64,000 nt of DNA, taken from Gemmatimonadota bacterium (lineage in GTDB: Bacteria > Gemmatimonadota > Gemmatimonadetes > Gemmatimonadales > GWC2-71-9). The position numbers and the translations under genes were made by a program. A model generated the notes under the pieces. That model did no database searches, was not told the origin of the DNA, and was given only the letters and a program-made list of their open reading frames with translations. Below, one piece after another: positions 1-64,000 of the stretch (positions are counted from its first letter, which is position 1; the number at the start of each line of letters is the position of its first letter). The stretch lies in NCBI GenBank assembly GCA_003222155.1, contig QHUU01000057.1, positions 1 through 64,000 on the forward strand, written 5' to 3'.

Positions 1-900
1 CTCCTCGGCCTCCCGCCGCTCGGCCACCGCCGCGGCCAGCACCAGCGTCATCACGGCCGTCACGCCCGTGAACGCCTGCAGCAGCACCAGCGACTCGTCG
101 TAGGTGGGCCGCGCGAACGGCCCGAATCCCGCCAGCGTGCCAGCGATGGCGACCCCGGACAGAGCGAGCACGGCCGTGGCCGCCTCGCGCGGCTCGAACC
201 GGAACGCGGCCCAGAGCAGCAGGGGCACACACAGGAATTCGAGGGGATAGTGCCGGCCCCGCCAGGGGAACAGGCCGTCGAACACGGCGATCCCGACCAC
301 GACGACGCTCAGCAGCAACGCACCGGCGTCGAGCGCCTGGCGCCGCGTCCAGTGTACCCGGGGGCGCAGGGCCCAGAGCAGCACCGCGGGCGCCACAACC
401 AGATCGCTCACGGCGTCGCCCAGCCACCAGGTGAGCCAGATCGAGCCGAAGTCGCTCCAGCGCGCGAGCCCGTCGAGCGAGATCGCGAGCACGCCCGCCG
501 TGGCGCTCACGGCGGTGCTCACGATCCCGGCGAGGACGGCGAAGGTGAAGATGTCTCGCGCGCGTTCCAGCACGCGCCGGCCGCGAGCGAAGCGATTGAC
601 GAGATACGCGCCGAGCAGGCCCTCGAGCGTGTTGCCGGCCGCAATGGCGACGGCGCTCGGCACCGAGCCCGTCGTGCTCAGGTGCACCAGGAACGCGCCC
701 ACCATGATGGCCGGCCAGACGTCGTAGCCGGCGAGCAGCAGGGCGGCGAGCGCGATCCCCGTCGGCGGCCAGACGACGGTCGCGTTGGGGCTGACGACGG
801 CGAAGCGCAGCCCGAGCCTGCCCGCCACGAAGTACGCCGCGGCGAGGGCGACGAGCAGCCCCAGACGTCTGAGCGATTGCGACTGGATGGTCCGAGTCAT
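1..900 (-). CDS. MASE1-domain sensory membrane protein, N-terminal 300 residues (gene runs off the window)
   Basis: The reading frame is open from the ATG at 898-900 to the window edge with no stop, so only the first 300 residues are visible. They form a multi-pass membrane domain with the MASE1 hallmarks: a VWPPTGIALAALLL helix, then a GYDVWPAIMVGAFL segment, a GNTLEGLLGAYL helix and a WLTWWLGDAVSDLVVAPA segment. MASE1 is an integral-membrane sensory domain placed ahead of histidine kinase, GGDEF or PAS modules; the output module is outside the window, so the signalling type is unknown. A GGAG sequence about 11 nt upstream could be the ribosome-binding site. Confidence 0.8.
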   Translation of the reverse strand, partial: MTRTIQSQSLRRLGLLVALAAAYFVAGRLGLRFAVVSPNATVVWPPTGIALAALLLAGYDVWPAIMVGAFLVHLSTTGSVPSAVAIAAGNTLEGLLGAYLVNRFARGRRVLERARDIFTFAVLAGIVSTAVSATAGVLAISLDGLARWSDFGSIWLTWWLGDAVSDLVVAPAVLLWALRPRVHWTRRQALDAGALLLSVVVVGIAVFDGLFPWRGRHYPLEFLCVPLLLWAAFRFEPREAATAVLALSGVAIAGTLAGFGPFARPTYDESLVLLQAFTGVTAVMTLVLAAAVAERREAEE

Positions 901-987
901 CCCCTGTCTCCGGCCGGCGCGGCACGCCCGTGCAACGCTACCATGATGAACGACGTTGCGGTGCGGAGCGGCGCTGCGGGGCCCAAC

Positions 988-1347
988 TCAGTCCGTGCCG
1001 ACGAACCACTCTTCCCACGCCACCCGGAACGTCCGCTCGCAGCGCGGGCAGCGCATGGTGTGCGGCGCTCCCTTGAGTTGGGCGCGGTTGCGACAGCCGG
1101 GGCAGACGGCGTACTTGTCGCCCCACAGCGCCGGCAAGCTGCGCGCGTCGCGCGGACGCGGGACGACCGTCCAGTACTGCGGAGGGGCCGTGACGATCTT
1201 CACGGACGTGCGCGGCACCGGCACCTGCTCCCGGTTCACGTCGAGTGTCGCTTCTGCGGACGTCAGACCCGCGACGCGATACCACGCGCCGCGACGCAAC
1301 CGACAGTTCACCTCAGTCTCGAGACGGGCCCACCGCACGTCGGCCAT
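988..1347 (-). CDS. Small zinc-ribbon protein of unknown function
   Basis: This is a 119-residue protein starting at ATG 1345-1347. The C-terminal third holds two CxxC knuckles, CPGC near residues 82-85 and CPRC near residues 100-103, the usual arrangement of a four-cysteine zinc ribbon. The N-terminal part is basic, with no recognised domain, signal peptide or membrane helix. It lies downstream of the TPR gene on the same strand (104-nt gap) and upstream of the MASE1 gene. I do not recognise the family; a nucleic-acid or protein-binding role is possible but is inference. Confidence 0.6.
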   Translation of the reverse strand: MADVRWARLETEVNCRLRRGAWYRVAGLTSAEATLDVNREQVPVPRTSVKIVTAPPQYWTVVPRPRDARSLPALWGDKYAVCPGCRNRAQLKGAPHTMRCPRCERTFRVAWEEWFVGTD

Positions 1348-1451
1348 TCCGGGATCCCCTAACGAGTGCCGAACCTCACCCCATCGTAAGGATGCCGCCC
1401 TTCCGATGGTAGAGTGGCGGCACCGCAACAGCCGTTGGGTCACGGCACACG

Positions 1452-2219
1452 TCACGGGGCGGTGGCGGGAATCTCCCTGAGGAAGCGCAGAAAGACGGGG
1501 TTGCCCGGGTAGCGGTCGGCGAGCCGGGACACTTCGTCGCGGGCGGCTCGCTGGAGGGTCGCGCGCGCCGACGCGGCGCGCGCCGCCTCGCGCACCAGGG
1601 CCGCAGCGAGCACCCAGCCGGCTTCGACCCGCGCCAGATCGCCGTCGATCGCGGCGCGGCGCATGTAGCCGATCCCTCGCTCCGCGTTGCCGCTGCCCAG
1701 ACCCACCAGCTTGGCAACCAGGCGGGCGAGGGCGCCGGCGCGGGCCAGGCCGTACTGGTACACGCCGAGGCCGAGGTAGCAGTCGGCGCAGCTCGAGTCG
1801 GCGGCGAGGACGCGGGCGTAGGCGTCGCGCATCGCCTTGGCGTCCTTGGCGGCGCTCCAGGAGTGGCCGTGCAGGTCGCGCTGGCGCGCGCGGTACCCGA
1901 GCGCGGTGGCGAGCCAGAAGTCGCGGGCCGGCCCGCGCGGCGCGGCGGCGCCCCGGGCGATCGCGCGATCGAGCAGCGAATCGATCCGCGCCGCCTCGTA
2001 ATCGTCGTTCTGGAGCGCCGCCGCCCACCAGATGTAGGCGCTCGCCTCGAAGATCACCGGCGCGGGGTCCACGCTGTCCCGCCGCGCGAGCTCGGCAAAA
2101 TAGCCCGCGGCCGCGGGGAAGCCGCCGCCATAGAGGGTGTCCAGGCCGGCGCGCAGCTCGGGACGCTCGACGCGCCGGGGACTCTGCAGCAGCAGCAGCG
2201 CGGCGAACAGGAGCCGCAC
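1452..2219 (-). CDS. TPR-like secreted repeat protein
   Basis: The product has 255 residues. The GTG start at 2217-2219 abuts the TGA of the upstream mrp gene, indicating one transcript. It begins with a hydrophobic signal-like stretch (RLLFAALLLLQ). The body is built of helix pairs typical of tetratricopeptide repeats, for example AYARVLAADSSCADCYLGLG and MRRAAIDGDLARVEAGWVLA. It probably acts as a periplasmic or surface protein-binding scaffold. Longer in-frame starts run into mrp and give arginine-rich sequence without homology character, so they were rejected. Confidence 0.7.
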   Translation of the reverse strand: MRLLFAALLLLQSPRRVERPELRAGLDTLYGGGFPAAAGYFAELARRDSVDPAPVIFEASAYIWWAAALQNDDYEAARIDSLLDRAIARGAAAPRGPARDFWLATALGYRARQRDLHGHSWSAAKDAKAMRDAYARVLAADSSCADCYLGLGVYQYGLARAGALARLVAKLVGLGSGNAERGIGYMRRAAIDGDLARVEAGWVLAAALVREAARAASARATLQRAARDEVSRLADRYPGNPVFLRFLREIPATAP

Positions 2220-2220
2220 G

Positions 2221-3312
2221 TCAGCGCGGAACGGCGGCGAGCGCGTCGGCGACGCGGCGCGCGATAACGTCGAGCGCCCGCGCCGCCGGTGAATCGGGCT
2301 GGGCGGCGACGATGGGCCGTCCGGTGTCGGCCAGGTCCGCCAGATGCGCCTGCAACGGCACCTCTCCGAGCAGCGGCACGCCAAGCTCGTCCGCGAGCCG
2401 GGTGCCGCCACCCGCGAGGAAAATGGCGGTTCGCTCGCCGCAGTGCGGGCACACGTAGTAGCTCATGTTCTCGACCACGCCGAGCACCGGGACCCCGACC
2501 CGCTCGAACATCTTCGCGCCGCGCAGGCTGTCGCCCACCGCCACTTCCTGCGGCGTGGTGACAATGACCGCGCCGCGGATGTGGACCGACTGCGCCAGCG
2601 ACAGCTGCGCGTCGCCGGTGCCCGGCGGCAGGTCCACGAGGAAGTAATCGAGCTCCCCCCAGTCCACGTCGCGCAGGAATTGCTGAATCACCTTCATGAT
2701 GATCGGCCCGCGCCAGATGGCGGGGGCGTCGCGCTCGACGATCAGCCCCAGCGACATCAGCTTCACGCCGTGGGCCTCGAGCGGCTGGATCCGGCCACCC
2801 CGCACCTCCGGCTTCCCGTCGACTCCCATCATGCGCGGGATGTTGGGCCCGTAGATGTCCGCGTCCATGAGGCCCACGCGGTGCCCGGCGCGCGCCAGCG
2901 CGACGGCGACGTTGGCGGACACCGTCGACTTGCCGACGCCCCCCTTTCCCGACGAGACGGCCAGGATTCTGCCGAGGTGCGGCAGCTCGACGGGGGTCGG
3001 GGGTGGAGGGACGCCCGCGGGACCGGGGCGCGGTGCGCCGTCCGCGGTGGCCTGCGCCGCGGCACTCGCATCGGTCACGTTCACCCGCACCGCCGTCACC
3101 CCCGGCACTCCCTGCACCGCCTTACGCACGTCGCGCGCGAGCGAGCCGGGATCGTCCCGCGCGAGCAGGAAGGTGAATGTGACCGCGCCCCCGTCGTCCA
3201 CCGCGAGGTCCTTGACCATGCCGGCGGCGAGCACGTCGGCGCCGCGGCGCGGGTTCTTGAGCTGCGACAAGGCGCGCTCGACGCGCGCTTGGAGGGTATC
3301 GGACGCTGGCAC
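2221..3312 (-). CDS. mrp: Mrp/ApbC-type iron-sulfur cluster carrier ATPase
   Basis: An N-terminal MIP18/DUF59-like domain of about 95 residues is followed by a Pro/Ala linker and a P-loop NTPase. The deviant Walker A motif GKGGVGKST, the segment DADIYGPNIPRMMG and the C-terminal CPHC pair define the Mrp/NBP35 family. These cytosolic dimers bind a 4Fe-4S cluster through the CxxC and pass it to apo-proteins. A customer pool is plausible here, since the window also encodes a polyferredoxin and ETF-QO. I chose the GTG at 3310-3312 (363 residues) because longer versions overlap the divergent DUF4328 gene and add unconserved sequence. No strong Shine-Dalgarno is visible, so the start is uncertain. 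Confidence 0.88.
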   Translation of the reverse strand: MPASDTLQARVERALSQLKNPRRGADVLAAGMVKDLAVDDGGAVTFTFLLARDDPGSLARDVRKAVQGVPGVTAVRVNVTDASAAAQATADGAPRPGPAGVPPPPTPVELPHLGRILAVSSGKGGVGKSTVSANVAVALARAGHRVGLMDADIYGPNIPRMMGVDGKPEVRGGRIQPLEAHGVKLMSLGLIVERDAPAIWRGPIIMKVIQQFLRDVDWGELDYFLVDLPPGTGDAQLSLAQSVHIRGAVIVTTPQEVAVGDSLRGAKMFERVGVPVLGVVENMSYYVCPHCGERTAIFLAGGGTRLADELGVPLLGEVPLQAHLADLADTGRPIVAAQPDSPAARALDVIARRVADALAAVPR

Positions 3313-3406
3313 TGGAGAAAGGTAGACGGAGATGCAGCGGAGGTGCAACGAGTCGGGGGCGGGCACAGGGATTGCAGGCCTTTGCACTGGCCCAACGGCG
3401 CACTCC

Positions 3407-4093
3407 ATGTCCGACGATCGGCACCCCGTTCGCCGCGCCTCGGTGGCGCAGTGGACGACTTATCTGTTGTTCGCCTGTCTCGCGCTCGAAGGCGGCACGA
3501 TCGTATCCCGCCTGTCCGAGCGCGCCCTCCTCGCTCCCGCAGTGGCGGATGCGCAACCGCTACCCGACGACGTCGCCGCGAGCGACGCCCGCTGGCGCGC
3601 GGACGCCGAGAAGCGGGCGGACGCGCGATCTCGCGCGATCGGCACGCTCAACCTCGTGGCGATCGCGTGCACGGCGGTGCTGTGGCTCGTGTGGCTGCAC
3701 CGCGCGTACACGAACCTCGTGTTCGTCGGGTCCAAACGGGTGCGCTTCAGCCCGACCTGGGCGGTCGGCTACTGGTTCATTCCGTTCGTCAACGTGGTGC
3801 GCGCGTACCAGGTCATGAAGGATCTGTGGCTGCGCAGCGACTCGAGGAACGACCGCGATGGGTACGACGACTTGCCCGCCCCCGTTTTGCTGCGCGGATG
3901 GTGGGGCATGTCCCTGGCCTGGACGGTGCTCGAGCCGGTGTTCGCGAGCCTCGCCCGGGACGCCCGCACGGCCGAGCAGCTCAGCGACGCCACCCACCTG
4001 GGGATCGCCGTCGGCGCGGTGGGGATCGTCGCGACCGTGCTCGCCATCAGGGTCGTGCACGAGATCGACCGCAGGCAGCGGTTGTTCGACTAA
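3407..4093 (+). CDS. DUF4328 membrane protein
   Basis: This 228-residue protein starts at ATG 3407, 94 nt from the divergent mrp start. It has about four transmembrane helices. The family core is clear: WLHRAYTNLVFVG is followed by RFSPTWAVGYWFIPFVNVVR and a conserved LWLRS segment. That pattern is characteristic of DUF4328, a family of small integral membrane proteins of unknown function. A charged extracytoplasmic loop of roughly 60 residues separates the first two helices. The gene stands alone, converging with the Spy-like gene. No function can be assigned. Confidence 0.82.
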   Translation: MSDDRHPVRRASVAQWTTYLLFACLALEGGTIVSRLSERALLAPAVADAQPLPDDVAASDARWRADAEKRADARSRAIGTLNLVAIACTAVLWLVWLHRAYTNLVFVGSKRVRFSPTWAVGYWFIPFVNVVRAYQVMKDLWLRSDSRNDRDGYDDLPAPVLLRGWWGMSLAWTVLEPVFASLARDARTAEQLSDATHLGIAVGAVGIVATVLAIRVVHEIDRRQRLFD

Positions 4094-4120
4094 GCCCGCG
4101 CGCCGTCCCGGCAGGGGGCG

Positions 4121-4486
4121 TCAGGACCCGCCGCCCGGACGCCGCTGCCGCATCTCCTCGACGTTGCGATCGAACGTCTTCTGCTGGTCGGGCGTCAGAA
4201 CGGCGCGGAGGTCGTCCCGCTCGCGTTGGAACAAGGCGCGGATCTTGTCGCGCGTCGCCGAATCGGGAGGAGTGCCGGGCGTGAAGGACGGCCGCTCGCT
4301 TCTGTAGTGCGCCTGGATGGAGTCGACCTTCGCCTGCTGCGCCGGGGTGAGCGTGATGTCCCTGAAGAGCAGCTCCATGCGGCGCCCCGGTCTCCCCGCG
4401 CCTCCGCCCTGCGACGGAGTCTGGGCTTGAGCGGTGACCGCTGCGAACGCAAGCAGGACTGTCAATGGAAGTGAATACGATCTCAT
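4121..4486 (-). CDS. Spy/CpxP-like periplasmic protein
   Basis: This 121-residue exported protein has a clear signal peptide ending in AQAQ. The mature part contains two LTPxQ repeats (ITLTPAQQAKVD and AVLTPDQQKTF), the LTXXQ signature of Spy/CpxP-type proteins. Those are helical periplasmic chaperone or envelope-stress proteins. A strong Shine-Dalgarno (GGAGGAGCT) directly precedes ATG 4484-4486, which fixes the start. The gene is upstream of the M20 peptidase gene but on the far side of that operon's end, so it is probably transcribed alone. Confidence 0.82.
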   Translation of the reverse strand: MRSYSLPLTVLLAFAAVTAQAQTPSQGGGAGRPGRRMELLFRDITLTPAQQAKVDSIQAHYRSERPSFTPGTPPDSATRDKIRALFQRERDDLRAVLTPDQQKTFDRNVEEMRQRRPGGGS

Positions 4487-4528
4487 AGCTCCTCCGGGTG
4501 GAAGCCGGGTCTCGTTGTCATTGAGAGA

Positions 4529-6007
4529 TTACGGCTGACGACCTTCGACCGCTGCGTTCTTCAGCAGCTGGATGTAGATGCGCACGGCGTTGGCGTACGC
4601 CTGCACGCCCACCCGCTCGTCGGTGCCGTGGACCCGGCGCAGATCGTCTTTCCCGATCGTGGTCCCCACGAAGCGCAGCACGTTGGGGGTGAGCCGGGCG
4701 TAGTGGCGCGAGTCGGTCGCCCCTACCACGAGCCATGGCGTCACCACGGTGGCGGGGACGACCTGACGGATGGTCCGCGCCAGCAGCTGGAACGGCTCGG
4801 CCTGGACCGGCGTGACGGGCGACGGATTGCTGACGGTCGCTTCGAGCGGGCGGACGCCGATCCGCGGATCCTCCACCGTGCTCCGCACGTGCTCGAGCAC
4901 GCTTGCGACGCTGTCCCCCGGGAGAATCCGAAAGTTGACGAGCGCGCGGGCAGTGGACGGCAGCACGTTCTCCTTCACCCCCGCCTGCAGCACGGTCGGG
5001 GCAGTCGTGGTCCGGAGCAGCGCGTTGCCCTGCGGCGTCTTGCCGAACTGGGAGGTGAGGATGCCCCCCAACAGCCAGCGGTTCGCCATCACCAGCCGCG
5101 GCGCGAACCGCATCTCGGGACCGAGGTAGTCGAACATGTCGGCCGTGGGCCCTCGGATGGCGCGCGGCATCTGCCGTGCCTCGAGCCGCGTGAGCCCGGC
5201 GGCGAGGATGCCGACCGCCGTCGCCTCGGGCGGCATCGAGGAGTGCCCGCCCTCGGCCTGCGCCGTCAGCTCCACCGTCACATATCCCTTCTCGGCGATT
5301 CCGATGAGCGCCACCGGCGCGGCCACGCCCGCGATCAGGCCGGTCGCGAGCGCGCCCCCTTCATCCAGCACGAATTCGGGGTGCACGTTGCGCGTGGCCA
5401 GCACGTCCGCGATGCGTGCGGCCCCGCGGCGACCGCCCACCTCCTCGTCGTACCCGAACGCGAGGTACACCGTGCGCCGCGGCTTGGCGCCCGCGGCGAC
5501 GAGGTGCTCCACCGCTTCGAGGATCCCCACCAGGCTGCCCTTGTCGTCGAGCGCGCCGCGCCCCCACACGTAGCCACCGGCAATCCGTCCCTCGAACGGC
5601 GGCTCGGTCCAGCGGCTTTCCGTCCCGGGCTCGATCGGGACGACATCCTGGTGGGCGAGCAGGACGACCGGGGCGAGCCCCGGGTCGGAGCCCGTCCATT
5701 CGTACAGCAGGCCGGAGCCGTTCACCTTCTCGAGCTTGAGCGCCGCGTGGAGCTTCGGGAAGGAGTCCCGCAGGTAGCGATGCAATCCCGCGAACTCCCG
5801 CGCATCGAACTGACTGGAGTCCTGGAACGAGATCGTCTTGAAGCGCAGGGCGCCGGCGAGCCGGCGCGCGACCGCCGCGGTGTCGAGCGGCTCGGCGGCG
5901 ACCGCGGCGACCTGGGGCTGATGCGAGCGGAAGCCCCTGGTGCGCTCGAGCGTGACCGCTGCGAGCACGACGACTGCCAACGCCAGAGCCAGGAGAACAC
6001 GCTTCAT
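4529..6007 (-). CDS. M20-family metallopeptidase (carboxypeptidase/PM20D1-like), membrane-anchored or secreted
   Basis: This 492-residue protein starts at ATG 6005-6007, preceded by AGGTG. A single N-terminal hydrophobic segment (VLLALALAVVVLAAV) is a signal anchor or signal peptide. The metal and catalytic motifs of family M20 are intact: LLAHQDVVP with the first His-Asp pair, GRGALDDKGS with the bridging Asp, and DEEVGG with the catalytic Glu pair. The length and the extra N-terminus match the CPS1/PM20D1 branch, which hydrolyses peptides or N-acyl amino acids. It is the last gene of the GT87-NrnA-PIG-V operon, 22 nt after its neighbour. Confidence 0.85.
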   Translation of the reverse strand: MKRVLLALALAVVVLAAVTLERTRGFRSHQPQVAAVAAEPLDTAAVARRLAGALRFKTISFQDSSQFDAREFAGLHRYLRDSFPKLHAALKLEKVNGSGLLYEWTGSDPGLAPVVLLAHQDVVPIEPGTESRWTEPPFEGRIAGGYVWGRGALDDKGSLVGILEAVEHLVAAGAKPRRTVYLAFGYDEEVGGRRGAARIADVLATRNVHPEFVLDEGGALATGLIAGVAAPVALIGIAEKGYVTVELTAQAEGGHSSMPPEATAVGILAAGLTRLEARQMPRAIRGPTADMFDYLGPEMRFAPRLVMANRWLLGGILTSQFGKTPQGNALLRTTTAPTVLQAGVKENVLPSTARALVNFRILPGDSVASVLEHVRSTVEDPRIGVRPLEATVSNPSPVTPVQAEPFQLLARTIRQVVPATVVTPWLVVGATDSRHYARLTPNVLRFVGTTIGKDDLRRVHGTDERVGVQAYANAVRIYIQLLKNAAVEGRQP

Positions 6008-6029
6008 GGGGCACCTGGGAAGAAAAGGG

Positions 6030-7163
6030 TCAGACGACGGGTCGCCACAAAAAGAAGCACACCGCCAGAATCGCCTGGCAGGCCGCGAACGCGCCGGCCA
6101 AAGGCGCCACCCGCTGTCGTGGCACGACCAACGCAAGCCAAAAGAATAGAGGGAACAGGACCGACGTAAACCTTCCGAGCGAGATGAAGAGGTGGGCCGC
6201 CACCGGCGGGAAGATGTTGACGGCGATCCACATTCCGTACGCGACGCCGATACGTCGAGTGACCGGCACGATCGACGCGGCTGCCAGGAAAAACGCCGCG
6301 ATGTCGCCCGTGTAGACCATCACTTCGCTCACCTTGAGCCGCAGGTCCTCGGCGGTTCGCACCGGGTCGGGCGCAGGACCGCGGCCCAACAACGGCATGC
6401 CCCAAGCGGCTTGGCCGTGCATCCACGCCAGGGCATCGCCGAACCGCAGGTACAAATACGCCGAGAAGATCGCGACGCCGGCGAGCGGAGCCAGCGCGAC
6501 GAGGATGGCCGGGACGTCCCGCCCCCGGCTTCCCCCCGCCCCCCTCGTCGCCATCCACAACAATGGGAGCGCCAGCCAGAACCCGTTCGGACGCGTGAGC
6601 CCCGCCGCGAGGCCTGCCAGCGCCGCGAGCGGCAGGTATCGCCGTCGCATGGCGTAGAACGCGCCGACCGTGAGAAACAGGAACAGGGACTCGGTATAGA
6701 CGACGGAATAGAACAATGCGTACGGGTACGTCGACAGGAGAAGCAGCACCGGCCACGCCTTCTCCTCGCCCAGCTCGAGCACCGCCAGCCGATACAGCAG
6801 GGAGATCGCGCCGGCGAACGCCACCAGCGAAATGACGGTACCGGCGAGCAGCGGATGGCCCCCCAGCAGCGCTCCGCCCCAGCGCATCAGCAGTGGATAC
6901 AACGGGAAGAAGACCACATTTTGGTGAAGAAACACCGACGGGTCCCAGCGGTAGCCGGCGGTGGCAATTTGGTGATAGAAGTCGGTGTCCCAGCGCGCCT
7001 GGAGGTTCACGAGCTCGTTCGACGACACGCGCCACAGTGCCTCGGCGGTCGGTGCGGGAATCGTTCCGACGATCGTGACGGCGATGGCACCCAGGAGGAG
7101 AATCGCCAGGCGAGTGCCCATCATGGCGATCAGCCGGCGCTGACCGGTGGACAGAGCGTCCAC
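6030..7163 (-). CDS. PIG-V-like membrane mannosyltransferase
   Basis: This multi-pass membrane protein has 377 residues and about 10 helices. It carries the PIG-V/GPI-mannosyltransferase-2 style motif RWDTDFYHQIATAGY with an acidic pair in the first periplasmic loop, then VVFFPLYPLLMRW. Such GT-C enzymes transfer a mannosyl or related unit from a polyprenyl-phosphate donor on the outer face of the inner membrane. The acceptor is unknown. A GT87-like enzyme two genes upstream suggests a shared glycan pathway. The GTG at 7161-7163 lies 11 nt after nrnA; the tandem ATGs near 7124 are a possible alternative start. Confidence 0.78.
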   Translation of the reverse strand: MDALSTGQRRLIAMMGTRLAILLLGAIAVTIVGTIPAPTAEALWRVSSNELVNLQARWDTDFYHQIATAGYRWDPSVFLHQNVVFFPLYPLLMRWGGALLGGHPLLAGTVISLVAFAGAISLLYRLAVLELGEEKAWPVLLLLSTYPYALFYSVVYTESLFLFLTVGAFYAMRRRYLPLAALAGLAAGLTRPNGFWLALPLLWMATRGAGGSRGRDVPAILVALAPLAGVAIFSAYLYLRFGDALAWMHGQAAWGMPLLGRGPAPDPVRTAEDLRLKVSEVMVYTGDIAAFFLAAASIVPVTRRIGVAYGMWIAVNIFPPVAAHLFISLGRFTSVLFPLFFWLALVVPRQRVAPLAGAFAACQAILAVCFFLWRPVV

Positions 7164-7174
7164 GGGGGTGCGCT

Positions 7175-8188
7175 CTAGCGCCCGTTCAGATATTCACGCG
7201 CGGCCGCGAGGACGCGTTCCTGCACCTCCGCCAGCGTCCCCTCGAGCGACGCGCCCGCGGCCTTGCGGTGCCCGCCACCGCCGAAGCCCGCGGCCAGCTC
7301 CGCCACATCCACGTCGCCGAGCGAGCGGAAGCTCACCTTGACGTTGCCGTTCGCGAGCTGGCGGAACAAGAGCGCCAGCCGCACGCCGGCGATGGAGCGC
7401 GGGTATTCCACGATGCCGTCGAGATCGTCGGCCGTGGCGCCATGGCGCTGCAGCGCGTCCGGCGGGACGGTGACCCACGCGAGGCCGTGCTGTGGCTCCA
7501 CCACCAGGGTCTCGAGCACCTCGGTCATCAGGCGCACCCGTCCTTCGGGGGCGCTCGCATACACCGATGCGTAGATCGACTCGGGATCGACGCCGCGCTC
7601 GAGCAGCGCGCCCGCCACGCGCAGGGCGCGGGGGGTGGTATTGGCGAAGCGGAAAGCGCCGGTGTCGGTGAGGATGCCCACGTACAGCGCCCGCGCGGCG
7701 TCGGGCGAGAGCGGCCACTCCAGCGCGTTCGCGAAGTCGAACACCAGCTCGGCGGTGGCGGCGGCGTCGGGCGCGACCAGGCGCGGCCCGCCCGGGAGCG
7801 AGCCGCCGCTGACGTGGTGATCGATGCACGCGACGGTGTGGGAGTGCGTGATGGCGCGCGCGAGATCGCCCAGCCGGCTCACGTCCGAGATGTCGAGCAC
7901 CACCACCACGTCGGCGGACTCGATCTCCCGCGTGGCGCGCTCGGAGTGATCCGCGCCGTTGGGCACGAGGAAATGGAACCGCTCCGGGATGGGCGTGGGG
8001 TTGGCGATCGCGGCCCGGAGCCCTCGCGTGGTGAGCAGGTGCCACAGCGCCACCTCGCTCCCCACGCCGTCGCCATCGGCGTTGACGTGCGTGGTGAGCG
8101 CGACGCGCCGTCCGGGCGCGAGCACGGCGGCCACGTCCTGCGCGGCCCGAGCACGCTCGGGAGGGATCGACACTCCATTCGTGGTCAT
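7175..8188 (-). CDS. nrnA: DHH-family NrnA-like oligoribonuclease / pAp phosphatase
   Basis: This 337-residue DHH phosphoesterase shows the ordered motifs of the family: HVNADGDGVGSE, DISDVSRLG, CIDHHVSGG and ILTDTGAFRF. The C-terminal DHHA1 domain has FGGGGHRKAAGA. NrnA enzymes remove nanoRNAs and dephosphorylate 3'-phosphoadenosine 5'-phosphate in the cytosol. I chose ATG 8186-8188. A TTG three codons further upstream would overlap the GT87 stop by a few bases. A TATCTT hexamer ends 7 nt before the ATG, so an internal promoter within the operon is possible. Confidence 0.88.
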   Translation of the reverse strand: MTTNGVSIPPERARAAQDVAAVLAPGRRVALTTHVNADGDGVGSEVALWHLLTTRGLRAAIANPTPIPERFHFLVPNGADHSERATREIESADVVVVLDISDVSRLGDLARAITHSHTVACIDHHVSGGSLPGGPRLVAPDAAATAELVFDFANALEWPLSPDAARALYVGILTDTGAFRFANTTPRALRVAGALLERGVDPESIYASVYASAPEGRVRLMTEVLETLVVEPQHGLAWVTVPPDALQRHGATADDLDGIVEYPRSIAGVRLALLFRQLANGNVKVSFRSLGDVDVAELAAGFGGGGHRKAAGASLEGTLAEVQERVLAAAREYLNGR

Positions 8189-8193
8189 GGCAT

Positions 8194-9462
8194 TCAAGAT
8201 AAGCAGGAGGCGTCGCGGAGAGGCGTCGCGGGAGGGCGTAGGGAGAAGATGACGCAGCCCGCCAACAAGAGCAGCATCGTCCAGACGATGACGCCGTAGC
8301 CGTCGATCCCGTACTGAACCGTTCGACCGACCAAGTCACGTCCGGTCCCGCCGCTCACGACGATCATCGCGAACAGCACGTATACGAACGCGCGTAGCCG
8401 CTGCGGCAACTCCGCCACCCGGATCGAGAGGAACGCATAGAACGTGAAGAGCAACGTCACGAGATGCGCCTTCCAGGTGATGCCCGACAACAGGTGGCCC
8501 GCGAGAAGCACGCTCGCCAGCTCGAAGGCGCTGACCGGAGCGTCCCGCAAGCGCAGGACGATGAGGTTCGCAAGGAATGCGAGCAACACGAGGGCCGCCG
8601 CGGCCCGGTAGATCGCCGCGGCGGTCTGCTCCGAGACGGGTACGAGCGGTCCGTAGCCGGGGTTGGGCTGGTCGGAGGGGGGAAGCGTGAGACGATACAC
8701 CAGCCCGCCGAGGTTCTGGTTCGTGCGGCCGGTGATGACGCGCCCGCGCTCGAACTGACTCAGGACCTTCGTGTGGTATTCCGCCAGGTCCGTGAGTCCG
8801 GTGCGGGCGCCGCGGAACGCGAGCGGCAGCACGAGCGCCGCGGCCACCGCGGGCAGTACGGCGAGCGCGGCGCGGCGACGCCCCCGCACCACCAGCCACA
8901 CGACGAACGTGGCGGGGACCAGCTTGATCGCGGCGGCCGCGACGAACGCAGCCGCGGCGCGCCCGTCTCTGCCGTCCAGGTACGCCCGGATGCCAAGCAA
9001 GCAGAGGACCAGGATGATCTCATTGACAGAGATGAGGTTCAGGTTGTTGAGGAAGAACTGGAGCGAGAGAACCACCGCGACCACGAGCGGCCACGTAGCG
9101 CGGTTTCTGTCGGGATGCAGCGTGTCGAAAATGCTCTTGGTGAGCACGACGGCGACGGGGATGAGCAGTCCGTTGAGGATGCACAGAAGTACTGCCGATA
9201 CCTTGAGCGGCAGCAGCGCGAGCAGCTGGAACACCATCCCCGCGAACGGCGGATACGCGGGGCCGCGGACGCCGGGGGGGAGGTCGAACAGCGGTTGACC
9301 CGTGAGAAAATACTGGCCCTCGAGCCAGAAGGCGCCGACGTCGCTGTGGGTGACCGTCTCGCGCGACCCGCGAATCACCGACCACGGCACGAGGACGAGG
9401 AGGTAGGCGAGCGTCAACAGCGCGCGCCGCCGGGTCCAGAAGTCCCGCCGCAGGATCGGCAT
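8194..9462 (-). CDS. GT87-like (DUF2029) polyprenol-phosphate glycosyltransferase
   Basis: This 422-residue membrane protein has about 11 helices. The first periplasmic loop (AFWLEGQYFLTGQPLFD) leads to YPPFAGMVFQLLALLP, and a mid-protein AAAIKLVPATFVVWLVV helix is typical of DUF2029/GT87 glycosyltransferases. Those use polyprenyl-phosphate sugars such as mannose in the periplasm. The gene heads an operon with nrnA, a PIG-V-like enzyme and a peptidase. The C-terminal residues are encoded by a 13-bp tandem repeat at about 8206-8231. ATG 9460-9462 is preceded by a promoter-like TATCTT only 7 nt away and no Shine-Dalgarno. Confidence 0.8.
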   Translation of the reverse strand: MPILRRDFWTRRRALLTLAYLLVLVPWSVIRGSRETVTHSDVGAFWLEGQYFLTGQPLFDLPPGVRGPAYPPFAGMVFQLLALLPLKVSAVLLCILNGLLIPVAVVLTKSIFDTLHPDRNRATWPLVVAVVLSLQFFLNNLNLISVNEIILVLCLLGIRAYLDGRDGRAAAAFVAAAAIKLVPATFVVWLVVRGRRRAALAVLPAVAAALVLPLAFRGARTGLTDLAEYHTKVLSQFERGRVITGRTNQNLGGLVYRLTLPPSDQPNPGYGPLVPVSEQTAAAIYRAAAALVLLAFLANLIVLRLRDAPVSAFELASVLLAGHLLSGITWKAHLVTLLFTFYAFLSIRVAELPQRLRAFVYVLFAMIVVSGGTGRDLVGRTVQYGIDGYGVIVWTMLLLLAGCVIFSLRPPATPLRDASCLS

Positions 9463-9469
9463 GGCACTC

Positions 9470-9499
9470 AAGATAAAAGACGTCACGCGGAGGCGTCGA
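9470..9499 (-). promoter_or_regulatory. Predicted leaderless promoter of the GT87-nrnA operon
   Basis: TCGACG (9494-9499), an 18-bp spacer and TATCTT (9470-9475) lie on the minus strand. Only GAGTGCC separates the -10 box from ATG 9460-9462. The -35 match is partial (4 of 6 with TTGACA). The same TTATCTTGA-x-TGCC-ATG context recurs before nrnA. Confidence 0.42.
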
Positions 9500-9501
9500 G
9501 C

Positions 9502-9525
9502 AAACGGCGTCACGCGACGGCGTTT
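9502..9525. terminator. Possible hairpin terminator between lipoprotein and GT87 genes
   Basis: A 10-bp stem with one mismatch and a 4-nt loop (9502-9511 with 9516-9525) sits just past the lipoprotein stop. It is flanked by short T runs on one side and A runs on the other. It could end transcription of the minus-strand lipoprotein gene before the GT87 promoter at 9470-9499. The U-tract is short, so efficiency is uncertain. Confidence 0.35.
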
Positions 9526-9535
9526 TAATGCCGCG

Positions 9536-10033
9536 CTACGGCGCGGACCTCGCCCCGATGAACGAGAGGAAGTGCGGGCTCGTCAAGGTCACAGCCAGGC
9601 GCCCGCTCACCGAGAGCGTGTTCTGCTGCAGCAGAAACCTGCCGAGCACTTCCACCGGAACGGCGACGCCGGAGACCCTTACGTTACCGGTCACATGGAT
9701 CGAGTCGGGGAGGGGATGCGTGTACGTGCCCAGGATGCTTTCCGGCGCCTGACCCTGAGCCACGAGGACCGCGATGAACGAATCCACACCCCCTGCACGG
9801 GTCAAGGTGACGTGGCCCGACTCGGCCGGCGGGGTGAAAGCGGGGAGCGTGTCCAGACAGTACGACACCAGGTGGTACAAACCGTACAGCGAGTCGCCTT
9901 GCGACGCCCCGCCGCTGTACGACGGACAGAGGGTCGGCTGGTGCGGGGCGGTGCTGCCCTTGCAAGCCACCGCGATGGCCACCCCTAGGGCCCCGAACAG
10001 CCAGGTTATGCGCACCGGCGCGCGCCGCATCAT
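9536..10033 (-). CDS. Putative lipoprotein
   Basis: This 165-residue protein starts with tandem ATGs at 10028-10033. A signal sequence ends in a lipobox-like AVAC with Cys24, followed by a Ser/Thr/Pro-rich start of the mature chain. The segment DSLYGLYHLVSYCLDTLPA recalls the lipocalin-like beta-sandwich lipoproteins common in Gemmatimonadota, with alternating beta strands to the end. No enzymatic motif is visible. It is monocistronic, with a promoter whose -10-like box lies only 6 nt before the ATG and a hairpin after the stop. Confidence 0.65.
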   Translation of the reverse strand: MMRRAPVRITWLFGALGVAIAVACKGSTAPHQPTLCPSYSGGASQGDSLYGLYHLVSYCLDTLPAFTPPAESGHVTLTRAGGVDSFIAVLVAQGQAPESILGTYTHPLPDSIHVTGNVRVSGVAVPVEVLGRFLLQQNTLSVSGRLAVTLTSPHFLSFIGARSAP

Positions 10034-10039
10034 GCGCGC

Positions 10040-10068
10040 AAGCTACCGGGCGCCAGAAAGGGAGTCTA
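10040..10068 (-). promoter_or_regulatory. Predicted leaderless promoter of the lipoprotein gene
   Basis: On the minus strand TAGACT (10063-10068), a 17-bp spacer and TAGCTT (10040-10045) form a sigma-70-like pair. The -10 box ends 6 nt before the first ATG (10031-10033), so transcription should begin at or next to the start codon. No Shine-Dalgarno is present. Confidence 0.5.
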
Positions 10069-10173
10069 GACCCGCAGAGCGCTGTGCCTCCGCCCGCAGC
10101 GGAAATAGATCACGAGGCCGATCACCAGCCATACGGCCAAGCGGACCCAGGTATCAGCGGGCAGCGTGAGTCC
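10066..10173 (-). pseudogene. C-terminal remnant of a second APC-family permease
   Basis: The minus strand reads, just before a stop, a 35-residue peptide with LPADTWVRLAVWLVIG and IYFRCGRRHSALR. This matches the end of cationic amino-acid transporters and is collinear with the intact neighbour's tail (LPWTTWRRLIIWFVAGMVIY). Upstream in this frame the sequence loses transporter character and has no start, so only the last helix survives. I interpret it as the relic of a tandem permease copy, deleted down to its tail. It sits between the intact permease and the lipoprotein gene. Confidence 0.6.
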
Positions 10174-10208
10174 AGAGGCCGACCCACTTGAAGCGCGCCC
10201 GCATCGCG

Positions 10209-11639
10209 TCAGGTCTTCCTGGCCAGTTTGGAGAAGCGCACACCATACACGAAATAGATGACCATGCCGGCCACGAACCAGATGATGAGCCGCCGCCAGG
10301 TGGTCCAGGGCAGCGAGATCATGAGGTACGCCGCGGACAACGCACCGAGTGGCGCGACGACGAAGACGGCCGGCGTCTTGAAGGCCCGCGGCAAGGTGGG
10401 CTCGCGCACGCGCAGCACCATCACCCCGATCGCCACGATCACGAACGCGAGCAGCGTGCCGATCGACACGAGGTTGCCGGCTTCCCGAACCGTCAGGAGG
10501 GATGCCACGATGGCGACCACGACACCGGTGACGATCGACGTGAGGTACGGCGTCTGGAACTTCGGGTGGACCTTGTTGATGAACTGCGGCAGCAGTCCGT
10601 CGCGCGCCATCGAGTAGAACACGCGTGATTGACCGAGCAACATCACCAGGATCACGGACGAGAGTCCGGCAATGGCGCCGAGCTTGATCAGCGAGGACAT
10701 CCACCCCAGGCCGGCGCGATCCGCCGCGACGGCGATCGGGTCCGGCACGTTCAAGTCCTTGTACGACATGACGCCCGTCGCGATGCCCGACACCAGGATG
10801 TAGAGCACGGTGCAGATGAGCAGCGACCCGATGATCCCGATGGGCATGTCTTTCTGGGGGTTCTTCGCTTCCTGGGCGGCGGTGCTGACGGCATCGAACC
10901 CGATGTAGGCGAAGAACACCAGACCGGCGCCCGCCATGACCCCGGTCCAACCGAACTCGCCGCGATTCCCCGCGTTCGGCGGGATGAAGGGATGCCAATT
11001 GGCCGGGTTCACCGCGTGCGCCGCCGCGCCGATGAACAGGAGGACGACGGCCACCTTGATGAATACGATGACGTTGTTGACGTTGGCCGACTCCTTGATC
11101 CCGATCACGAGCAGCGTCGTCACCAGCGCGATGATGATGATGGCGGGGAGGTTGAACACGGCCGGCTCGGTGCACTGCGGGGCGACCACGCCTCGCGCGG
11201 CGGCGAGGGAGCACGGAACATTGATGCCGACGTCCTTCAGAAAGCTGACGACGTAGCCCGACCACCCGATCGCGACCGTGACCGCCCCGAGTGCGTACTC
11301 GAGGACCAGATCCCACCCGATGATCCACGCGAAGATCTCGCCGAGCGTGGCGTAGCCGTAGGTGTACGCGCTGCCGGCCATGGGGACGAGCGACGCGAAC
11401 TCCGAGTAGCACAGCGCGGCGAAGATCGATGCCACGCCCGCCAGCACGAACGACAGCACGACCGCGGGGCCGGCGTTCTGGGCCGCCACCGTTCCCGTCA
11501 GCACGAAAATCCCTGTGCCGATGATCGCGCCGATCCCGAGCATCGTCAGGTTGAGCGCGCCGAGCGCGCGCTTCAGGCTGTGATCGGTGAGGGCCTCGGT
11601 CTGCAGATCGGTGACGCTCTTGCGTCGCAGCAGATTCAT
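10209..11639 (-). CDS. APC-superfamily amino-acid permease (cationic amino-acid transporter type)
   Basis: This 476-residue transporter has about 12 helices. The first helix contains GIGAIIGTGIFVLTG, the unwound substrate-binding segment of the APC fold. The conserved GWDLVLEYALGAVTVAIGWS region and the C-terminal TWRRLIIWFV helix place it in the CAT/YfnA group of broad amino-acid exchangers or importers in the inner membrane. GAGG about 9 nt before ATG 11637-11639 supports the start. It is probably monocistronic; the paralogue remnant lies immediately downstream. Confidence 0.88.
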   Translation of the reverse strand: MNLLRRKSVTDLQTEALTDHSLKRALGALNLTMLGIGAIIGTGIFVLTGTVAAQNAGPAVVLSFVLAGVASIFAALCYSEFASLVPMAGSAYTYGYATLGEIFAWIIGWDLVLEYALGAVTVAIGWSGYVVSFLKDVGINVPCSLAAARGVVAPQCTEPAVFNLPAIIIIALVTTLLVIGIKESANVNNVIVFIKVAVVLLFIGAAAHAVNPANWHPFIPPNAGNRGEFGWTGVMAGAGLVFFAYIGFDAVSTAAQEAKNPQKDMPIGIIGSLLICTVLYILVSGIATGVMSYKDLNVPDPIAVAADRAGLGWMSSLIKLGAIAGLSSVILVMLLGQSRVFYSMARDGLLPQFINKVHPKFQTPYLTSIVTGVVVAIVASLLTVREAGNLVSIGTLLAFVIVAIGVMVLRVREPTLPRAFKTPAVFVVAPLGALSAAYLMISLPWTTWRRLIIWFVAGMVIYFVYGVRFSKLARKT

Positions 11640-11722
11640 GCGGTCCTCGGCTGGGTTGGAGCGATCATCGAAGCAACGGCGGGACGGCGGCTAGAGTAGG
11701 CCCGGCCGGCGGCCCTGTCAAG

Positions 11723-14317
11723 TCAATAGGCGAGCTGGAGGCGCAGCGTCCACGAGCGCGGCACCGGCAGTGCGCCGTCGTCGGCGATCATGCGCGGGTG
11801 TCCGGGCACGATGGTGCCGTAGCTCCCCGACTCCGGATCGCCGCCCGAGTACCCGGTCCAGGTCGCGAGATTGCGACCGGCAAGAGTGATCGTGGCCGCG
11901 CGGGCGCGCAGCGCCGCCGCCAGCTTGGGCGGCGTGGAGAACGACAGGGAAATCTCGCGCAGTTTGAGATAGTCGGCGTCTTCGAAGTAGTCGGTCGTGG
12001 GGTAAAGGACGGCGGCGCGCGCCTGCTCGGCCAGCGGCGTCCGGGGATCGACTGCCGCCTGGCAGGTCCCGACGCGGCAGCGGTTGAAGGCCGCCTGGTT
12101 GAAGAGCCGCTGCCCCGCTCGGTAATCAAGCGTCAGCGACGCCCGGAACGCGCGGCCCAGGCTCCACTCGGAGGTGAGCATGGCCCCCTGGGTCGGATAC
12201 GGCGTGCCCGCCCACACCGGTTGGGGTCCGACCACTACTTCGGACGGCGCGAGGATGCCGTCCCCGTTCGCATCGGCGAAGCTGTGTATGGAGTACGCCC
12301 AGTATCCGCCGACCGGATACCCGAGCACCGCGCGTTCCGGCCCGAAGAGGATTGGCGACTGGTCGAGCTTGACCAACCGGTTCTGGTTCCCCCACAGCGA
12401 GAGCGTGACGTCCCAGGCAGCGCGGGGAGCGGTCAGCACCTTTCCCGTGATAGTGGCTTCGATCCCCCGATTGCGAATGGTGCCGGGGTTGTAGTCAATC
12501 AAGGGGTAACCCGACGGCGGGGGCAGCGTCACGCGAGAGACGTGCGAGCGCATCGTGTAATAGGTCATCCGGGCGCCCACGCGGCCTCCCAACAGCGCCG
12601 CGTCCGCCCCGAGCTCGGTCGACGTCGTGCGGTCGGGATCGATGTGCGGAATCGGCGTCCCGATCGGCACGAACACCTCGGGTTGCCCTTCGAACGGCCG
12701 CGGCCCAGCCGACCCCCACGCGGCGCGGAAGGCGAGGCGACTCAGGGGCGCCGAGTCGGTCGCCGTGTGGGCGACCCACGTCACGGTGAAGCTGGGGTAC
12801 GTCGCGCTGCGCTCCAGCTCCTTGAACCGATCGTGACGCACCGCGGCGCCGAGGGCGAGCCTGCGGCCGAGCTCGAGCCGCTCGTCGACGTAATAGCCAA
12901 ACGAATTCCCCCAACGCCACTGGCTGGCGATCGAATAGGGGCCGCCGCCGAACCCGGCTCCGAAATCGCTCCGCGCAGACCAATCCTGCCTCAGACTGTC
13001 GCGCAGCTGTTGCACGCCAAAGGCGGTGGTCGACACCACCGCGCCGAAGAGGGCGCGAGTCGCGGAAGCCGCCAACTCCAGGGTACGGTGCCGTTGCGCG
13101 AGTGTTCCCCGCGCCAGTGATCCGTATGGGCTGGGGTCGGTGGCGACGTAGGGGGAGAGGGCGGAGTCGCTCTGGCCGAGTGCGTCCCACCCGGCGAGCC
13201 CGCGGAGCGCGACCCACGACAGCGGGCTCCAGCGCGCCTCGACCAGCGTCGACCACCGAGTCACCGCCTGGGTGCTCCGCAGTCGGAACATCCGGCTCCA
13301 ATCGAAGCCGGCGCTGTCACTTGGCCCCCACGTGCCGACCTGCGCAGGCAGGTCGGGCGGCAGGCGCAGGTCGCTCGACATGCGGACCGCGTTGAGCGTG
13401 AGCTCGAGGGTGGACCACGGGCGCAAACGCCCGCTCATCCTGCCGCTCAAGCGACGGTAGTAATTGGGGTCCGGCGAGGTCACGCCTGACGAATACGGCC
13501 CGGCATCCCCCGCGAACGTGCCGGCCACGCGATAGTCACCCCACGCCGATCCACCCGACACGCTCAGCCCGTATTGTCGTCGCAGGGCGCTCCGGAAGGG
13601 CGTGCGTTGCTCGAGCGGATTGAACTGCTGCACGAAGTCCTGGCGGCACGATCCCTGTGTTTCCTGCCAGAGCGTGCACCCGCCGTGCTGAAATCGGGGG
13701 TCGGGATTGTCCATGTCGACGCCGCCGAAATTGGCCGGCCAGTGTGCCGCTTCCGAGCCCACGCCGCCCTGGATGTAGCCCTCCCAGCGCGCGGGGCCTG
13801 GACCACCGCGCTTCGTGTGGATCAAGAGCACGCCCGCGTCGGCGCCCGGGCCGTACATCGCCGCGGCCGCCGGGCCCGGGAGGACCTCTATCGACTCGAC
13901 ATCGTCCGGGTTCAAGTCGTCCAGCCGTAGGGGGCCGGGAGGGGTGGGCGGCACATAGCCGTAGCCGAACACAAAACCATTCGGCGGGGGGTCGGGGGAG
14001 AACGCATCCTCCGCCGCCTCGATCCGCATGCCGTCCACCAGCACGAGCGGCGCTCGGTCCGCCACAAGGCTCAGCACGCCCCGTAGGCGAATCCGGGACC
14101 CCATGCCGTTCACACCGGACGCCGGGACGACGAGGAGGCCGGGGACCCTGCTGATCAGCGCGTCGGTCAGGTTGCGGGCGCCAGGCTCCGGCACGACCGT
14201 CGCGGCGTCGATGGTGGACTGCGCTTTGGTGCTGTCCGGCGGGCCTTGGCCAGACAGCGACCGGCCCAGGAGGCTGACGATCAGCGCGACATTCGCCCGA
14301 CGGCAAGAAGGGCTCAT
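11723..14317 (-). CDS. SusC/RagA-like TonB-dependent outer-membrane receptor
   Basis: The product has 864 residues from ATG 14315-14317 and begins with a signal peptide (NVALIVSLLGRSLSG). A plug domain follows: NLTDALISRVPGLLV, SRIRLRG, LVLVDGMRI, DDVESIEVLPGPAAAAMYG, and DAGVLLIHTKRG. That is the SusC/RagA version of the TonB plug. The rest forms a large barrel with an EF-hand-like ADANGDGILAPSE loop typical of the family. No SusD partner is adjacent, and no carboxypeptidase-like N-terminal domain is present. The substrate is unknown; glycan or peptide uptake is the usual role of relatives. Confidence 0.88.
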   Translation of the reverse strand: MSPSCRRANVALIVSLLGRSLSGQGPPDSTKAQSTIDAATVVPEPGARNLTDALISRVPGLLVVPASGVNGMGSRIRLRGVLSLVADRAPLVLVDGMRIEAAEDAFSPDPPPNGFVFGYGYVPPTPPGPLRLDDLNPDDVESIEVLPGPAAAAMYGPGADAGVLLIHTKRGGPGPARWEGYIQGGVGSEAAHWPANFGGVDMDNPDPRFQHGGCTLWQETQGSCRQDFVQQFNPLEQRTPFRSALRRQYGLSVSGGSAWGDYRVAGTFAGDAGPYSSGVTSPDPNYYRRLSGRMSGRLRPWSTLELTLNAVRMSSDLRLPPDLPAQVGTWGPSDSAGFDWSRMFRLRSTQAVTRWSTLVEARWSPLSWVALRGLAGWDALGQSDSALSPYVATDPSPYGSLARGTLAQRHRTLELAASATRALFGAVVSTTAFGVQQLRDSLRQDWSARSDFGAGFGGGPYSIASQWRWGNSFGYYVDERLELGRRLALGAAVRHDRFKELERSATYPSFTVTWVAHTATDSAPLSRLAFRAAWGSAGPRPFEGQPEVFVPIGTPIPHIDPDRTTSTELGADAALLGGRVGARMTYYTMRSHVSRVTLPPPSGYPLIDYNPGTIRNRGIEATITGKVLTAPRAAWDVTLSLWGNQNRLVKLDQSPILFGPERAVLGYPVGGYWAYSIHSFADANGDGILAPSEVVVGPQPVWAGTPYPTQGAMLTSEWSLGRAFRASLTLDYRAGQRLFNQAAFNRCRVGTCQAAVDPRTPLAEQARAAVLYPTTDYFEDADYLKLREISLSFSTPPKLAAALRARAATITLAGRNLATWTGYSGGDPESGSYGTIVPGHPRMIADDGALPVPRSWTLRLQLAY

Positions 14318-14409
14318 GGCACGTAAACGCGGCCGCAAGGCGCACGCCGTGCGGCACGCGTGCTCACCCCGGACCCGGGTGAGGCGTTAACGCAACGACA
14401 CCCTGAGTT

Positions 14410-16207
<1,798 letters not shown>

Positions 16208-16211
<4 letters not shown>

Positions 16212-17269
16212 GGCAGCGTCTCGAGAGTGATCAGGTCGAGCACCGGGTTGCCGAGAAAGCGGGTGCGGCCGGTGCGCACGCGCGCCGTGACTTGAATGGT
16301 GGCGAGCGGCGACAGGCTCTCGAGCTGGGGGCGCTTCGCGTCGGGCACGATCACGTACACGAACCCGTGCTCCGGGAGAGGGCCGCGGGCGAGGAAGTAC
16401 CGCGCTCCGTTGGGAATCTCGGGGCGCAGCTCGTCCGCCTGCTGCTCGGCGATGTACTGGAGCGTCCAGCGGAGCACCTGGCCCGCGTAGCGCTGCGGGT
16501 CGGTGCGGAGCTCGGCCGCCGTGATCCCCATCAGGACGCCGGGTGGCGCGATCTCCAAGTCGGCGCTCTTCACCCACCCCTCGAGCTCGACGCGCGTCCA
16601 GTCACCCGAGCGCCCCAGCACGCGCAGGGGCGCCGACGGCGCCAGCGTTCCCGCCGGCGCGCCCTCGGGCGCGCGGTACAGGATCGTACGGCGCGCGGAC
16701 TCGACACGGGATGGATCGACGGGGGCGGAGGGGCTGGGGTTGCTATCGGGTGGACCGACCCCGGGGGTTCCGGGAGCCCCGGGGCGTGGCCCCGGGGTCG
16801 GTCCACCCGAGCCGGTATCCGAGCTCGCAACTTGCGCGAGGGTCTCCACAGCCGACCTCTCCACCCAACCGGCGCGCGTCACGTGAACCCAGCTGCCCGC
16901 CGTCCCTTCCGCGACTTTGGTGAGCAGGAATCCTTGCGGCAGCCTGGCGATCAGGGCCCCGGCCGGCGCGGAGCGCAGGTTCTCCTCGGGAGCGCGCGTG
17001 ACGGCGAGGTTGTACCCGGCGCGCGGCGTCGCCCCCACCGAGGTCGCGAAGATCCAGCCTTCCAGCGTCACGCCCTGCCACGCATCCTGCGACTCACCGC
17101 CCACGACGATCGCGCCCCGCGCCACGCGCGCCAGGCGCTTGCCGCCCGGCTCCTGGAAGAACCAGGCCCCGTCGGTGGTGACGCGGTAACGCGCTTGAGC
17201 GGCGAGCGACGGGCTGAGCAGGAGCGACCAGACAACTGGAAGGGCGCGGAGGGCCCGGCTAGATTGCAT
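16208..17269 (-). CDS. Secreted protein with bacterial SH3-like domains
   Basis: The product is 353 residues from ATG 17267-17269, which has a strong GGAGGGG Shine-Dalgarno. A signal peptide ends at SLAAQA. Two or three SH3b-type beta-barrels can be traced (about residues 28-75, 80-135 and 190-245), each ending in a GW-x-x pattern such as GWIFATSV, GWVERSA and GWVKSADLE. SH3b domains of exported proteins often bind cell wall or peptides. The C-terminal 90 residues are a separate unrecognised beta domain. A Pro/Gly linker near residues 155-175 is encoded by a perfect 21-bp inverted repeat. Confidence 0.7.
16746..16810. repeat. Perfect 21-bp inverted repeat inside the SH3-protein gene
   Basis: Arms at 16746-16766 and 16790-16810 are exact reverse complements around a 23-nt loop, about 76% or more G+C. 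The element encodes the Pro/Gly-rich linker between SH3-like domains. It would fold into a very stable hairpin in DNA or mRNA. Confidence 0.85.
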
Positions 17270-17279
17270 CCCCTCCAAT

Positions 17280-18860
17280 ATGGCAAAGAGGCGTGGGCCG
17301 CGCACCCCGGTCGTCCTGATCGTGCTCGACGGCTGGGGCTTTCGTCCCGGCCGCGAGGGCAACGCCGTCGAGCTGGGTGACACCCCCACCTGGCATCGCC
17401 TCTGGAGCCGGGCACCGCGCACGCTGCTCAACGCGTCCGGCCTCGCCGTGGGGCTTCCCGACGGCCAGATCGGCAACAGCGAGGTGGGTCACCTGAACCT
17501 CGGCGCCGGTCGGGTGGTGCCCCAGGACATCGTGCGCATCTCGCAGGCGATCCAGTCGGGCGAGTTCTTCCGCCTGCCTCCGCTCGTGGAGCTGTGCGCC
17601 CGCGTCAAGCAGCGGGGCGGCACGCTGCACCTACTCGGGCTCATCGGCAGCGGCGGCGTCCACGCCCTCGACCAGCATCTCATCGCGGCCGTGACGCTCG
17701 GCCAGCGCCACCAGCTGCCGGTGGCGATCCACGCCTGGCTCGACGGTCGCGATACGGCACCGACGTCCGGCCTCGCGTTCATGGAACAGCTCTTGGAGGG
17801 GCTCGGGACTCGGGACTCGGGACTCGGGGGGACCCGAACCCCGAATCCCGAACCCCGAGCACCGGTCATTTCCACTGTCGTAGGTCGCTATTACGCCATG
17901 GACCGCGACAAGCGCTGGGAACGCACCAAGCTCGCCTACGACGCGATGGTGCACGGCGTGGGAGCGCCCGCCCCCGATGCCGTGAGCGCGATCCGGGCCG
18001 CCTACCAGGCGGGCGAGACGGACGAGTTCGTCAAACCGCGCGTGATCACCGGGACGCCGCGCATCCGCTCGGGCGACGGGGTGTTCTGCTTCAACTTCCG
18101 CGCCGACCGCATGCGCCAGATCGTGCGCGCACTGGCCGTGGACGGCTTCGACGGGTTCGATGCAGGGGTGCGGCCCAAGGTCGACCTCGTCACGATGACG
18201 CAGTACGACGAGACGTTCCCCTTTCCCATGGCCTTCGGGCCGATGGTGCTGTCCGAAATCGTGGCGCAGGTGTTATCGGAGCGCGGCAAGACTATGTTTC
18301 GCACCGCGGAGACCGAGAAGTACGCGCACGTCACCTATTTCTTCAACGGCGGCCTCGAGACGCCGTACCCCGGCGAGGAGCGGCTGCTCGTTCCTTCCCA
18401 GAAGGTCGCGACCTACGACCTGATGCCGGAAATGAGCGCGCCGGGCGTGACGGACGTGCTCTGCAAAGCAATCGAGGCCGGGCAACACGACTTCATTCTC
18501 TGCAACTACGCGAACGGAGACATGGTGGGCCACTCCGGGGTACTACGCGCGGCTGTCGCGGCCGTGGAAACGGTGGATCGCTGCCTCGAGCGCGTCGTCC
18601 AGAGTGCGGAACGGCGCGGAGCGACGCTCCTCGTGACCGCCGACCACGGCAACTGCGAGCTGATGATCGATCCCACCACGGGCGGCCCGCACACGGCGCA
18701 CACGACCAATCCCGTGCCCTTCATTATCGTGGGCGACGACGTGAGGGGGCCCCTGCGGCACGGCGCTGCCCTGTGCGACGTGGGCCCGACGGTGCTCCGC
18801 ATGCTCGATATCGAGCCGCCGCGTGAAATGACGGGGCGGGATCTGCGGGAGACGGATTAG
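17280..18860 (+). CDS. gpmI: 2,3-bisphosphoglycerate-independent phosphoglycerate mutase
   Basis: This 526-residue glycolytic enzyme interconverts 3- and 2-phosphoglycerate using two metal ions and a phosphoserine. Motifs: VLIVLDGWGFR (metal Asp), GNSEVGHLNLGAGRVV with the catalytic Ser, DGRDTAPTSG, RYYAMDRDKRW and the C-terminal TADHGNCELM. It is slightly longer than the usual 510-515 residues. The extra segment, about residues 174-194 (GLGTRDSGLGG...), is encoded by a heptamer hairpin element lying in frame. The ATG is only 10 nt from the divergent SH3-gene start. Confidence 0.95.
   Translation: MAKRRGPRTPVVLIVLDGWGFRPGREGNAVELGDTPTWHRLWSRAPRTLLNASGLAVGLPDGQIGNSEVGHLNLGAGRVVPQDIVRISQAIQSGEFFRLPPLVELCARVKQRGGTLHLLGLIGSGGVHALDQHLIAAVTLGQRHQLPVAIHAWLDGRDTAPTSGLAFMEQLLEGLGTRDSGLGGTRTPNPEPRAPVISTVVGRYYAMDRDKRWERTKLAYDAMVHGVGAPAPDAVSAIRAAYQAGETDEFVKPRVITGTPRIRSGDGVFCFNFRADRMRQIVRALAVDGFDGFDAGVRPKVDLVTMTQYDETFPFPMAFGPMVLSEIVAQVLSERGKTMFRTAETEKYAHVTYFFNGGLETPYPGEERLLVPSQKVATYDLMPEMSAPGVTDVLCKAIEAGQHDFILCNYANGDMVGHSGVLRAAVAAVETVDRCLERVVQSAERRGATLLVTADHGNCELMIDPTTGGPHTAHTTNPVPFIIVGDDVRGPLRHGAALCDVGPTVLRMLDIEPPREMTGRDLRETD
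17801..17860. repeat. Heptamer inverted-repeat element, in frame within gpmI
   Basis: Four copies of a TCGGGRY heptamer (17801-17828) face four complementary copies (17833-17860) across a 4-nt loop. The element is 60 bp and adds about 20 codons (Gly/Arg/Pro-rich) without breaking the frame. It lies in a surface-loop position between conserved gpmI motifs. Confidence 0.8.
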
Positions 18861-19604
18861 ATGAAAGGCCGTTGCATGACGCCACGACGCCACGTTGCAA
18901 GTTCGACGCGCACCATCGTCCGAGCCGGCGCGCTCTTGTGGCTTGGCGTCTTGGCGTCATGGAACGCCGTTTCCGCCCAGGTGGGCTACGAGCCCGGTCA
19001 CTCTCCCTACCACGATATGCCCCGCGGCGCCGTGTGGGCCCTGAGTGTCGGGCACCTGGGGGGGAGCCGGGGGGACTTAGGGGTGGGTCCGTCGGACGGC
19101 CTGACGGGCGGGTTGCGCTACGAAGCGCAGTTCGGTGCGGTGGGCGCGTCGCTCGGGCTGGCGTACGCCCGCACGTCGCGCTTCGTCCAGGACTACACCA
19201 AGGACTCCACGTCGCGCAAGACCGGCCCGTACGACGACGCCGTCGTGCTCGTCGACGCCGGACTCCAGCTCGTGCTCACGGGGCGGAAGACCTGGCGGCG
19301 CTTCGCTCCGTTCGTCGGCGGCGCGCTCGGCGTCGCGATCGGCAGCGCACTGGCGCGCGACACGAGCGGCTACCGCTTCGGAACCAAGATCACGCTCGCC
19401 CCCAACGCCGGTGTGCGGTGGTATCCGACGCGACGCGTCTCGGTGCGCGGCGACGTCCGCCTGGCGCTGTGGAAGCTGCACTACCCTCTCTCCTACAAGG
19501 TGCCGAACAAGTTCGACGGATCGAGCGTGCTGCCAGCCGCCGCGCCGCTCGACCAGTGGACGGCGCACCCGTGGGCCACGATCGGCGTGGGATGGATTTT
19601 TTAG
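18861..19604 (+). CDS. Outer-membrane beta-barrel protein of unknown function
   Basis: This 247-residue exported protein follows the gpmI stop directly. The signal peptide ends at NAVSAQ; the mature chain is a run of amphipathic strands with aromatic girdle residues. It resembles the small OmpA/OmpW-like barrels seen in this phylum. ATG 18861 has GGAG upstream; ATG 18876 is an alternative start. An octamer inverted repeat (18877-18959) spans the signal-peptide codons. Its last 13 nt overlap the start of tupB, so translation may be coupled to the tungstate-type transporter. A role in oxyanion uptake is only inference. Confidence 0.65.
   Translation: MKGRCMTPRRHVASSTRTIVRAGALLWLGVLASWNAVSAQVGYEPGHSPYHDMPRGAVWALSVGHLGGSRGDLGVGPSDGLTGGLRYEAQFGAVGASLGLAYARTSRFVQDYTKDSTSRKTGPYDDAVVLVDAGLQLVLTGRKTWRRFAPFVGGALGVAIGSALARDTSGYRFGTKITLAPNAGVRWYPTRRVSVRGDVRLALWKLHYPLSYKVPNKFDGSSVLPAAAPLDQWTAHPWATIGVGWIF
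18877..18959. repeat. Octamer-period inverted repeat over a signal-peptide coding region
   Basis: Two 25-nt arms (18877-18901 and 18935-18959) match as reverse complements at 20 of 25 positions. Each contains a doubled 8-bp unit of the GACGCCAM type. This resembles the heptamer elements elsewhere in the window but with an 8-bp period. Confidence 0.6.
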
Positions 19605-20287
19605 CGGAGGGATTCCGGCGCGCGCTCGCGCTGCTCGTTTCGGGCGACGCCGAGGTGTACGGCATCGCCCTGCTCACGCTCAGGATCGGCGTCATCGCGA
19701 CCGTGCTGGCGTGCGGGCTCGGGATCCCGCTCGGGTTCGTGCTCGCGACGCGCCCCTTTTGGGGCCGGCGGGCGGCCCTCACCGTCGTGAACACCGCCCT
19801 CGCCTTTCCGACGGTCGTGCTGGGACTGCTGCTGTACGGCCTGCTCTCACGCCGGGGCCCGCTCGGCGCGGCGGGGTGGTTGTACACCTGGCAGGCGATC
19901 GCGCTGGGCGACGTGCTCCTGGCCCTCCCGATCGCCGCCGCGCTGGCGGCCGCCGCGGTGCACGGCGTGGATCCCCGCATCCGCCGCACCGCCGAGACGC
20001 TGGGGGCCGGACGCTGGCGCACCGCGTGGACCGTGGCGCGCGAGGCGCGTTTCGCGCTCGCGGCGGTGATCACGACCGCGTTCGGCCACGTCGTCGCCGA
20101 GATCGGCTCCGCCATGACCGTGGGCGGAAACATCCGGGGCCAGACGCGCACCCTCACCACCGCGGTCGCGCTGTACACCAGCCAGGGGGACTTCGGCCTG
20201 GCCCTCGCGCTCGGCCTGATCCTCCTGCTCCTCGCGCTGCTCGTGAACGTCGCGTTGCAGGCGCTCCAAGGCCGCGGCCATGCTTGA
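19592..20287 (+). CDS. tupB: Tungstate/molybdate-type ABC transporter permease (TupB-like)
   Basis: This 231-residue inner-membrane permease has about five or six helices. The cytoplasmic EAA-like loop reads RRTAETLGAGRWRTAWTVA, and the conserved FGHVVAEIGSAMTVGGNIRGQTR segment is typical of TupB permeases. It partners with the ATPase gene that overlaps its 3' end by 8 nt. ATG 19592 lies within the last codons of the preceding barrel gene. No binding-protein gene (tupA) is found nearby, so the substrate-binding partner must be elsewhere or replaced. Confidence 0.85.
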   Translation: MDFLAEGFRRALALLVSGDAEVYGIALLTLRIGVIATVLACGLGIPLGFVLATRPFWGRRAALTVVNTALAFPTVVLGLLLYGLLSRRGPLGAAGWLYTWQAIALGDVLLALPIAAALAAAAVHGVDPRIRRTAETLGAGRWRTAWTVAREARFALAAVITTAFGHVVAEIGSAMTVGGNIRGQTRTLTTAVALYTSQGDFGLALALGLILLLLALLVNVALQALQGRGHA

Positions 20288-21287
20288 GCTGATGGACGTG
20301 CGACACGAGTACGACGGCCGCGTCGTGCTCCACCTCGAGCGGTTCGCCGTCCCTCCCGGTGCCGCCATCGCCGTCGTCGGCCCGAACGGCTCGGGTAAGA
20401 GCACACTGCTCCGGCTGCTCGCCCTGCTCGAGCGTCCCACCCACGGCCGGGTCCTGCTCGACGGGGCGGTCGTGACCGCGGGCGGCGCCGCGCGCCGCCG
20501 CGTGACGCTCGTGGAGCAGCGACCGATCCTGTTCCGCGCGACAGTCCGCGAAAATCTGGAGTTCGGGCTACAGGTGAGAGGAATCAGACGCGCAGAAGTG
20601 AACCGCAGAGTAGAGAACGTCGCCGCGCGGCTCGGCATCACGCCGCTGCTGAGCCGGCGGCGGCACGAGCTGTCGGACGGGGAGGTGCAGCGTGTGGCGG
20701 TGGCACGGGCGCTCGCGCTCGAACCGGACGTGCTGCTGCTCGACGAGCCCGCGAGCTCGGCCGACCGGGCCGCGGCCCTCTCGTTGTACCGCGCCCTCGC
20801 CGACGAGCGCGCCCGCCGGCCGCTCGCGGTCTGCCTCGCGTCCCATCAGCTGGAAGACGCGTACCGCTGGGCGGACGACGTGCGCGCCCTGGCCGACGGC
20901 CGGCTCTCGCCCGTGACACCCGAGAACCTGTTCCGGGTAGAGCTGATGGCCGCCGCGAGCGGGGATCTCAAACATGCCTGCGTGGGGACGGTCGAAATCG
21001 CCGCGATGACCGACAGAACCGGTCCCGCGATCCTCGCCGTGCCGCCGACCGACATCTTCGTCAGCCGCGAGCCGCTCGCCTCCTCGGCGCGCAACACATT
21101 CCAGGGACGGGTGACGGGCCTGGCCCGCCGGGGCCCGGGGGGAGGGGGGGGCGCGGTCCACGTCACGGCCGACGTTGGGGTGGAGCTCATCGCCGTCGTC
21201 ACCGAGGAGGCCGTGCGCGATCTGGGGCTCGTGCCCGGCAGTCCCGTCGTGTTCTCCTTCAAGGCGAGCGCGGTGCGCGTGTTCTAA
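20280..21287 (+). CDS. tupC: Tungstate/molybdate-type ABC transporter ATPase with C-terminal Mop/TOBE domain
   Basis: The product has 335 residues. The nucleotide-binding domain has Walker A GPNGSGKST, a Q-loop VEQRP, signature LSDGEVQRVAVARALA (a variant of LSGGQ), Walker B VLLLDEPA and H-loop LASHQ. Residues about 265-335 form a Mop/TOBE domain (SARNTFQGRVTGL ... LGLVPGSPVVFSFKAS), which in relatives binds molybdate or tungstate and regulates transport. Together with TupB it forms the importer that would feed the cofactor genes downstream. Translation starts inside tupB. Confidence 0.86.
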   Translation: MLELMDVRHEYDGRVVLHLERFAVPPGAAIAVVGPNGSGKSTLLRLLALLERPTHGRVLLDGAVVTAGGAARRRVTLVEQRPILFRATVRENLEFGLQVRGIRRAEVNRRVENVAARLGITPLLSRRRHELSDGEVQRVAVARALALEPDVLLLDEPASSADRAAALSLYRALADERARRPLAVCLASHQLEDAYRWADDVRALADGRLSPVTPENLFRVELMAAASGDLKHACVGTVEIAAMTDRTGPAILAVPPTDIFVSREPLASSARNTFQGRVTGLARRGPGGGGGAVHVTADVGVELIAVVTEEAVRDLGLVPGSPVVFSFKASAVRVF

Positions 21288-21289
21288 CG

Positions 21290-21709
21290 ATGCCGATCAG
21301 CTATCTTACGCGCATCGTTGAATTTACGGCGACTCATCGGATCCGGCGGGCGGACTGGCCCGACGAGCGGAACGCCCGCGAGTTCGGCCGCGCGGCGCAG
21401 GAGCACGGCCACCGCTACCAGTGTCGCGTCACCGTGAAGGGATCGCTCGAGGCGCGGGCGGGGGGCGTGATGCAGCTCCAGACGCTCGATCGGCTGCTCG
21501 CCGAAGAGATCACCAGTCGACTGGAGGGCCAGAGCATCAACGCCGCACTGCCGGAGTTCGCTGATGGCGGACGCCTCGCTACGGGCGAGGCGCTGGCCGT
21601 GTACGTGTGGGAGCGGATCGCGCCCCGCCTGCCGGCGGGCGTCACGCTGCACGCAGTGCGGGTGCAGGAGGGGCCGCACATCTATTCGGAGTATTTCGGT
21701 GAAGCATGA
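21290..21709 (+). CDS. 6-pyruvoyl-tetrahydropterin synthase-like protein lacking the catalytic Cys
   Basis: This 139-residue protein has the T-fold PTPS/QueD zinc ligands: His16 in FTATHR, and His39/His41 in the HGHRY motif. The cysteine normally found in the FGxC segment before HGH is Ala35 (FGRAAQEHGH), so the classical PTPS or QueD reaction is doubtful. The C-terminal GEALAVYVWERI and VQEGPHIYSEYF regions keep the fold pattern. It starts 2 nt after tupC and precedes fdhD within the Mo/W cofactor cluster. This suggests a pterin-related role in that pathway rather than queuosine synthesis; that is inference. Confidence 0.75.
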   Translation: MPISYLTRIVEFTATHRIRRADWPDERNAREFGRAAQEHGHRYQCRVTVKGSLEARAGGVMQLQTLDRLLAEEITSRLEGQSINAALPEFADGGRLATGEALAVYVWERIAPRLPAGVTLHAVRVQEGPHIYSEYFGEA

Positions 21710-22523
21710 TCCCTCGGGGGCTGGGGGCTCGGGGCTCGGGGCTCGAGATGCACCGCGACCCCCGAGCCCCGAACCCCGAGTCCCCGGTTCCCGCCGCGGC
21801 CGCATGCTCGCCGAGTCGGCCGCTGTGGAGGAGACACCTGTGTGGCTCGAGGTGAACGGCGAGCCCGCGGTGACGTGGATGTGCACCCCCGACCAGCTGG
21901 AGGAGCTCGCGACCGGGTGGCTGCATGGCGAAGGGTACATCGAAACGCTGGACGACCTGGTGAAGCTGCGCCCCTGCGCGACGGACCTGGGCTTCTGGGC
22001 GGAGGTGAAACCGGAGCGCGTGACGCTGGTGAAGGGTGAGAACCGCAAGCGCGTGCTGGCGTCCGGGTGCGGCGCGGTCTCGACCTTCCTGGCCGACCCA
22101 CACGCCGTGAAGCACGCGCCGGCGCGCGGCGAGCCCCCCGCGCCGGAACGGCTGCGCGCCCTGTTCAAGGAGCTGTTCGCCAGCGGTGAGCGCTACAACG
22201 AGACGGGCGGCATCCATGCGGCCGCGCTCACCGACGGCGCGCGGTTGCTGTTTCACGCCGAGGACATCGGCCGCCATAACGCGGTGGACAAGGTGATCGG
22301 GGCCGCCGTGATCGCACGCGAGCGTCCCGGCGGGCGGGGCCTGCTCGTCACCGGCCGCATCTCCGCCGAGCTCGCGTACAAGGCCGCGCGCGCCGGAGTC
22401 GCCTATGTGGCGACGCCGAGCGTCCCGTCGACGCTCGCCCTCACCATCGCGCGACGCGCCGGCGTCGTGCTGGTCGGGCGGGCGGTGAGCGGCACGCCCC
22501 ACGTGCACCGGCCCGAGGCATGA
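21699..22523 (+). CDS. fdhD: FdhD-type sulfur carrier for molybdenum-enzyme activation
   Basis: FdhD passes sulfur from a cysteine desulfurase to the Mo cofactor of formate dehydrogenases. The family signature EDIGRHNAVDKVIG is exact, preceded by VNGEPAVT, LATGWLHGEGYI and a Cys-containing ASGCGAVS loop. Relatives usually carry CGxC there; only one Cys remains here. GTG 21699 has GGAG 7 nt upstream and gives 274 residues, near the usual size. Its first 35 residues are then encoded by a heptamer repeat. ATG 21804 would give a 239-residue core. Its TGA overlaps the next ATG. Confidence 0.85.
   Translation: MKHDPSGAGGSGLGARDAPRPPSPEPRVPGSRRGRMLAESAAVEETPVWLEVNGEPAVTWMCTPDQLEELATGWLHGEGYIETLDDLVKLRPCATDLGFWAEVKPERVTLVKGENRKRVLASGCGAVSTFLADPHAVKHAPARGEPPAPERLRALFKELFASGERYNETGGIHAAALTDGARLLFHAEDIGRHNAVDKVIGAAVIARERPGGRGLLVTGRISAELAYKAARAGVAYVATPSVPSTLALTIARRAGVVLVGRAVSGTPHVHRPEA
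21713..21792. repeat. Heptamer inverted-repeat element at the 5' end of fdhD
   Basis: GGGGCTC-type heptamers (about 21714-21755) face CCCCGAG/AACCCCG-type heptamers (about 21759-21792). The pattern is the same as in gpmI. It lies between the PTPS-like stop and the FdhD core and is open in the fdhD frame. Confidence 0.75.
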
Positions 22524-22927
22524 CGTCCGAAGCGCTGCGGCTGCTGTTACGCGATGCCCGCACCGTCGCCGTCGTGGGGCTGTCGCCCAGGTCGAGCCGC
22601 CCGAGCCACGCCGTCGCGCGCTACCTGCAGGGGTCGGGCTATCGTATCGTGCCGGTAAACCCGGGTCACGCCGCGATCCTGGGCGAGAAGAGCTATCCCA
22701 CGCTCACCGCCGCCGCGGCCGAGCACGCGATCGACGTAGTGGACGTGTTTCGGCGCAGCGAGGTGGTGCGGCCGATCGTAGACGAAGCGCTGCGCGTGCG
22801 GCCGCGTCTCATCTGGCTGCAGCTCGGCGTCGTGGACGAAACGGCGCCCGAGCGGGCCGCGACGGCGGGGATCCCGCTCGTGATGGACCGTTGCTTGATG
22901 GTGGACCACCAGGCGCTCGGAGTTTGA
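22520..22927 (+). CDS. CoA-binding-domain protein (YccU-like)
   Basis: This 135-residue Rossmann-fold protein has the core VAVVGLSPRSSRPSHAVARYL, IVPVNPGH, ILGEKSYPTL and IDVVDVFRRSE. These are diagnostic of the CoA_binding_2/YccU family, soluble proteins of unclear cellular role. MDRCLMVDHQ near the end matches the conserved C-terminal Cys-containing motif. It overlaps fdhD by four bases and precedes mobA by 4 nt, so it belongs to the Mo/W operon, although no direct link to cofactor synthesis is known to me. Confidence 0.88.
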   Translation: MTSEALRLLLRDARTVAVVGLSPRSSRPSHAVARYLQGSGYRIVPVNPGHAAILGEKSYPTLTAAAAEHAIDVVDVFRRSEVVRPIVDEALRVRPRLIWLQLGVVDETAPERAATAGIPLVMDRCLMVDHQALGV

Positions 22928-22931
22928 GGGC

Positions 22932-23531
22932 GTGCGCGGCGCCGTCCTCGCCGGCGGCGCCGCCCGTCGCTACGGCGGGCGCCCCAAGGGCCTGGTGGAG
23001 TTGGGCGGCCGGCGCATCCTCGACCGCGTGGTGGACGCCCTCGTCGCCGTGACCGGCACGCCGCCGCTGCTGGTCGCCAACGCCCCGGAGGGACCCGGTT
23101 GGCGGCCCGATCTCCGCACCATCCCCGACGTACGCCCCGACTGCGGCAGCCTGGGGGGCATTTACACCGCCGTGGCGTCGGGCGTGGGTCCCGTCCTGTG
23201 CGTCGCGTGGGACATGCCCTTCGTCACCCCCGACCTGCTGCGCGCGCTGGTCGAGGGCTCGGCGGGGTCCGACGCGTTCCTTCCCGAGAGCGATGGTCGC
23301 CGCGGCGTGGAGCCGCTGTGTGCCGTGTACGGACCGGCGTGCGGCCCGGCGATCGAGCGGCAGCTCGCGCGCCACGACCTCCGCGCGATCGGCTTCCACG
23401 CCGACGTGAGGGTCGGTACACTATCGCTCGAGCGGGTCCGTGCATACGGCGATCCGGACGTGCTCTTTTTCAACGTGAACACGCCGGCGGACCTGGAGCG
23501 GGCGGAGGCGGTGTGGCAGCAACGCGCATGA
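22932..23531 (+). CDS. mobA: Molybdenum cofactor guanylyltransferase
   Basis: This 199-residue enzyme attaches GMP to molybdopterin to form the guanine-dinucleotide cofactor. Motifs: AVLAGGAARRYGGRPKGLVE (nucleotide binding), PDCGSLGGIYTA, AWDMPFVTPDLL with the metal-binding Asp, and NVNTPADLERAE at the C-terminus. The GTG start at 22932 lies 4 nt after the previous stop, and the stop overlaps mobB. Presence of MobA implies bis-MGD enzymes such as formate dehydrogenases, consistent with FdhD. Confidence 0.92.
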   Translation: MRGAVLAGGAARRYGGRPKGLVELGGRRILDRVVDALVAVTGTPPLLVANAPEGPGWRPDLRTIPDVRPDCGSLGGIYTAVASGVGPVLCVAWDMPFVTPDLLRALVEGSAGSDAFLPESDGRRGVEPLCAVYGPACGPAIERQLARHDLRAIGFHADVRVGTLSLERVRAYGDPDVLFFNVNTPADLERAEAVWQQRA

Positions 23532-24046
23532 TGTCTGTGATCGGGCGCAAGAACGCCGGCAAGACGACCCTCCTGGTGGCGCTGGCGGCGGAGCTCGCGC
23601 GCCGCCGCTTTCGCGTGATGACGATCAAGCACGGCACCCACCCGGCCGATACGGACCAGCGGGGCAAGGACTCCTGGCGTCACTGGCACGAGGGCCACGC
23701 CGAGCGCGTGCTGATGGAGGGGCCCGGCCAGCGCGTCCTGTGGGAGCAAACCGCAGCCGAATCGGACCCGGTCGCCCTGACCCACCGCTATCTCGAGGGA
23801 GCCGACATCGTCCTCGTCGAGGGGTTCAAGCGGGCCGCGCTGCCGAAAATCGAGGTGTACCGCCTGGCCGCCGGGGCCGAGCCGCTATTCGATCCCGCGG
23901 TCCACGCTGCGGGCGATTGGGTCGCGATGGTGACCGACAACCCGGCGTATCGCGCCGAGTTCCCTGTGTTCCGCTTCTCCGATACCGCGTGGCTCGTGAC
24001 CCTGGCCAACCTCGCCTGGGACCGGGCGAAGATCCTCCCGCCGTGA
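23528..24046 (+). CDS. mobB: MobB GTP-binding adaptor of Mo-cofactor synthesis
   Basis: The product has 172 residues. The P-loop GRKNAGKTTLL opens the protein, followed by IKHGTHPADTDQRGKDSWRH with the conserved histidine/aspartate set of MobB, and VLVEGFKRAALPKIEVYR. MobB binds GTP and MobA and helps deliver the nucleotide for guanine-dinucleotide cofactor formation. It overlaps mobA by four bases (ATGA) and ends one base before moeA, so the three are co-translated. Confidence 0.9.
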   Translation: MMSVIGRKNAGKTTLLVALAAELARRRFRVMTIKHGTHPADTDQRGKDSWRHWHEGHAERVLMEGPGQRVLWEQTAAESDPVALTHRYLEGADIVLVEGFKRAALPKIEVYRLAAGAEPLFDPAVHAAGDWVAMVTDNPAYRAEFPVFRFSDTAWLVTLANLAWDRAKILPP

Positions 24047-24047
24047 C

Positions 24048-25307
24048 ATGCTGACCCCGACCGAAGCGGCCCGGCTGATCCTGGAGAACATTGCGCCTCT
24101 CCCTGTGCTGCGGCAGCCCCTGCGCGAGGCGCTCGACCTGGTGCTCGCCGAGGACGTGGCGAGCCCGATCGACCTTCCCCCCTGGGACAATTCCGCCATG
24201 GACGGCTACGCAGTTCGCGCCGTCGACGTCGAGGAGGCGGCCCCCGATCACACGGTCGTGCTCGCGGTGATCGAGAGCGTGGCCGCCGGCCAGTTCCCCC
24301 AGCGGACGATCGGCCCGGGCCAGGCCACCCGCATCTTCACGGGCGCCCCGCTTCCCGCCGGCGCCGACACGGTGGTGCGCCAGGAAGACACCGAGGACGC
24401 GGGGGGGGGCCCGGACCGCGTCACCGTCGTCGCGGGACGCGATGCGCGCAAGAATGTGCGCTACCGGGGCGAGGACATCCGCAAGGGAGCGGTGGTGCTT
24501 CCCGCCGGCACTCCGCTCGGGCCGGCTCAGCTCGGCGTGCTCGCGTCCATCGCGCACGGCACGCCGCTCGTCCACCGCGCGCCCCGCGTCGCGTTCATGG
24601 GATCGGGGGACGAGATCGTGGACCTGGACCAGAGCGACGACATCCTCGCGGGGCGCAAGATCGCCACGTCCAATTCCTACACGTTGCACGCGCTGATCCG
24701 CCGCACCGGCGGGATTCCCGTGGATCTGGGGCTGGCCCGCGACACGAAAGACAGCCTGCGCGAGCACCTCGGGGGAGCGCGCGACGCCGATCTGCTGGTG
24801 ACCACGGCGGGCGTGAGCGTGGGGGAGCACGACTTCGTGCGGGAGGTGCTCGCGGAGCTGGGCTGCGACATGAAGCTGTGGCGCGTCCGCATGCGCCCCG
24901 GCGCGCCGCTCGGGTTCGGCCTGCTGGGCGGCACGCCGTGGATCGGGCTCCCGGGAAACCCGGTCAGCACGATGGTCACCTTCGAGCTGTTCGTGCGCCC
25001 GGCGATCCGGCGGCTGCTCGGCCACCGGCTCCCGTTCCGGCGCACGGTGCCGGTGTGCGTGGCAGAGCCGATCACGCTCGGCCCCAGGCTGCGGCACTTC
25101 CTGCGGGCGGTGGTCCAGCCCGAGGGGGCGGGCGGAGCGCTCGTCGCGCGCTTGACGGGTCCCCAGGGTTCCGGCATCCTGACGTCCATGGCCCGCGCGA
25201 ACGCGCTCCTGATCGTGCCCGAGGACCGGGCCGGCGTGTCCGCCGGCGATACGCTCGCTGCGCTGCTGTTGGACGATCCGCACCACGTCGCCGAGGCCCC
25301 CTTCTAG
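24048..25307 (+). CDS. moeA: Molybdopterin molybdenumtransferase
   Basis: This 419-residue enzyme inserts molybdate (or tungstate) into adenylylated molybdopterin. Characteristic segments: LPPWDNSAMDGYAVRA, RIFTGAPLPAGADTVVRQED, the catalytic-domain TTAGVSVGEHDFV and IGLPGNPVSTMVTFELFV. A G9 tract at 24401-24409 encodes a short Gly insertion between EDA and PDRV and could be slippage-prone. The stop codon is immediately followed by the GTG of the diguanylate cyclase gene. Confidence 0.94.
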   Translation: MLTPTEAARLILENIAPLPVLRQPLREALDLVLAEDVASPIDLPPWDNSAMDGYAVRAVDVEEAAPDHTVVLAVIESVAAGQFPQRTIGPGQATRIFTGAPLPAGADTVVRQEDTEDAGGGPDRVTVVAGRDARKNVRYRGEDIRKGAVVLPAGTPLGPAQLGVLASIAHGTPLVHRAPRVAFMGSGDEIVDLDQSDDILAGRKIATSNSYTLHALIRRTGGIPVDLGLARDTKDSLREHLGGARDADLLVTTAGVSVGEHDFVREVLAELGCDMKLWRVRMRPGAPLGFGLLGGTPWIGLPGNPVSTMVTFELFVRPAIRRLLGHRLPFRRTVPVCVAEPITLGPRLRHFLRAVVQPEGAGGALVARLTGPQGSGILTSMARANALLIVPEDRAGVSAGDTLAALLLDDPHHVAEAPF

Positions 25308-26135
25308 GTGGCGCCCCGCCCCCGCCTGCGGCGCGCCGTGCGACTGGTCGCCTGGGCCGGACTCGCCGCGGGCGTGTTCCTGCTGAACACACGCACGCCC
25401 GCGGAGCTGCGACTCGGGATCCTCTACATCGTTCCGGTGCTCCTCGCCGCGTCGAGCGACGGTCTGGGATGGGGCATCTCGTTCGCGCTCGCAACGGCGT
25501 TGCTGCGCTTCGGCGTCGGGATCGACCAGATGCCGCTCGACACATTGCTCCAGGTCCGGATCCTGAACGAGGTCGCCTACCTTGCGGTCGTGGGCGTGGC
25601 GATCGCCGGCCTGTCGCAATTGCGGCGCACGCAGTCGCAGCTCGAGCTGCTCGCGACCCACGATCCGCTCACGACGGTCCTGAACGCGCGGGCCTTCGCG
25701 TCCCGGGTAGCGCAGGAGCTGGGCCGCAACCGCCGCTACGGCCGGCCCCTCGCCCTGATTTATCTCGACCTGGACGACTTCAAGAAGGTCAACGATGCGC
25801 ACGGCCACGCCACGGGCGACGCCGTCCTGCGGCTCGTCGCGGACGCCATGCGCAGCGCCGTGCGCCAGGCGGACGTCGTAGGCCGGCTGGGTGGCGACGA
25901 GTTCGGCGTCTTGATGCCGGAAACCGACGGCAGCTTGGCTCACGCGGTCGCCAATCGTCTCGCCGGCGGGATCCGCACGGTGTTCCGCGGGACCCCCTCC
26001 GTCACGGCCAGCATCGGCGTCGTCGCCGTTTCGGGCACGGAAGCGGGGAGCGACGAGCTGCTGCGCAAGGCGGACCAGGCGATGTACGAGGCGAAACGGG
26101 CCGGTAAGGACCGCGTGGTTCAAGTGACGATGTGA
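25308..26135 (+). CDS. Membrane diguanylate cyclase
   Basis: The product has 275 residues. About three N-terminal membrane helices (residues 10-105) precede a complete GGDEF domain. Key residues: LDLDDFKKVND (metal Asp), GHATGDAVL, RLGGDEF at residues 195-199, and the inhibitory I-site RQAD at 186-189. It should make cyclic di-GMP with product inhibition. The GTG start directly follows moeA, so c-di-GMP output may be linked in expression with Mo/W cofactor synthesis. No separate sensor domain beyond the membrane region is seen. Confidence 0.9.
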   Translation: MAPRPRLRRAVRLVAWAGLAAGVFLLNTRTPAELRLGILYIVPVLLAASSDGLGWGISFALATALLRFGVGIDQMPLDTLLQVRILNEVAYLAVVGVAIAGLSQLRRTQSQLELLATHDPLTTVLNARAFASRVAQELGRNRRYGRPLALIYLDLDDFKKVNDAHGHATGDAVLRLVADAMRSAVRQADVVGRLGGDEFGVLMPETDGSLAHAVANRLAGGIRTVFRGTPSVTASIGVVAVSGTEAGSDELLRKADQAMYEAKRAGKDRVVQVTM

Positions 26136-26139
26136 GCAC

Positions 26140-26281
26140 ATGCTGAAGACGCTCCAGGACCTGTTCCTGGTGTTCACGTCGGTCCTGTTCATCGTCGATC
26201 CGCTGACCGCCGTGCCGACCTTCCTGGTTCAAGATCGCCGGGGGGATGCGCATCCTCACCCGGCTCATGGTGGGACTCTAG
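26140..26281 (+). pseudogene. MarC-family membrane protein remnant (internal deletion)
   Basis: The first frame reads MLKTLQDLFLVFTSVLFIVD and then PLTAVPTFLV, matching the start of MarC/YhgN-type membrane proteins. At 26228 the frame shifts. The second frame reads FKIAGGMRILTRLMVGL and stops at 26279-26281, resembling the near-C-terminal segment of the same family. The roughly 150 residues between are missing. I interpret this as a marC copy deleted to both ends. Its stop overlaps the stop of the convergent GGDEF gene in a CTAG. Confidence 0.55.
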
Positions 26282-26961
26282 TGCGGGCGGTCCCGGGGCG
26301 GCGGCATCGGCATGTCGAACCCGGGCGGCACCCGGTATGCCCGCCGCAGCCGTGTCGGCTCGAAGCCTTCGAGCGGCTGCGGCACGATCACCTCGGACCA
26401 GAAGGTGTCACGCCCCGCGGCTTTGGCGCCGTGCAGCAGGCGGTCCGCCGCGCCGATCGCCGCCTCCAGGCTCTCCGCCGGCTGCAGACACGTCACCACG
26501 CCGCCGCACACCGTGAGCGGCAGGTCGGTCTCGTCCGACAGCGCCTGCAACGTCTGCTGCAGCTTCTTGACCGCGGCGCCGGCCGCCTCGGGGCCGGCCT
26601 CCGGGAGTAGCACCGCGAACTGGTCGCCGCCCAGCCGGGCCACGACGTCGCTGGCACGCACGGAGCGGCGCGCCGCGCCGGCGACCAGGCGCAGCATCTC
26701 CTCGCCAACCTGGTGTGGGAACAGGCGGCTCACTTCCCGGAAGTCGTCGAGGTCGAAGTACGCGATCGTGAACGGATGCGCATAGCGGCGCGCGCGCTCG
26801 AACTCCCGACCGGCGAGCTCGTAAAAGGCGCGCCGATTCTCGAGCCGCGTCAGGTCGTCGGTGCCGCCCTGCGCGCGCTCCCGACGCAGCACGCGCACCC
26901 GGAGATAGAGGTCGTACCCCGCCGTGACCAGCACGACGACGACGACGATATGCCAGACCAT
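26278..26961 (-). CDS. Degenerate GGDEF-domain membrane protein
   Basis: The product has 227 residues: one N-terminal helix (WHIVVVVVLVTAG), then a GGDEF fold. The signature reads GGDQF at residues 111-115, replacing the catalytic Glu with Gln, so cyclase activity is unlikely. The upstream metal Asp segment (FDLDDF) and the I-site RASD at 102-105 are retained, which suggests a c-di-GMP-binding role instead. The C-terminus adds a Pro-rich tail (PPGFDMPMPPPRDRPH). It converges on the active cyclase gene, separated only by the marC remnant. Confidence 0.8.
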   Translation of the reverse strand: MVWHIVVVVVLVTAGYDLYLRVRVLRRERAQGGTDDLTRLENRRAFYELAGREFERARRYAHPFTIAYFDLDDFREVSRLFPHQVGEEMLRLVAGAARRSVRASDVVARLGGDQFAVLLPEAGPEAAGAAVKKLQQTLQALSDETDLPLTVCGGVVTCLQPAESLEAAIGAADRLLHGAKAAGRDTFWSEVIVPQPLEGFEPTRLRRAYRVPPGFDMPMPPPRDRPH

Positions 26962-27000
26962 GCCCGTGTCGTGACCGGCAACGCCCGTGCCGGAGTCGCC

Positions 27001-27021
27001 GCGCCACCGTGGCGGTGGCGC
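27001..27021. other. Perfect 9-bp hairpin between two minus-strand genes
   Basis: GCGCCACCG and CGGTGGCGC flank a TGG loop, downstream of the RR-repeat gene and 40 nt upstream of the degenerate GGDEF start. No T-run follows, so it may be a Rho-independent-like pause, a repeat unit or a binding site; I cannot decide. Confidence 0.4.
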
Positions 27022-27029
27022 AACGTGGG

Positions 27030-27263
27030 CTACCCGTTGAGGAGGTGGAACCCTTCGGGAGGGGTGATGCGGCGCTCCGAGGTGGCGCGCCGTTGACCGC
27101 TGCAGCGGCGGTCACCGCCGCCGCGGCGCTCGAACGGCACCTCTGCCGCCTCGCGTCGCCGGTCGCGAATCATCCGGCGACCGAGATCGCGCCGCCGGTC
27201 CCAGCCGCGTCGCCGGGGCCGCTCCCCTCGCGGGGCGGCGTTGCGCCTAGTGTCGTTTGCCAT
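27030..27263 (-). CDS. Small arginine-rich repeat protein
   Basis: The product has 77 residues from ATG 27261-27263 (a GTG three codons earlier is also possible). It consists mostly of spaced RR pairs in patterns such as WDRRRDLGRR, IRDRRRE, FERRGGGDRR and SERR, ending with a conserved-looking PPEGFHLLNG. Similar xDRRxxxRR peptides occur as small hypothetical proteins and as linkers ahead of PilZ or signalling domains. It lies between ETF-QO and the degenerate GGDEF gene. Function is unknown; the high positive charge suggests nucleic-acid or lipid contact. Confidence 0.5.
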   Translation of the reverse strand: MANDTRRNAAPRGERPRRRGWDRRRDLGRRMIRDRRREAAEVPFERRGGGDRRCSGQRRATSERRITPPEGFHLLNG

Positions 27264-27476
27264 GTCAGCCACTCATCGGTCGTTGCACGGCGTGCTGGTG
27301 CATATTGGGTGCCATGTCTTGGATGCGGCTCGCTCCGCAGTGTGGACGGTATCGTGTTGGCGGAACGTGAGATGTCACGCGACCCGATGGTTGGGCCACG
27401 GGGCGGAGATGACAAACTGTTGGGTACGGGGCTCACCCTGCTGCGGCAGCGCAAGATCGTCGCGACGCCTGCGGCT

Positions 27477-29174
27477 CTACATGCGCTTGTACTTGGGCCC
27501 GCTCCCTCCCTCGCGCGGGGTCCAGCGAGGTCCCAACACGTCGGTCGCCTTGCAATCGACACAGTTGGGCGGGTTCACCCGCAGTAGGGGCGCAGCATGC
27601 TGCGCCCCTGCCGCCAGTTCGTACACGCCCGCGGGGCACACGTGGCTGTAGAACTCCGCCACGGCAGCGGGGATGTCGGGTCCGACGACGAGATGCGTCG
27701 GGATCGTATCGCGCGTCGCGTTCCCGGATTTGAACACGGCGTCGAGCTTGGAGAAGGTGAGACGGCCGTCGGGCGTGATCCCCGGGCTTGCGACCGGGGT
27801 CAGCGTGCGGTCCACATCCGCATCGCGCCCGACGGTGATCTTCCGTCCGGGGAACCGCCCCGCGGTGAGCGACATCAGCGCCGCCTTCGCGCCGCCCACA
27901 AAGAAGCCATCTTTGAACGCCAGCCGCATGTTCCGGGTGCGGTACAGATCCTTCATGATGAACGACTCGTTCACCAGGCGGTCGTATTCCGCGAGCCGTG
28001 TGGCCGACGTGTCTCGGGCGGTGAGTGCTCCGAAGATGGCGCGGGCCGCGAACATGCCGGACTGGATGGCGTAATGAATTCCCTTGAGCGACGGCACGTC
28101 CACCAGGCCGGCCGAGTCGCCCAGGATCGCCACGCCCTCGCCCGAGCGCCGCGCCGGGACCGAGTAGTAACCGCCCTCGGGGATCGTCTTCGCGCCCCAT
28201 TCGACCATCTCGCCCCCCTCGAGCCGGCGTCGGAACAGCGGGTGCAGCTTCATCAGCTGCAGCAGCGCGTGGACATCGAGCGTGGCGTCCCGATAGTCGA
28301 GGCCGACCACGAGACCCAGCGCGACGAGCCGGGGCTCGAGCGGGTACATGAAGCTGCCGCCGAACGCGTCCCGCGGGAGCGGCCAGCCCAGCGTATGGAC
28401 GATCGAGTCGAGCGGCTGCTTGGTCTCCCAGATTTCCTTCACGCCGAGCGCGAAGATCTGGGGGTTCTCCGCAGCGACCCGTTGCCACTCGAGATATGCC
28501 TGGGCCAGCATCCCTCGTGTGCCCTCGGCCAGCACGGTCACCTGCGCCACGATGTCGTTCGGCGACTGGTGCGTGGCGAGGGGCTGGCCGTCGCGATCCA
28601 GGCCGGTGGGGGCCGTGCGCACGCCCGCGACGCGCGAGCCCTGCGTGAGGAGGCTCGCGGCCGGGAACCCGGTGAACAGGTTGACGCCAAGCGCCTCGGC
28701 CTTCTCCCCCAGCCAGCGCACGATCTCGCATAACGACGCCACATAGTTCCCGGCGTTCTGCATCGTGGGCGGCGTGGGGAGGGTAAACGCCCGCCGCGCG
28801 GTGAGGAGGGCGACCCGCTCTTTCTCGACGGGCCCGCGGAACGGAAAGTCGGCATCCTCGAGGTCGGGGAACAGCTCGCGGAAGGCGCGGGGGTTTACGA
28901 CCGCACCCGAGAGGGAGTGCTCGCCCAGGGCTTCGGCCTTCTCGAGCACGCCGATGTTCAAGTCCGTGCGCTCGCGCTGAGCGAGATGCGCCAGCTCGAT
29001 CGCGCAGGCGAGGCCCGCCGGTCCCGCGCCCACGATCACCACGTCCAGCTCCATGCGGTCGCCGGCGCCGGAAGCGCCGACGGGCAGCAGGAGCTTGTCG
29101 AGCGGTAGCGGAGGCTGATACCGCGCGGGAACCACCTTTCCCGTTTCTCCCTTCCCGTTTCCCGCGTCACCCAT
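27477..29174 (-). CDS. Electron-transfer flavoprotein:quinone oxidoreductase with altered Fe-S site
   Basis: This 565-residue FAD enzyme moves electrons from ETF to membrane quinone. FAD site: DVVIVGAGPAGLACAIELA; also EHSLSGAVVNP and GDSAGLVDVPSLKGIHYAI. The C-terminal ferredoxin part keeps Cys513 (CPAGVYE), Cys538 and Cys541 (NCVDCK), but the fourth ligand position is Thr544 (CKATD instead of CKTCD). A 24-bp palindrome encodes the linker between Cys513 and Cys538, and a heptamer repeat encodes residues about 4-13. Overlaps etfA by 8 nt. An internal ATG at residue 41 would remove the repeat segment. Confidence 0.9.
   Translation of the reverse strand: MGDAGNGKGETGKVVPARYQPPLPLDKLLLPVGASGAGDRMELDVVIVGAGPAGLACAIELAHLAQRERTDLNIGVLEKAEALGEHSLSGAVVNPRAFRELFPDLEDADFPFRGPVEKERVALLTARRAFTLPTPPTMQNAGNYVASLCEIVRWLGEKAEALGVNLFTGFPAASLLTQGSRVAGVRTAPTGLDRDGQPLATHQSPNDIVAQVTVLAEGTRGMLAQAYLEWQRVAAENPQIFALGVKEIWETKQPLDSIVHTLGWPLPRDAFGGSFMYPLEPRLVALGLVVGLDYRDATLDVHALLQLMKLHPLFRRRLEGGEMVEWGAKTIPEGGYYSVPARRSGEGVAILGDSAGLVDVPSLKGIHYAIQSGMFAARAIFGALTARDTSATRLAEYDRLVNESFIMKDLYRTRNMRLAFKDGFFVGGAKAALMSLTAGRFPGRKITVGRDADVDRTLTPVASPGITPDGRLTFSKLDAVFKSGNATRDTIPTHLVVGPDIPAAVAEFYSHVCPAGVYELAAGAQHAAPLLRVNPPNCVDCKATDVLGPRWTPREGGSGPKYKRM
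27586..27609. repeat. Perfect 24-bp palindrome within the ETF-QO gene
   Basis: The sequence AGGGGCGCAGCA followed by its exact reverse complement lies in frame and encodes AQHAAPL in the Fe-S domain linker. From memory, closely similar palindromes with a GCATGC centre are dispersed repeats in other bacterial genomes; I cannot confirm copy number here. Confidence 0.8.
29137..29164. repeat. Four heptamers at the start of the ETF-QO gene
   Basis: TTTCCCG, TTTCTCC, CTTCCCG and TTTCCCG run head to tail. Read on the coding strand they give GNGKGETGK-type residues near the N-terminus. The last 8 nt of the gene's 5' end also overlap etfA. Confidence 0.7.
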
Positions 29175-30147
29175 GCAACTTCCTGATCTCCTCCGTCAGT
29201 TTAGGGACCACTTCGAAGAGATCTCCGACGATCCCGTAGTCCGCCACCTTGAAGATCGGCGCGTCCTTGTCCTTGTTGATCGCGACGATGACCTTGGACG
29301 TGCGCATCCCCGCGAGGTGTTGGATCGCGCCCGAGATCCCCACGGCCACGTACAGCGTCGGGCTGACCGTCTTCCCGGTCTGCCCCACCTGATCGGCGTG
29401 GGGGCGCCACCCGGCGTCGACCACGGCGCGCGACGCGCCCACCGCCGCCCGGCCGCCGAAGGCGGCGGCGAGTTCCTCCAGCACCCTGAAGTTGGCCGGC
29501 TCCTTGAGGCCGCGCCCACCCGACACGATAATGGGCGCCTCGGCCACGTCGAGGCTGCCCGCCGGCGCCGCCTTGATCCGCGTGACTACCACACGGCCCC
29601 GGGAGGCGTCCACCGCTGCGGTTTCCTGACTGCCGGCCTTGGGGCGCTGCACCGGAGTGAACACGTTGGGCCGCAGCGACAGCACAGCGGGGTGGCCGGC
29701 CACCCTGACCCTGAGGAGTGCCTTGCCCGCGTACACGGGCCGAATCGCGATCACGGCGCCGCTCTGGACACTCACGTCGGTGACGTCCTGGACCAGGGGA
29801 CGTCCGAGGCGGGCGGCGACCCGAGGCGCCAGATCCTTTCCGGTAGCGCTCGCCGCGAACACGACCGCCCCATAGCCGCCGGCCTTGACCCGGTCGGCAA
29901 TCGCGCGCGCGTACCCCTCCGGCGCATACAGGCCGAAGGCCGCGTTCGTCAGGGTGATCACCTTGTCCGCGCCGAAACCGCCCAGCTGGTCCGCACCCCG
30001 CACGGGACCGGCGGCGAGGACGAGCGCCTCCACGCCGGCGCCCCCCGCGAGCGCATCCGCCAGGCGTCGGGCGCCCGTCACCACCTCATGGGACACCTTG
30101 CGGATGGCGCCATCCCGCTGCTCGAGCACCGCGAGGACGTGGCTCAC
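29167..30147 (-). CDS. etfA: Electron transfer flavoprotein alpha subunit
   Basis: The product has 326 residues. The C-terminal FAD domain has [20 protein letters not shown], the conserved [26 protein letters not shown] and [12 protein letters not shown]. This marks the alpha subunit that binds FAD and hands electrons to ETF-QO. The N-terminal half is a nucleotide-binding-like domain ([28 protein letters not shown]). It starts within the etfB stop (ATGA overlap) and its 3' end overlaps the ETF-QO start by 8 nt, so all three form one operon. Confidence 0.95.
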
Positions 30148-30896
30148 AGGACCTTCGCCTCCTCACGCAGCAGCCGCACCAGCTCGGTGACCGCCGCGGA
30201 GCCCTCGCCCACGATCTTGCCCGCCTGTCGCTCGGGAGGCAGGGTGAGCGAGAGGATCTCGAGCGCTCCCGGGCCGGGCGCCGTGGGCTTGATGTCGAGC
30301 GGCTTCTTTTTCGCCGCCATGATACCCTTGAGCGCCGGATAGCGCGGCTCGTTCAATCCCTTGTCGGTGGTGAGCACCGCCGGCAGCGGGAACTCCACGA
30401 CTTCCACGCCGCCTTCGATCTCCCGTTCCGCCGTTCCCTTGCCGCCGGCGATCTCGAGGTGAGCCACCGTCGTCACGCACGGCAGGTCGAGCAGCTCGGC
30501 CACCATCGGGCCGACCTGATGGTTGTAATCGTCGATCGCCATCTTGCCGAACAGGACCAAGTCGAACGCGGCGTCCTTGAGCTCCCCGGCGAGGGCTTTT
30601 GCCGTTTCGAGGCCGTCGGGATGCAGGCCCGGGGTCTGGAGCAGCACGCCGCGATCGACTCCCATCGCGAGCGCGGTGCGGATCGTCTCCTGGGCCGCCG
30701 GAGGGCCGAGCGCGATGACGACGACTTCGCCGGTCCCGGCTTTCTCCTTGAGCCGGAGCCCTTCCTCGACGGCGAACTCGTCGTACGGATTAAGGATGAA
30801 CTTGACGCCGGCCTCGTCGAGCGACTTGCCGTCCGCGGCGATCTTGACGCGCGTCTCGGAATCGGGGACGCGCTTGATGCATACGGCGATTTTCAT
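30144..30896 (-). CDS. etfB: Electron transfer flavoprotein beta subunit
   Basis: The product is 250 residues from ATG 30894-30896. Signature segments include MKIAVCIKRVPDSETRVKI, FILNPYDEFAVEEGLRLKE, FGKMAIDDYNHQVGPMVAEL and RYPALKGIMAAKKKPLD. It forms a cytosolic heterodimer with EtfA, accepting electrons from acyl-CoA dehydrogenases such as the glutaryl-CoA dehydrogenase encoded nearby. It is the first gene of the etfB-etfA-ETF-QO operon. A TTGCAT box, 17-bp spacer and TTGCTT lie upstream as a possible promoter ending 9 nt before the ATG. Confidence 0.95.
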   Translation of the reverse strand: MKIAVCIKRVPDSETRVKIAADGKSLDEAGVKFILNPYDEFAVEEGLRLKEKAGTGEVVVIALGPPAAQETIRTALAMGVDRGVLLQTPGLHPDGLETAKALAGELKDAAFDLVLFGKMAIDDYNHQVGPMVAELLDLPCVTTVAHLEIAGGKGTAEREIEGGVEVVEFPLPAVLTTDKGLNEPRYPALKGIMAAKKKPLDIKPTAPGPGALEILSLTLPPERQAGKIVGEGSAAVTELVRLLREEAKVL

Positions 30897-30945
30897 GGAG
30901 CCAGAAAGCAAACGCGGCCGGGGGATTGATGCAACTGACGAGCCC

Positions 30946-33162
30946 CTAGAAGTCCGTGCTCAGACTCACCTGCACATGCCGCGGCGGCCCGGGCGTGAGC
31001 CACCGTTGGACCGGCGTGCCTGGCGCCGTGGGATTCTCCGCGAACGTGCCGAAGCTGTAGTAGCGCCGCGCGAACAGGTTCCCCACCGTGCAACGCAGCT
31101 CCAGCTCGCGCCAGGCGAGCGTGAGCGACAGATCGGCGACGGCATAGTCGGACAGCCGCGTGGTGGCATTGTCCTCGTCGCCGCGCAACCACTGGTGTCC
31201 CACCAAGCGGGCGTCGAGCCCCGCCACGAGCGACGGGCCCGAGGCTGCGCCGGGCGGGTTGACGAGCGGCACCGCGAGCCCCGCGTTGATGCGGGCGTCG
31301 GGGACCATGGGAAGCGCGTCGCCCGGCGTCACGGTTTCGCCGGTGCTGTCGCGCGTAGTGGCCAGCGTGGCAGTCGTCTCGAACGTGGCGCGCGTGTAGC
31401 CGTAGTTCGCGTACGCCCGTGCCCCCGTGGAGCCGAGCCATTGGAGCCCGAGCTCGAGGCCCTGGCGCCGGGTGGCGCCGATGTTCTGGAAGTAGCCACC
31501 GGTCACGGTCGAAGCGATGAAGAAGATGTCGTCCCGCACGTCGGTGCGGTACGCGTCGGCGCTCAAGTCGAGACCGCCGTGTATCGCATGGTAGTGCCAG
31601 CCCAGCTCGTAGGTGGTGGCCACGACCGGCTGGAGGGCGGGGTCGGGACCGAGCGCGAACGGGAGCGGGCAGGCGGCCTGCGGGTCCGCGCAACCCAGCT
31701 CCACCACCGCGGGCGCGCGGAACCCGCGGCTCAGCGAGGCGAACACGTCGTGCCCGCGGCCGCTCGTCCAGGTGAGCCCGGCGCGGGGCGAGAGGCGCCG
31801 GAAGATGTTGAGGCCGCTCTGCGTCGGGTCGATCAGATCCTCGAACGGCACGCGGATCCAGTCATAGCGGGCGGCCACGGTCGCCGTGAGCCGCGGCACC
31901 ATTTCCACGTTCACGCCCGCGAACGCGCCCGCGTTCACCTGGTTGGTACGCACCGACTCGGTGAGGGAGTCGGGGGCTGCGCCGCCGGGGACGGCGAAGA
32001 TGCGCACGGCGACCTGCTGGTAGTCCGCATCCGCGCCCGCGAGCCAGCGCAGCTCGCGCCCGCCGAGCCGCACCTTCCCCGAGAGCTGCGCCGCGCCGCC
32101 GCCGGCGCGGGTCCTGTTGCCCTGCCGCGAGTCCTCCCCCACGAAGTTCACGTTGAACTGCTCGCTCGCGAGCGAGCGGCCGAAGGCGTTGATCGCGAGC
32201 TGGGTCGTGCCGATCAGGCGCTGCCCGTTGAAAATCACCAGGTGCGACCGCGGCGCGAAGTAATCGCCGCTCGTAAAGTTCGAGTCGGGACGCACCGTGG
32301 CGAGGCTCTCCGGCAGGCTCCCGGCCTGGTAGATCCGGTTGTCCGCACCCGAGTAGCTGAGGGTCGCATCCCACGTGCCGTTGAGGAGTCCGACCTTCGC
32401 GAACAGGGTCCCGATGCGGCTGCGCGTGTCCTGGCGCCAGCCCGTCTCGTGCTCGTAGCGGGCGCCGACGTAGTAGTCCCACACGCCCTGCCGGGCACCG
32501 GCGTGCGCTTTCAGCTCGTAGCGGCCCCAGCTGCCGGCCGATGCCTCCATCTCGTGGCTCGCCGGCACGCCGCCCCGCCGGGTCACGAGATTGACCGCGG
32601 CGCCGAGCGCATTGCGGCCCAACAGCACCGAGGGCCCGTACACCACGTCCACCCGCTCCACATCCTCGAGCGGCAGCAGATCAAAGTTGACCTCGTGGGC
32701 GTCCGGCTCGTTGGCGCGCACGCCGTCCACGTACACGGTCACCCCTTGCGGCAGCCCGATCACCGGCGACACCTGGAATCCGCGGAGCGAGACGTCGAGC
32801 TGGGCCGTAGCACCGAGCTCGTCCGAGGTCGTCACGCCCGGCAGCTGCTCGAGCGCGTCGGCGAGCGAGCGCACGCCGCGGGCGTCGAGATCCTGGACGG
32901 TGAGCGTGGCGGTGCGCCCGGCGAGCCCGCGCGCCAGCTCGCGCACTGTGGGCAGCCGCACGCCGGTGACGACGACGGGCGGGAGCGACGTGGTGTCTCT
33001 AAGAGTGGAATCGGGCTGCTGAGCGCCGGCGGGCGGGGGGAGCAGGGCGAGCAGCAGGGCGGCGAGGAGCCAACGCGGAACGCGGAACGCGGAACGCGGA
33101 ACGGAAGCGCGAGCTGCTGTTCCGCGTTCCGACTTCCGCGTTCCGCGTTCAGTTGAAAGCAT
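30946..33162 (-). CDS. TonB-dependent outer-membrane receptor
   Basis: This 738-residue receptor has a signal peptide (WLLAALLLALLPPPAGAQQ) and a TonB box-like PPVVVTGVR. The plug contains LADALEQLPGV, LDVSLRGF, QGVTVYVDGVRANEPDAHE, DVERVDVVYGPSVLLGRNALGAAVN. The barrel ends with a terminal Phe (VSLSTDF). It resembles siderophore/vitamin-type receptors rather than SusC. The basic residues before the signal peptide (ERGTRKSERGT...) are encoded by a heptamer hairpin element; ATG 33160-33162 is the only start before the signal peptide. It overlaps the acyl-CoA dehydrogenase 3' end by 14 nt. Confidence 0.88.
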   Translation of the reverse strand: MLSTERGTRKSERGTAARASVPRSAFRVPRWLLAALLLALLPPPAGAQQPDSTLRDTTSLPPVVVTGVRLPTVRELARGLAGRTATLTVQDLDARGVRSLADALEQLPGVTTSDELGATAQLDVSLRGFQVSPVIGLPQGVTVYVDGVRANEPDAHEVNFDLLPLEDVERVDVVYGPSVLLGRNALGAAVNLVTRRGGVPASHEMEASAGSWGRYELKAHAGARQGVWDYYVGARYEHETGWRQDTRSRIGTLFAKVGLLNGTWDATLSYSGADNRIYQAGSLPESLATVRPDSNFTSGDYFAPRSHLVIFNGQRLIGTTQLAINAFGRSLASEQFNVNFVGEDSRQGNRTRAGGGAAQLSGKVRLGGRELRWLAGADADYQQVAVRIFAVPGGAAPDSLTESVRTNQVNAGAFAGVNVEMVPRLTATVAARYDWIRVPFEDLIDPTQSGLNIFRRLSPRAGLTWTSGRGHDVFASLSRGFRAPAVVELGCADPQAACPLPFALGPDPALQPVVATTYELGWHYHAIHGGLDLSADAYRTDVRDDIFFIASTVTGGYFQNIGATRRQGLELGLQWLGSTGARAYANYGYTRATFETTATLATTRDSTGETVTPGDALPMVPDARINAGLAVPLVNPPGAASGPSLVAGLDARLVGHQWLRGDEDNATTRLSDYAVADLSLTLAWRELELRCTVGNLFARRYYSFGTFAENPTAPGTPVQRWLTPGPPRHVQVSLSTDF
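33072..33147. repeat. AACGCGG heptamer hairpin element
   Basis: Four AACGCGG copies (33072-33099) face TTCCGCG, TTCCGAC, TTCCGCG, TTCCGCG (33120-33147) across a 20-nt spacer. The element abuts the stop of the acyl-CoA dehydrogenase gene (33149-33151) and is read as the N-region of the TonB receptor signal peptide. It matches the element at 53145-53263. Confidence 0.85.
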
Positions 33163-34336
33163 TCAGCCCAGTGATTTCCTGGCCGAGGATCAATGTGTGC
33201 ACATCGTGCGTCCCCTCGTACGTGTACACCGACTCCAGGTTCGCGAGGTGGCGCATCGCCTGGTACTCCGCCAGGATGCCGTTGGCGCCGAGCAGGCGGC
33301 GCGTCTCGCGCGCCACGTCGGTGGCGATGCTCACGTTGTTGCGCTTGGCGAGCGAAACCTGCTGTGGCGTCGCCTTCCCCTGATCCTTGAGCCGCCCCAG
33401 CTGCAGACACAGGAGCTGCGCCTTGGTGATCTCGGTGAGCATCTCCGCGAGCCGCGCCTGCTGCAGCTGGAAGCCGCCGATCGGCTTCCCGAACATCAGG
33501 CGGTTCTTGGCGTAGCTCACCGCTTCGTCGTAGCACGCCATCGCGGCCCCCACCGCGCCCCAGGCGATGCCGTAGCGCGCCTGCGTCAGGCACATCAGCG
33601 GCGACTTGAGGCCCGCCGACTTGGGGAGGAGGGCGTCCTTCGGCAGGCACACGTCCTGTAGCACCAGCTCGCTCGTGTCGCTGGCGCGCAGGCTGAGCTT
33701 GCCCTTCTGATCCTTCGCGGAAAAGCCCTTCGTATCGGTGGGCACGATGAAGCCGCGGATCGAGTTCACGTCGTCGAGCTTGCCGGTCTTGGCCCATACG
33801 ATCGCCGCCTGCGCCGTCGAGCCGTTGGTGATCCACATCTTGGCGCCGTTCAGCACCCAGCCGTCCTTCGTCTCCTTCGCGACGGTGATCATGCCGCCGG
33901 GGTTCGAGCCGTAGTCGGGCTCCGTGAGCCCGAAGCACCCGATCACCGCGCCCGCCGCCATCGGCGGGAGCCAGCGCCGCTTCTGCTCGTCCGATCCGAA
34001 CGCGTAGATCGGGTACATCACGAGGGCGCCCTGCACCGAGGCGAACGAGCGCACGCCCGAATCGCCGCGCTCCAGCTCCTGCATGATCAGCCCGTACGCC
34101 ACGTTGTTGAGCCCGGCGCAGCCGTACTCCTCCGGCAGGTTGGCGCCGAACAGGCCGAGCTCGGCCATCTGCGGGACCAGCTGTTTGGGAAACCGGCCTT
34201 CCACGTAGTGCTCGCCGATGATCGGCATGACCCGCTCGTCGATCCAGGAGCGCACCGTGTCGCGCACGGCGCGCTCCTCTTCGGAGAGCAGGCTGTCGAC
34301 GTCGTAGAAGTCGACGCCCTGGAACTTGGGTGCCAT
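33149..34336 (-). CDS. Acyl-CoA dehydrogenase, glutaryl-CoA dehydrogenase-like
   Basis: This 395-residue flavoenzyme has FGLTEPDYGSNPGGM and WITNGSTAQ (FAD/substrate segments) and RRLLGANGILAEY. The C-terminal TYEGTHDVHTLILGQEITGL motif contains the catalytic Glu and is diagnostic of glutaryl-CoA dehydrogenases. These convert glutaryl-CoA to crotonyl-CoA in lysine/tryptophan breakdown. Electrons would go to the EtfAB/ETF-QO system encoded downstream. GAGG about 7 nt before ATG 34334-34336 supports the start. Confidence 0.9.
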   Translation of the reverse strand: MAPKFQGVDFYDVDSLLSEEERAVRDTVRSWIDERVMPIIGEHYVEGRFPKQLVPQMAELGLFGANLPEEYGCAGLNNVAYGLIMQELERGDSGVRSFASVQGALVMYPIYAFGSDEQKRRWLPPMAAGAVIGCFGLTEPDYGSNPGGMITVAKETKDGWVLNGAKMWITNGSTAQAAIVWAKTGKLDDVNSIRGFIVPTDTKGFSAKDQKGKLSLRASDTSELVLQDVCLPKDALLPKSAGLKSPLMCLTQARYGIAWGAVGAAMACYDEAVSYAKNRLMFGKPIGGFQLQQARLAEMLTEITKAQLLCLQLGRLKDQGKATPQQVSLAKRNNVSIATDVARETRRLLGANGILAEYQAMRHLANLESVYTYEGTHDVHTLILGQEITGLNAFN

Positions 34337-34378
34337 ATGTGCCTCAACTCGCTTGGTGTCGTGTCGGGATGGGCAAAG

Positions 34379-35230
34379 CTAACCGACGGCCGCCGCGGGC
34401 GCCGTCGGGGCCGCGCCAGCCCGAGCGAACGCGGCCGTATCCGACGCGCGAAACTTGGCTTCGCCGTCCCAGCGGAAGAACGTGATGTGCACGGCCGTCG
34501 GGTCGATTGTCACGAAGTTGAAGCTCGGCGGGCGGCCGCCGCGTGTGCGCCGGCACAGCGTGCCCGCGGTCGAGACGACGACCCGGCCGTCGAGCAGCTC
34601 GGCGTCTTCCTGGTGGTCGTGCCCGCACAGCACCACCTCGGCGCCGCTCGCCGCGATGCGGCGCTGCGCCCGGCGCCAGCGCGCGAGGCCCATGCGCCTC
34701 GAGATCTCGCCGCGCAGCACGTTGTGGTGCAGCGCCAGCACCCGCGCCTGTTCGGGCGGCGCGGCCGCGAACACGCCGCGGACCCGCTCGACCTCGCGCT
34801 TGGGAAGATGGCCCTTCACGGCGAGGTCGCGCGGGCGCAGCGTGAGCGAGCCCCACGCGACCCCGTGCGACGTGAGCGCGCCCGCGATCACCGCGCCGGG
34901 AATCGTGAGCGTCGGGGTCAGGTCGTCGCCGAAATAGCGCGCGTACTTCGCATACGCGGGCGCCTTTCCGAACGGCATCAACGGCCGCGTCCACCAGCAG
35001 ACGTCGTGGTTTCCCGGGATCACGTGCACCGGCGCCGTCCGGGCCGCGAGCTGCACCAGGGCCCGAGCCCGCTGGAACTCCCCGTGGCGCGCCCGCTGCG
35101 ACACATCTCCCGTGATCACGACCGCATCGGGCCGCAGATCGGGGATCATGGCTTCGAGCGCCTCGATCTGCTCGATATTGGCGAGGCCGCCGAAATGGAG
35201 GTCGGAGACGTGCAGCAGCTGGACGGTCAC
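34379..35230 (-). CDS. Calcineurin-like metallophosphoesterase
   Basis: The product has 283 residues from GTG 35228-35230, overlapping the DUF4139 stop (GTGA). All five metal motifs are present: DLHFGG, ITGDVSQ, IPGNHDV, LALHHNVL and CGHDHQ. The arrangement suits the class III cyclic-nucleotide or nucleotidyl phosphodiesterase group. There is no signal peptide. The Ala-rich tail is low complexity. It is the last gene of the SDR-to-MPE operon; the substrate is unknown. Confidence 0.85.
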   Translation of the reverse strand: MTVQLLHVSDLHFGGLANIEQIEALEAMIPDLRPDAVVITGDVSQRARHGEFQRARALVQLAARTAPVHVIPGNHDVCWWTRPLMPFGKAPAYAKYARYFGDDLTPTLTIPGAVIAGALTSHGVAWGSLTLRPRDLAVKGHLPKREVERVRGVFAAAPPEQARVLALHHNVLRGEISRRMGLARWRRAQRRIAASGAEVVLCGHDHQEDAELLDGRVVVSTAGTLCRRTRGGRPPSFNFVTIDPTAVHITFFRWDGEAKFRASDTAAFARAGAAPTAPAAAVG

Positions 35231-36618
35231 GACTCGGCCTGCACGGTGTAGGTGAGCGTGGCGTCGCCGTTCGCCGGGACGCTCACGCGGAACCGCACCT
35301 CCGTGGACGAGAGTTTTTCCGCGGGGATGCTGCTCTCGGTGACCTGCCACGTGCCGAACCGCGCCTCCCGCACGTCGACCGAGACGGGCTGCGACTTGGC
35401 GTTGCTGAGCGTCACCTTGTAGGCGGCGGTGATGCGCTGGCGGGGCGGCTGCCCCCGCCGCGGTGGCGCGAGCTGCTCCTGGTTGTAGTCGGTCTGCACC
35501 CGCTCTGCAGTGACGTCGAACGCGTCCCCCGACTGCACGCGCAGATCCCGGCCCGGCGCCGTGTGATCGCTCTTCGCCTCTCCTACCAGCTGCAGCCGGA
35601 GGCCCGAGTCGGCCTGGTACACCTGGACCGTTCCCCCGGGCAGCGGCCGCTCGCCGAAGGGCGTCCCGCGCGGGCGCTTGAGCGTGTACCAGACCTGCAC
35701 CGGCACGCGGCTGGGCTCGGACGGCGACTGGCCCACGAACCCACGCCACGGCAGCACGCCGGGGACGACCAGCTCTTGCGTGTAGGGCGCGGCCGTCTCG
35801 GGAAACAGCGCGACCGTGAGGGTCGCGCCGGGCTCGAGAGACCGCCTGCCCGGCAGCTCGTACACGTGCGTCTCGCCGACCGCTTCCTCGCTCGCCGCCG
35901 CGGGTGTCTCCTCGGCTCCGGCGAGCTTCGTGTAGCCACGGATCAAGAACTGCGGGCGCGGCGCCGTCCGCGCACGATTGATCGATCCGGCGACGAGTTG
36001 CACCTCCGCGCTATCGACGCGCAGCGTCTGCGACGTGATCGTCGCGGCCCCTGAAACCTGACACTTGGGACCAAGCAACACCACCTGGTATACCGCCTCC
36101 CATCGCGCCGCGCCGTCCGCGAGGTAGGCGAGCTCCGTGCGCGGCCGCGGCCGCGCCGCTTCGAGTGTGAGTGCTGCTTCGGGCGCCGTGCGCACGAGCT
36201 CCGGCGGGAACAACGGCTCCCCGGGCGGAGACAGGAGGAATCGTCCGTCGGACAGCCGATATTGGGGAGGGTCGCTTCGCACCACGCTCGCCCGCACGGT
36301 GTCTGGCCCGCCGGTCTCGCGCGGCCTAATGAAGGAAAGGGTCTGCCCGATCGAGGCCGCAAGAGCGGCTTCCGGGGTGCTGGGCGGGCGCACCACGGCC
36401 GACACGAGCGCCACGGCGGTGTCGGGCGAGAACAGCGTGGCTCCGTCGAGCCCCTCGAGCCTGATGGTGAGGGCGTTCCGTCCCTTCTGGAGCGGTTGGG
36501 GCAGCGCCCGGCGCACCACGACGCGCCCGTCGCTGTAGATGGAAAGAGACGCCTGACCGGCGAGCGGCGCTCCCCCCGCGATGGCCGCGACGACTAGGGA
36601 CGCCGTGATTTGAGCCAT
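35227..36618 (-). CDS. DUF4139 family exported protein
   Basis: This 463-residue protein has a signal peptide ([21 protein letters not shown]). It has the typical DUF4140/DUF4139 layout: an N-terminal domain with AVVRPPSTPEAAL, then YLADGAARWEAVYQVVL, and a C-terminal domain with YKVTLSNAKSQPVSVDVRE and LTYTVQAES. Such proteins are predicted beta-sandwich envelope proteins of unknown function. The ATG lies inside the 3' end of the zinc-ribbon membrane gene (25-nt overlap), and the stop overlaps the phosphoesterase start. Confidence 0.8.
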   Translation of the reverse strand: MAQITASLVVAAIAGGAPLAGQASLSIYSDGRVVVRRALPQPLQKGRNALTIRLEGLDGATLFSPDTAVALVSAVVRPPSTPEAALAASIGQTLSFIRPRETGGPDTVRASVVRSDPPQYRLSDGRFLLSPPGEPLFPPELVRTAPEAALTLEAARPRPRTELAYLADGAARWEAVYQVVLLGPKCQVSGAATITSQTLRVDSAEVQLVAGSINRARTAPRPQFLIRGYTKLAGAEETPAAASEEAVGETHVYELPGRRSLEPGATLTVALFPETAAPYTQELVVPGVLPWRGFVGQSPSEPSRVPVQVWYTLKRPRGTPFGERPLPGGTVQVYQADSGLRLQLVGEAKSDHTAPGRDLRVQSGDAFDVTAERVQTDYNQEQLAPPRRGQPPRQRITAAYKVTLSNAKSQPVSVDVREARFGTWQVTESSIPAEKLSSTEVRFRVSVPANGDATLTYTVQAES

Positions 36619-36932
36619 TCGAGCGCAATCCTCTGCACGATACGAAAGGTCAGGACGTACCACGCGACCGCCGCCACGGCGCCCACAGTGCGGGCGGTGG
36701 CCTGCGACGCCGGCGCCACGCCCCGGAGGGTGAGCATCAGATACACCACGAGCACGAGGGTGGTGACGATGGCTGCGAGACGCCCTACCCGTGACGCCTT
36801 TCGCGCGACGTCTCTGGTGCATTTCCCACACAGCTCCCCCAAGGCGATCCCCGCGGTGATATCGCCACAGCGAGCGCACGGATGGCTAGACGCGCCGGGC
36901 CACAGCCCGGGCGAAGTCGGTGGTCGAAGCAC
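36594..36932 (-). CDS. Small zinc-ribbon membrane protein
   Basis: This 112-residue protein has an N-terminal CARC ... CGKC pair (two CxxC knuckles about 13 residues apart), then two transmembrane helices ([18 protein letters not shown] and [15 protein letters not shown]) and a basic tail. The likely GTG start at 36930-36932 overlaps the IDH gene end by 47 nt, and its own 3' end overlaps the DUF4139 start by 25 nt. Double overlap is unusual, but the clear domain organisation supports it being real. Function unknown. Confidence 0.55.
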
Positions 36933-37899
36933 TGCCCCCCAGATCCTTGGTCCGGACGTTGTCCTTCACGATCACCGTTTCGAGCGCGCGCCGCAGCCGG
37001 CCCGCTTCCTCGAGCTGGCCGATGTGGTCGAGCATCATCGCGGCCGCGAGCATCTGCGCGGCGGGGTTCGCGATGCCCTGCCCCGCGATGTCCGGCGCCG
37101 AGCCGTGCACGGCCTCGAAGATCGCCGCCTGCTCACCGACGTTCGCGCCGGGCGCGAGTCCCAGTCCTCCCACCAGTCCCGAGGCCTCGTCCGAGAGGAT
37201 GTCGCCGAACAGGTTGGTGGTGACGATCACGTCGAACTGGGCCGGGTTGATCACGAGCTGCATGGCGGCGTTGTCCACGATCTTGTCGTCCGAGGCGATC
37301 TGCCCTTGATACTCCGCGGCGATCTGCCTGGCGGTCTCGAGGAACAGCCCGGACGTCGCCTTGAGGATGTTGGCCTTGTGCACGACGGTCACCTTCTTGC
37401 GCCCGTGCCGGCGCGCGTAGTCGAACGCGTAGCGCACGATCCGCCGGCAGCCGTCACGGGTCATGACGGACGTCGCCTGTGCGAGCGCTTTGGGGTCGTT
37501 CCCGACCTTGAAGGTGCGGTCGAACCCCACGTACATCCCCTCCGTGTTCTCGCGCACGATGACCAAGTCCACGTCGACGTAGCGGCCGCCCGGCACGATC
37601 GACTTGACGGGGCGCACGTTCGCATACAGCTCGAACTCCTGGCGCAACGCCACGTTCACCGAGCGGTAGCCCCCGCCCACGGGCGTGGTGAGCGGGCCCT
37701 TGAGCGCGAGCCCGGTGCGGCGGATCGAGTCGAGCGTCGCCTTCGGCAGCGGCGTGCCCGCCTTTTCCACAGCGCTCATCCCACCGTACTGCTCGTCCCA
37801 GTCGAGCTCGACTTCCAGCGCGTCGAGCACCGACAGGGTCGCCTCGGTAATCTCGGGCCCGATTCCGTCGCCGGCGATGAGGGTCGCCTCACGCCTCAC
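36886..37899 (-). CDS. NAD-type isocitrate / homoisocitrate dehydrogenase family enzyme
   Basis: This 337-residue beta-decarboxylating dehydrogenase has GDGIGPEIT, the substrate-binding [50 protein letters not shown] and [16 protein letters not shown]. The short, single-domain form and this last motif are typical of NAD-dependent IDH and homoisocitrate/isopropylmalate relatives. The most likely role is isocitrate to 2-oxoglutarate; substrate cannot be fixed from sequence alone. GTG 37897-37899 overlaps the upstream lipoprotein stop. Confidence 0.88.
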
Positions 37900-38618
37900 G
37901 GCAGCCCCGGCGTGAGGCTCTTGACGGCGCGCGTGAGCGCCGTCCAGGGATCGTCCCCTTCGCCCCGCGCCACGGTTCGGAACCCGACCCGGCCGGTGCG
38001 GACGTCCACCATCACCACCGTCAGCTCAGCCGTGCCGGACGGGCGGTCCGGCGGAGCGGCGGTCGATCGTGCCGCCGCCCCTCCCGACCGCCCGTCCACC
38101 GGACTGCCCGTCCGCCTGAACACCAGGCCCGCCGGCACCAGCACGAAGCGTCCGCCCCCCGCCCCTACCAGCGCCGCCAGGGTGCGCAGCTCGTTGCGGA
38201 GCGGGTCGGGCACCATCTCCTCGCGCCCGCCGCCTCGCAGCAGGATGGCCGTGCCCATCTGATCCGGATCGGGGGCGATCCCCGGCGCACGCCGGGTGGC
38301 CCGCCGCAGGTCGTCGGGGAGCAGCCACGTGACTTCCGGGACGCGTGTCCTGAGGAGGGTGCCGATGACGCTGTCGCTTTTGATGAGCGCCGCCCGCCGC
38401 TCCCCTAACAGCGCCTGCCAGTGGAGCGAATCTTCCGCGACGACCAGCGTGAGGGGCGTGATGCCCACCTGCTGCGCCGCGATGCCGGCAGTGGGGAGCG
38501 GGGCGGTGGGCTCGGGCGTCGGCGCGCCAGTCTTGTGCGGGCATGCCCCGAGGAAGGCCGAGGCGACCAGGCACCACGCACCACGCACTAAGTATTTGTT
38601 TTGCAAAGGATTAGTCAC
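37896..38618 (-). CDS. Putative lipoprotein with repeat-encoded loop
   Basis: The product has 240 residues from GTG 38616-38618. The signal sequence ends in FLGAC, lipobox Cys26. The mature part contains LTLVVAEDSLHWQALLG and TAELTVVMVDVRTGRVGFR, suggesting a periplasmic alpha/beta domain of unknown function. Three ACCACGC-type heptamers encode part of the signal peptide (about 38566-38592). A 12-bp inverted repeat (38037-38097) encodes an Ala/Gly/Pro loop before the last strands. A leaderless-type promoter precedes the GTG. It overlaps the IDH start (GTGA). Confidence 0.65.
   Translation of the reverse strand: MTNPLQNKYLVRGAWCLVASAFLGACPHKTGAPTPEPTAPLPTAGIAAQQVGITPLTLVVAEDSLHWQALLGERRAALIKSDSVIGTLLRTRVPEVTWLLPDDLRRATRRAPGIAPDPDQMGTAILLRGGGREEMVPDPLRNELRTLAALVGAGGGRFVLVPAGLVFRRTGSPVDGRSGGAAARSTAAPPDRPSGTAELTVVMVDVRTGRVGFRTVARGEGDDPWTALTRAVKSLTPGLP
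38037..38097. repeat. 12-bp inverted repeat coding a loop in the lipoprotein
   Basis: GGACGGGCGGTC (38037-38048) and its exact reverse complement (38086-38097) flank a further GGCGG/CCGCC pair. In frame it encodes GRSGGAAARSTAAPPDRPSG, a low-complexity insertion. Confidence 0.7.
38566..38592. repeat. ACCACGC heptamers in the lipoprotein signal-peptide region
   Basis: ACCAGGC, ACCACGC and ACCACGC run head to tail, followed by a degenerate unit. They encode VRGAWCLVA of the signal peptide on the minus strand. Confidence 0.55.
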
Positions 38619-38625
38619 GGCGGGC

Positions 38626-38654
38626 AATATCGTGTCCGCGCCGCGGTTTTTCAA
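38626..38654 (-). promoter_or_regulatory. Predicted leaderless promoter of the lipoprotein-IDH operon
   Basis: On the minus strand TTGAAA (38649-38654), a 17-bp spacer and GATATT (38626-38631) are followed by GCCCGCC and GTG 38616-38618. The -35 box overlaps the SDR stop codon, so the genes downstream can be expressed separately from the SDR gene. Confidence 0.5.
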
Positions 38655-39541
38655 GAACCGAGCGTGAGTCCCCCGTCCACCACGATCACCTGTCCCGTCA
38701 CGTGCCGCGCCTCCTCGCTGCACAGGAACACGATCACCCGCGCCACGTCTTCGGGCTCGGCCACGCGGCCCAGCACCGACTCGTGCTCCGCGCGCTCCAA
38801 CACCTCGCGCGGCAGTTTGGAGAGGAGATCCGTCTTGACGAAGCCGGGCGCGACGGCGTTCACGTTCACGTTGGAGGGGCCCAGGTCCACCGCCGCCGAG
38901 CGCGTGAGCCCGATGAGCGCGGCCTTGCTGGCGGCGTAGTTGGCGATGCCGAACCCCGGTCGGAAGGCCTGATGGCTCGCGACGTTGACGATCTTGCCGT
39001 AGCGCTGGGCCCGCATCGAGCCGGCCACAGCCTGGATGCAGTTGAAGGCCCCGGTGACGTTGGTGTCGAGCACTTCCTGCCACGCCTCGGGGCTCAAGCG
39101 CCACAGCGCGCCGTCGTGCGCGACGCCGGCATTGTTGACCAGATAGTGCACGCCTCCCAGACGCTCCCGCACCGTGGTGACGAACTTCTCCACTTCGGCG
39201 TGGTTGCGCACGTCGCAGCGCGCGCAATACACCGGCACGCCGAGGGCCCGAATGGCAGTCTCGGTGAGCAGCGCCTGGGCGGCGACGTCACGGTCGGGGA
39301 GGTCGACGTAGTTGATGGCCACCGCCACGCCGCGTTGGGCGAACTCGAGCGCGGTGGCCCGGCCCAGGCCCGTCGCCCCGCCGGTGACCACCACGACGCG
39401 CCCATGCACGGTCTCGGCCAGATGCTGCGGCGCGGTCCGCGGCTCGGTCGCCGGCGTGGCAACCCGGGTCGCCTCCCGCGCGGCCGTGAGCCAAGGGGAT
39501 GTTGGAGTCAAGCTTTCGAACCTATGTTCGAAATTGAACAT
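38651..39541 (-). CDS. Short-chain dehydrogenase/reductase (FabG-like)
   Basis: The product has 296 residues from ATG 39539-39541. A roughly 45-residue N-terminal extension precedes the Rossmann fold: VVVTGGATGLGRATALEFA, NNAGVAHDG, the catalytic Ser in NVASHQAF and YAASKAAL, and NAVAPGFVKTDLL. This is a classical SDR similar to 3-oxoacyl-ACP or acetoacetyl-CoA reductases; the substrate is not fixed. It is divergent from cstA with only 28 nt between start codons, and a GAAC-N4-GTTC palindrome overlaps its first codons. Confidence 0.85.
   Translation of the reverse strand: MFNFEHRFESLTPTSPWLTAAREATRVATPATEPRTAPQHLAETVHGRVVVVTGGATGLGRATALEFAQRGVAVAINYVDLPDRDVAAQALLTETAIRALGVPVYCARCDVRNHAEVEKFVTTVRERLGGVHYLVNNAGVAHDGALWRLSPEAWQEVLDTNVTGAFNCIQAVAGSMRAQRYGKIVNVASHQAFRPGFGIANYAASKAALIGLTRSAAVDLGPSNVNVNAVAPGFVKTDLLSKLPREVLERAEHESVLGRVAEPEDVARVIVFLCSEEARHVTGQVIVVDGGLTLGS
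39517..39530. promoter_or_regulatory. GAAC-N4-GTTC palindrome (LexA/Cheo-box-like) beside the cstA promoter
   Basis: CGAACCTATGTTCG is a 5-bp inverted repeat with 4-nt spacer, the format of the Gram-positive-type LexA box. A third half-site (GAAC, 39536-39539) makes an overlapping ATGTTC-N6-GAACAT palindrome covering the cstA -35 box. The site is 3 nt upstream of that -35 box and inside codons 4-9 of the SDR gene. Confidence 0.4.
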
Positions 39542-39562
39542 CGGCAAGGCGCGCCGTAACTT
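39534..39562 (+). promoter_or_regulatory. Predicted leaderless promoter of cstA
   Basis: TTGAAC (39534-39539), a 17-bp spacer and TAACTT (39557-39562) are followed by AGGCGCC and ATG 39570. The seven-base gap between the -10 box and the ATG places the transcript start at the start codon. No Shine-Dalgarno is present. Confidence 0.6.
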
Positions 39563-39569
39563 AGGCGCC

Positions 39570-41612
39570 ATGAATCGGCTGCTCTCGCTCCTCGTGTGGG
39601 GCGGAATTTCCGCCCTCGGTGCCGCCGCCTTCGGCGTCCTCGCGTTGTCGCGCGGCGAGACCGTGAACGCCGCCTGGCTCTTGACCGCGGCGGTGTGCAG
39701 CTATGCCGTCGGATACCGATTCTACAGCCGCTTCCTCGCCGCCCGGGTGTTCGGGCTGGACGACCGCCGCGCGACTCCCGCCGAGCGGCACAACAACGGG
39801 CGCGACTTCGTCCCCACCAACAAGTGGGTGCTGTACGGGCACCATTTCGCGGCGATCGCCGGCGCCGGGCCGCTGGTGGGCCCGGTGCTGGCGGCGCAGT
39901 TCGGCTTCCTCCCGGGCACGTTGTGGCTCGTGATCGGTGTCGTGCTCGGGGGCGCCGTGCAGGACTTCACGATCCTCTTCTGCTCCCTGCGCCGCGACGG
40001 CAAGTCGCTGGGCCAGATGGCCAAAGAGGAGGTAAATCCGGCCGCGGGCGCCACCGCGATGCTCGCGGTGCTCTTCATCATGATCATCCTGCTGGCGGTG
40101 CTGGCGCTCATCGTCGTCAATGCCCTCAAGGCGTCGCCCTGGGGACTGTTCACCCTCGGCTGCACCGTGCCGATCGCGCTGCTGATGGGGTGGTGGATGA
40201 AGCGGTGGCGGCCGGGAAAGGTGGGCGAGGCCTCGGCCGCTGGGGCCGTCCTGCTCCTGGGTGCGCTGGTGGCCGGGGGCTGGGTGGCGGGCCAGCCGCA
40301 CCTCGCCCCCCTGTTCACCCACAGCGCCACGACGCTCACGTGGATGATGGTGGCCTACGGGTTCATCGCCTCGGTGCTGCCGGTATGGATGCTCCTGTGC
40401 CCGCGCGACTACCTCTCGACGTTCCTGAAGATCACGACCATCCTGGTGCTCGCGTTCGCGATCCTGGTGATCCTCCCGCCGCTCAAGATGCCGGCGCTCA
40501 CGCCGTTCGCCACGCTGGGGGAGGGTCCGGTGTTCGCGGGCAAGCTGTTCCCCTTCGCGTTCATCACGATCGCGTGCGGCGCGATCTCGGGATTCCACTC
40601 GCTGGTCGCGTCCGGCACGACGCCGAAGATGATCGCGCGCGAATCCGACGCCCGGCTGATCGGCTACGGCGGCATGCTGATGGAGTCGTTCGTGGGCGTG
40701 ATGGCGATGATCGCGGCGTGCACGCTCGACCCCGGAGTCTATTTCGCGATGAACACCACGCCGGCGGCGCTGGCGCAGGCCTCGCAGGCGCTGGGCCAGG
40801 CGGGCTTCGTCGTCACCCCGGAGACCATGCAGGCGCTCGCCGCCCGGATGGGGGAAGCCACGCTCGTCGCTCGGTCGGGCGGCGCGCCCTCGCTCGCGGT
40901 CGGCATGGCCCAGATCTTCGCGAGCGCCACGGGCGCGCTGGGCGGCGGCGGCCGTACGCTCGACGCCCTGTGGTACCACTTCGCCATCATGTTCGAGGCG
41001 CTGTTCATCCTCACGACGATCGACACCGGGACACGCGTGGGACGCTTCATGCTGCAGGAGATCGTGGGGCACGTGTGGCCCCGCTTCGGCGAGACGTCCT
41101 GGTATCCGAGCGTGATCGCGTCCAGCGCCTGTATCGTCGCGGGGTGGGGCTATTTCCTGTACCAGGGCGTAGTCGACCCGCTGGGCGGCATCAATTCGCT
41201 GTGGCCGCTGTTCGGGATCTCGAATCAGCTGCTCGCCGCCGTGGCGCTGTGCGTGGGCACGACGATTCTCATCAAGATGGGTCGGCAGCGCTTCGCGTGG
41301 GTCACGCTCGCGCCGCTCGCCTGGCTCGTGACGGTCACGATGACGGCCGGGTGGCAGAAGGTGTTCTCGGCCGATCCGCGATTGGGGTTCCTGGCGCACG
41401 CCGCGTCGCTCGCCGGGTCGACCAGCCGCGACGCGGCCCGCCTGATTTTCAACGACCACCTGAACACGTTCGTCGCGCTGCTGTTCATGGTGGTCGTCGC
41501 GGTGCTGATCGTCACCTCCGTCCGGGAGTGGTGGCTGGTATTGTCGAAGCGGAAGCTGGCCGCCGTGCATGAGACGCCGTACGTGGAGACGGGATATGCA
41601 ACGGGAGATTGA
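39570..41612 (+). CDS. cstA: CstA-family carbon-starvation transporter
   Basis: The product has 680 residues and about 16-18 helices. It opens with the family's cytoplasmic and pore segments: DDRRATPAERHNNGRDFVPT, NKWVLYGHHFAAIAGAGPL and GGAVQDF. Later ISGFHSLVASGTTPKMI and SLWPLFGISNQLLAAVAL are equally diagnostic. CstA proteins take up pyruvate and/or peptides during carbon limitation. It is followed by a ybdD-type gene whose start lies within its last codons, the usual partner arrangement. Transcription likely starts at its ATG. Confidence 0.94.
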   Translation: MNRLLSLLVWGGISALGAAAFGVLALSRGETVNAAWLLTAAVCSYAVGYRFYSRFLAARVFGLDDRRATPAERHNNGRDFVPTNKWVLYGHHFAAIAGAGPLVGPVLAAQFGFLPGTLWLVIGVVLGGAVQDFTILFCSLRRDGKSLGQMAKEEVNPAAGATAMLAVLFIMIILLAVLALIVVNALKASPWGLFTLGCTVPIALLMGWWMKRWRPGKVGEASAAGAVLLLGALVAGGWVAGQPHLAPLFTHSATTLTWMMVAYGFIASVLPVWMLLCPRDYLSTFLKITTILVLAFAILVILPPLKMPALTPFATLGEGPVFAGKLFPFAFITIACGAISGFHSLVASGTTPKMIARESDARLIGYGGMLMESFVGVMAMIAACTLDPGVYFAMNTTPAALAQASQALGQAGFVVTPETMQALAARMGEATLVARSGGAPSLAVGMAQIFASATGALGGGGRTLDALWYHFAIMFEALFILTTIDTGTRVGRFMLQEIVGHVWPRFGETSWYPSVIASSACIVAGWGYFLYQGVVDPLGGINSLWPLFGISNQLLAAVALCVGTTILIKMGRQRFAWVTLAPLAWLVTVTMTAGWQKVFSADPRLGFLAHAASLAGSTSRDAARLIFNDHLNTFVALLFMVVVAVLIVTSVREWWLVLSKRKLAAVHETPYVETGYATGD

Positions 41613-41817
41613 GCGAGATGCGGGATGCGCGATGCGGGATGCGGCCCTGCCCTTCCCCACCCGGATCGCGCGCGTGTTGCGGCGCATCATCGGGGCGCCG
41701 GATTACGCGGCGTACCTGGAGCATTGTCGCGTCGCGGGGCACACGCCGAAGCTGAGCGAGGAAGCGTACGTTGCGGAGTTCTTCGAGGCGAAGGGGAAGG
41801 GCGTGCGCTGCTGCTAG
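41596..41817 (+). CDS. YbdD/YjiX-family small protein
   Basis: The product has 73 residues from ATG 41596, preceded by GGAG and overlapping the cstA end by 17 nt. The core IARVLRRIIGAPDYAAYLEH followed by AYVAEFFEAKGKG is the YbdD (DUF466) pattern; these proteins accompany CstA and are thought to act with it. The N-terminal residues (about 7-22) are encoded by GCGGGAT heptamers that begin just after the cstA stop. Starts at ATGs inside the repeat (for example 41632) would remove that segment. Confidence 0.82.
   Translation: MQREIERDAGCAMRDAALPFPTRIARVLRRIIGAPDYAAYLEHCRVAGHTPKLSEEAYVAEFFEAKGKGVRCC
41613..41640. repeat. GCGGGAT heptamers at the cstA-ybdD junction
   Basis: GCGAGAT, GCGGGAT, GCGCGAT and GCGGGAT follow the cstA TGA directly and lie within the 5' part of ybdD. 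Each repeat contains an ATG on the boundary with the next, multiplying possible start codons. Confidence 0.7.
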
Positions 41818-41865
41818 TCGACGGGGCTCACCTGTCGCCACGACATGCCCCTCGCGGTGCCGCCC

Positions 41866-43485
41866 CTAGGCATTGAGGCCGAGACCCCACCGGATCAGCG
41901 CGACGGGCAGGCCGCCGTAGCGCAGCAGCGAGTCGTGGAACGCGCGCAGCGTGAACCGCGACCCGCGCGCCGCGCGGAAGTCCTTGCGCAGCTCGAGGAT
42001 CTCGCGGCGCCCCACGGCGTAGCAGAGCGGCTGAGCGGGCTCGGCGCAATAGCGGCGCACCTCCGCTTCCGCGTTGGCCCGATCCACGTGCAGCTCCGTG
42101 ACGAACTGGTCCACCGCCTGGCCGAACGTCATTCCCCGGGTGTGCAGTCCCACGTCGAGCAGCACGCGCGTCGCGCGCCACAGGAGATGGACGCGCTGGA
42201 AGAATGCTTCCTCTTCCGACCGGTAGAACCCTTCCTCGCCCATCATGTCTTCGCAGTACAGCGCCCACCCTTCGACCGTCAGCGGCGTCCACACGTTCTT
42301 GCGCGTGTCCGACCGCTGCGCTTGCGCGTGCACCAGGTGGAGGTGATGCCCGGGGTATCCCTCGTGCAGGGCGGTCACGCCGAGCTCGTGGCGGCAGTGG
42401 TCGCGCAGGATGCGCTCCTGCGCCGCCGCCGGAAGCTGTGGATCGGGCAGCGTGACGTAGAACCAGCCGGTGCGGTCGCTCGAGTACGGGCCGGGACTGT
42501 CGTAGGCGGCGAACGGGATGATGGGTCGCATGAACGCCGGCGTGGGCACCACGTCCAGCGGGGCGTCGGGGATCGCCGCCAGGCTGCGCGCTGCGACGAA
42601 GTCGCGCGCGCGCCGCATCTCCTCCGCGTACGACGCGACCAGCCCCCCCGCCGGAGGGTGGTCGGCGCGTAGCTCGTCGGTGACATCCTGCCAGCGCTTG
42701 CCGCCGTCGAACCGCGCCGCCCGGCGTGCCAGGTCGGCCTCGAGCTCTTCCTTCAGGTGCAGGCCGTAGCGCCACAGCTCGGGAGCCGTGTCGCGCAGGG
42801 CGTGCTCATAGTGCAAATGAAAGTTGAAGTCGTCCTCGCCCACTGCGAACTGGTCCGACGCCGATTCCAGCCAGCGCTCGATGTCGTGCGCGAAGCTCGC
42901 CAGGGCCGCCGCGGCGGCTTGCGCCGCCGCCGCAAGGCGCTGCGCCGCGGACGGCTCCACGCCGGCCAGGGGGGTCGCCACTTCCCGCACCAGGGCCAGT
43001 CCGCCTTCGTTGACGCGCAGCGCCGTCTCGACGAACACCCGCACCGGCTCGATCAGCGTGGCGCGCGCGTCGTCCAGCAGCGCCGGCACGTCCTCCAGCC
43101 GGCCTGCGAGCGCTCGTGCCTTGTCGGCGGGCGAGCGGTCGCCCCGCCCCAGCAGGAAGTGCAGGCCGCCCAGCAGGTGCGACAGCCAGAACGCGGGGTT
43201 CTTCGCCTGGGGTCGCTCGCGCTCGAACCGCCGCAGCAGCACGCGCAGGTCGTTCAACAGCGCCGTGCGGTCGATCTCGTCCTCGAGGTCGGCGGCCGGG
43301 GTCTCCTCGAGCGCGACGCCGATGGACTTGAGCGCCGCGAGATGCGGCGCCAGCGCGACCGGGCTGAATCGCCCGTAGCGGTCGTCGTACGTCCGCACGC
43401 CCGCCTGTGTCGCAGCGACGGGGTCCAAGTGCCAGCGCAAGTCGAAGTAGGCCCGCTCGATTTCCCGGAACGGCCCTACCGCCAT
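41866..43485 (-). CDS. DUF885 family metallopeptidase-like protein
   Basis: The product has 539 residues from ATG 43483-43485, overlapping the upstream synthase gene by 10 nt. DUF885 proteins are helical zinc hydrolases of unknown physiological substrate. The metal motif reads ALHEGYPGHHLH, with the downstream TVEGWALYCEDMMGEEGFY supplying the second Glu. The N-terminal region (YFDLRWHLDPVAATQAG) is also typical. There is no signal peptide, so it appears cytosolic, unlike many relatives that are exported. Confidence 0.87.
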   Translation of the reverse strand: MAVGPFREIERAYFDLRWHLDPVAATQAGVRTYDDRYGRFSPVALAPHLAALKSIGVALEETPAADLEDEIDRTALLNDLRVLLRRFERERPQAKNPAFWLSHLLGGLHFLLGRGDRSPADKARALAGRLEDVPALLDDARATLIEPVRVFVETALRVNEGGLALVREVATPLAGVEPSAAQRLAAAAQAAAAALASFAHDIERWLESASDQFAVGEDDFNFHLHYEHALRDTAPELWRYGLHLKEELEADLARRAARFDGGKRWQDVTDELRADHPPAGGLVASYAEEMRRARDFVAARSLAAIPDAPLDVVPTPAFMRPIIPFAAYDSPGPYSSDRTGWFYVTLPDPQLPAAAQERILRDHCRHELGVTALHEGYPGHHLHLVHAQAQRSDTRKNVWTPLTVEGWALYCEDMMGEEGFYRSEEEAFFQRVHLLWRATRVLLDVGLHTRGMTFGQAVDQFVTELHVDRANAEAEVRRYCAEPAQPLCYAVGRREILELRKDFRAARGSRFTLRAFHDSLLRYGGLPVALIRWGLGLNA

Positions 43486-44714
43486 ACCGCCTGCTTCAAG
43501 AGCCGGTGACACTCGTCGTCCGACAGCACGCGGTCGGTGCGCTTCGCGGCCTCGAACAGCACCCGGCACTGGGCCTCGTCCTCCGCGTCGTAGCCGTGCG
43601 TCTCGAGCCAGTACTTCACGTTGGAGAGTCCCGAGACCGGGGAGATCTCGATCTTCTGCTCGAGGCCGAGCTCCTGCGCCGGCACGGAGCTGTAGACGCG
43701 ATCGGCGAGCCAGGCATGGCCCTTTTTCTTGGCCTTGATGATCGCCGCCGCGTGCACCCCGGTCCCGGTGCGGAACGCGTCTCCGCCCATCACCGGGTAG
43801 TTCACCGGGATGGGCACGCCCAGCGCGTCGGCGACCAGCCGGCAGTACTCGGGCAGCTTCGCGATGTCGTGCCGGTGGGCGCCCAGCAGCTTGAGATTCA
43901 CGATCAGCAGGTCCATCTCCGCGTTGCCGACGCGCTCCCCCACGCCGAGCGCCGTGCCGTGCACACGGTCCACGCCCGCCTCGATCGCGGCGAGGCAATT
44001 GATCAGGCCCATCCCGCGGTCGCGGTGTCCGTGCCAATCAATCTTCACACGGTTCTGTTTGACGATTTCCCGCTTGACGAATTCAACCAGCGCATTCACT
44101 CCAGCCGGAGTTGCATGCCCGACGGTGTCCGCCAGGCAAATCCGTGTCGCGCCGCAGGCGATGGCCGTCCCGTACAACGCCTTGAGGGCGTCCGGCTTGG
44201 CCCGCGTGGTGTCCTCGGTCACGTACATGACCGGCAGGCCATGCTTCACGGCGTACGTGACCGCCTCTTCCGTCGATTGCAGGATCCGGTCCAGCGTCCA
44301 GTCTTCGGCGTACTGGCGGATGGGCGACGATCCGATGAAGGTCGCGGCTTCGATCGCGATCCCGACTTCGTCCGCCACCCGCACGATCGGCTCGATGTCG
44401 GCGATCACGGTGCGCGCCGCGCAGTTCGGGGCCAGCGGCAGCCGGGCGTCGCGGATCTCCGTGGCGAGCGCCCGCACCTGCTCCACCACACGCGGGCCCG
44501 CCCCCGGTAAGCCGATGTCGGCGGCCACGATGCCCAGGTCCGCCATGAGATGGAGCAGGCGTTTCTTGACGTCGAGCGCGGGGTCGCGGACGGAGGGGGA
44601 TTGCAACCCGTCGCGCAGCGTCTCGTCGTTCAGGTCGACCCGGGCGCGCGTCCAGTCGAACGACGCCGCGCCGCCGGCCCGGTTCCAGTCGTAGATCAAC
44701 TCACGCTCGTCCAT
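43476..44714 (-). CDS. Pyruvate-carboxyltransferase-domain enzyme (homocitrate/isopropylmalate synthase-like)
   Basis: The product has 412 residues. LNDETLRDGLQSP opens the TIM barrel with metal and substrate residues; DIGLPGAG, EAATFIGSSPIRQYAEDW, the metal-binding DWHGHRDRGMG and GNAEMDLLIVNLKLLG follow. It belongs to the acyl-CoA + 2-oxoacid Claisen synthases. It lacks the C-terminal LeuA regulatory domain, so homocitrate-, citramalate- or methylthioalkylmalate-type chemistry is possible; I cannot choose. A TTGACG-N17-GACACT pair ends 5 nt before the ATG. The DUF885 gene overlaps its 3' end. Confidence 0.85.
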   Translation of the reverse strand: MDERELIYDWNRAGGAASFDWTRARVDLNDETLRDGLQSPSVRDPALDVKKRLLHLMADLGIVAADIGLPGAGPRVVEQVRALATEIRDARLPLAPNCAARTVIADIEPIVRVADEVGIAIEAATFIGSSPIRQYAEDWTLDRILQSTEEAVTYAVKHGLPVMYVTEDTTRAKPDALKALYGTAIACGATRICLADTVGHATPAGVNALVEFVKREIVKQNRVKIDWHGHRDRGMGLINCLAAIEAGVDRVHGTALGVGERVGNAEMDLLIVNLKLLGAHRHDIAKLPEYCRLVADALGVPIPVNYPVMGGDAFRTGTGVHAAAIIKAKKKGHAWLADRVYSSVPAQELGLEQKIEISPVSGLSNVKYWLETHGYDAEDEAQCRVLFEAAKRTDRVLSDDECHRLLKQAVWR

Positions 44715-44719
44715 GACCT

Positions 44720-44748
44720 AGTGTCACCCTCTCGCCCCCCACCGTCAA
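44720..44748 (-). promoter_or_regulatory. Predicted leaderless promoter of the synthase-DUF885 operon
   Basis: On the minus strand TTGACG (44743-44748), a 17-bp spacer and GACACT (44720-44725) are followed by AGGTC and ATG 44712-44714. The -35 box is nearly consensus; the -10 is weaker. Confidence 0.45.
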
Positions 44749-44768
44749 GCGGGTTAGTGTGAGACACC

Positions 44769-45983
44769 GTGGAGCACACCCTCTCGCGCCTGCTCGCGCA
44801 CGAGCGCATCCGCGCCGCCCGGCGCCACGTCGAGCGCGCCGACGACGTGACGCTCGCGCGTCAGGCCGCGCTCTCCGCCACGCCGGCGCCGACCGGTGCG
44901 GAGGGAGCGCGCGGCGCGCGCGTCGTCGACTTGTTTCGCGAGGTCGGGCTCGCGGACGTGGGGGTCGACGACGCGGGCAACGTGCGCGGCTGGTTCGGAA
45001 AGAACGGGCAAGGGTCTGGCGAAGGACCGGTGGTGGTGGCCGCGCACCTGGACACGGTGTTCGGTCCCGAGGTGGACGTACGGGTCAAGCGGCGCGGCCA
45101 GCGGCTCGAAGGCCCCGGCATCTCGGACAACGCCCGCGGGCTCGCGGCGCTGGTGGCGGTGGCGGAGGCCCTGGTCGCGACGGGGGTCCCGACGGCACGC
45201 CCAATCCTGTTCGCCGCGACGGTCGGGGAAGAGGGGTCAGGCGATCTCAGGGGCGTGAAATACCTCTTGAACGGGAAACGGGAAACGGGAAACGGGAAAC
45301 CCGTGGCCTTCATCGCCCTCGACGGCGCGGGGCTCGAGCGCGTGATCCACCGCGCGCTCGGCTCCAAGCGCTATCACGTCACGTTCCGGGGGCCGGGCGG
45401 CCATTCCTGGGCCGCGTTCGGCGTCGCCAACCCCGCGAACGCCGTGGGGCGCGCCGCCGCCCTGCTCGCGGACCTCCCCACCGTCACGGCGCCACGCACC
45501 ACCTGCGCCGTGGTGGGCCTGGGGGGCGGCACCGGGCTCAACTCGATCCCCCAGGATGCCTGGCTCGATCTGGACCTGCGGAGCGAGGATCCCCGCGCCC
45601 TGGCGCAGCTCGACGTCACGGTCCGCGCCGCGCTCGAGCGCGCCGCGGACGACGAGAACCGTACCCGCACCAAGGGGACGCCGCCCCTGCGCGTGGAAGT
45701 GCAGCTCGTGGGCGATCGCCCCTGCGGCATCACGCCGCGCGCCCATCCCTTGGTGCAGGCGGCGATCGCGGCCAATCGCGCGCTGGGCCACGACGCCGAG
45801 CTCGCCAGCGCCTCCACCGACGCGAACGCGCCGATCGCGCTCGGCATCCCCGCGATCGCGCTGGGCGCGGGCGGCAAGGCGGGCGACGCGCATCTCACCA
45901 CCGAGTGGTACGAGAACGTCGAAGGAGCGCTCGGGATCGTCCGCGCGCTCCTCGTCACCGCCGCGATGGCGGAGGCCGGCTAG
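44769..45983 (+). CDS. M20-family aminoacylase/tripeptidase-like peptidase
   Basis: The product has 404 residues from GTG 44769. Motifs: VVAAHLDTVFG (first metal His-Asp), GPGISDNARGLAAL (bridging Asp), VGEEGSGDLRG (catalytic Glu), and the dimerisation-domain RGPGGHSWAAFGVANPANA. It resembles PepT-like M20 peptidases and has no signal peptide. Residues near GVKYLLNGKRETGNGKPVAF are encoded by ACGGGAA heptamers in frame, inserted in a loop just after the catalytic Glu. It is divergent from the synthase gene and overlaps the peroxiredoxin end by 4 nt. Confidence 0.87.
   Translation: MEHTLSRLLAHERIRAARRHVERADDVTLARQAALSATPAPTGAEGARGARVVDLFREVGLADVGVDDAGNVRGWFGKNGQGSGEGPVVVAAHLDTVFGPEVDVRVKRRGQRLEGPGISDNARGLAALVAVAEALVATGVPTARPILFAATVGEEGSGDLRGVKYLLNGKRETGNGKPVAFIALDGAGLERVIHRALGSKRYHVTFRGPGGHSWAAFGVANPANAVGRAAALLADLPTVTAPRTTCAVVGLGGGTGLNSIPQDAWLDLDLRSEDPRALAQLDVTVRAALERAADDENRTRTKGTPPLRVEVQLVGDRPCGITPRAHPLVQAAIAANRALGHDAELASASTDANAPIALGIPAIALGAGGKAGDAHLTTEWYENVEGALGIVRALLVTAAMAEAG
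45271..45298. repeat. ACGGGAA heptamers, in frame in the M20 peptidase gene
   Basis: Four tandem copies of ACGGGAA encode NGKRETGNGK. No inverted partner arm is present here, unlike in gpmI and fdhD. The repeat lies in an expected surface loop between two strands. Confidence 0.75.
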
Positions 45984-46465
45984 GCCGGGGCCTCCCCTCT
46001 CCGGAGGGCCCGCGCCACCGCGAGCGACTCCCGGCTGTGGTTCGTGGCGCGGAGCTGCGAGGAGTAGATGTGGCGCACCACTCCCTCCGGATCGATCACG
46101 TACGTCACGCGACCGGGGATGAGCCCCAGCGTTTTCTCGACGCCGTACAGCTCGCGCACCTTCCCCTCCCGGTCGGAGAGCAGCAGGAACGGCAGCCCCT
46201 GATTCGCCGCGAAGCGGCGGTGCGACGCCACCGAATCGGCACTCACACCGATCACCTCGGCACCGGCCGCCGTGAACGCGTCGTAGCTGTCCCGGAACGC
46301 CCGAGCCTCGACCGTGCACCCCGGTGTCTGGTCTTTCGGATAGAAGTACAGCACCACGGTCTTCCGGCCCACCAGATCTCGCAGCCGTACGGGCGTGCCG
46401 GTCTGATCGGGGAGCGTAAAGTCCGGCGCCACGTCTCCGACCCTCACCTTCGGTGCTTTCGTCAT
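45980..46465 (-). CDS. bcp: Bcp/PrxQ-type peroxiredoxin, 1-Cys form
   Basis: The product has 161 residues from ATG 46463-46465, preceded by GGGGGAG. It is a thiol peroxidase with APDFTLPDQTG, VLYFYPKDQTPGCTVEARAF and VIGVSADSV. The peroxidatic Cys is in TPGCTVE. The resolving Cys usually five residues later is replaced (EARAF), and no other Cys is present, so it must be recycled by an external thiol. It is the last gene of the efflux operon, 26 nt after emrB. Confidence 0.92.
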   Translation of the reverse strand: MTKAPKVRVGDVAPDFTLPDQTGTPVRLRDLVGRKTVVLYFYPKDQTPGCTVEARAFRDSYDAFTAAGAEVIGVSADSVASHRRFAANQGLPFLLLSDREGKVRELYGVEKTLGLIPGRVTYVIDPEGVVRHIYSSQLRATNHSRESLAVARALRRGEAPA

Positions 46466-46491
46466 CAACTCCCCCTTCTCCTCGGTCAAAC

Positions 46492-48084
46492 TCAATGTGC
46501 AGCGGCACCCCCGCCCGGCATCCCCTTGCTCTTGTGCATCAGGAGCAGCAGCGGCAACGACAGCACGAACACCGCGCCGAACAGCAGGAACAGCTGCTCG
46601 AAAGAAAGCATCAGCGCCTGGCGCGTGACCTGGCCGTTTAGCACCAGCAACGCCTTGGAATCGGCCAGGGGCGCCGGCGTGCCGGTGGCGATCAGCCGCG
46701 CCGCGATGGCGCCCAGCCGCTCCCGGGTCACCTCGCTGTACTGCGTCACGTTGGCGATCAAGTCGGCCCGATGGATCGCCGTGAAGCGCTGCACCAGCGT
46801 CGCCGAGATGGCGATCCCCACGCTGCCGCCGAGCTGCCGCATCAAGTTGAAGAGCCCGGTGCCGTTCGGGATCTTGCTCATGGGCAGGTCCGCCAGAGCG
46901 AGATTGGTGAGCGGCACGAAGATCAACCCCAGCCCGACGCCGCGGAAAATCAGCGGCCAGAAGAAATCGCTCATGCCGCTGTCGGTCGTGAAATGGGCAT
47001 GTTTCCACATCGAGAGCGCGAAGATCGACACCCCCGCCAGGATCGAGAGCCGCGCATCGAACTTGCCCGCCGTGCGCCCCATCGTCGCCATCGTGAACGC
47101 GCTCGCGAGGGCGCCGGGAAGAATGACGAATCCGGTCTGCTCCGCCGTGAAATTCTGGAGATTCTGGAGGTACACCGGCAGTACGAAGACGGTGGCGTAG
47201 AGGCAGATGCCCAGCACGCCGCCGAAGACGACTCCCACGGCGAGTTGGCGGCTGTTGAGAATCCGCAGGTCCACCACCGGATGCTCGGTCGTGAGCTCGT
47301 GCCACACGAACGAGACGAGCGACACGGCGCTGATCAGGCCGTACATGGTCACTTCGCGCGACTGGAACCAGTCGAGCCGCTCGCCGCGCTCGAGCATGGT
47401 CTGCAGCGTGCCGATCCCCACGGCCAGGAGCAGCAGCCCGACGTAGTCCACCCGCTCCGCCTTCTGCTGATAGCGTGAGTCGTTGACGAAGCTGAGCGAC
47501 AGGGCGAGCGCCAGCATCCCGATGGGGATGTTGATGTAGAAGATCCACGGCCAGCCGAACGCATCGGTGATGTAGCCGCCGAGTGTGGGCCCGAGCGTGG
47601 GACCGACCATCACGCCCACGCCGAAGATCGCCATCGCCGTGCCGTACTCCTCGCGCGGGAATTCCTCGTACAGGATGGCCTGTGAGGTGGAGAGCAGCGC
47701 CCCGCCCCCCAGTCCCTGGATGATACGCCAGAACACGAGCGAGGCGAGTGAATGCGCGTTGCCGCAGAAGAACGACGACACGATGAAGATCGCGATCGAG
47801 CCGGCGAAATAGCTTCGCCGCCCGAAGTACGCCGACAGCCAGCCGGTGATGGGCAGGATGATCACGTTCGCCACGATGTACCCGGTCGACACCCAGGCGA
47901 TCTCGTCGAGCGTCGCTCCCAGGTTTCCCATCATGTGGGGGATCGCGACGTTCACAATGCTGGTGTCGAGCAGCTCCAGCACGGACGCGAGCGAGACCGT
48001 GACCGCGATGATGTAGCGGTACCTGTAGCGGTCGGCGCTCGCGCCGAGCGCCGGGGCCGGGGCCGGGAGAGCAGCGGTGGCCAC
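46492..48084 (-). CDS. emrB: DHA2-family (EmrB/QacA-type) multidrug efflux transporter
   Basis: This 530-residue inner-membrane protein has 14 predicted helices. Signature segments: LELLDTSIVNVAIPHMM (motif D1), YFGRRSYFAGSIAIFI, RIIQGLGGGALLSTSQAIL and the antiporter motif GVGVMVGPTLGPTLGGYI. It would export toxic compounds with proton exchange through EmrA and TolC encoded upstream. GTG 48082-48084 lies 7 nt after emrA. Confidence 0.92.
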   Translation of the reverse strand: MATAALPAPAPALGASADRYRYRYIIAVTVSLASVLELLDTSIVNVAIPHMMGNLGATLDEIAWVSTGYIVANVIILPITGWLSAYFGRRSYFAGSIAIFIVSSFFCGNAHSLASLVFWRIIQGLGGGALLSTSQAILYEEFPREEYGTAMAIFGVGVMVGPTLGPTLGGYITDAFGWPWIFYINIPIGMLALALSLSFVNDSRYQQKAERVDYVGLLLLAVGIGTLQTMLERGERLDWFQSREVTMYGLISAVSLVSFVWHELTTEHPVVDLRILNSRQLAVGVVFGGVLGICLYATVFVLPVYLQNLQNFTAEQTGFVILPGALASAFTMATMGRTAGKFDARLSILAGVSIFALSMWKHAHFTTDSGMSDFFWPLIFRGVGLGLIFVPLTNLALADLPMSKIPNGTGLFNLMRQLGGSVGIAISATLVQRFTAIHRADLIANVTQYSEVTRERLGAIAARLIATGTPAPLADSKALLVLNGQVTRQALMLSFEQLFLLFGAVFVLSLPLLLLMHKSKGMPGGGAAAH

Positions 48085-48091
48085 GGGTCGG

Positions 48092-49138
48092 CTATTTCGT
48101 CTGGATGGTCACGACCACGCTCATCCCGGGCCGCAGCGGATGGGTCGGGTCGACCTTGTCGGGCCGGATACGGACCGGCACACGCTGCACCACCTTCGTG
48201 AAGTTCCCGGTCGCGTTGTCGGGGGGGAGCAGCGAGAACCGCGCCCCCGTCGCCGGCGACAGGCTCTGCACGTGCCCGCGGAAATGCGCGCCTGGATAGG
48301 CGTCGACCGTGAAGTCCACCGGCTCACCGGGCTTCACGTCGGCGATCTCCGTCTCCTTCAGGTTGGCCGTGAGCCACACATCCTCGAGCGGCACGACGCT
48401 CATCAACGGCTGACCCGGCTGGACCAGCTGCCCCAGCTCCACGGTCTTCTTGCTCACGACGCCGGAGGACGGAGCGATGACGCGCGTGTAGGACAGGTTC
48501 AGCGCCGCCTGGTCGCGCGCGGCGCGCGCCGCGCCGACCCGGGCGTCCGCCGCCACCAGCGCCGCCTGGGCCGCCGCCAGCGCGGCGTCGGCCGCCCGGG
48601 CGGCCGCCTCGACCGCGTCGAGCTGCTGCTTCGACACGATCTCCTGCAGCGCCAGCGGCCTGACGCGATCCAGGTCGGCGTGCGCTTTCAGCGCGTTCGC
48701 CTGCGCCTGCTCCACCTGGGCCTCCGCCTGTCCGACGCGCGCCCGGTTCGAGACGCCCGCGAGCGCCACGGCCAGGTCCGCCTCGACCTGCGCCAGCCGA
48801 ACCCGGTAATCGCGGTCGTCCAGCACCACGAGCGTGTCCCCGGCCTTGACGCCCTGGTTCTCATCGATCCGGACTTCGGTCACGAAGCCGCCGACCTTCG
48901 GCAGGATCGGGACGATGTGCCCATCCACCTGCGCGTTGTCCGTGGAGACGTGGCTCAGGCCGTAGATCCAGCGTCGCGCCCCCAGCGCCAGCAGCGCCAC
49001 CAGCGCCAGCCCCATCACGCTGAACACGATCCGCCGCCGGCCACCCGCCTTGGGCTCGGCCGCAGGCGCCGGGGACGCCGGGGGAGCCGCCTTCGCGGCG
49101 GAATCGCGCCTGGTCTCTGGTTCGATCGTCGTAGCCAT
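48092..49138 (-). CDS. emrA: EmrA/HlyD-type membrane fusion protein
   Basis: This 348-residue periplasmic adaptor is anchored by one N-terminal helix (IVFSVMGLALVALLALGA). HVSTDNAQVDGHIVPILPKV is the characteristic start of the lipoyl/barrel-sandwich domain. A long Ala/Gln-rich coiled-coil hairpin follows (QAEAQVEQAQANALKAHADL), then YTRVIAPSSGVVSKK and PVRIRPDKV. It links EmrB to the TolC-type channel. It lies 35 nt after the tolC-like gene. Confidence 0.92.
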   Translation of the reverse strand: MATTIEPETRRDSAAKAAPPASPAPAAEPKAGGRRRIVFSVMGLALVALLALGARRWIYGLSHVSTDNAQVDGHIVPILPKVGGFVTEVRIDENQGVKAGDTLVVLDDRDYRVRLAQVEADLAVALAGVSNRARVGQAEAQVEQAQANALKAHADLDRVRPLALQEIVSKQQLDAVEAAARAADAALAAAQAALVAADARVGAARAARDQAALNLSYTRVIAPSSGVVSKKTVELGQLVQPGQPLMSVVPLEDVWLTANLKETEIADVKPGEPVDFTVDAYPGAHFRGHVQSLSPATGARFSLLPPDNATGNFTKVVQRVPVRIRPDKVDPTHPLRPGMSVVVTIQTK

Positions 49139-49173
49139 AGACTCGCTCTTGATCCGTGGTTCGATGTGATGCG

Positions 49174-50547
49174 TCAGTGCAGGGTCCGGGCGACGCCCGC
49201 CGCCCGTGCCAGGGAGACGCGCGCGGTCGCGGCCGCGAAGCGCGCGTCGATGTCCGTATCCCGCGCCCGAATCAGGTTCGACTGCGCGTCGATCACTTCG
49301 ATGTTGCCGGCGACGCCGGCCTTGAAACGCTCCCGCGACTGCGACAGCTCCTGCGCCGCGAGCCGCAGCCGCTCCGCGGCGACCGCCTGCTGCGCTTCCG
49401 CCGAATGGAGGTCGAGCAACGCGCCGTCCACGTCGGCCGCGATCTGCTGGCGCAGGTCGCGCTCCCGCACCCGCGATTCGCGCACCACGGCGTCCTGCTC
49501 GGCCAGGCGCGCCTCGCGGCGGAAGCCGTCCAGGATCGGCACGCTGACCTGCAGCGTCACGTCGCGCGTCGCGATCGCGCCCGGCACCGTCCGTCCGTTC
49601 ACGCCGTAGTCCGCTCCTACCTCGAGCCGCGGCAACCGTTCCGCGCGGATCGCCGCGCCGCTTTGCCGCGCCGCGCCGGCGCGCGCCAGCTCGGCCCTCA
49701 AGTCGGGCCGGTTGGCGAGGCCCGCCGCCACGAGCGAATCGCGCGCCGCCGGCACCTCCGCCGCGCCCAGCGTAGCGGCAAGCGTGTCCGTGAAGGCGAG
49801 CGGCGTGCCGGGGTCGATCCCCAGCGCGCGGGTCAGATCGATGCGCGCGCGGTCCAGCTGGTTCTTGGCGACGAGCAGCAGGCCTTCGGCCGTGACGAGC
49901 TGCGTCCGCGCCCGCGTCACGTCGATCGCCGCGCTCACGCCCGCCGCCTTCTGCGCCTCCGCCAGGCCCACCAGCTCCGCCGCGATCGCGGAATCGGCCT
50001 GGCGCGCCGCCACAACCGCCTGCGCGCGCACCGCCCGCAGATACGCCAGTGCCGCGGTCAGCGCCGTGCCCTCCACGGTCACGCTCCGCTCGGCGTGACT
50101 CCCGTCCGCCTGGGCTCTGGCGGCGCGGACCCGCGCCACGCTCGACCAGTCGAACAACGCCTGCGACGCGCTCACGCGGGCGTCGTACAGGTTGAACGGG
50201 CCGATCAGCTCCGGCAGCGTGGCGGGCGGCCCCCCGGTCCCGGTCGGGAAGCTGAAGTCGATGCCGAGGGACTTCGAATTGAACGTGCGATTGAGCCACG
50301 AGCCCACCAGGGACAGCGACGGCAACAGCGCCGCCCGCGTCTGCCGCACGCGCGCGTCCGCCTCGTCCGCCCGCAACCCGGCGAGCGCCACCACGGGCGC
50401 CTCGCTCGACGCGACGCGCACGGCGTCCGCGAACGACAAGCGCAGGGCTGCGGCGGCCGCGGGGACCTGAGCCGCCAGGACGGGGGGCGCGGCGACGAGC
50501 CACGCGAGCACGCCTACCAGCCGACCGCTAGCGGTTCGCGATGCCAT
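49174..50547 (-). CDS. TolC-family outer-membrane efflux channel
   Basis: The product has 457 residues with a signal peptide ending near PVLAAQ. Two TolC repeats are visible, each a pair of long helices and strands: SFADAVRVASSEAPVVALAG with QTRAALLPSLSLVGSW, and GLANRPDLRAELARAGAAR with LPRLEVGADYGVNG. VSVPILDGFRREA is the conserved second barrel strand region. It completes the tripartite EmrAB pump. Its ATG lies 20 nt inside the tetR 3' end, so the operon begins with the repressor. Confidence 0.9.
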   Translation of the reverse strand: MASRTASGRLVGVLAWLVAAPPVLAAQVPAAAAALRLSFADAVRVASSEAPVVALAGLRADEADARVRQTRAALLPSLSLVGSWLNRTFNSKSLGIDFSFPTGTGGPPATLPELIGPFNLYDARVSASQALFDWSSVARVRAARAQADGSHAERSVTVEGTALTAALAYLRAVRAQAVVAARQADSAIAAELVGLAEAQKAAGVSAAIDVTRARTQLVTAEGLLLVAKNQLDRARIDLTRALGIDPGTPLAFTDTLAATLGAAEVPAARDSLVAAGLANRPDLRAELARAGAARQSGAAIRAERLPRLEVGADYGVNGRTVPGAIATRDVTLQVSVPILDGFRREARLAEQDAVVRESRVRERDLRQQIAADVDGALLDLHSAEAQQAVAAERLRLAAQELSQSRERFKAGVAGNIEVIDAQSNLIRARDTDIDARFAAATARVSLARAAGVARTLH

Positions 50548-51178
50548 TGAGATACAGGTCGATGTGGGTGTCGAGATAGGTCTGCACGTTGAACCCCTCC
50601 GGCATGCACGACGCGAAGGCGCGCCGCGCCACGGTGGCGTGCATCAGCGGCGACATCGCCAGCTTCGCGGCGACCGTGACGTCCACGGGCCGGAACTCGC
50701 CGTTCTGGATGCCGCGCTCGATGACGCCCGCCATGAGGCGGTGCCCGCGCGTCACGACTTCGTCGTAGTAGAAACGGGTCAGCTCGGGAAAAGTTGCCGC
50801 CTCGGCCATCATCAGTTTCGGGATTCCGGCGAGGGCGGTCTCCCCCACCAGCCGCCAGTACTCCCGCACCAACCGCTCCAGCAGCTCGCGCGCGCTGCCG
50901 GTGAAGGACCGCGCCAGCGCCTCTCCCTGGGCGATGACCGGCACGATCGTTTCGCGCACCACCGCCTTGAACAGGGCTTCCTTGCTGTCGAAGTAGAGGT
51001 AAACCGTGCCCTTGGTTACGCCGGCGCGGCGCGCCACGTCGGCGACCTTGGCGGCGGCGAAGCCGCGCTCCACGAACACGTCGAGCGCGGCGGCCACGAT
51101 CTCGCCCGGACGCGCTTCCTTGCGCCGCTGCCAACGCGGCGGTCGCGGGCGCTTCGATGGAGTGACGGCGTGGCTCAC
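50528..51178 (-). CDS. TetR-family repressor of the efflux operon
   Basis: The product has 216 residues from GTG 51176-51178, with a good GGAGG 7 nt upstream. The N-terminal helix-turn-helix reads AAKVADVARRAGVTKGTVYL followed by YFDSKEALFKAVV, the TetR consensus. The C-terminal domain is a helical ligand-binding region. It is the first gene of the tetR-tolC-emrA-emrB-bcp operon. A perfect TTACTGA-N4-TCAGTAA operator overlaps its promoter, so it likely represses its own operon. Confidence 0.92.
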   Translation of the reverse strand: MSHAVTPSKRPRPPRWQRRKEARPGEIVAAALDVFVERGFAAAKVADVARRAGVTKGTVYLYFDSKEALFKAVVRETIVPVIAQGEALARSFTGSARELLERLVREYWRLVGETALAGIPKLMMAEAATFPELTRFYYDEVVTRGHRLMAGVIERGIQNGEFRPVDVTVAAKLAMSPLMHATVARRAFASCMPEGFNVQTYLDTHIDLYLNGIANR

Positions 51179-51191
51179 GGCTGATCCTCCG

Positions 51192-51220
51192 GATTTAGTT
51201 ACTGAACGGTCAGTAAGTAA
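51192..51220 (-). promoter_or_regulatory. Promoter of the tetR-efflux operon
   Basis: On the minus strand TTACTT (51215-51220), a 17-bp spacer and TAAATC (51192-51197) form a likely promoter upstream of the tetR GTG. The TetR-type palindrome (51199-51216) fills the spacer. Confidence 0.5.
51199..51216. promoter_or_regulatory. TetR-type operator, perfect 7-bp inverted repeat
   Basis: TTACTGA-ACGG-TCAGTAA lies 20 nt upstream of the tetR start, between the predicted -35 and -10 boxes. Its symmetry and position fit autorepression by the adjacent TetR protein. Confidence 0.7.
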
Positions 51221-51294
51221 GTCCGGTTCCACACGCCAGTCAAGGGGCCCGGTCAGTTACGGCGGTTGGTAGCAACCTACTGATTATCAACCGG

Positions 51295-51792
51295 TTATGT
51301 GGCTGTCTGGCGATAGAACACGATCAGCCCGGTGCTGGGCGGCTGCGCGCCCACCTGGCGGAGCAGCGTCACGAGCTGGCCGCGATGGTAGGAGGAGTGG
51401 TCCACCGCGTGCCGAAACATCTGGCGAAACGTGTGCACGTACGCTCCGCCGGTACTCGGCTTCACCACCAGTGTGTCGTCCAGCCGGTGCTCGCCCAGCC
51501 CCGCGAGGAACGCTCCGCGCTCCGCCTCGATCGTCTCCCAGCGCGCGCGGACCGCCGCGAGCGTCGCCAGGTCTTTCCCCTGCGGCACCGCGGGGTTCGC
51601 CCTGCCGAGCCAGCGGCTGAGCCACAGGTCCTCGGCCCACACGATATGACACACGGTGCCGTGAATCCCGCCGTGACTGCTCTTGAGATCCCGGAAGTAC
51701 GGTTCGGCGGGCAGCCGCTCGAGCGCCGCGAAGCACTGGCGGTTGGCCCACGCGTTGTACGTGAACAGCTCCCGCACCTCGGCGACATCCAT
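51295..51792 (-). CDS. DinB-family protein
   Basis: The product has 165 residues. The four-helix DinB/YfiT fold is indicated by ELFTYNAWANRQCFAAL, HGGIHGTVCHIVWAEDLWLS and TFRQMFRHAVDHSSYHRGQL. The three metal-binding histidines are in HGTVCHIV (His of the second helix) and HAVDHSSYHRG. Such proteins are metal-dependent enzymes, often thiol transferases, but their substrates are mostly unknown. It follows the nucleotidyltransferase gene after 1 nt and precedes the TetR operon. Confidence 0.85.
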   Translation of the reverse strand: MDVAEVRELFTYNAWANRQCFAALERLPAEPYFRDLKSSHGGIHGTVCHIVWAEDLWLSRWLGRANPAVPQGKDLATLAAVRARWETIEAERGAFLAGLGEHRLDDTLVVKPSTGGAYVHTFRQMFRHAVDHSSYHRGQLVTLLRQVGAQPPSTGLIVFYRQTAT

Positions 51793-51793
51793 G

Positions 51794-52783
51794 CTACGTG
51801 GCGGGTGCCAACTCCCCGGCGTCGAGCACGCTCGCCTGCACCGTCCTGCCCTCGATGACCTGATCGTCCCCGATCACCGAATCGTGCACCGTGCTGCGGA
51901 CCACGCGCACGTTCCTGCCGAGGATGCTGTTGGTGATCGTGCTCTCCGTGACGTGACTCCCCGCCTCGAGCGACACGTTCGGCCCCACCGTGGCGTCGTG
52001 GATCTGCACGCCGTCCTCGATGTAGACCGGGGGGACGATGGTGCAGCGCGGACACGGGCCCGTGGGGAGCCGGACCCGGCCGTTGTCGAGCAGGTGCCGG
52101 TTGGTCTCGAGCAGCGTGTCCACTTTGCCGCAGTCGTACCAGCCGCGCACCGGCGCCGTAAGCAGCCGCCGGCCGTGGTCCACCATGTACTGGAACGCGT
52201 CGGTGAGATAGTACTCGCCGCCCTTGCCCGGAGGCTGCGTCAATACGTGGGCGATGCCGTCGAACAACGTCTTCCAGTCCCGCACGTACTGCAGCCCGAT
52301 GTTCGCGAGCCGCGAGACCGGCGTGCTCGGCTTCTCGACGATGCGCTGCATGTAGCCCTGCGCGTCGGTCACGATCACCCCGAACCGCTGGTAGTCCTCG
52401 ACCTCTTTCGCCCAGATGATCCCGTCCGCGTCCACCCGCTCGACGAGCGACAGGTCGGCCTCGAACAGAGTGTCCACGAAGATGATGAGGACCGGGGAGT
52501 CCACGAACGGCCGCGCCAGGTTGATGGCGCCGGCGGTGCCGTCGAGCGTCTTTTGCTCGACGAAGGTCGCCTTGACGTCGTAGTGCTCGACCACGTACCG
52601 CTCGACGACATTTTTCAGATGTCCCGTGATGACGATGATCTCGTCGACGTCGAGGGGCTTCACCGCGTCCATCACGTAGTCCATCACCGGTCGGCCCGCG
52701 ACCCGCACCAGCGGCTTGGGGACCCGCTTGGTGAGCGGCAACAGCCGTGTGCCTTTGCCGGCGAGCGGCACGATCACTTTCAC
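51794..52783 (-). CDS. Sugar-1-phosphate nucleotidyltransferase with left-handed beta-helix tail
   Basis: The product has 329 residues from GTG 52781-52783. The N-terminal Rossmann-like domain has PLAGKGTRLLPLTKRVPKPL (nucleotide and phosphate binding), GTAGAINLA and FVDTLFEADL (metal Asp). The C-terminal part has hexapeptide turns (VYIEDGVQIHDATVGPNVSL) of a left-handed beta-helix. It resembles glucose-1-phosphate thymidylyl- or mannose-1-phosphate guanylyltransferases; the sugar is not determined. It overlaps the cupin gene (GTGA), suggesting a common pathway for a surface glycan. Confidence 0.86.
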   Translation of the reverse strand: MKVIVPLAGKGTRLLPLTKRVPKPLVRVAGRPVMDYVMDAVKPLDVDEIIVITGHLKNVVERYVVEHYDVKATFVEQKTLDGTAGAINLARPFVDSPVLIIFVDTLFEADLSLVERVDADGIIWAKEVEDYQRFGVIVTDAQGYMQRIVEKPSTPVSRLANIGLQYVRDWKTLFDGIAHVLTQPPGKGGEYYLTDAFQYMVDHGRRLLTAPVRGWYDCGKVDTLLETNRHLLDNGRVRLPTGPCPRCTIVPPVYIEDGVQIHDATVGPNVSLEAGSHVTESTITNSILGRNVRVVRSTVHDSVIGDDQVIEGRTVQASVLDAGELAPAT

Positions 52784-53133
52784 GGCACCCTCCCGTAGCG
52801 GTCTTTCAGCCGCACCACGTCGTCGATCTCGGGTGTGGACGCCTCGAGCAGATCGGTGGCCGTGACGGCCTCGAATTGGTGGATCAGCTTGGGCTCGATG
52901 TGGAACGCCTGCCCCTGCGCCATGCGCCGCTCGGAGAGCTGCTCGTCCCGCTGCAGGCGCAGGATGATCTCGCCAGCGAGCACGTAGATCGACTCGTCCT
53001 TCTTGTTGTGGTACTGCAACGACAGCACGTGCCCGGGCTCGATGTGCAGGATCTTCCCGACGTACCGGTCGGTGCGGGCCCAGATCAGCTCGTGGCCCCA
53101 GGGCTTGGGGACGCGGTAGGGGAGGTCGGTCAC
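52780..53133 (-). CDS. Cupin, mannose-6-phosphate isomerase type II-like
   Basis: The product has 117 residues from GTG 53131-53133. KPWGHELIWART is the conserved start of the C-terminal cupin of mannose-6-phosphate isomerases and GDP-mannose pyrophosphorylases, followed by LQYHNKKDESIYVLAGEI (metal-binding His/Glu) and EPKLIHQFEAV. The preceding nucleotidyltransferase makes sense as its partner, suggesting GDP-mannose-type sugar supply. A longer start would add arginine-rich sequence from the heptamer element upstream, so it was not used. Confidence 0.82.
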   Translation of the reverse strand: MTDLPYRVPKPWGHELIWARTDRYVGKILHIEPGHVLSLQYHNKKDESIYVLAGEIILRLQRDEQLSERRMAQGQAFHIEPKLIHQFEAVTATDLLEASTPEIDDVVRLKDRYGRVP

Positions 53134-53144
53134 GAAACACCCCG

Positions 53145-53263
53145 AACGCGGAACGCGGACGTGTGAACGCGGAACGCGGAACGCGGAACGCGGAGCGGGC
53201 AACCGGGCGTCCTGGCGCGCGACCTCGCTTTTCTGTTCCGCGTTCCGACTTCCGACTTCCGCG
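53145..53263. repeat. Large AACGCGG heptamer hairpin element
   Basis: Seven heptamers in register (53145-53193; AACGCGG with one ACGTGTG variant) face TTCCGCG, TTCCGAC, TTCCGAC and TTCCGCG (53236-53263). The region lies between the polyferredoxin stop and the cupin start. It is a longer relative of the element at 33072-33147, with the same units and the same position directly after a stop codon. Confidence 0.85.
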
Positions 53264-53266
53264 TTC

Positions 53267-53836
53267 TCATGGGACCAGGCTCAGCCTGAGCGACGATGGC
53301 GACGTGACGCACGCCGTCACACACACCCCGCACCCCACGCATCCCTCCGGCCGGATCACGGGCCGGCCCCCGGCATCGAGTGCCAGCGCCTTCTCGCCCA
53401 CCGGACAGGCCCGCGCGCACACGCCGCACGCCACCCCCTGGAACGTGATGCAGCGCTCGGGATCGAGCTCGAGCACGCCCATGTGCACCTCGTCCCAGCC
53501 GCCGGGCGGCGGCACCAGGGCGCCGGTCTCGCACGCGCGGGCGCAGGGCATTTCCGCGCACACCACGCAGGCCTGGATCCCGGGATCGATGATCGGCGTG
53601 CCGGCGGCAAGGCCCGCCGCCGGCGGCGCCTTGATGATCGCCTGCACCGGGCACACCGCGATACAGTCGCCGCAGCGCGTGCACGAGGCCAGGAAGCTGA
53701 TCTCGTCCGCCGCGCCGGGGGGCCGGAAGTAGCGCCGCGGCGCCACGCGGCGCTCGGTGCGCACGGTCACCTCGTGCAGCAGCCGGCCGAACGCGTCGCG
53801 GAAGAACCCGCGGCGATCGTGCGCGCGCGTGTCCAT
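53267..53836 (-). CDS. Four-cluster ferredoxin (MauM/NapG-like)
   Basis: The product has 189 residues from ATG 53834-53836, overlapping the M1 peptidase stop by one base. It holds four Cys-rich clusters: SCTRCGDCIAVCP, CVVCAEMPCARACETGAL, CITFQGVACGVCARACP and CVGCGVCVTACV, each typical of a 4Fe-4S site. This spacing matches the MauM/NapG family of electron-transfer ferredoxins. The RRGFFRDAF segment at the N-terminus resembles a weak export or docking region. No partner oxidoreductase gene is adjacent, so its electron donor and acceptor are unknown. Confidence 0.88.
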   Translation of the reverse strand: MDTRAHDRRGFFRDAFGRLLHEVTVRTERRVAPRRYFRPPGAADEISFLASCTRCGDCIAVCPVQAIIKAPPAAGLAAGTPIIDPGIQACVVCAEMPCARACETGALVPPPGGWDEVHMGVLELDPERCITFQGVACGVCARACPVGEKALALDAGGRPVIRPEGCVGCGVCVTACVTSPSSLRLSLVP

Positions 53837-56787
53837 CAGAAGCTCGGGGACAGGCTCACCTGCCACCGGAACGCGAACCGCGCCCTTCCCGAGACGCTGT
53901 CGGCGGCGAACTGGAAGGGAGCCACCACGAGCGGCACCTCGAACCGCAGCGTCCAGCCGAGGTCGCGCAACTGATGGCGGCTCACGAGGCCGAGCCCTCC
54001 TTCGTAGAGAAACGTGGACGCGCGACCCCGCTTGGTCGCCGGCACGGCGAGCGTGTCCACGAGACCGGCGTCGGCGAAGCCCATGAGGGATGCCTCCCGC
54101 AGGAATCCATGGTCGCGTCGCCCCAGGGAGCGCGTCAGCTCGCCGTTCACGCTCACCGCCCATCGCCCGCCGAGGTCGCGGCGGAACGCCCGCAGATTGG
54201 CGTTCCCCGGCGCATGGTAGTAGAAGTCCGGCCGCAGGAACAGGGCGCCCTGACTCCGCAGGAATGGGTCGCCGAAGGTCTCGTACGGATCCGCCCCCGC
54301 GACGGGAATGCGCCGTTGCCGCACCGCCGGCGAGCCCCCGGTGTAGGCGCCGGCGAACAGGCGCAGCCCCAGCGTCGTCCGGGCCCAGAACGGCGTCCGC
54401 ACGCTTGCCTCCCCGGTGAATCGACCGAAACCCTCGAAGTCGTAGCGGGTGGCCGAGACGATTCCCCGCGACGGGTTCGAGTACACCACGCCCCCCCGGG
54501 CGACGAAGCGGGCGTGCAACGCGGTCGCGCCATGCCGCGTGGTGGTCGCCCACCACGGCCCCACCTCGACGCTGCCGGCGTCGTCCCACAGCCCCCGGTC
54601 GAGGTAGCCGAGCTCGGTGGTCGCCATCCACAGGGCGTCGAACCCGACGTGGGGGTCGGCGCCGAAGTCCAGATGCTGGCGCAGCGAGCGATCCACGGAG
54701 AGCTTCGCCCCGGCGCGTCCCTCCGCCGACCACGCCGCGACGCTCGTCTCGGTGCGGGGCGCCGCGTGCCCGATAGAATTGCCCCAGCGGCCGTAGAAGC
54801 CGAAGCGGTTGGTGGCGCCGGGGCCGGTGGCGAGGGCGGCCAGCAGCAGGCCGCGGTCGTAGCTGCCGAGATAGTTGGAACGCTCGCGCAGGCCGACCGT
54901 GAAGCCGCCGAAGCTGTTCGACCAGGCGACGGGCAGCCAGGCGCGCACCAACCGGTCCCGCCGCGCGGTCTCCCGCGTGGGGTCGTCCAGCCGAAAAGTC
55001 CACGCACCGCGCCCCACGAGTGCCCGTGGCTCGCGGTTGTTCAGCAGGTCGAAATCGTGCGTGCGTCCCCGGGGGTCGAGCACGAGGCGCCCGGGCCGCG
55101 CGGCACTCACGAACGCGACCCGCTCCTCCGCGGGCTCGCCCGTCGCCCGGGCGTAGATCGTGTCGGCGTCGCCGATCTCCACCGGCAGCCGGCCCTCGCC
55201 CCGTCGCTCGATCGTGACCACGGTGCGCCACCGGCCGTCGGCGAGATGGTGCCGCTCGACGCGCTTCAGGCGGTAGTCGAACAACGGCGTGGCGTGCAGC
55301 CACTCGCCGAACAGCCATTTCAGGTTCCGCCCCGACACGTCCTCGGCGACCTCACGCAGCGCGTCCTCGTCCACGTGCTTCAGCCTCCAGCGGGCAAAGT
55401 AGGCCCGCAGGATGCGCCGCATCGTCTCGTCCCCCACCACGTAGCGCAGCTCCTCGTAGAACAGCTGCGCCTTCGAATAGACCATGGCGTTGTAGGTGGT
55501 GAAGTCGCGGTACTGCTCGCCCGGAAACGACACCGGCTCGCTCCAGCGCTCCAGGTCGAGCCACAGGACCTCGGGCTCGAGCCCGTCATACGCCGGCGGC
55601 CCGCCGTGCGTCTCGAAGAACCAGCCGGTCTGGAAGCTCGTGAACCCCTCGTCGAGCCAGCCCTCGCGCCACTCGTTGTTCGCGAGCTGCCCCATGGTGT
55701 ACTGGTGGCCGGCTTCGTGCACGATCAGGCCGAGCCCGGCGCTGCCGTCCATGATCATCATGGGGAACTCGGTGCCGCCGCCCTCGATGCGGTGCACGTT
55801 GGTGAGCTGCGGCCACTGGTAGGTGCCGTACAGGGAGTCGAGCCACGCGAGGGCGGTGACCGTATTGCGGAGCGCGACGCCGTTCCCCCACGTGGCGCGG
55901 TCCTCGGGCAGATACAGCACGCGCACCACTGCGTCGCCGGAGCGGCCCTGCTCGTAGCGGTACTGCGGGTTCAGGGAGAACGCGAAGTGATGCACGCGCT
56001 CGGCCCGGAAGCGGACACACTTCCGTCCCGCGCCGACCCGCATCCCCGCGCACCCGGACGCGGCGAGCGGGGAGCGGTACCAGGCACGCTGATAATCCAC
56101 CTGCAGGCCGGGATCCGCCTTCGCCTTCTCCCAGCCGGGGTCGCCCTCCACCGGAACGCCGGTGGCGCCGATGACCTGATCGTCGGGGAGATCGAGCGTC
56201 ACATCGTACGTCGCGAACTCGCCGTAGAACTCTCCCGCGGGATAGAGCGGATGGTCCTCCCATCCGTATTTGTCGTACACCACGACTTTCGGATACCACT
56301 GCGCGAAGTCGAAGCGCCGGCCCTGACGCCCCTGGCGCCGCGGCAGCGTCGAGAGACGCGCCTGCCATTCGATTTCGACCACGAGCGAATCGCCGGGCAC
56401 GAGCGGCCGGGCGAGCGTCCAGTGTGCGATGGTCGAGTCGGGCGCGTACGGGTAGTCGGGTCGCAGCGCCCGGCCCAGGAGCGTGGCGGCCGTGATGCGC
56501 TCGAACGCGTAGTCCGGATCCCCGAGATGCTGAAACCGCTCGCGCCCCTCGGCCGAGTCGGCCGCGGCCCAGCGCGACCCCGGCCGGAACGCGTTCAGGT
56601 ACTGATGTACGTAGAAGTCGCGCAGCGTGGTCGAGGAGCGGTTGACGTAACCGATCCGCTCCCGCCCCGTGAGCACGCCGGTCGGCTCGTCGAGGGAGGC
56701 GGTGATGCGGTAGCTGACTTGCTGCTGCCAGTAGCCCGTCGTGTCGCGGGCCAGAAGAAGAAGAAACAGGGACGCGAGCGATGGCAT
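53836..56787 (-). CDS. M1-family metallopeptidase fused to a C-terminal outer-membrane-like beta-barrel
   Basis: The product has 983 residues from ATG 56785-56787, with a signal peptide (LASLFLLLLARD). The gluzincin site HEAGH (His357, Glu358, His361) is followed 18 residues later by Glu380 in WLDEGFTS, the M1 pattern. The upstream IEGGGTEFPMM is the aminopeptidase-type motif. Residues about 590-983 form a run of amphipathic strands ending in WQVSLSPSF, with a terminal Phe like BAM substrates. Such a fusion would place the peptidase on the cell surface. A TAGCTT box lies 10 nt upstream of the ATG. Confidence 0.85.
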   Translation of the reverse strand: MPSLASLFLLLLARDTTGYWQQQVSYRITASLDEPTGVLTGRERIGYVNRSSTTLRDFYVHQYLNAFRPGSRWAAADSAEGRERFQHLGDPDYAFERITAATLLGRALRPDYPYAPDSTIAHWTLARPLVPGDSLVVEIEWQARLSTLPRRQGRQGRRFDFAQWYPKVVVYDKYGWEDHPLYPAGEFYGEFATYDVTLDLPDDQVIGATGVPVEGDPGWEKAKADPGLQVDYQRAWYRSPLAASGCAGMRVGAGRKCVRFRAERVHHFAFSLNPQYRYEQGRSGDAVVRVLYLPEDRATWGNGVALRNTVTALAWLDSLYGTYQWPQLTNVHRIEGGGTEFPMMIMDGSAGLGLIVHEAGHQYTMGQLANNEWREGWLDEGFTSFQTGWFFETHGGPPAYDGLEPEVLWLDLERWSEPVSFPGEQYRDFTTYNAMVYSKAQLFYEELRYVVGDETMRRILRAYFARWRLKHVDEDALREVAEDVSGRNLKWLFGEWLHATPLFDYRLKRVERHHLADGRWRTVVTIERRGEGRLPVEIGDADTIYARATGEPAEERVAFVSAARPGRLVLDPRGRTHDFDLLNNREPRALVGRGAWTFRLDDPTRETARRDRLVRAWLPVAWSNSFGGFTVGLRERSNYLGSYDRGLLLAALATGPGATNRFGFYGRWGNSIGHAAPRTETSVAAWSAEGRAGAKLSVDRSLRQHLDFGADPHVGFDALWMATTELGYLDRGLWDDAGSVEVGPWWATTTRHGATALHARFVARGGVVYSNPSRGIVSATRYDFEGFGRFTGEASVRTPFWARTTLGLRLFAGAYTGGSPAVRQRRIPVAGADPYETFGDPFLRSQGALFLRPDFYYHAPGNANLRAFRRDLGGRWAVSVNGELTRSLGRRDHGFLREASLMGFADAGLVDTLAVPATKRGRASTFLYEGGLGLVSRHQLRDLGWTLRFEVPLVVAPFQFAADSVSGRARFAFRWQVSLSPSF

Positions 56788-56930
56788 AGGGATCGGGAAG
56801 CTACACAGCAAGGAGCGCGCCGGGGAGGTCGCGCGCGATTGCGATGTCGAGCGCGCGATTCGGGCGCCGGTCGGGCGAGCGACGCCGGGCATCTTGGCCC
56901 GCCGTCCCAAACCTCGACCAAGGAGTTGCC

Positions 56931-58166
56931 ATGCTGTCCCATACCGCACGCCTGGCCGCACCCGCGGCACTCGCCCTGCTCGTGGGCGGGCTCGCCTGTT
57001 CCGATCACACGCCGGGCACGGGACCCGAGCCCGGCAACCGCGCCGGATCGCCTGGTGCCGCGCCCCCCGCTGCCCCCGCTCCGCCGGAGCAGCTGGCGCG
57101 CGGACTCGCGCTCGCGCTGGGCGACCCCGCATTCCGCGCTCGCGTACGCGCCGAGCTCGCTCGCTCGCCGTACCGCGAGCACAAGTTGCCATTCCAGCGG
57201 TTCCTCGCGGCCGAGGGCGGGGTCGCCCTCGCGGCGCTGGCGCGCGGCACCGGGCGGGCCGCGAGCGCGCTCGCGCGCGAGGCCGACGGCACCATGCCGC
57301 TCGAGATGTACCTGCCCGTGCCGGCGCACGCCCGAGCCTGGACCGGGGGTCCCGACGTGCTCGTCGCCACGGCGATCGGCGACCACGACGTGCCGGTGGC
57401 GTTCGACGTGCACGGCAACCGCCGGCTGCTCGACCCCGAGCGTCCGCCCGCGACCCCCGTCATCGCGGTGGTCCCCGTCGAGACCGATTTTTCGACCAAG
57501 CCCTCTCCGCTGATCGCGTGCCTCGAGTATTGCGGCGGGGATGGGGGCGGGGGCGGGGGCGGCTCCCCTCCTCCGCCATCGCCGGGCCTGTACATGACCA
57601 AGGCCCATTTCGTGGATGATTTTGAAGGTTGGTTGAAAGGCAGCCCCGAATTTGAGGTCCACATCCTCGGCCAGAAGGGGCAGACGGACTCGCTCACCGA
57701 CTACCAGTGTGCCGGCGAGAAGCAGCTCGCGCCCTACAACTTCGACCAGAACGACCTCGACTGGAGCGGCAGCGTGATGTTGTTCAGCCAGGCTCAGCTC
57801 GACGCCTACAACGCCGCTCATCCGGGCCAGAACGTCCGCGTGTTCGTGGTGGAGGACGACGACACGGCGTGCGAGATCAAGGCGAACCGCGACAACGTCG
57901 GGAATCTGTTCAAGGCGGTGGACGACGCGTACAAGGCCGTCACCGCCGGCAACCAGAAGAGCAATACCCTCGTCAAGCTGTTCACGCGGGCGAACGCGTT
58001 CCAGAAGCTGTTGGCGGCGGTCGCGTCGTTTTTCAATACCAACGACGAACTGGTCGGGAACGCGGTCGAGGACGGCGTGGTGGGAACGACGTATCCCGGA
58101 TACAACTGGATCGTGAAGGGTGACAACACCGTGACCAACGGCTGGATCAAACTCGAGATGAAGTGA
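56931..58166 (+). CDS. Putative lipoprotein with Gly/Pro linker
   Basis: The product has 411 residues from ATG 56931 (AAGGAG upstream). The lipobox is LVGGLAC with Cys23. An N-terminal domain (about 45-190) contains FQRFLAAEGGVALAALARG and MYLPVPAHARAWTGGPDVL, then a GGDGGGGGGG-SPPPP linker, then a second domain (FVDDFEGWLKGSPEFEVHIL ... WIVKGDNTVTNGWIKLEM). The linker DNA contains four G-runs of four to five in a row, a G-quadruplex-type sequence. I do not recognise either domain with certainty. Likely outer-membrane or surface attached. Confidence 0.68.
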   Translation: MLSHTARLAAPAALALLVGGLACSDHTPGTGPEPGNRAGSPGAAPPAAPAPPEQLARGLALALGDPAFRARVRAELARSPYREHKLPFQRFLAAEGGVALAALARGTGRAASALAREADGTMPLEMYLPVPAHARAWTGGPDVLVATAIGDHDVPVAFDVHGNRRLLDPERPPATPVIAVVPVETDFSTKPSPLIACLEYCGGDGGGGGGGSPPPPSPGLYMTKAHFVDDFEGWLKGSPEFEVHILGQKGQTDSLTDYQCAGEKQLAPYNFDQNDLDWSGSVMLFSQAQLDAYNAAHPGQNVRVFVVEDDDTACEIKANRDNVGNLFKAVDDAYKAVTAGNQKSNTLVKLFTRANAFQKLLAAVASFFNTNDELVGNAVEDGVVGTTYPGYNWIVKGDNTVTNGWIKLEMK

Positions 58167-58186
58167 CCGCCAACGCGGGAGGAACC

Positions 58187-58774
58187 ATGCGCATGCTCGC
58201 CGCACCTTGTGTCGCAGTCGGTCTCGCCGTAGCTCCAGGACCGGTATCGGGCCAATGGGGGATCGCGGCGGAGATCGGGGTCGCGCGCTTCGGGGGCTCC
58301 TCCCGCGACACCTCGGGCATCACGGTCGGACCGTACCGCCCCACGACGTTCGAGCTGCGCGTGGACCGTGGCTTCGGGCCCGCGCGCGTGGCGGTCGCCG
58401 TGATGTACGCGAAGACGGGAATCGCCGGCGAGCAGGCGGGCATGGCGCTCGTGCAGTACGACCTCGCGTCGTTCTGGGAGATCGCGCCGCAGCTGTCGTT
58501 CCGCCTGGCGCGCTTCGGGGCCGGCGTCGACGTGCGGGTCGAGGCGGGGCCCGCCGTCGAACGGTGGGACGTGGACGGCGCCCGCCGCACCCGCGTGGCT
58601 GCCCGCACGGCGGCCGCTCTGGAATGGCCGCTCGCCCAGGCGTTCACCGGCTCGCTGCGCGTCAGCGGCATCCTGAGCGGGTCCGTCTTCGACGCGGGCG
58701 AAACGCCGGCGGGCGTCGAGCGGCGTGCGACGCGACGCGTCGGCGTCGCCGTCGGCCTCAGGTATCGGCTGTAG
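58187..58774 (+). CDS. Small outer-membrane beta-barrel protein
   Basis: The product has 195 residues from ATG 58187, preceded by GGGAGGAACC. A signal peptide ends at GPVSGQ. Alternating amphipathic strands (TFELRVDRGFGPARVAVAVM, GAGVDVRVEAGPAVERW) and a C-terminal GVAVGLRYRL indicate a small barrel. It lies 20 nt after the lipoprotein gene on the same strand, so the two are probably co-transcribed. It converges with atpH (18 nt apart). Function unknown. Confidence 0.65.
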   Translation: MRMLAAPCVAVGLAVAPGPVSGQWGIAAEIGVARFGGSSRDTSGITVGPYRPTTFELRVDRGFGPARVAVAVMYAKTGIAGEQAGMALVQYDLASFWEIAPQLSFRLARFGAGVDVRVEAGPAVERWDVDGARRTRVAARTAAALEWPLAQAFTGSLRVSGILSGSVFDAGETPAGVERRATRRVGVAVGLRYRL

Positions 58775-58792
58775 CAGGGAAGACGGCGGCCG

Positions 58793-59341
58793 CTACTCCC
58801 CCGTGAGCATCTTCCGCCGTAGCACCGCCAGCCTGCGTTTGAGCGAGCCATCGTACACGCGGTCGCCCACCCGGACCACCACCCCTCCGATGATCCCGCG
58901 GTCCGCCCGGAAGTGGGCCCGCACGTCCTTGCCCAGGCCCGCGGTGAGGCGCTCCACGATCTGTTTCTCGAGCCGGGCGTCCGGCTGCTCGACGAGCACC
59001 ACGCCCGCGTGTACCCGGTCGAGCGTCGCGTCCACCAGCGCCTGGTACTCCTGCGCGATCTCGCCCAGCAGCCCCTGCCGGCCGCGCCGCACGACCGCCT
59101 GGAGAAACCGCACGAACTCGGGGGGGGTGACGTCCGCCAGGGCGCGCTCCAGCAGCGCCGCCTTGGCCGCCTTGGCCACCCGCGGCGAATCGAGCGCCAC
59201 CGCGATCCGCTCGTCCGCCTGCAGGGCGCCCGCCACCGCGTCGATCAGCCGGCCGTACAGCTCGACCGCCCCCTTGCCCCCTGCCTCGGCCGCGAGCAGC
59301 AGCGCCTCGGCGTAGTTGCGGGCGATCGTGGTGCTCTTCAC
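58793..59341 (-). CDS. atpH: ATP synthase F1 delta subunit
   Basis: The product has 182 residues. The N-terminal IARNYAEALLLAAEAGGKGAV and the C-terminal LEKQIVERLTAGLGKDV and RADRGIIGGVVVRVGDRVYDGS, near the end, are hallmark segments of OSCP/delta, which joins F1 to the b-subunit stalk. It starts inside the atpF stop (ATGA overlap). In most bacteria atpA, atpG, atpD and atpC follow here; instead the operon ends and a convergent barrel gene begins. A G8 tract (59120-59127) lies in the gene. Confidence 0.93.
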   Translation of the reverse strand: MKSTTIARNYAEALLLAAEAGGKGAVELYGRLIDAVAGALQADERIAVALDSPRVAKAAKAALLERALADVTPPEFVRFLQAVVRRGRQGLLGEIAQEYQALVDATLDRVHAGVVLVEQPDARLEKQIVERLTAGLGKDVRAHFRADRGIIGGVVVRVGDRVYDGSLKRRLAVLRRKMLTGE

Positions 59342-59871
59342 CGCGCCCGCCCCGCCTCGAGCTGCGCCAGGTATTGCATCACGAGCTTACGGTTGGTCTC
59401 GCTGTCGAGCTGGGCCTCGAGCAGCTTGGACGCGGCGGCGATCGACAGGTCCACCGCTTCGCGCCGCAGCGCCACGATCGCCTTCTCCTTCTCGGCGCCG
59501 ATCTCCAGGCGCGCCCGCTCCAGCAGCTGGTCGTATTCCTGGCGCGCCTTGGCGAGCAGCGTCTCGCGCTCCTTATCGGCAAGCGCTTTCGCCTTGGCGA
59601 CGATCTCCTGCGCGTCGGCTTTGGCAGTGGCGATGGTGCGCTTGTGCTCTTCCAGCAGCCGCGCGGCCTCGGCGCGGGCGCGCTCCGCCTCGTCCAGCTG
59701 CTGCTGAATGCGGTGCTCCCGCTCCTCCACCGACTTGAGGATCGCCGGCCAGCCGAACCGCCACAGCAGCGCCAGCAGGACCCCGAAGACGACGATGGTC
59801 CAGAAGATCAGCCCCGTATTGATGGAGAACGGAGTGAACTCGCCTTCCTGGACCAGCAGCAGCGCCGGCAT
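59338..59871 (-). CDS. atpF: ATP synthase F0 b subunit
   Basis: The product has 177 residues. One N-terminal membrane helix (TGLIFWTIVVFGVLLALLW) is followed by a long charged coiled coil (EEREHRIQQQLDEAERARAE, ARLEIGAEKEKAIVAL), as in b subunits forming the peripheral stalk. It ends LEAQLDSETNRKLVMQYLAQ, also typical. The start abuts the atpE stop. Only one b-type gene is present, so the stalk is probably a homodimer. Confidence 0.93.
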   Translation of the reverse strand: MPALLLVQEGEFTPFSINTGLIFWTIVVFGVLLALLWRFGWPAILKSVEEREHRIQQQLDEAERARAEAARLLEEHKRTIATAKADAQEIVAKAKALADKERETLLAKARQEYDQLLERARLEIGAEKEKAIVALRREAVDLSIAAASKLLEAQLDSETNRKLVMQYLAQLEAGRAR

Positions 59872-60180
<309 letters not shown>

Positions 60181-61011
60181 TTAGTGCGCGTGCTGCATCA
60201 TGCCGATGAACACCGACGTGAGCAGCGCAAAGATATAGGCCTGCAGGAATGCCACCAGCAGCTCGAGCAGCATCATGAACGTGACGAACGCGACCGACCC
60301 CGCCGCGACCAGCCAGCTGCCGAAGATGAAAATCAGGCCGAGCAGCGCCAGGATCACGAAGTGCCCCGCCGTCATGTTCGCGAACAACCGCAGCGTGAGG
60401 GCGAACGGCTTGACGATCTTTCCGATGATCTCGATCGGCGTCATGATCAACGCCATCGCGACCGCCCCGACCCCGCTCATGCCCGGCGGCACGAACACGA
60501 TGGTCTTGAGGTAGCCTCGGGGGCCGAGCGCCCGGAACCCCGAGACCTCGATGGTGACGAACGCGGTGAGGGCGAGCGCGCCGGTGACGGCGAGGTTGCC
60601 GGTCGGCGTCGCGCCCCACGGCAGCAGGCCGAGCAGGTTGCAGTAGAGAATGAAGAAGAAGAGCGTGAGGATGTAGGGCGCGAACTTTTCGCCGCCGTGC
60701 CCGATGTTGGCGATCGCGACGTCGTTGCGCACGAACAGCACCATCGCCTCGACCGCGGCGCCGAAGCCGTGCGGCGCCTTGCCCTCGCGGTGGCGCCGCG
60801 CCACCTGGCGGCCGGCGTACCAGATCGTGAGGAACACCAGCAGCGCCGCCACGATCATGAACACCACGTGCTTCGTGGGAGAGACATCGACGCCGACCAG
60901 ACGCCAGCCGGTCGGGAGGTGCCATTCGCCCAGCCCGAACGGCAGCTCGACCACGTGACTGTCGGACGTGTGCTCGAAGATCGCCTTGCCGATGTCGGGA
61001 CCCTGCATCAT
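60181..61011 (-). CDS. atpB: ATP synthase F0 a subunit
   Basis: The product has 276 residues and about six helices. The conserved FALTLRLFANMTAGHFVIL carries the essential Arg of the proton path, and FLQAYIFALLTSVFIGMM is the last helix. The N-terminal ~60 residues are a periplasmic extension before the first helix. It starts with ATG ATG overlapping the atpI stop (ATGA) and ends 18 nt before atpE. Confidence 0.94.
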   Translation of the reverse strand: MMQGPDIGKAIFEHTSDSHVVELPFGLGEWHLPTGWRLVGVDVSPTKHVVFMIVAALLVFLTIWYAGRQVARRHREGKAPHGFGAAVEAMVLFVRNDVAIANIGHGGEKFAPYILTLFFFILYCNLLGLLPWGATPTGNLAVTGALALTAFVTIEVSGFRALGPRGYLKTIVFVPPGMSGVGAVAMALIMTPIEIIGKIVKPFALTLRLFANMTAGHFVILALLGLIFIFGSWLVAAGSVAFVTFMMLLELLVAFLQAYIFALLTSVFIGMMQHAH

Positions 61012-61337
61012 CGCAAGAATCTCGTCTCCAGATAGAGCAGCGGCAGCAGCACGCCGAGGAAGCCGAGCGACGCCGGGAGGGGGCCAAGCGCGGCGCGGTG
61101 TGTGGCGGCGAATGCAAGTACCAGGCCGAGCGCCAGGGCGCGCACCCCCATGCCGCCGAGCCAGCGCGCCATGAACACCGGCTGCGCGGCCCGCATGGCG
61201 GGTCGCAGCAGCGCGACGGCGCCGAGCTGCGCTGCGACCGCCACCGCGCCGCCGCTCGCCGCCGCGCGTCCACCGATCACCGCCGCCACCACCACCAGCA
61301 CGACACCCAGCCCAGTGAGGAGAAGGTAAGGCCTCAC
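61008..61337 (-). CDS. atpI: ATP synthase subunit I-like membrane protein
   Basis: The product has 109 residues and four short helices (LLLTGLGVVLVVVAAVIG, VAVAAQLGAVALL, MGVRALALGLVLAF, LGFLGVLLPLLYLETRF). This small four-helix protein directly upstream of atpB is the AtpI position; it assists c-ring assembly in relatives. GTG 61335-61337 overlaps the atpZ stop (GTGA) and sits at the edge of a heptamer repeat. Confidence 0.75.
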   Translation of the reverse strand: MRPYLLLTGLGVVLVVVAAVIGGRAAASGGAVAVAAQLGAVALLRPAMRAAQPVFMARWLGGMGVRALALGLVLAFAATHRAALGPLPASLGFLGVLLPLLYLETRFLR

Positions 61338-61594
61338 CCGTCTCCCGTCCCTCGTCCCCCGTCCCGTTTCCGCGTGTCGTTCTGGACCCGGTAATAGATG
61401 CTCATGAACCCGCCGAACCCGCCCACGCCGGCGCCCACCAGCGCGAACAACGGCCGGGTGCCGAGCCAGCCATCGACCACCCAGCCGAGCGCGCCGAACG
61501 CGAGGATGGCGAATGCGAAGCTGAAGCCCAGCGCGACGTAGGAGTAGCCTTCGCCGAAGCTCCGGCCGAAGCGATTTCGCTCGTCGTCTGGCAT
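61334..61594 (-). CDS. atpZ: AtpZ/AtpI-type F0F1 ATPase accessory protein
   Basis: The product has 86 residues from ATG 61592-61594. Two helices (YSYVALGFSFAFAILAFGAL and RPLFALVGAGVGGFGGFMSIYY) with a GWVVDGWLG loop form the AtpZ/DUF-type pattern, a small protein at the start of ATP synthase operons. The last 10 residues (TRKRDGGRGTGDG) are encoded by CCCGTCC-type heptamers, so the tail is repeat-derived. Confidence 0.78.
   Translation of the reverse strand: MPDDERNRFGRSFGEGYSYVALGFSFAFAILAFGALGWVVDGWLGTRPLFALVGAGVGGFGGFMSIYYRVQNDTRKRDGGRGTGDG
61337..61364. repeat. CCCGTCC heptamers at the atpZ-atpI junction
   Basis: CCCGTCT, CCCGTCC, CTCGTCC and CCCGTCC run head to tail, encoding the end of AtpZ; the GTG of atpI overlaps the first copy. 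Confidence 0.7.
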
Positions 61595-61606
61595 GATGCG
61601 GACGGG

Positions 61607-61635
61607 AACATACGCGCTTGTGAAAAATTTCGCAA
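61607..61635 (-). promoter_or_regulatory. Promoter of the ATP synthase operon
   Basis: On the minus strand TTGCGA (61630-61635), a 17-bp spacer and TATGTT (61607-61612) lie 12 nt upstream of the atpZ ATG, predicting a leader of only about 5 nt. This is one of the best promoter matches in the window. Confidence 0.55.
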
Positions 61636-61701
61636 GGAAAGTCACAACGACGCAAACTTATGTGGCGCTTGGGAGTATGAAGTGGTAACCTTGGAACGGA
61701 C

Positions 61702-62745
<1,044 letters not shown>

Positions 62746-62764
62746 AGGGTACGGAGGGATTCGC

Positions 62765-63181
62765 ATGAGCAAGGTCGTCCTGGCCAGCCTCGCCCTCATC
62801 GCCCTACGCACCTGTGATATCGGGGGCCCACATTCTCCGGGGCCGATCCGAGGGACGTGGGGCGGCGAGAATGCCGGACTGATCGCGTTCGACACCACCG
62901 CCCACGTCCACATCGGCTGCAGCGCCGGTGACACGAAGCAGGGTGTCGTCACCGACGAGCAGGGACGCTTCGACGTCGCCGGGCTCTACAACATCACCCT
63001 CTATCCCGTGGCGCGCGGTCCCGACCATCCGGCGCGGTTCTTCGGCTCGGTCGACGGCCACGTGATGACGCTCACCGTGGCGCTCACCGACACGGCGGTC
63101 ACGCTCGGCCCGGTGCAGCTCGAGTTCGGGAAGGAGCCCCGCATGGGACCGTGCCCGATCTGCCGGAAGTCGCCGCGGTGA
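62765..63181 (+). CDS. Small secreted beta protein of unknown function
   Basis: The product has 138 residues. A hydrophobic start (VVLASLALIALRTC) precedes a small beta-rich domain with IRGTWGGENAGLIAFDTTAH and GRFDVAGLYNI, ending CPICRKSPR. It may be an exported domain, but the Cys context is not a good lipobox. GGAGG about 9 nt upstream supports the start. It follows the MoxR gene on the same strand. No function can be given. Confidence 0.6.
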   Translation: MSKVVLASLALIALRTCDIGGPHSPGPIRGTWGGENAGLIAFDTTAHVHIGCSAGDTKQGVVTDEQGRFDVAGLYNITLYPVARGPDHPARFFGSVDGHVMTLTVALTDTAVTLGPVQLEFGKEPRMGPCPICRKSPR

Positions 63182-63196
63182 GGGGGCGGCGACATC

Positions 63197-63670
63197 TCAG
63201 CGCGACGGCGGCGATGGATGTGACTTAGTGGTATCCGTGGCCGGCGCCTTACCCTGAACCTGCTTGACCGCGAACTTGAGTTTGGCCACAAGGCCGGTGG
63301 AAGTCCCCTGCTTCACCTTGAAGACAAGGCCCTCAGCAGTCTGAGCGGTTTCATAGGTGATTTGGACGAATTCCTGTTTGCGGCTTCCCGACAGGCCGCC
63401 AAACAGCAGCTTCTTCCCCACACTCGCGTCCCGAATATCGGTCTGACTCCCTACCTCGGTGATCTCGGACAAAGGGATCGATATCAAGGGCGCGCCGTCC
63501 TTGCCCTGGAAGCGGATCTCCTTCGCGTCGAGCACGAGAACACCTTTGACCTTGTCTTCCATGCCCGTATGGCCGGAAACGTACTCGACATCTTTGAACG
63601 TGTCTTGACCTGGAGCTCGTGACGCTGCCACCACCAGCACCGCAAGAACGAGAAGCGAGGAGCGGTACAT
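63197..63670 (-). CDS. Secreted beta-domain protein of unknown function
   Basis: The product has 157 residues from ATG 63668-63670, with a strong GGAGG. A signal peptide ends near SRAPGQ. The mature part contains YVSGHTGMEDKVKGVLVLDA, KEIRFQG and PLISIPLSEITEV, suggesting a small PH/GRAM-like beta fold, and ends in a Thr/Ser/Pro tail. It converges with the preceding plus-strand gene. Function unknown. Confidence 0.65.
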   Translation of the reverse strand: MYRSSLLVLAVLVVAASRAPGQDTFKDVEYVSGHTGMEDKVKGVLVLDAKEIRFQGKDGAPLISIPLSEITEVGSQTDIRDASVGKKLLFGGLSGSRKQEFVQITYETAQTAEGLVFKVKQGTSTGLVAKLKFAVKQVQGKAPATDTTKSHPSPPSR

Positions 63671-63764
63671 GAGAACCTCCAGTATTTGAGCTACCAATGG
63701 GAACTACATCCCCGCGGTGCGCGGGCGACCGAGAGCAGCAGGCCGGCGAGCGAGGGCAGGGGAC

Positions 63765-64000
63765 TCATTTCAGCGGTTGCACCCCGGTCGGATCCAGCAC
63801 GACAGGGGTGCGGTCCGGGCCGAGGGCCCATTCCGACAGGGTGCCGGTCACGACGACGCGGCTGCCCATGAGGCGGCTCACGTCACGCCAGGTGGATTCG
63901 GCCCGGCGCACCTGGATCGTGTCCTGACCCTGAAACGCATCGCTGTTGGGGCTGTCTTTGTAATCAGGGATGGTGCAGATCGGGGCGTCGAGGACGAGGA
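63765..64000 (-). CDS. C-terminal part of a DUF4431-like protein (gene enters from the right edge)
   Basis: Seventy-seven residues before the stop at 63765-63767 are visible: APICTIPDYKDSPNSDAFQG, then the core SRLMGSRVVVTGTLSEWALGP and RTPVVLDPTGVQP. The VVVTGTL...PVVLD pattern suggests the DUF4431 beta-barrel domain, a small domain found at the end of secreted proteins. The start lies outside the window. Confidence 0.55.
   Translation of the reverse strand, partial: LVLDAPICTIPDYKDSPNSDAFQGQDTIQVRRAESTWRDVSRLMGSRVVVTGTLSEWALGPDRTPVVLDPTGVQPLK

Follow-up and report, generated by a model that had tools for sequence, protein, structure and literature searches.

The gene at positions 53836 to 56787 (minus strand) of the window analysed here, a stretch of 64,000 nucleotides from a Gemmatimonadota bacterium, raises the question of how a zinc peptidase of the M1 family that ends in a long series of beta strands is held in the cell envelope, and to which side of the outer membrane it is turned. 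The coordinates given by the first-pass annotation were found to be exact, enclosing an open reading frame with 983 codons and a stop, and both the full length and the start region of the protein are common to its homologues. A longer N-terminus from an upstream ATG at 57192 was considered and rejected, as homologues with a stop just upstream (e.g. L058) start at the same region. The neighbouring gene, of the 4Fe-4S ferredoxin type (53267 to 53836, minus strand), is a conserved neighbour lying outside the fusion protein, and its ATG overlaps the stop of the fusion gene (TGATG). Downstream of the fusion gene, ferredoxin, cupin and nucleotidyltransferase genes were observed.

The peptidase part comprises residues 16 to 586 (55030 to 56742, minus strand), in which an N-terminal beta domain, a catalytic domain and a beta-sandwich were recognized from Pfam and a structural match. 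PF01433, the sole Pfam domain found in the fusion protein, was matched over residues 354 to 496 (4.2e-14, 53.1 bits against a cut-off of 27.7), and the whole predicted model matched 8sw0 with a Z of 23.7, 470 aligned residues and an rmsd of 3.3. The zinc site extends from HEAGH (residues 357 to 361) to the distal Glu380, with 18 residues between them (55648 to 55719, minus strand), and H357, E358, H361 and E380 are each invariant in 23/23 aligned homologues, so that the HEAGH-x18-E peptidase site read earlier from the sequence was borne out. The GxMEN sequence is the exopeptidase motif of M1 peptidases; at its position the fusion protein harbors GGTEF (337 to 341), of which G337 and E340 are present in all 23 homologues, while the M and N positions differ. 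An intact active site and, in the predicted model, an M1 fold are shown by computation for this half, and the soluble M1 aminopeptidases (PepN, LTA4H, PSA) share with it the peptidase fold, HExxH-x18-E, the Glu at the GxMEN position and the Tyr. In many M1 enzymes the beta-sandwich is followed by a helical domain. In contrast to the soluble aminopeptidases, the beta-sandwich of the fusion protein runs into a predicted membrane barrel.

The first-pass annotation had proposed that about 400 C-terminal residues of strands ending in Phe anchor the peptidase by a barrel of its own, and structure prediction supports this, displaying a 16-stranded barrel that matches solved outer-membrane Omp85 barrels and not a soluble domain. 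AlphaFold2, with 23 homologues, predicted 16 beta strands in the C-terminal 385 residues or so, and the last residue is Phe (17 F, 3 W, 2 L and 1 I across the 23). The barrel folded alone covers residues 594 to 983 (53839 to 55008, minus strand), and in the VIA comparison all 50 matches listed for it were BAM, SAM, TAM, FhaC, CdiB or TOC entries, BamA, Sam50 and TamA included, the top match among those listed being 8xnb_A (Z 20.2, 291 aligned, rmsd 4.0). Again, with Foldseek, 32 of the 34 PDB chains matching the barrel model at E <= 0.001 were Omp85 proteins, and the other two, at ranks 29 and 31, were OprC. In the model, the loops at the end of the barrel that lies outside the cell in Omp85 proteins are on average 15.8 residues long, and those at the opposite end 5.6. 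The models are of moderate confidence (mean pLDDT 74 and 79, from 23 sequences), with low values at the domain linker and the last strand, so the predicted barrel closure and the predicted position of the halves to each other are tentative.

The motifs of the Omp85 superfamily were also observed in this half. PMC4490367 places (V/I)RG(Y/F) at the L6 tip and (F/G)xDxG on strand 13, and R866 and D906 of the fusion protein lie at these places. The long L6-like loop between strands 11 and 12 (residues 818 to 875; 54163 to 54336, minus strand) carries LRAF at residues 865 to 868, and among the 23 homologues this motif shows L in 22, R (R866) in all 23, G in 16, A in 6 and S in 1 at the third position, and F in 20, Y in 2 and L in 1 at the fourth. 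With L in place of V/I it is a variation on the described motif, and LRGY has been reported in the BamA of F. johnsoniae (PMC12611786). The FADAG of residues 904 to 908 (54064 to 54078, minus strand) was assigned as the FxDxG signature on strand 13 from the model and the alignment, with F in 21/23, D (D906) in 22/23 and G in 17/23. Computation therefore shows, at the level of predicted models, a C-terminal half that is a 16-stranded barrel of Omp85 topology with both Omp85 signature motifs. BamA, TamA, Sam50 and FhaC share the barrel fold, the long loop between strands 11 and 12 and the LRGF-like and FxDxG motifs; the fusion protein differs from them in having no PF01103 match and in carrying an enzyme instead of POTRA domains.

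Neither the fusion protein nor any of the 23 barrel sequences matched PF01103 (Omp85) above the cut-off, no barrel match was obtained from Pfam or PDB sequences with the single protein or the barrel set A3, and no relatives of the fusion protein were found among viral contigs. Profile A3, built on the barrel, matched a G004 protein at E 4.2e-4 per genome, a protein that is itself a PF01103 member at 2.3e-9, and the tie of the barrel to PF01103 members runs through this profile only. The A3 profile matched the bactofilin-Omp85 profile (A4) at E 6.1e-6, but all four members of A4 had been picked by the A3 search itself, and for unselected values one has to turn to the A3 genome search (E 4.2e-4 per genome); against BamA (A5), PD40-Omp85 (A6) and Omp85 of the no-N-terminal-domain type (A7) the values of 0.06, 0.16 and 0.33 were not significant. 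Pfam detected no POTRA, PF00149 or patatin domain in the fusion protein, and with no POTRA detected, the peptidase occupies the usual POTRA position. The genome has eight POTRA matches, none of them in the fusion gene, and separate POTRA-bearing Omp85 proteins are encoded on other contigs of the same genome, so the canonical assembly function is covered there.

With respect to export, the first-pass annotation had named a signal peptide, and here its reading is weakest. The N-terminus, MPSLASLFLLLLARD, is hydrophobic, its best stretch of 10 residues reaching a Kyte-Doolittle mean of 2.84, and residues 1 to 15 (56743 to 56787, minus strand) form a probable atypical Sec signal sequence; however, the stretch is short and uncharged, with no Lys or Arg in the first eight residues, and it is absent in 5 of the 23 homologues (L046 to L050). 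In L046 and L049 the open frame extends upstream by no more than 26 and 24 codons, and this adds no hydrophobic stretch. Lipoprotein anchoring as the general mode was rejected, as a lipobox-like LVAC was noticed by eye in L041 only (1/23 rows). These signal-less homologues favor a reading in which the protein of their lineages is cytoplasmic and the C-terminal strands form a soluble beta structure and not an outer-membrane barrel. We consider this highly improbable, because every fold match listed in VIA is an Omp85 barrel, the two Omp85 motifs are conserved, close relatives retain the hydrophobic N-terminus, and the Bacteroidota relatives start with ordinary-looking signal peptides.

During distribution analysis, the same fusion, looked for in other genomes as the first-pass annotation had suggested, was found in four families of Gemmatimonadota, where both the fusion and its locus are conserved. 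Its distribution is patchy, with strong matches to barrel profile A3 in 23 of 121 genomes, and barrel-less orthologues exist within the phylum (L034, L064, L065). The tree of the M1 part, made from 83 of 120 hits with near-copies left out, requires at least five changes of fusion status and decides neither for nor against a single origin; two of its rows labelled short are artefacts, L054 being a gene split over two frames and L062 being cut by a contig end. Outside the phylum, a search of six genomes with A3 gave nothing below E 0.038. Among the Bacteroidota relatives, L068, L071 and L073 have barrel-like C-terminal halves, and a Bacteroidota profile of 11 sequences matched A3 at E 0.0056 one way and 0.00088 the other, while controls with one profile reversed gave 0.047 to 0.8 and comparisons of the Bacteroidota set with A4 to A7 gave 0.16 to 0.49. 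With both profiles reversed the values were 0.0039 and 0.0006, as expected of a mirrored true match, and an earlier comparison with eight whole proteins had given E 0.02. At the level of sequence profiles, an M1-barrel fusion in Bacteroidota is the weaker case, and the data are suggestive only.

Taken together, we favor, with a probability of roughly two in three, an outer-membrane protein in which an M1 zinc aminopeptidase stands in for POTRA domains on an Omp85-superfamily barrel, making it a barrel-anchored periplasmic peptidase. The N-terminal hydrophobic stretch would direct Sec export, the ordinary BAM machine would insert the barrel into the outer membrane, the L6 lid lock would keep it closed at rest, and the peptidase would hang in the periplasm below, cutting N-terminal residues off peptides near the outer membrane. 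The barrel would be first of all an anchor, as has been reported for PlpD, whose patatin domain was found only in the periplasm (PMC11116518). From the Omp85 topology and from this precedent, a periplasmic facing of the peptidase is probable, and the same two points argue against the surface-facing orientation presumed by the surface shaving that the first-pass annotation had envisaged. What this study adds to that annotation is the Omp85 kind of the barrel, the wide spread of the fusion and the probable periplasmic facing of the peptidase.

Display at the cell surface, where the barrel would carry the peptidase outwards as in the older type Vd autotransporter model and environmental peptides would be digested, suits scavenging by a surface peptidase, and enzyme-Omp85 fusions were first believed to be secreted (PMC4104836). 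It is unlikely, given the PlpD result, the retention of the L6 lid-lock motifs that shut the pore at rest, and the need for a folded domain of about 570 residues to unfold and pass. Lid-lock residues equally count against a barrel working as a gate, through which outside peptides would enter and be trimmed at once by the peptidase below; we regard this as rather improbable, though the peptidase occupies the place at which other Omp85 proteins receive substrates by way of their POTRA domains and polypeptide passage is known for Omp85 barrels (PMC4490367), since no substrate, energy source or partner was seen and the downstream ferredoxin, cupin and nucleotidyltransferase genes are not of peptide transport. 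A role in outer-membrane assembly or quality control, in which the protein would trim or degrade outer-membrane proteins that have misfolded, would fit the known assembly function of Omp85 barrels (PMC4104836) and the favored orientation, which puts the peptidase on the assembly side. The presence of POTRA-bearing Omp85 proteins in the genome and the patchiness of the fusion make it very unlikely. M1 enzymes are also exopeptidases and poor at folded proteins, which counts against this role. A broader proposal is of an old Omp85 subfamily, shared by Gemmatimonadota and Bacteroidota, whose substrate-handling POTRA domains have given way to a working M1 peptidase. Peptides would then be both handled at the barrel and cut by a single polypeptide, a self-contained import-and-trim or quality-control unit of the outer membrane; this is possible but, to our judgement, doubtful.

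Known systems offer partial parallels to the barrel-anchored periplasmic peptidase. PlpD, a patatin-like Omp85 protein (formerly type Vd), likewise carries its catalytic domain ahead of an Omp85 barrel of 16 strands and is likewise a likely periplasmic enzyme anchored by the barrel (PMC11116518), but it joins a patatin phospholipase to a POTRA domain, whereas the fusion protein has an M1 zinc peptidase and no POTRA detected. The "Metallo" subfamily of Heinz and Lithgow 2014 (PF00149 with Omp85) likewise places a non-POTRA metal-enzyme domain N-terminal to the barrel (PMC4104836); its PF00149 is absent from the fusion protein, and M1 is of another fold and another chemistry. PF00149 is named Metallophos in Pfam, though the same paper calls it a metalloprotease.

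Neither the combination of an M1 peptidase with an Omp85 barrel nor barrel-type membrane anchoring of M1 peptidases was found described in our searches of open-access literature, and we judge the protein to combine two known superfamilies in a new domain architecture. It represents a conserved family, in one phylum and probably two, in which a peptidase stands in for POTRA, and M1 peptidases would thereby gain a kind of membrane anchoring that these searches did not bring up. The usual view of Omp85 barrels is that of machines for assembly and export, with POTRA domains feeding them; together with PlpD, this family adds the idea that they may also serve as platforms for periplasmic enzymes.

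The fusion gene (53836-56787, minus strand; protein P0001) is an open frame coding 983 residues, from a 3.45 Mb source genome assembled in 130 contigs, and has close relatives at loci L036 (91% identity) and L043 (93%). The sole Pfam domain in P0001 was Peptidase_M1, at residues 354-496 (53.1 bits, cut-off 27.7), and the closest solved sequence was the cold-active aminopeptidase 3cia (1.2e-5). Across an alignment of 23 full-length sequences, that of the window and 22 homologues, G337, E340, H357, E358, H361, E380 and Y437 were invariant (23/23); E340, within GGTEF, presumably occupies the GxMEN motif position, and Y437 is taken to be the position of the catalytic tyrosine. The M1 peptidase site recognised by the first-pass annotation is thereby confirmed, with H357, E358, H361 and E380 constant and the Pfam match above its cut-off. 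Given this match and the invariant positions, the catalytic half looks intact, with predicted activity.

A C-terminal barrel had also been proposed, and structure prediction agrees with it. Models of the whole protein and of the barrel half alone were both built on the 23 sequences. The whole-protein model (mean pLDDT 74.3, pTM 0.73) has strands at residues 615-980, by our count 16; averaged over ten residues, pLDDT is mostly 73-95 across 661-960, dipping at 771-780 and within the long loop, and it drops to 48-63 for the linker and first strand (581-640) and to 38-64 for the last strand, from residue 961. The single long loop, of 58 residues in the model, lies between strands 11 and 12, and by BamA loop numbering we take it to correspond to L6 of BamA. 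The barrel half alone reached a mean pLDDT of 79.4 and a pTM of 0.78, and with VIA-align all 50 best rows were Omp85 entries, down to Z 15.9, led by D. radiodurans BamA (8xnb_A; Z 20.2, 291 aligned, rmsd 4.0) and followed by Sam50, TamA, FhaC, CdiB and TOC. The same 8xnb_A matched residues 599-979 (Z 20.6) in the structural list of the whole model, otherwise made up of M1 enzymes. Foldseek of the barrel alone against the PDB gave 34 chains at E <= 0.001: SAM, TAM, BAM or CdiB in 32 cases and the copper transporter OprC in two, with modest TM-scores (0.32-0.54 of the query, over 50 rows).

Two motifs are described as shared by Omp85 proteins: loop L6 has (V/I)RG(Y/F) at its tip, and strand 13 has (F/G)xDxG, with an Arg-Asp salt bridge linking both as a lid lock (PMC4490367). 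The fusion family displays LR(G/A)F in its long loop, the arginine in 23/23, and FxDxG on strand 13 (F 21/23, D 22/23, G 17/23); for F. johnsoniae BamA, LRGY is reported (PMC12611786). The homologues were picked without use of these motifs, which lend independent support to the barrel assignment. The sequence link of the barrel to Omp85 is weak. A3, the profile of barrel halves from the fusion family, had no match in the PDB or Pfam, and among 121 Gemmatimonadota genomes it matched in 27: strongly in 23 (7.0e-32 or better), each time in or beside a frame also matching the peptidase, and only weakly in four (1.2e-6 to 7.9e-4). When weakly matched proteins were scanned with Pfam, L099 and L103 proved to be PF01103 (Omp85) members above cut-off, and L097 and L098 gave nothing but sub-threshold bactofilin matches. 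All four seem to combine a bactofilin-like N-terminal part with an Omp85-type barrel, the bactofilin match lying under its cut-off in L097, L098 and L103; this arrangement is not named in the non-canonical subfamily section of PMC4104836. The weak match in genome G013 (L100), a 225-residue frame with no barrel sign, is probably due to chance.

Since Pfam found no POTRA domain in P0001, the fusion gene is not BamA, TamA or TpsB as judged by domain content; the eight POTRA matches of the source genome lie on two further contigs, in reading frames 858 and 759 residues long. What places P0001 in the Omp85 superfamily is its predicted barrel fold and its motifs alone. Ten bacterial Omp85 subfamilies were described by Heinz and Lithgow, and the non-canonical ones named in the part of their paper available are patatin, WD40, no-N-term and 'Metallo' with PF00149, the M1 peptidase being absent among them (PMC4104836). 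PF00149 is termed metalloprotease there, but Metallophos in Pfam.

The architecture recurs in other genomes. Relatives were detected at 38 loci of the contig collection searched, and full-length fusions are present in four Gemmatimonadota families (f1, f2, f3 and f5). Barrel-less orthologues (L034, L064, L065; 46-51% identity) have open frames of 616-654 residues, and no barrel gene adjoins them within the stretch available. An extra barrel-only gene, 53-57% identical to the barrel half, lies close to the fusion gene at L037 (788-2155), L038 (376-1761) and L051 (654-2069); at L037, frames resembling an acyl-CoA synthetase and a dehydrogenase, named by eye, stand between the two.

On the minus strand, 3' of the fusion gene, lie genes for a ferredoxin (53267-53836), whose ATG overlaps the fusion gene stop (TGATG), a mannose-6-phosphate-isomerase-like cupin (52780-53202) and a nucleotidyltransferase (51794-52873), as in most relatives; they have no obvious functional tie to it. 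Neighbours were counted at 32 Gemmatimonadota loci (L036-L067), of which L052 and L062 end at the fusion gene and the barrel-less L064 and L065 have none of the three; in the remaining 28, the ferredoxin occurs in 24 (missing in L059, L061, L063 and L066) and the nucleotidyltransferase in 27 (missing in L063). On the plus strand, a divergent lipoprotein-like gene (56844-58166) and a beta-rich-looking frame of 203 residues (58163-58774) have no Pfam match and are conserved in near relatives. A TGTAGCTTC-like element lies at 56788-56810 of the window and also precedes the gene in homologues; in several of these its end is some 8-12 bases from the ATG, a position that would suit leaderless transcripts.

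The signal peptide of the first-pass annotation is the weak point of this reading: the signal sequence of P0001 is short and without Lys or Arg, and the fusion proteins of L046, L047, L048, L049 and L050 have no recognisable one; their sister L045 has one. Only 8-10 residues separate Met from the conserved WQQ or FQQ in L046-L050, and none of the other in-frame starts checked there yields a hydrophobic N-terminal stretch. By eye, the barrel-less orthologues and the Bacteroidota relatives start with ordinary-looking signal peptides.

Among the Bacteroidota relatives, L068, L071 and L073 have an M1 half followed by about 390-425 residues resembling a barrel. A search of 148 genomes had matches in 107, and at least 280 residues follow the M1 part in 13 of 30 loci fetched, several being cut by the locus end. 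Among eight aligned members, Pfam matched M1 in seven and Omp85 in none; by eye, the FxDxG aspartate is present in 8/8 and the whole motif in 6/8, and their profile is collinear with A3 across the last strands at borderline strength. The M1-Omp85 fusion probably exists in Bacteroidota as well. L073 (Chitinophagaceae) keeps the barrel half and has lost the HExxH site, and is probably a pseudo-peptidase.

No M1-Omp85 fusion was found in the open-access literature searched. A 2026 BAM review mentions at least 12 Omp85 members, and the word 'aminopeptidase' is absent from its available part (PMC13067283). Omp85 N-terminal domains are periplasmic, and the enzyme domain of PlpD, a patatin-like Omp85 fusion formerly thought to be secreted, was found in the periplasm only (PMC11116518). 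In our model, the mean loop length is 15.8 residues on the side that Omp85 topology makes extracellular, or 9.7 if the long loop is excluded, and 5.6 on the other side, which would place the N-terminus in the periplasm. With the Omp85 and PlpD precedent and these loop lengths, our first choice is thus a periplasmic aminopeptidase, its activity, location and topology being predicted, in which the M1 enzyme would work in the periplasm, tethered to the outer membrane by its barrel.
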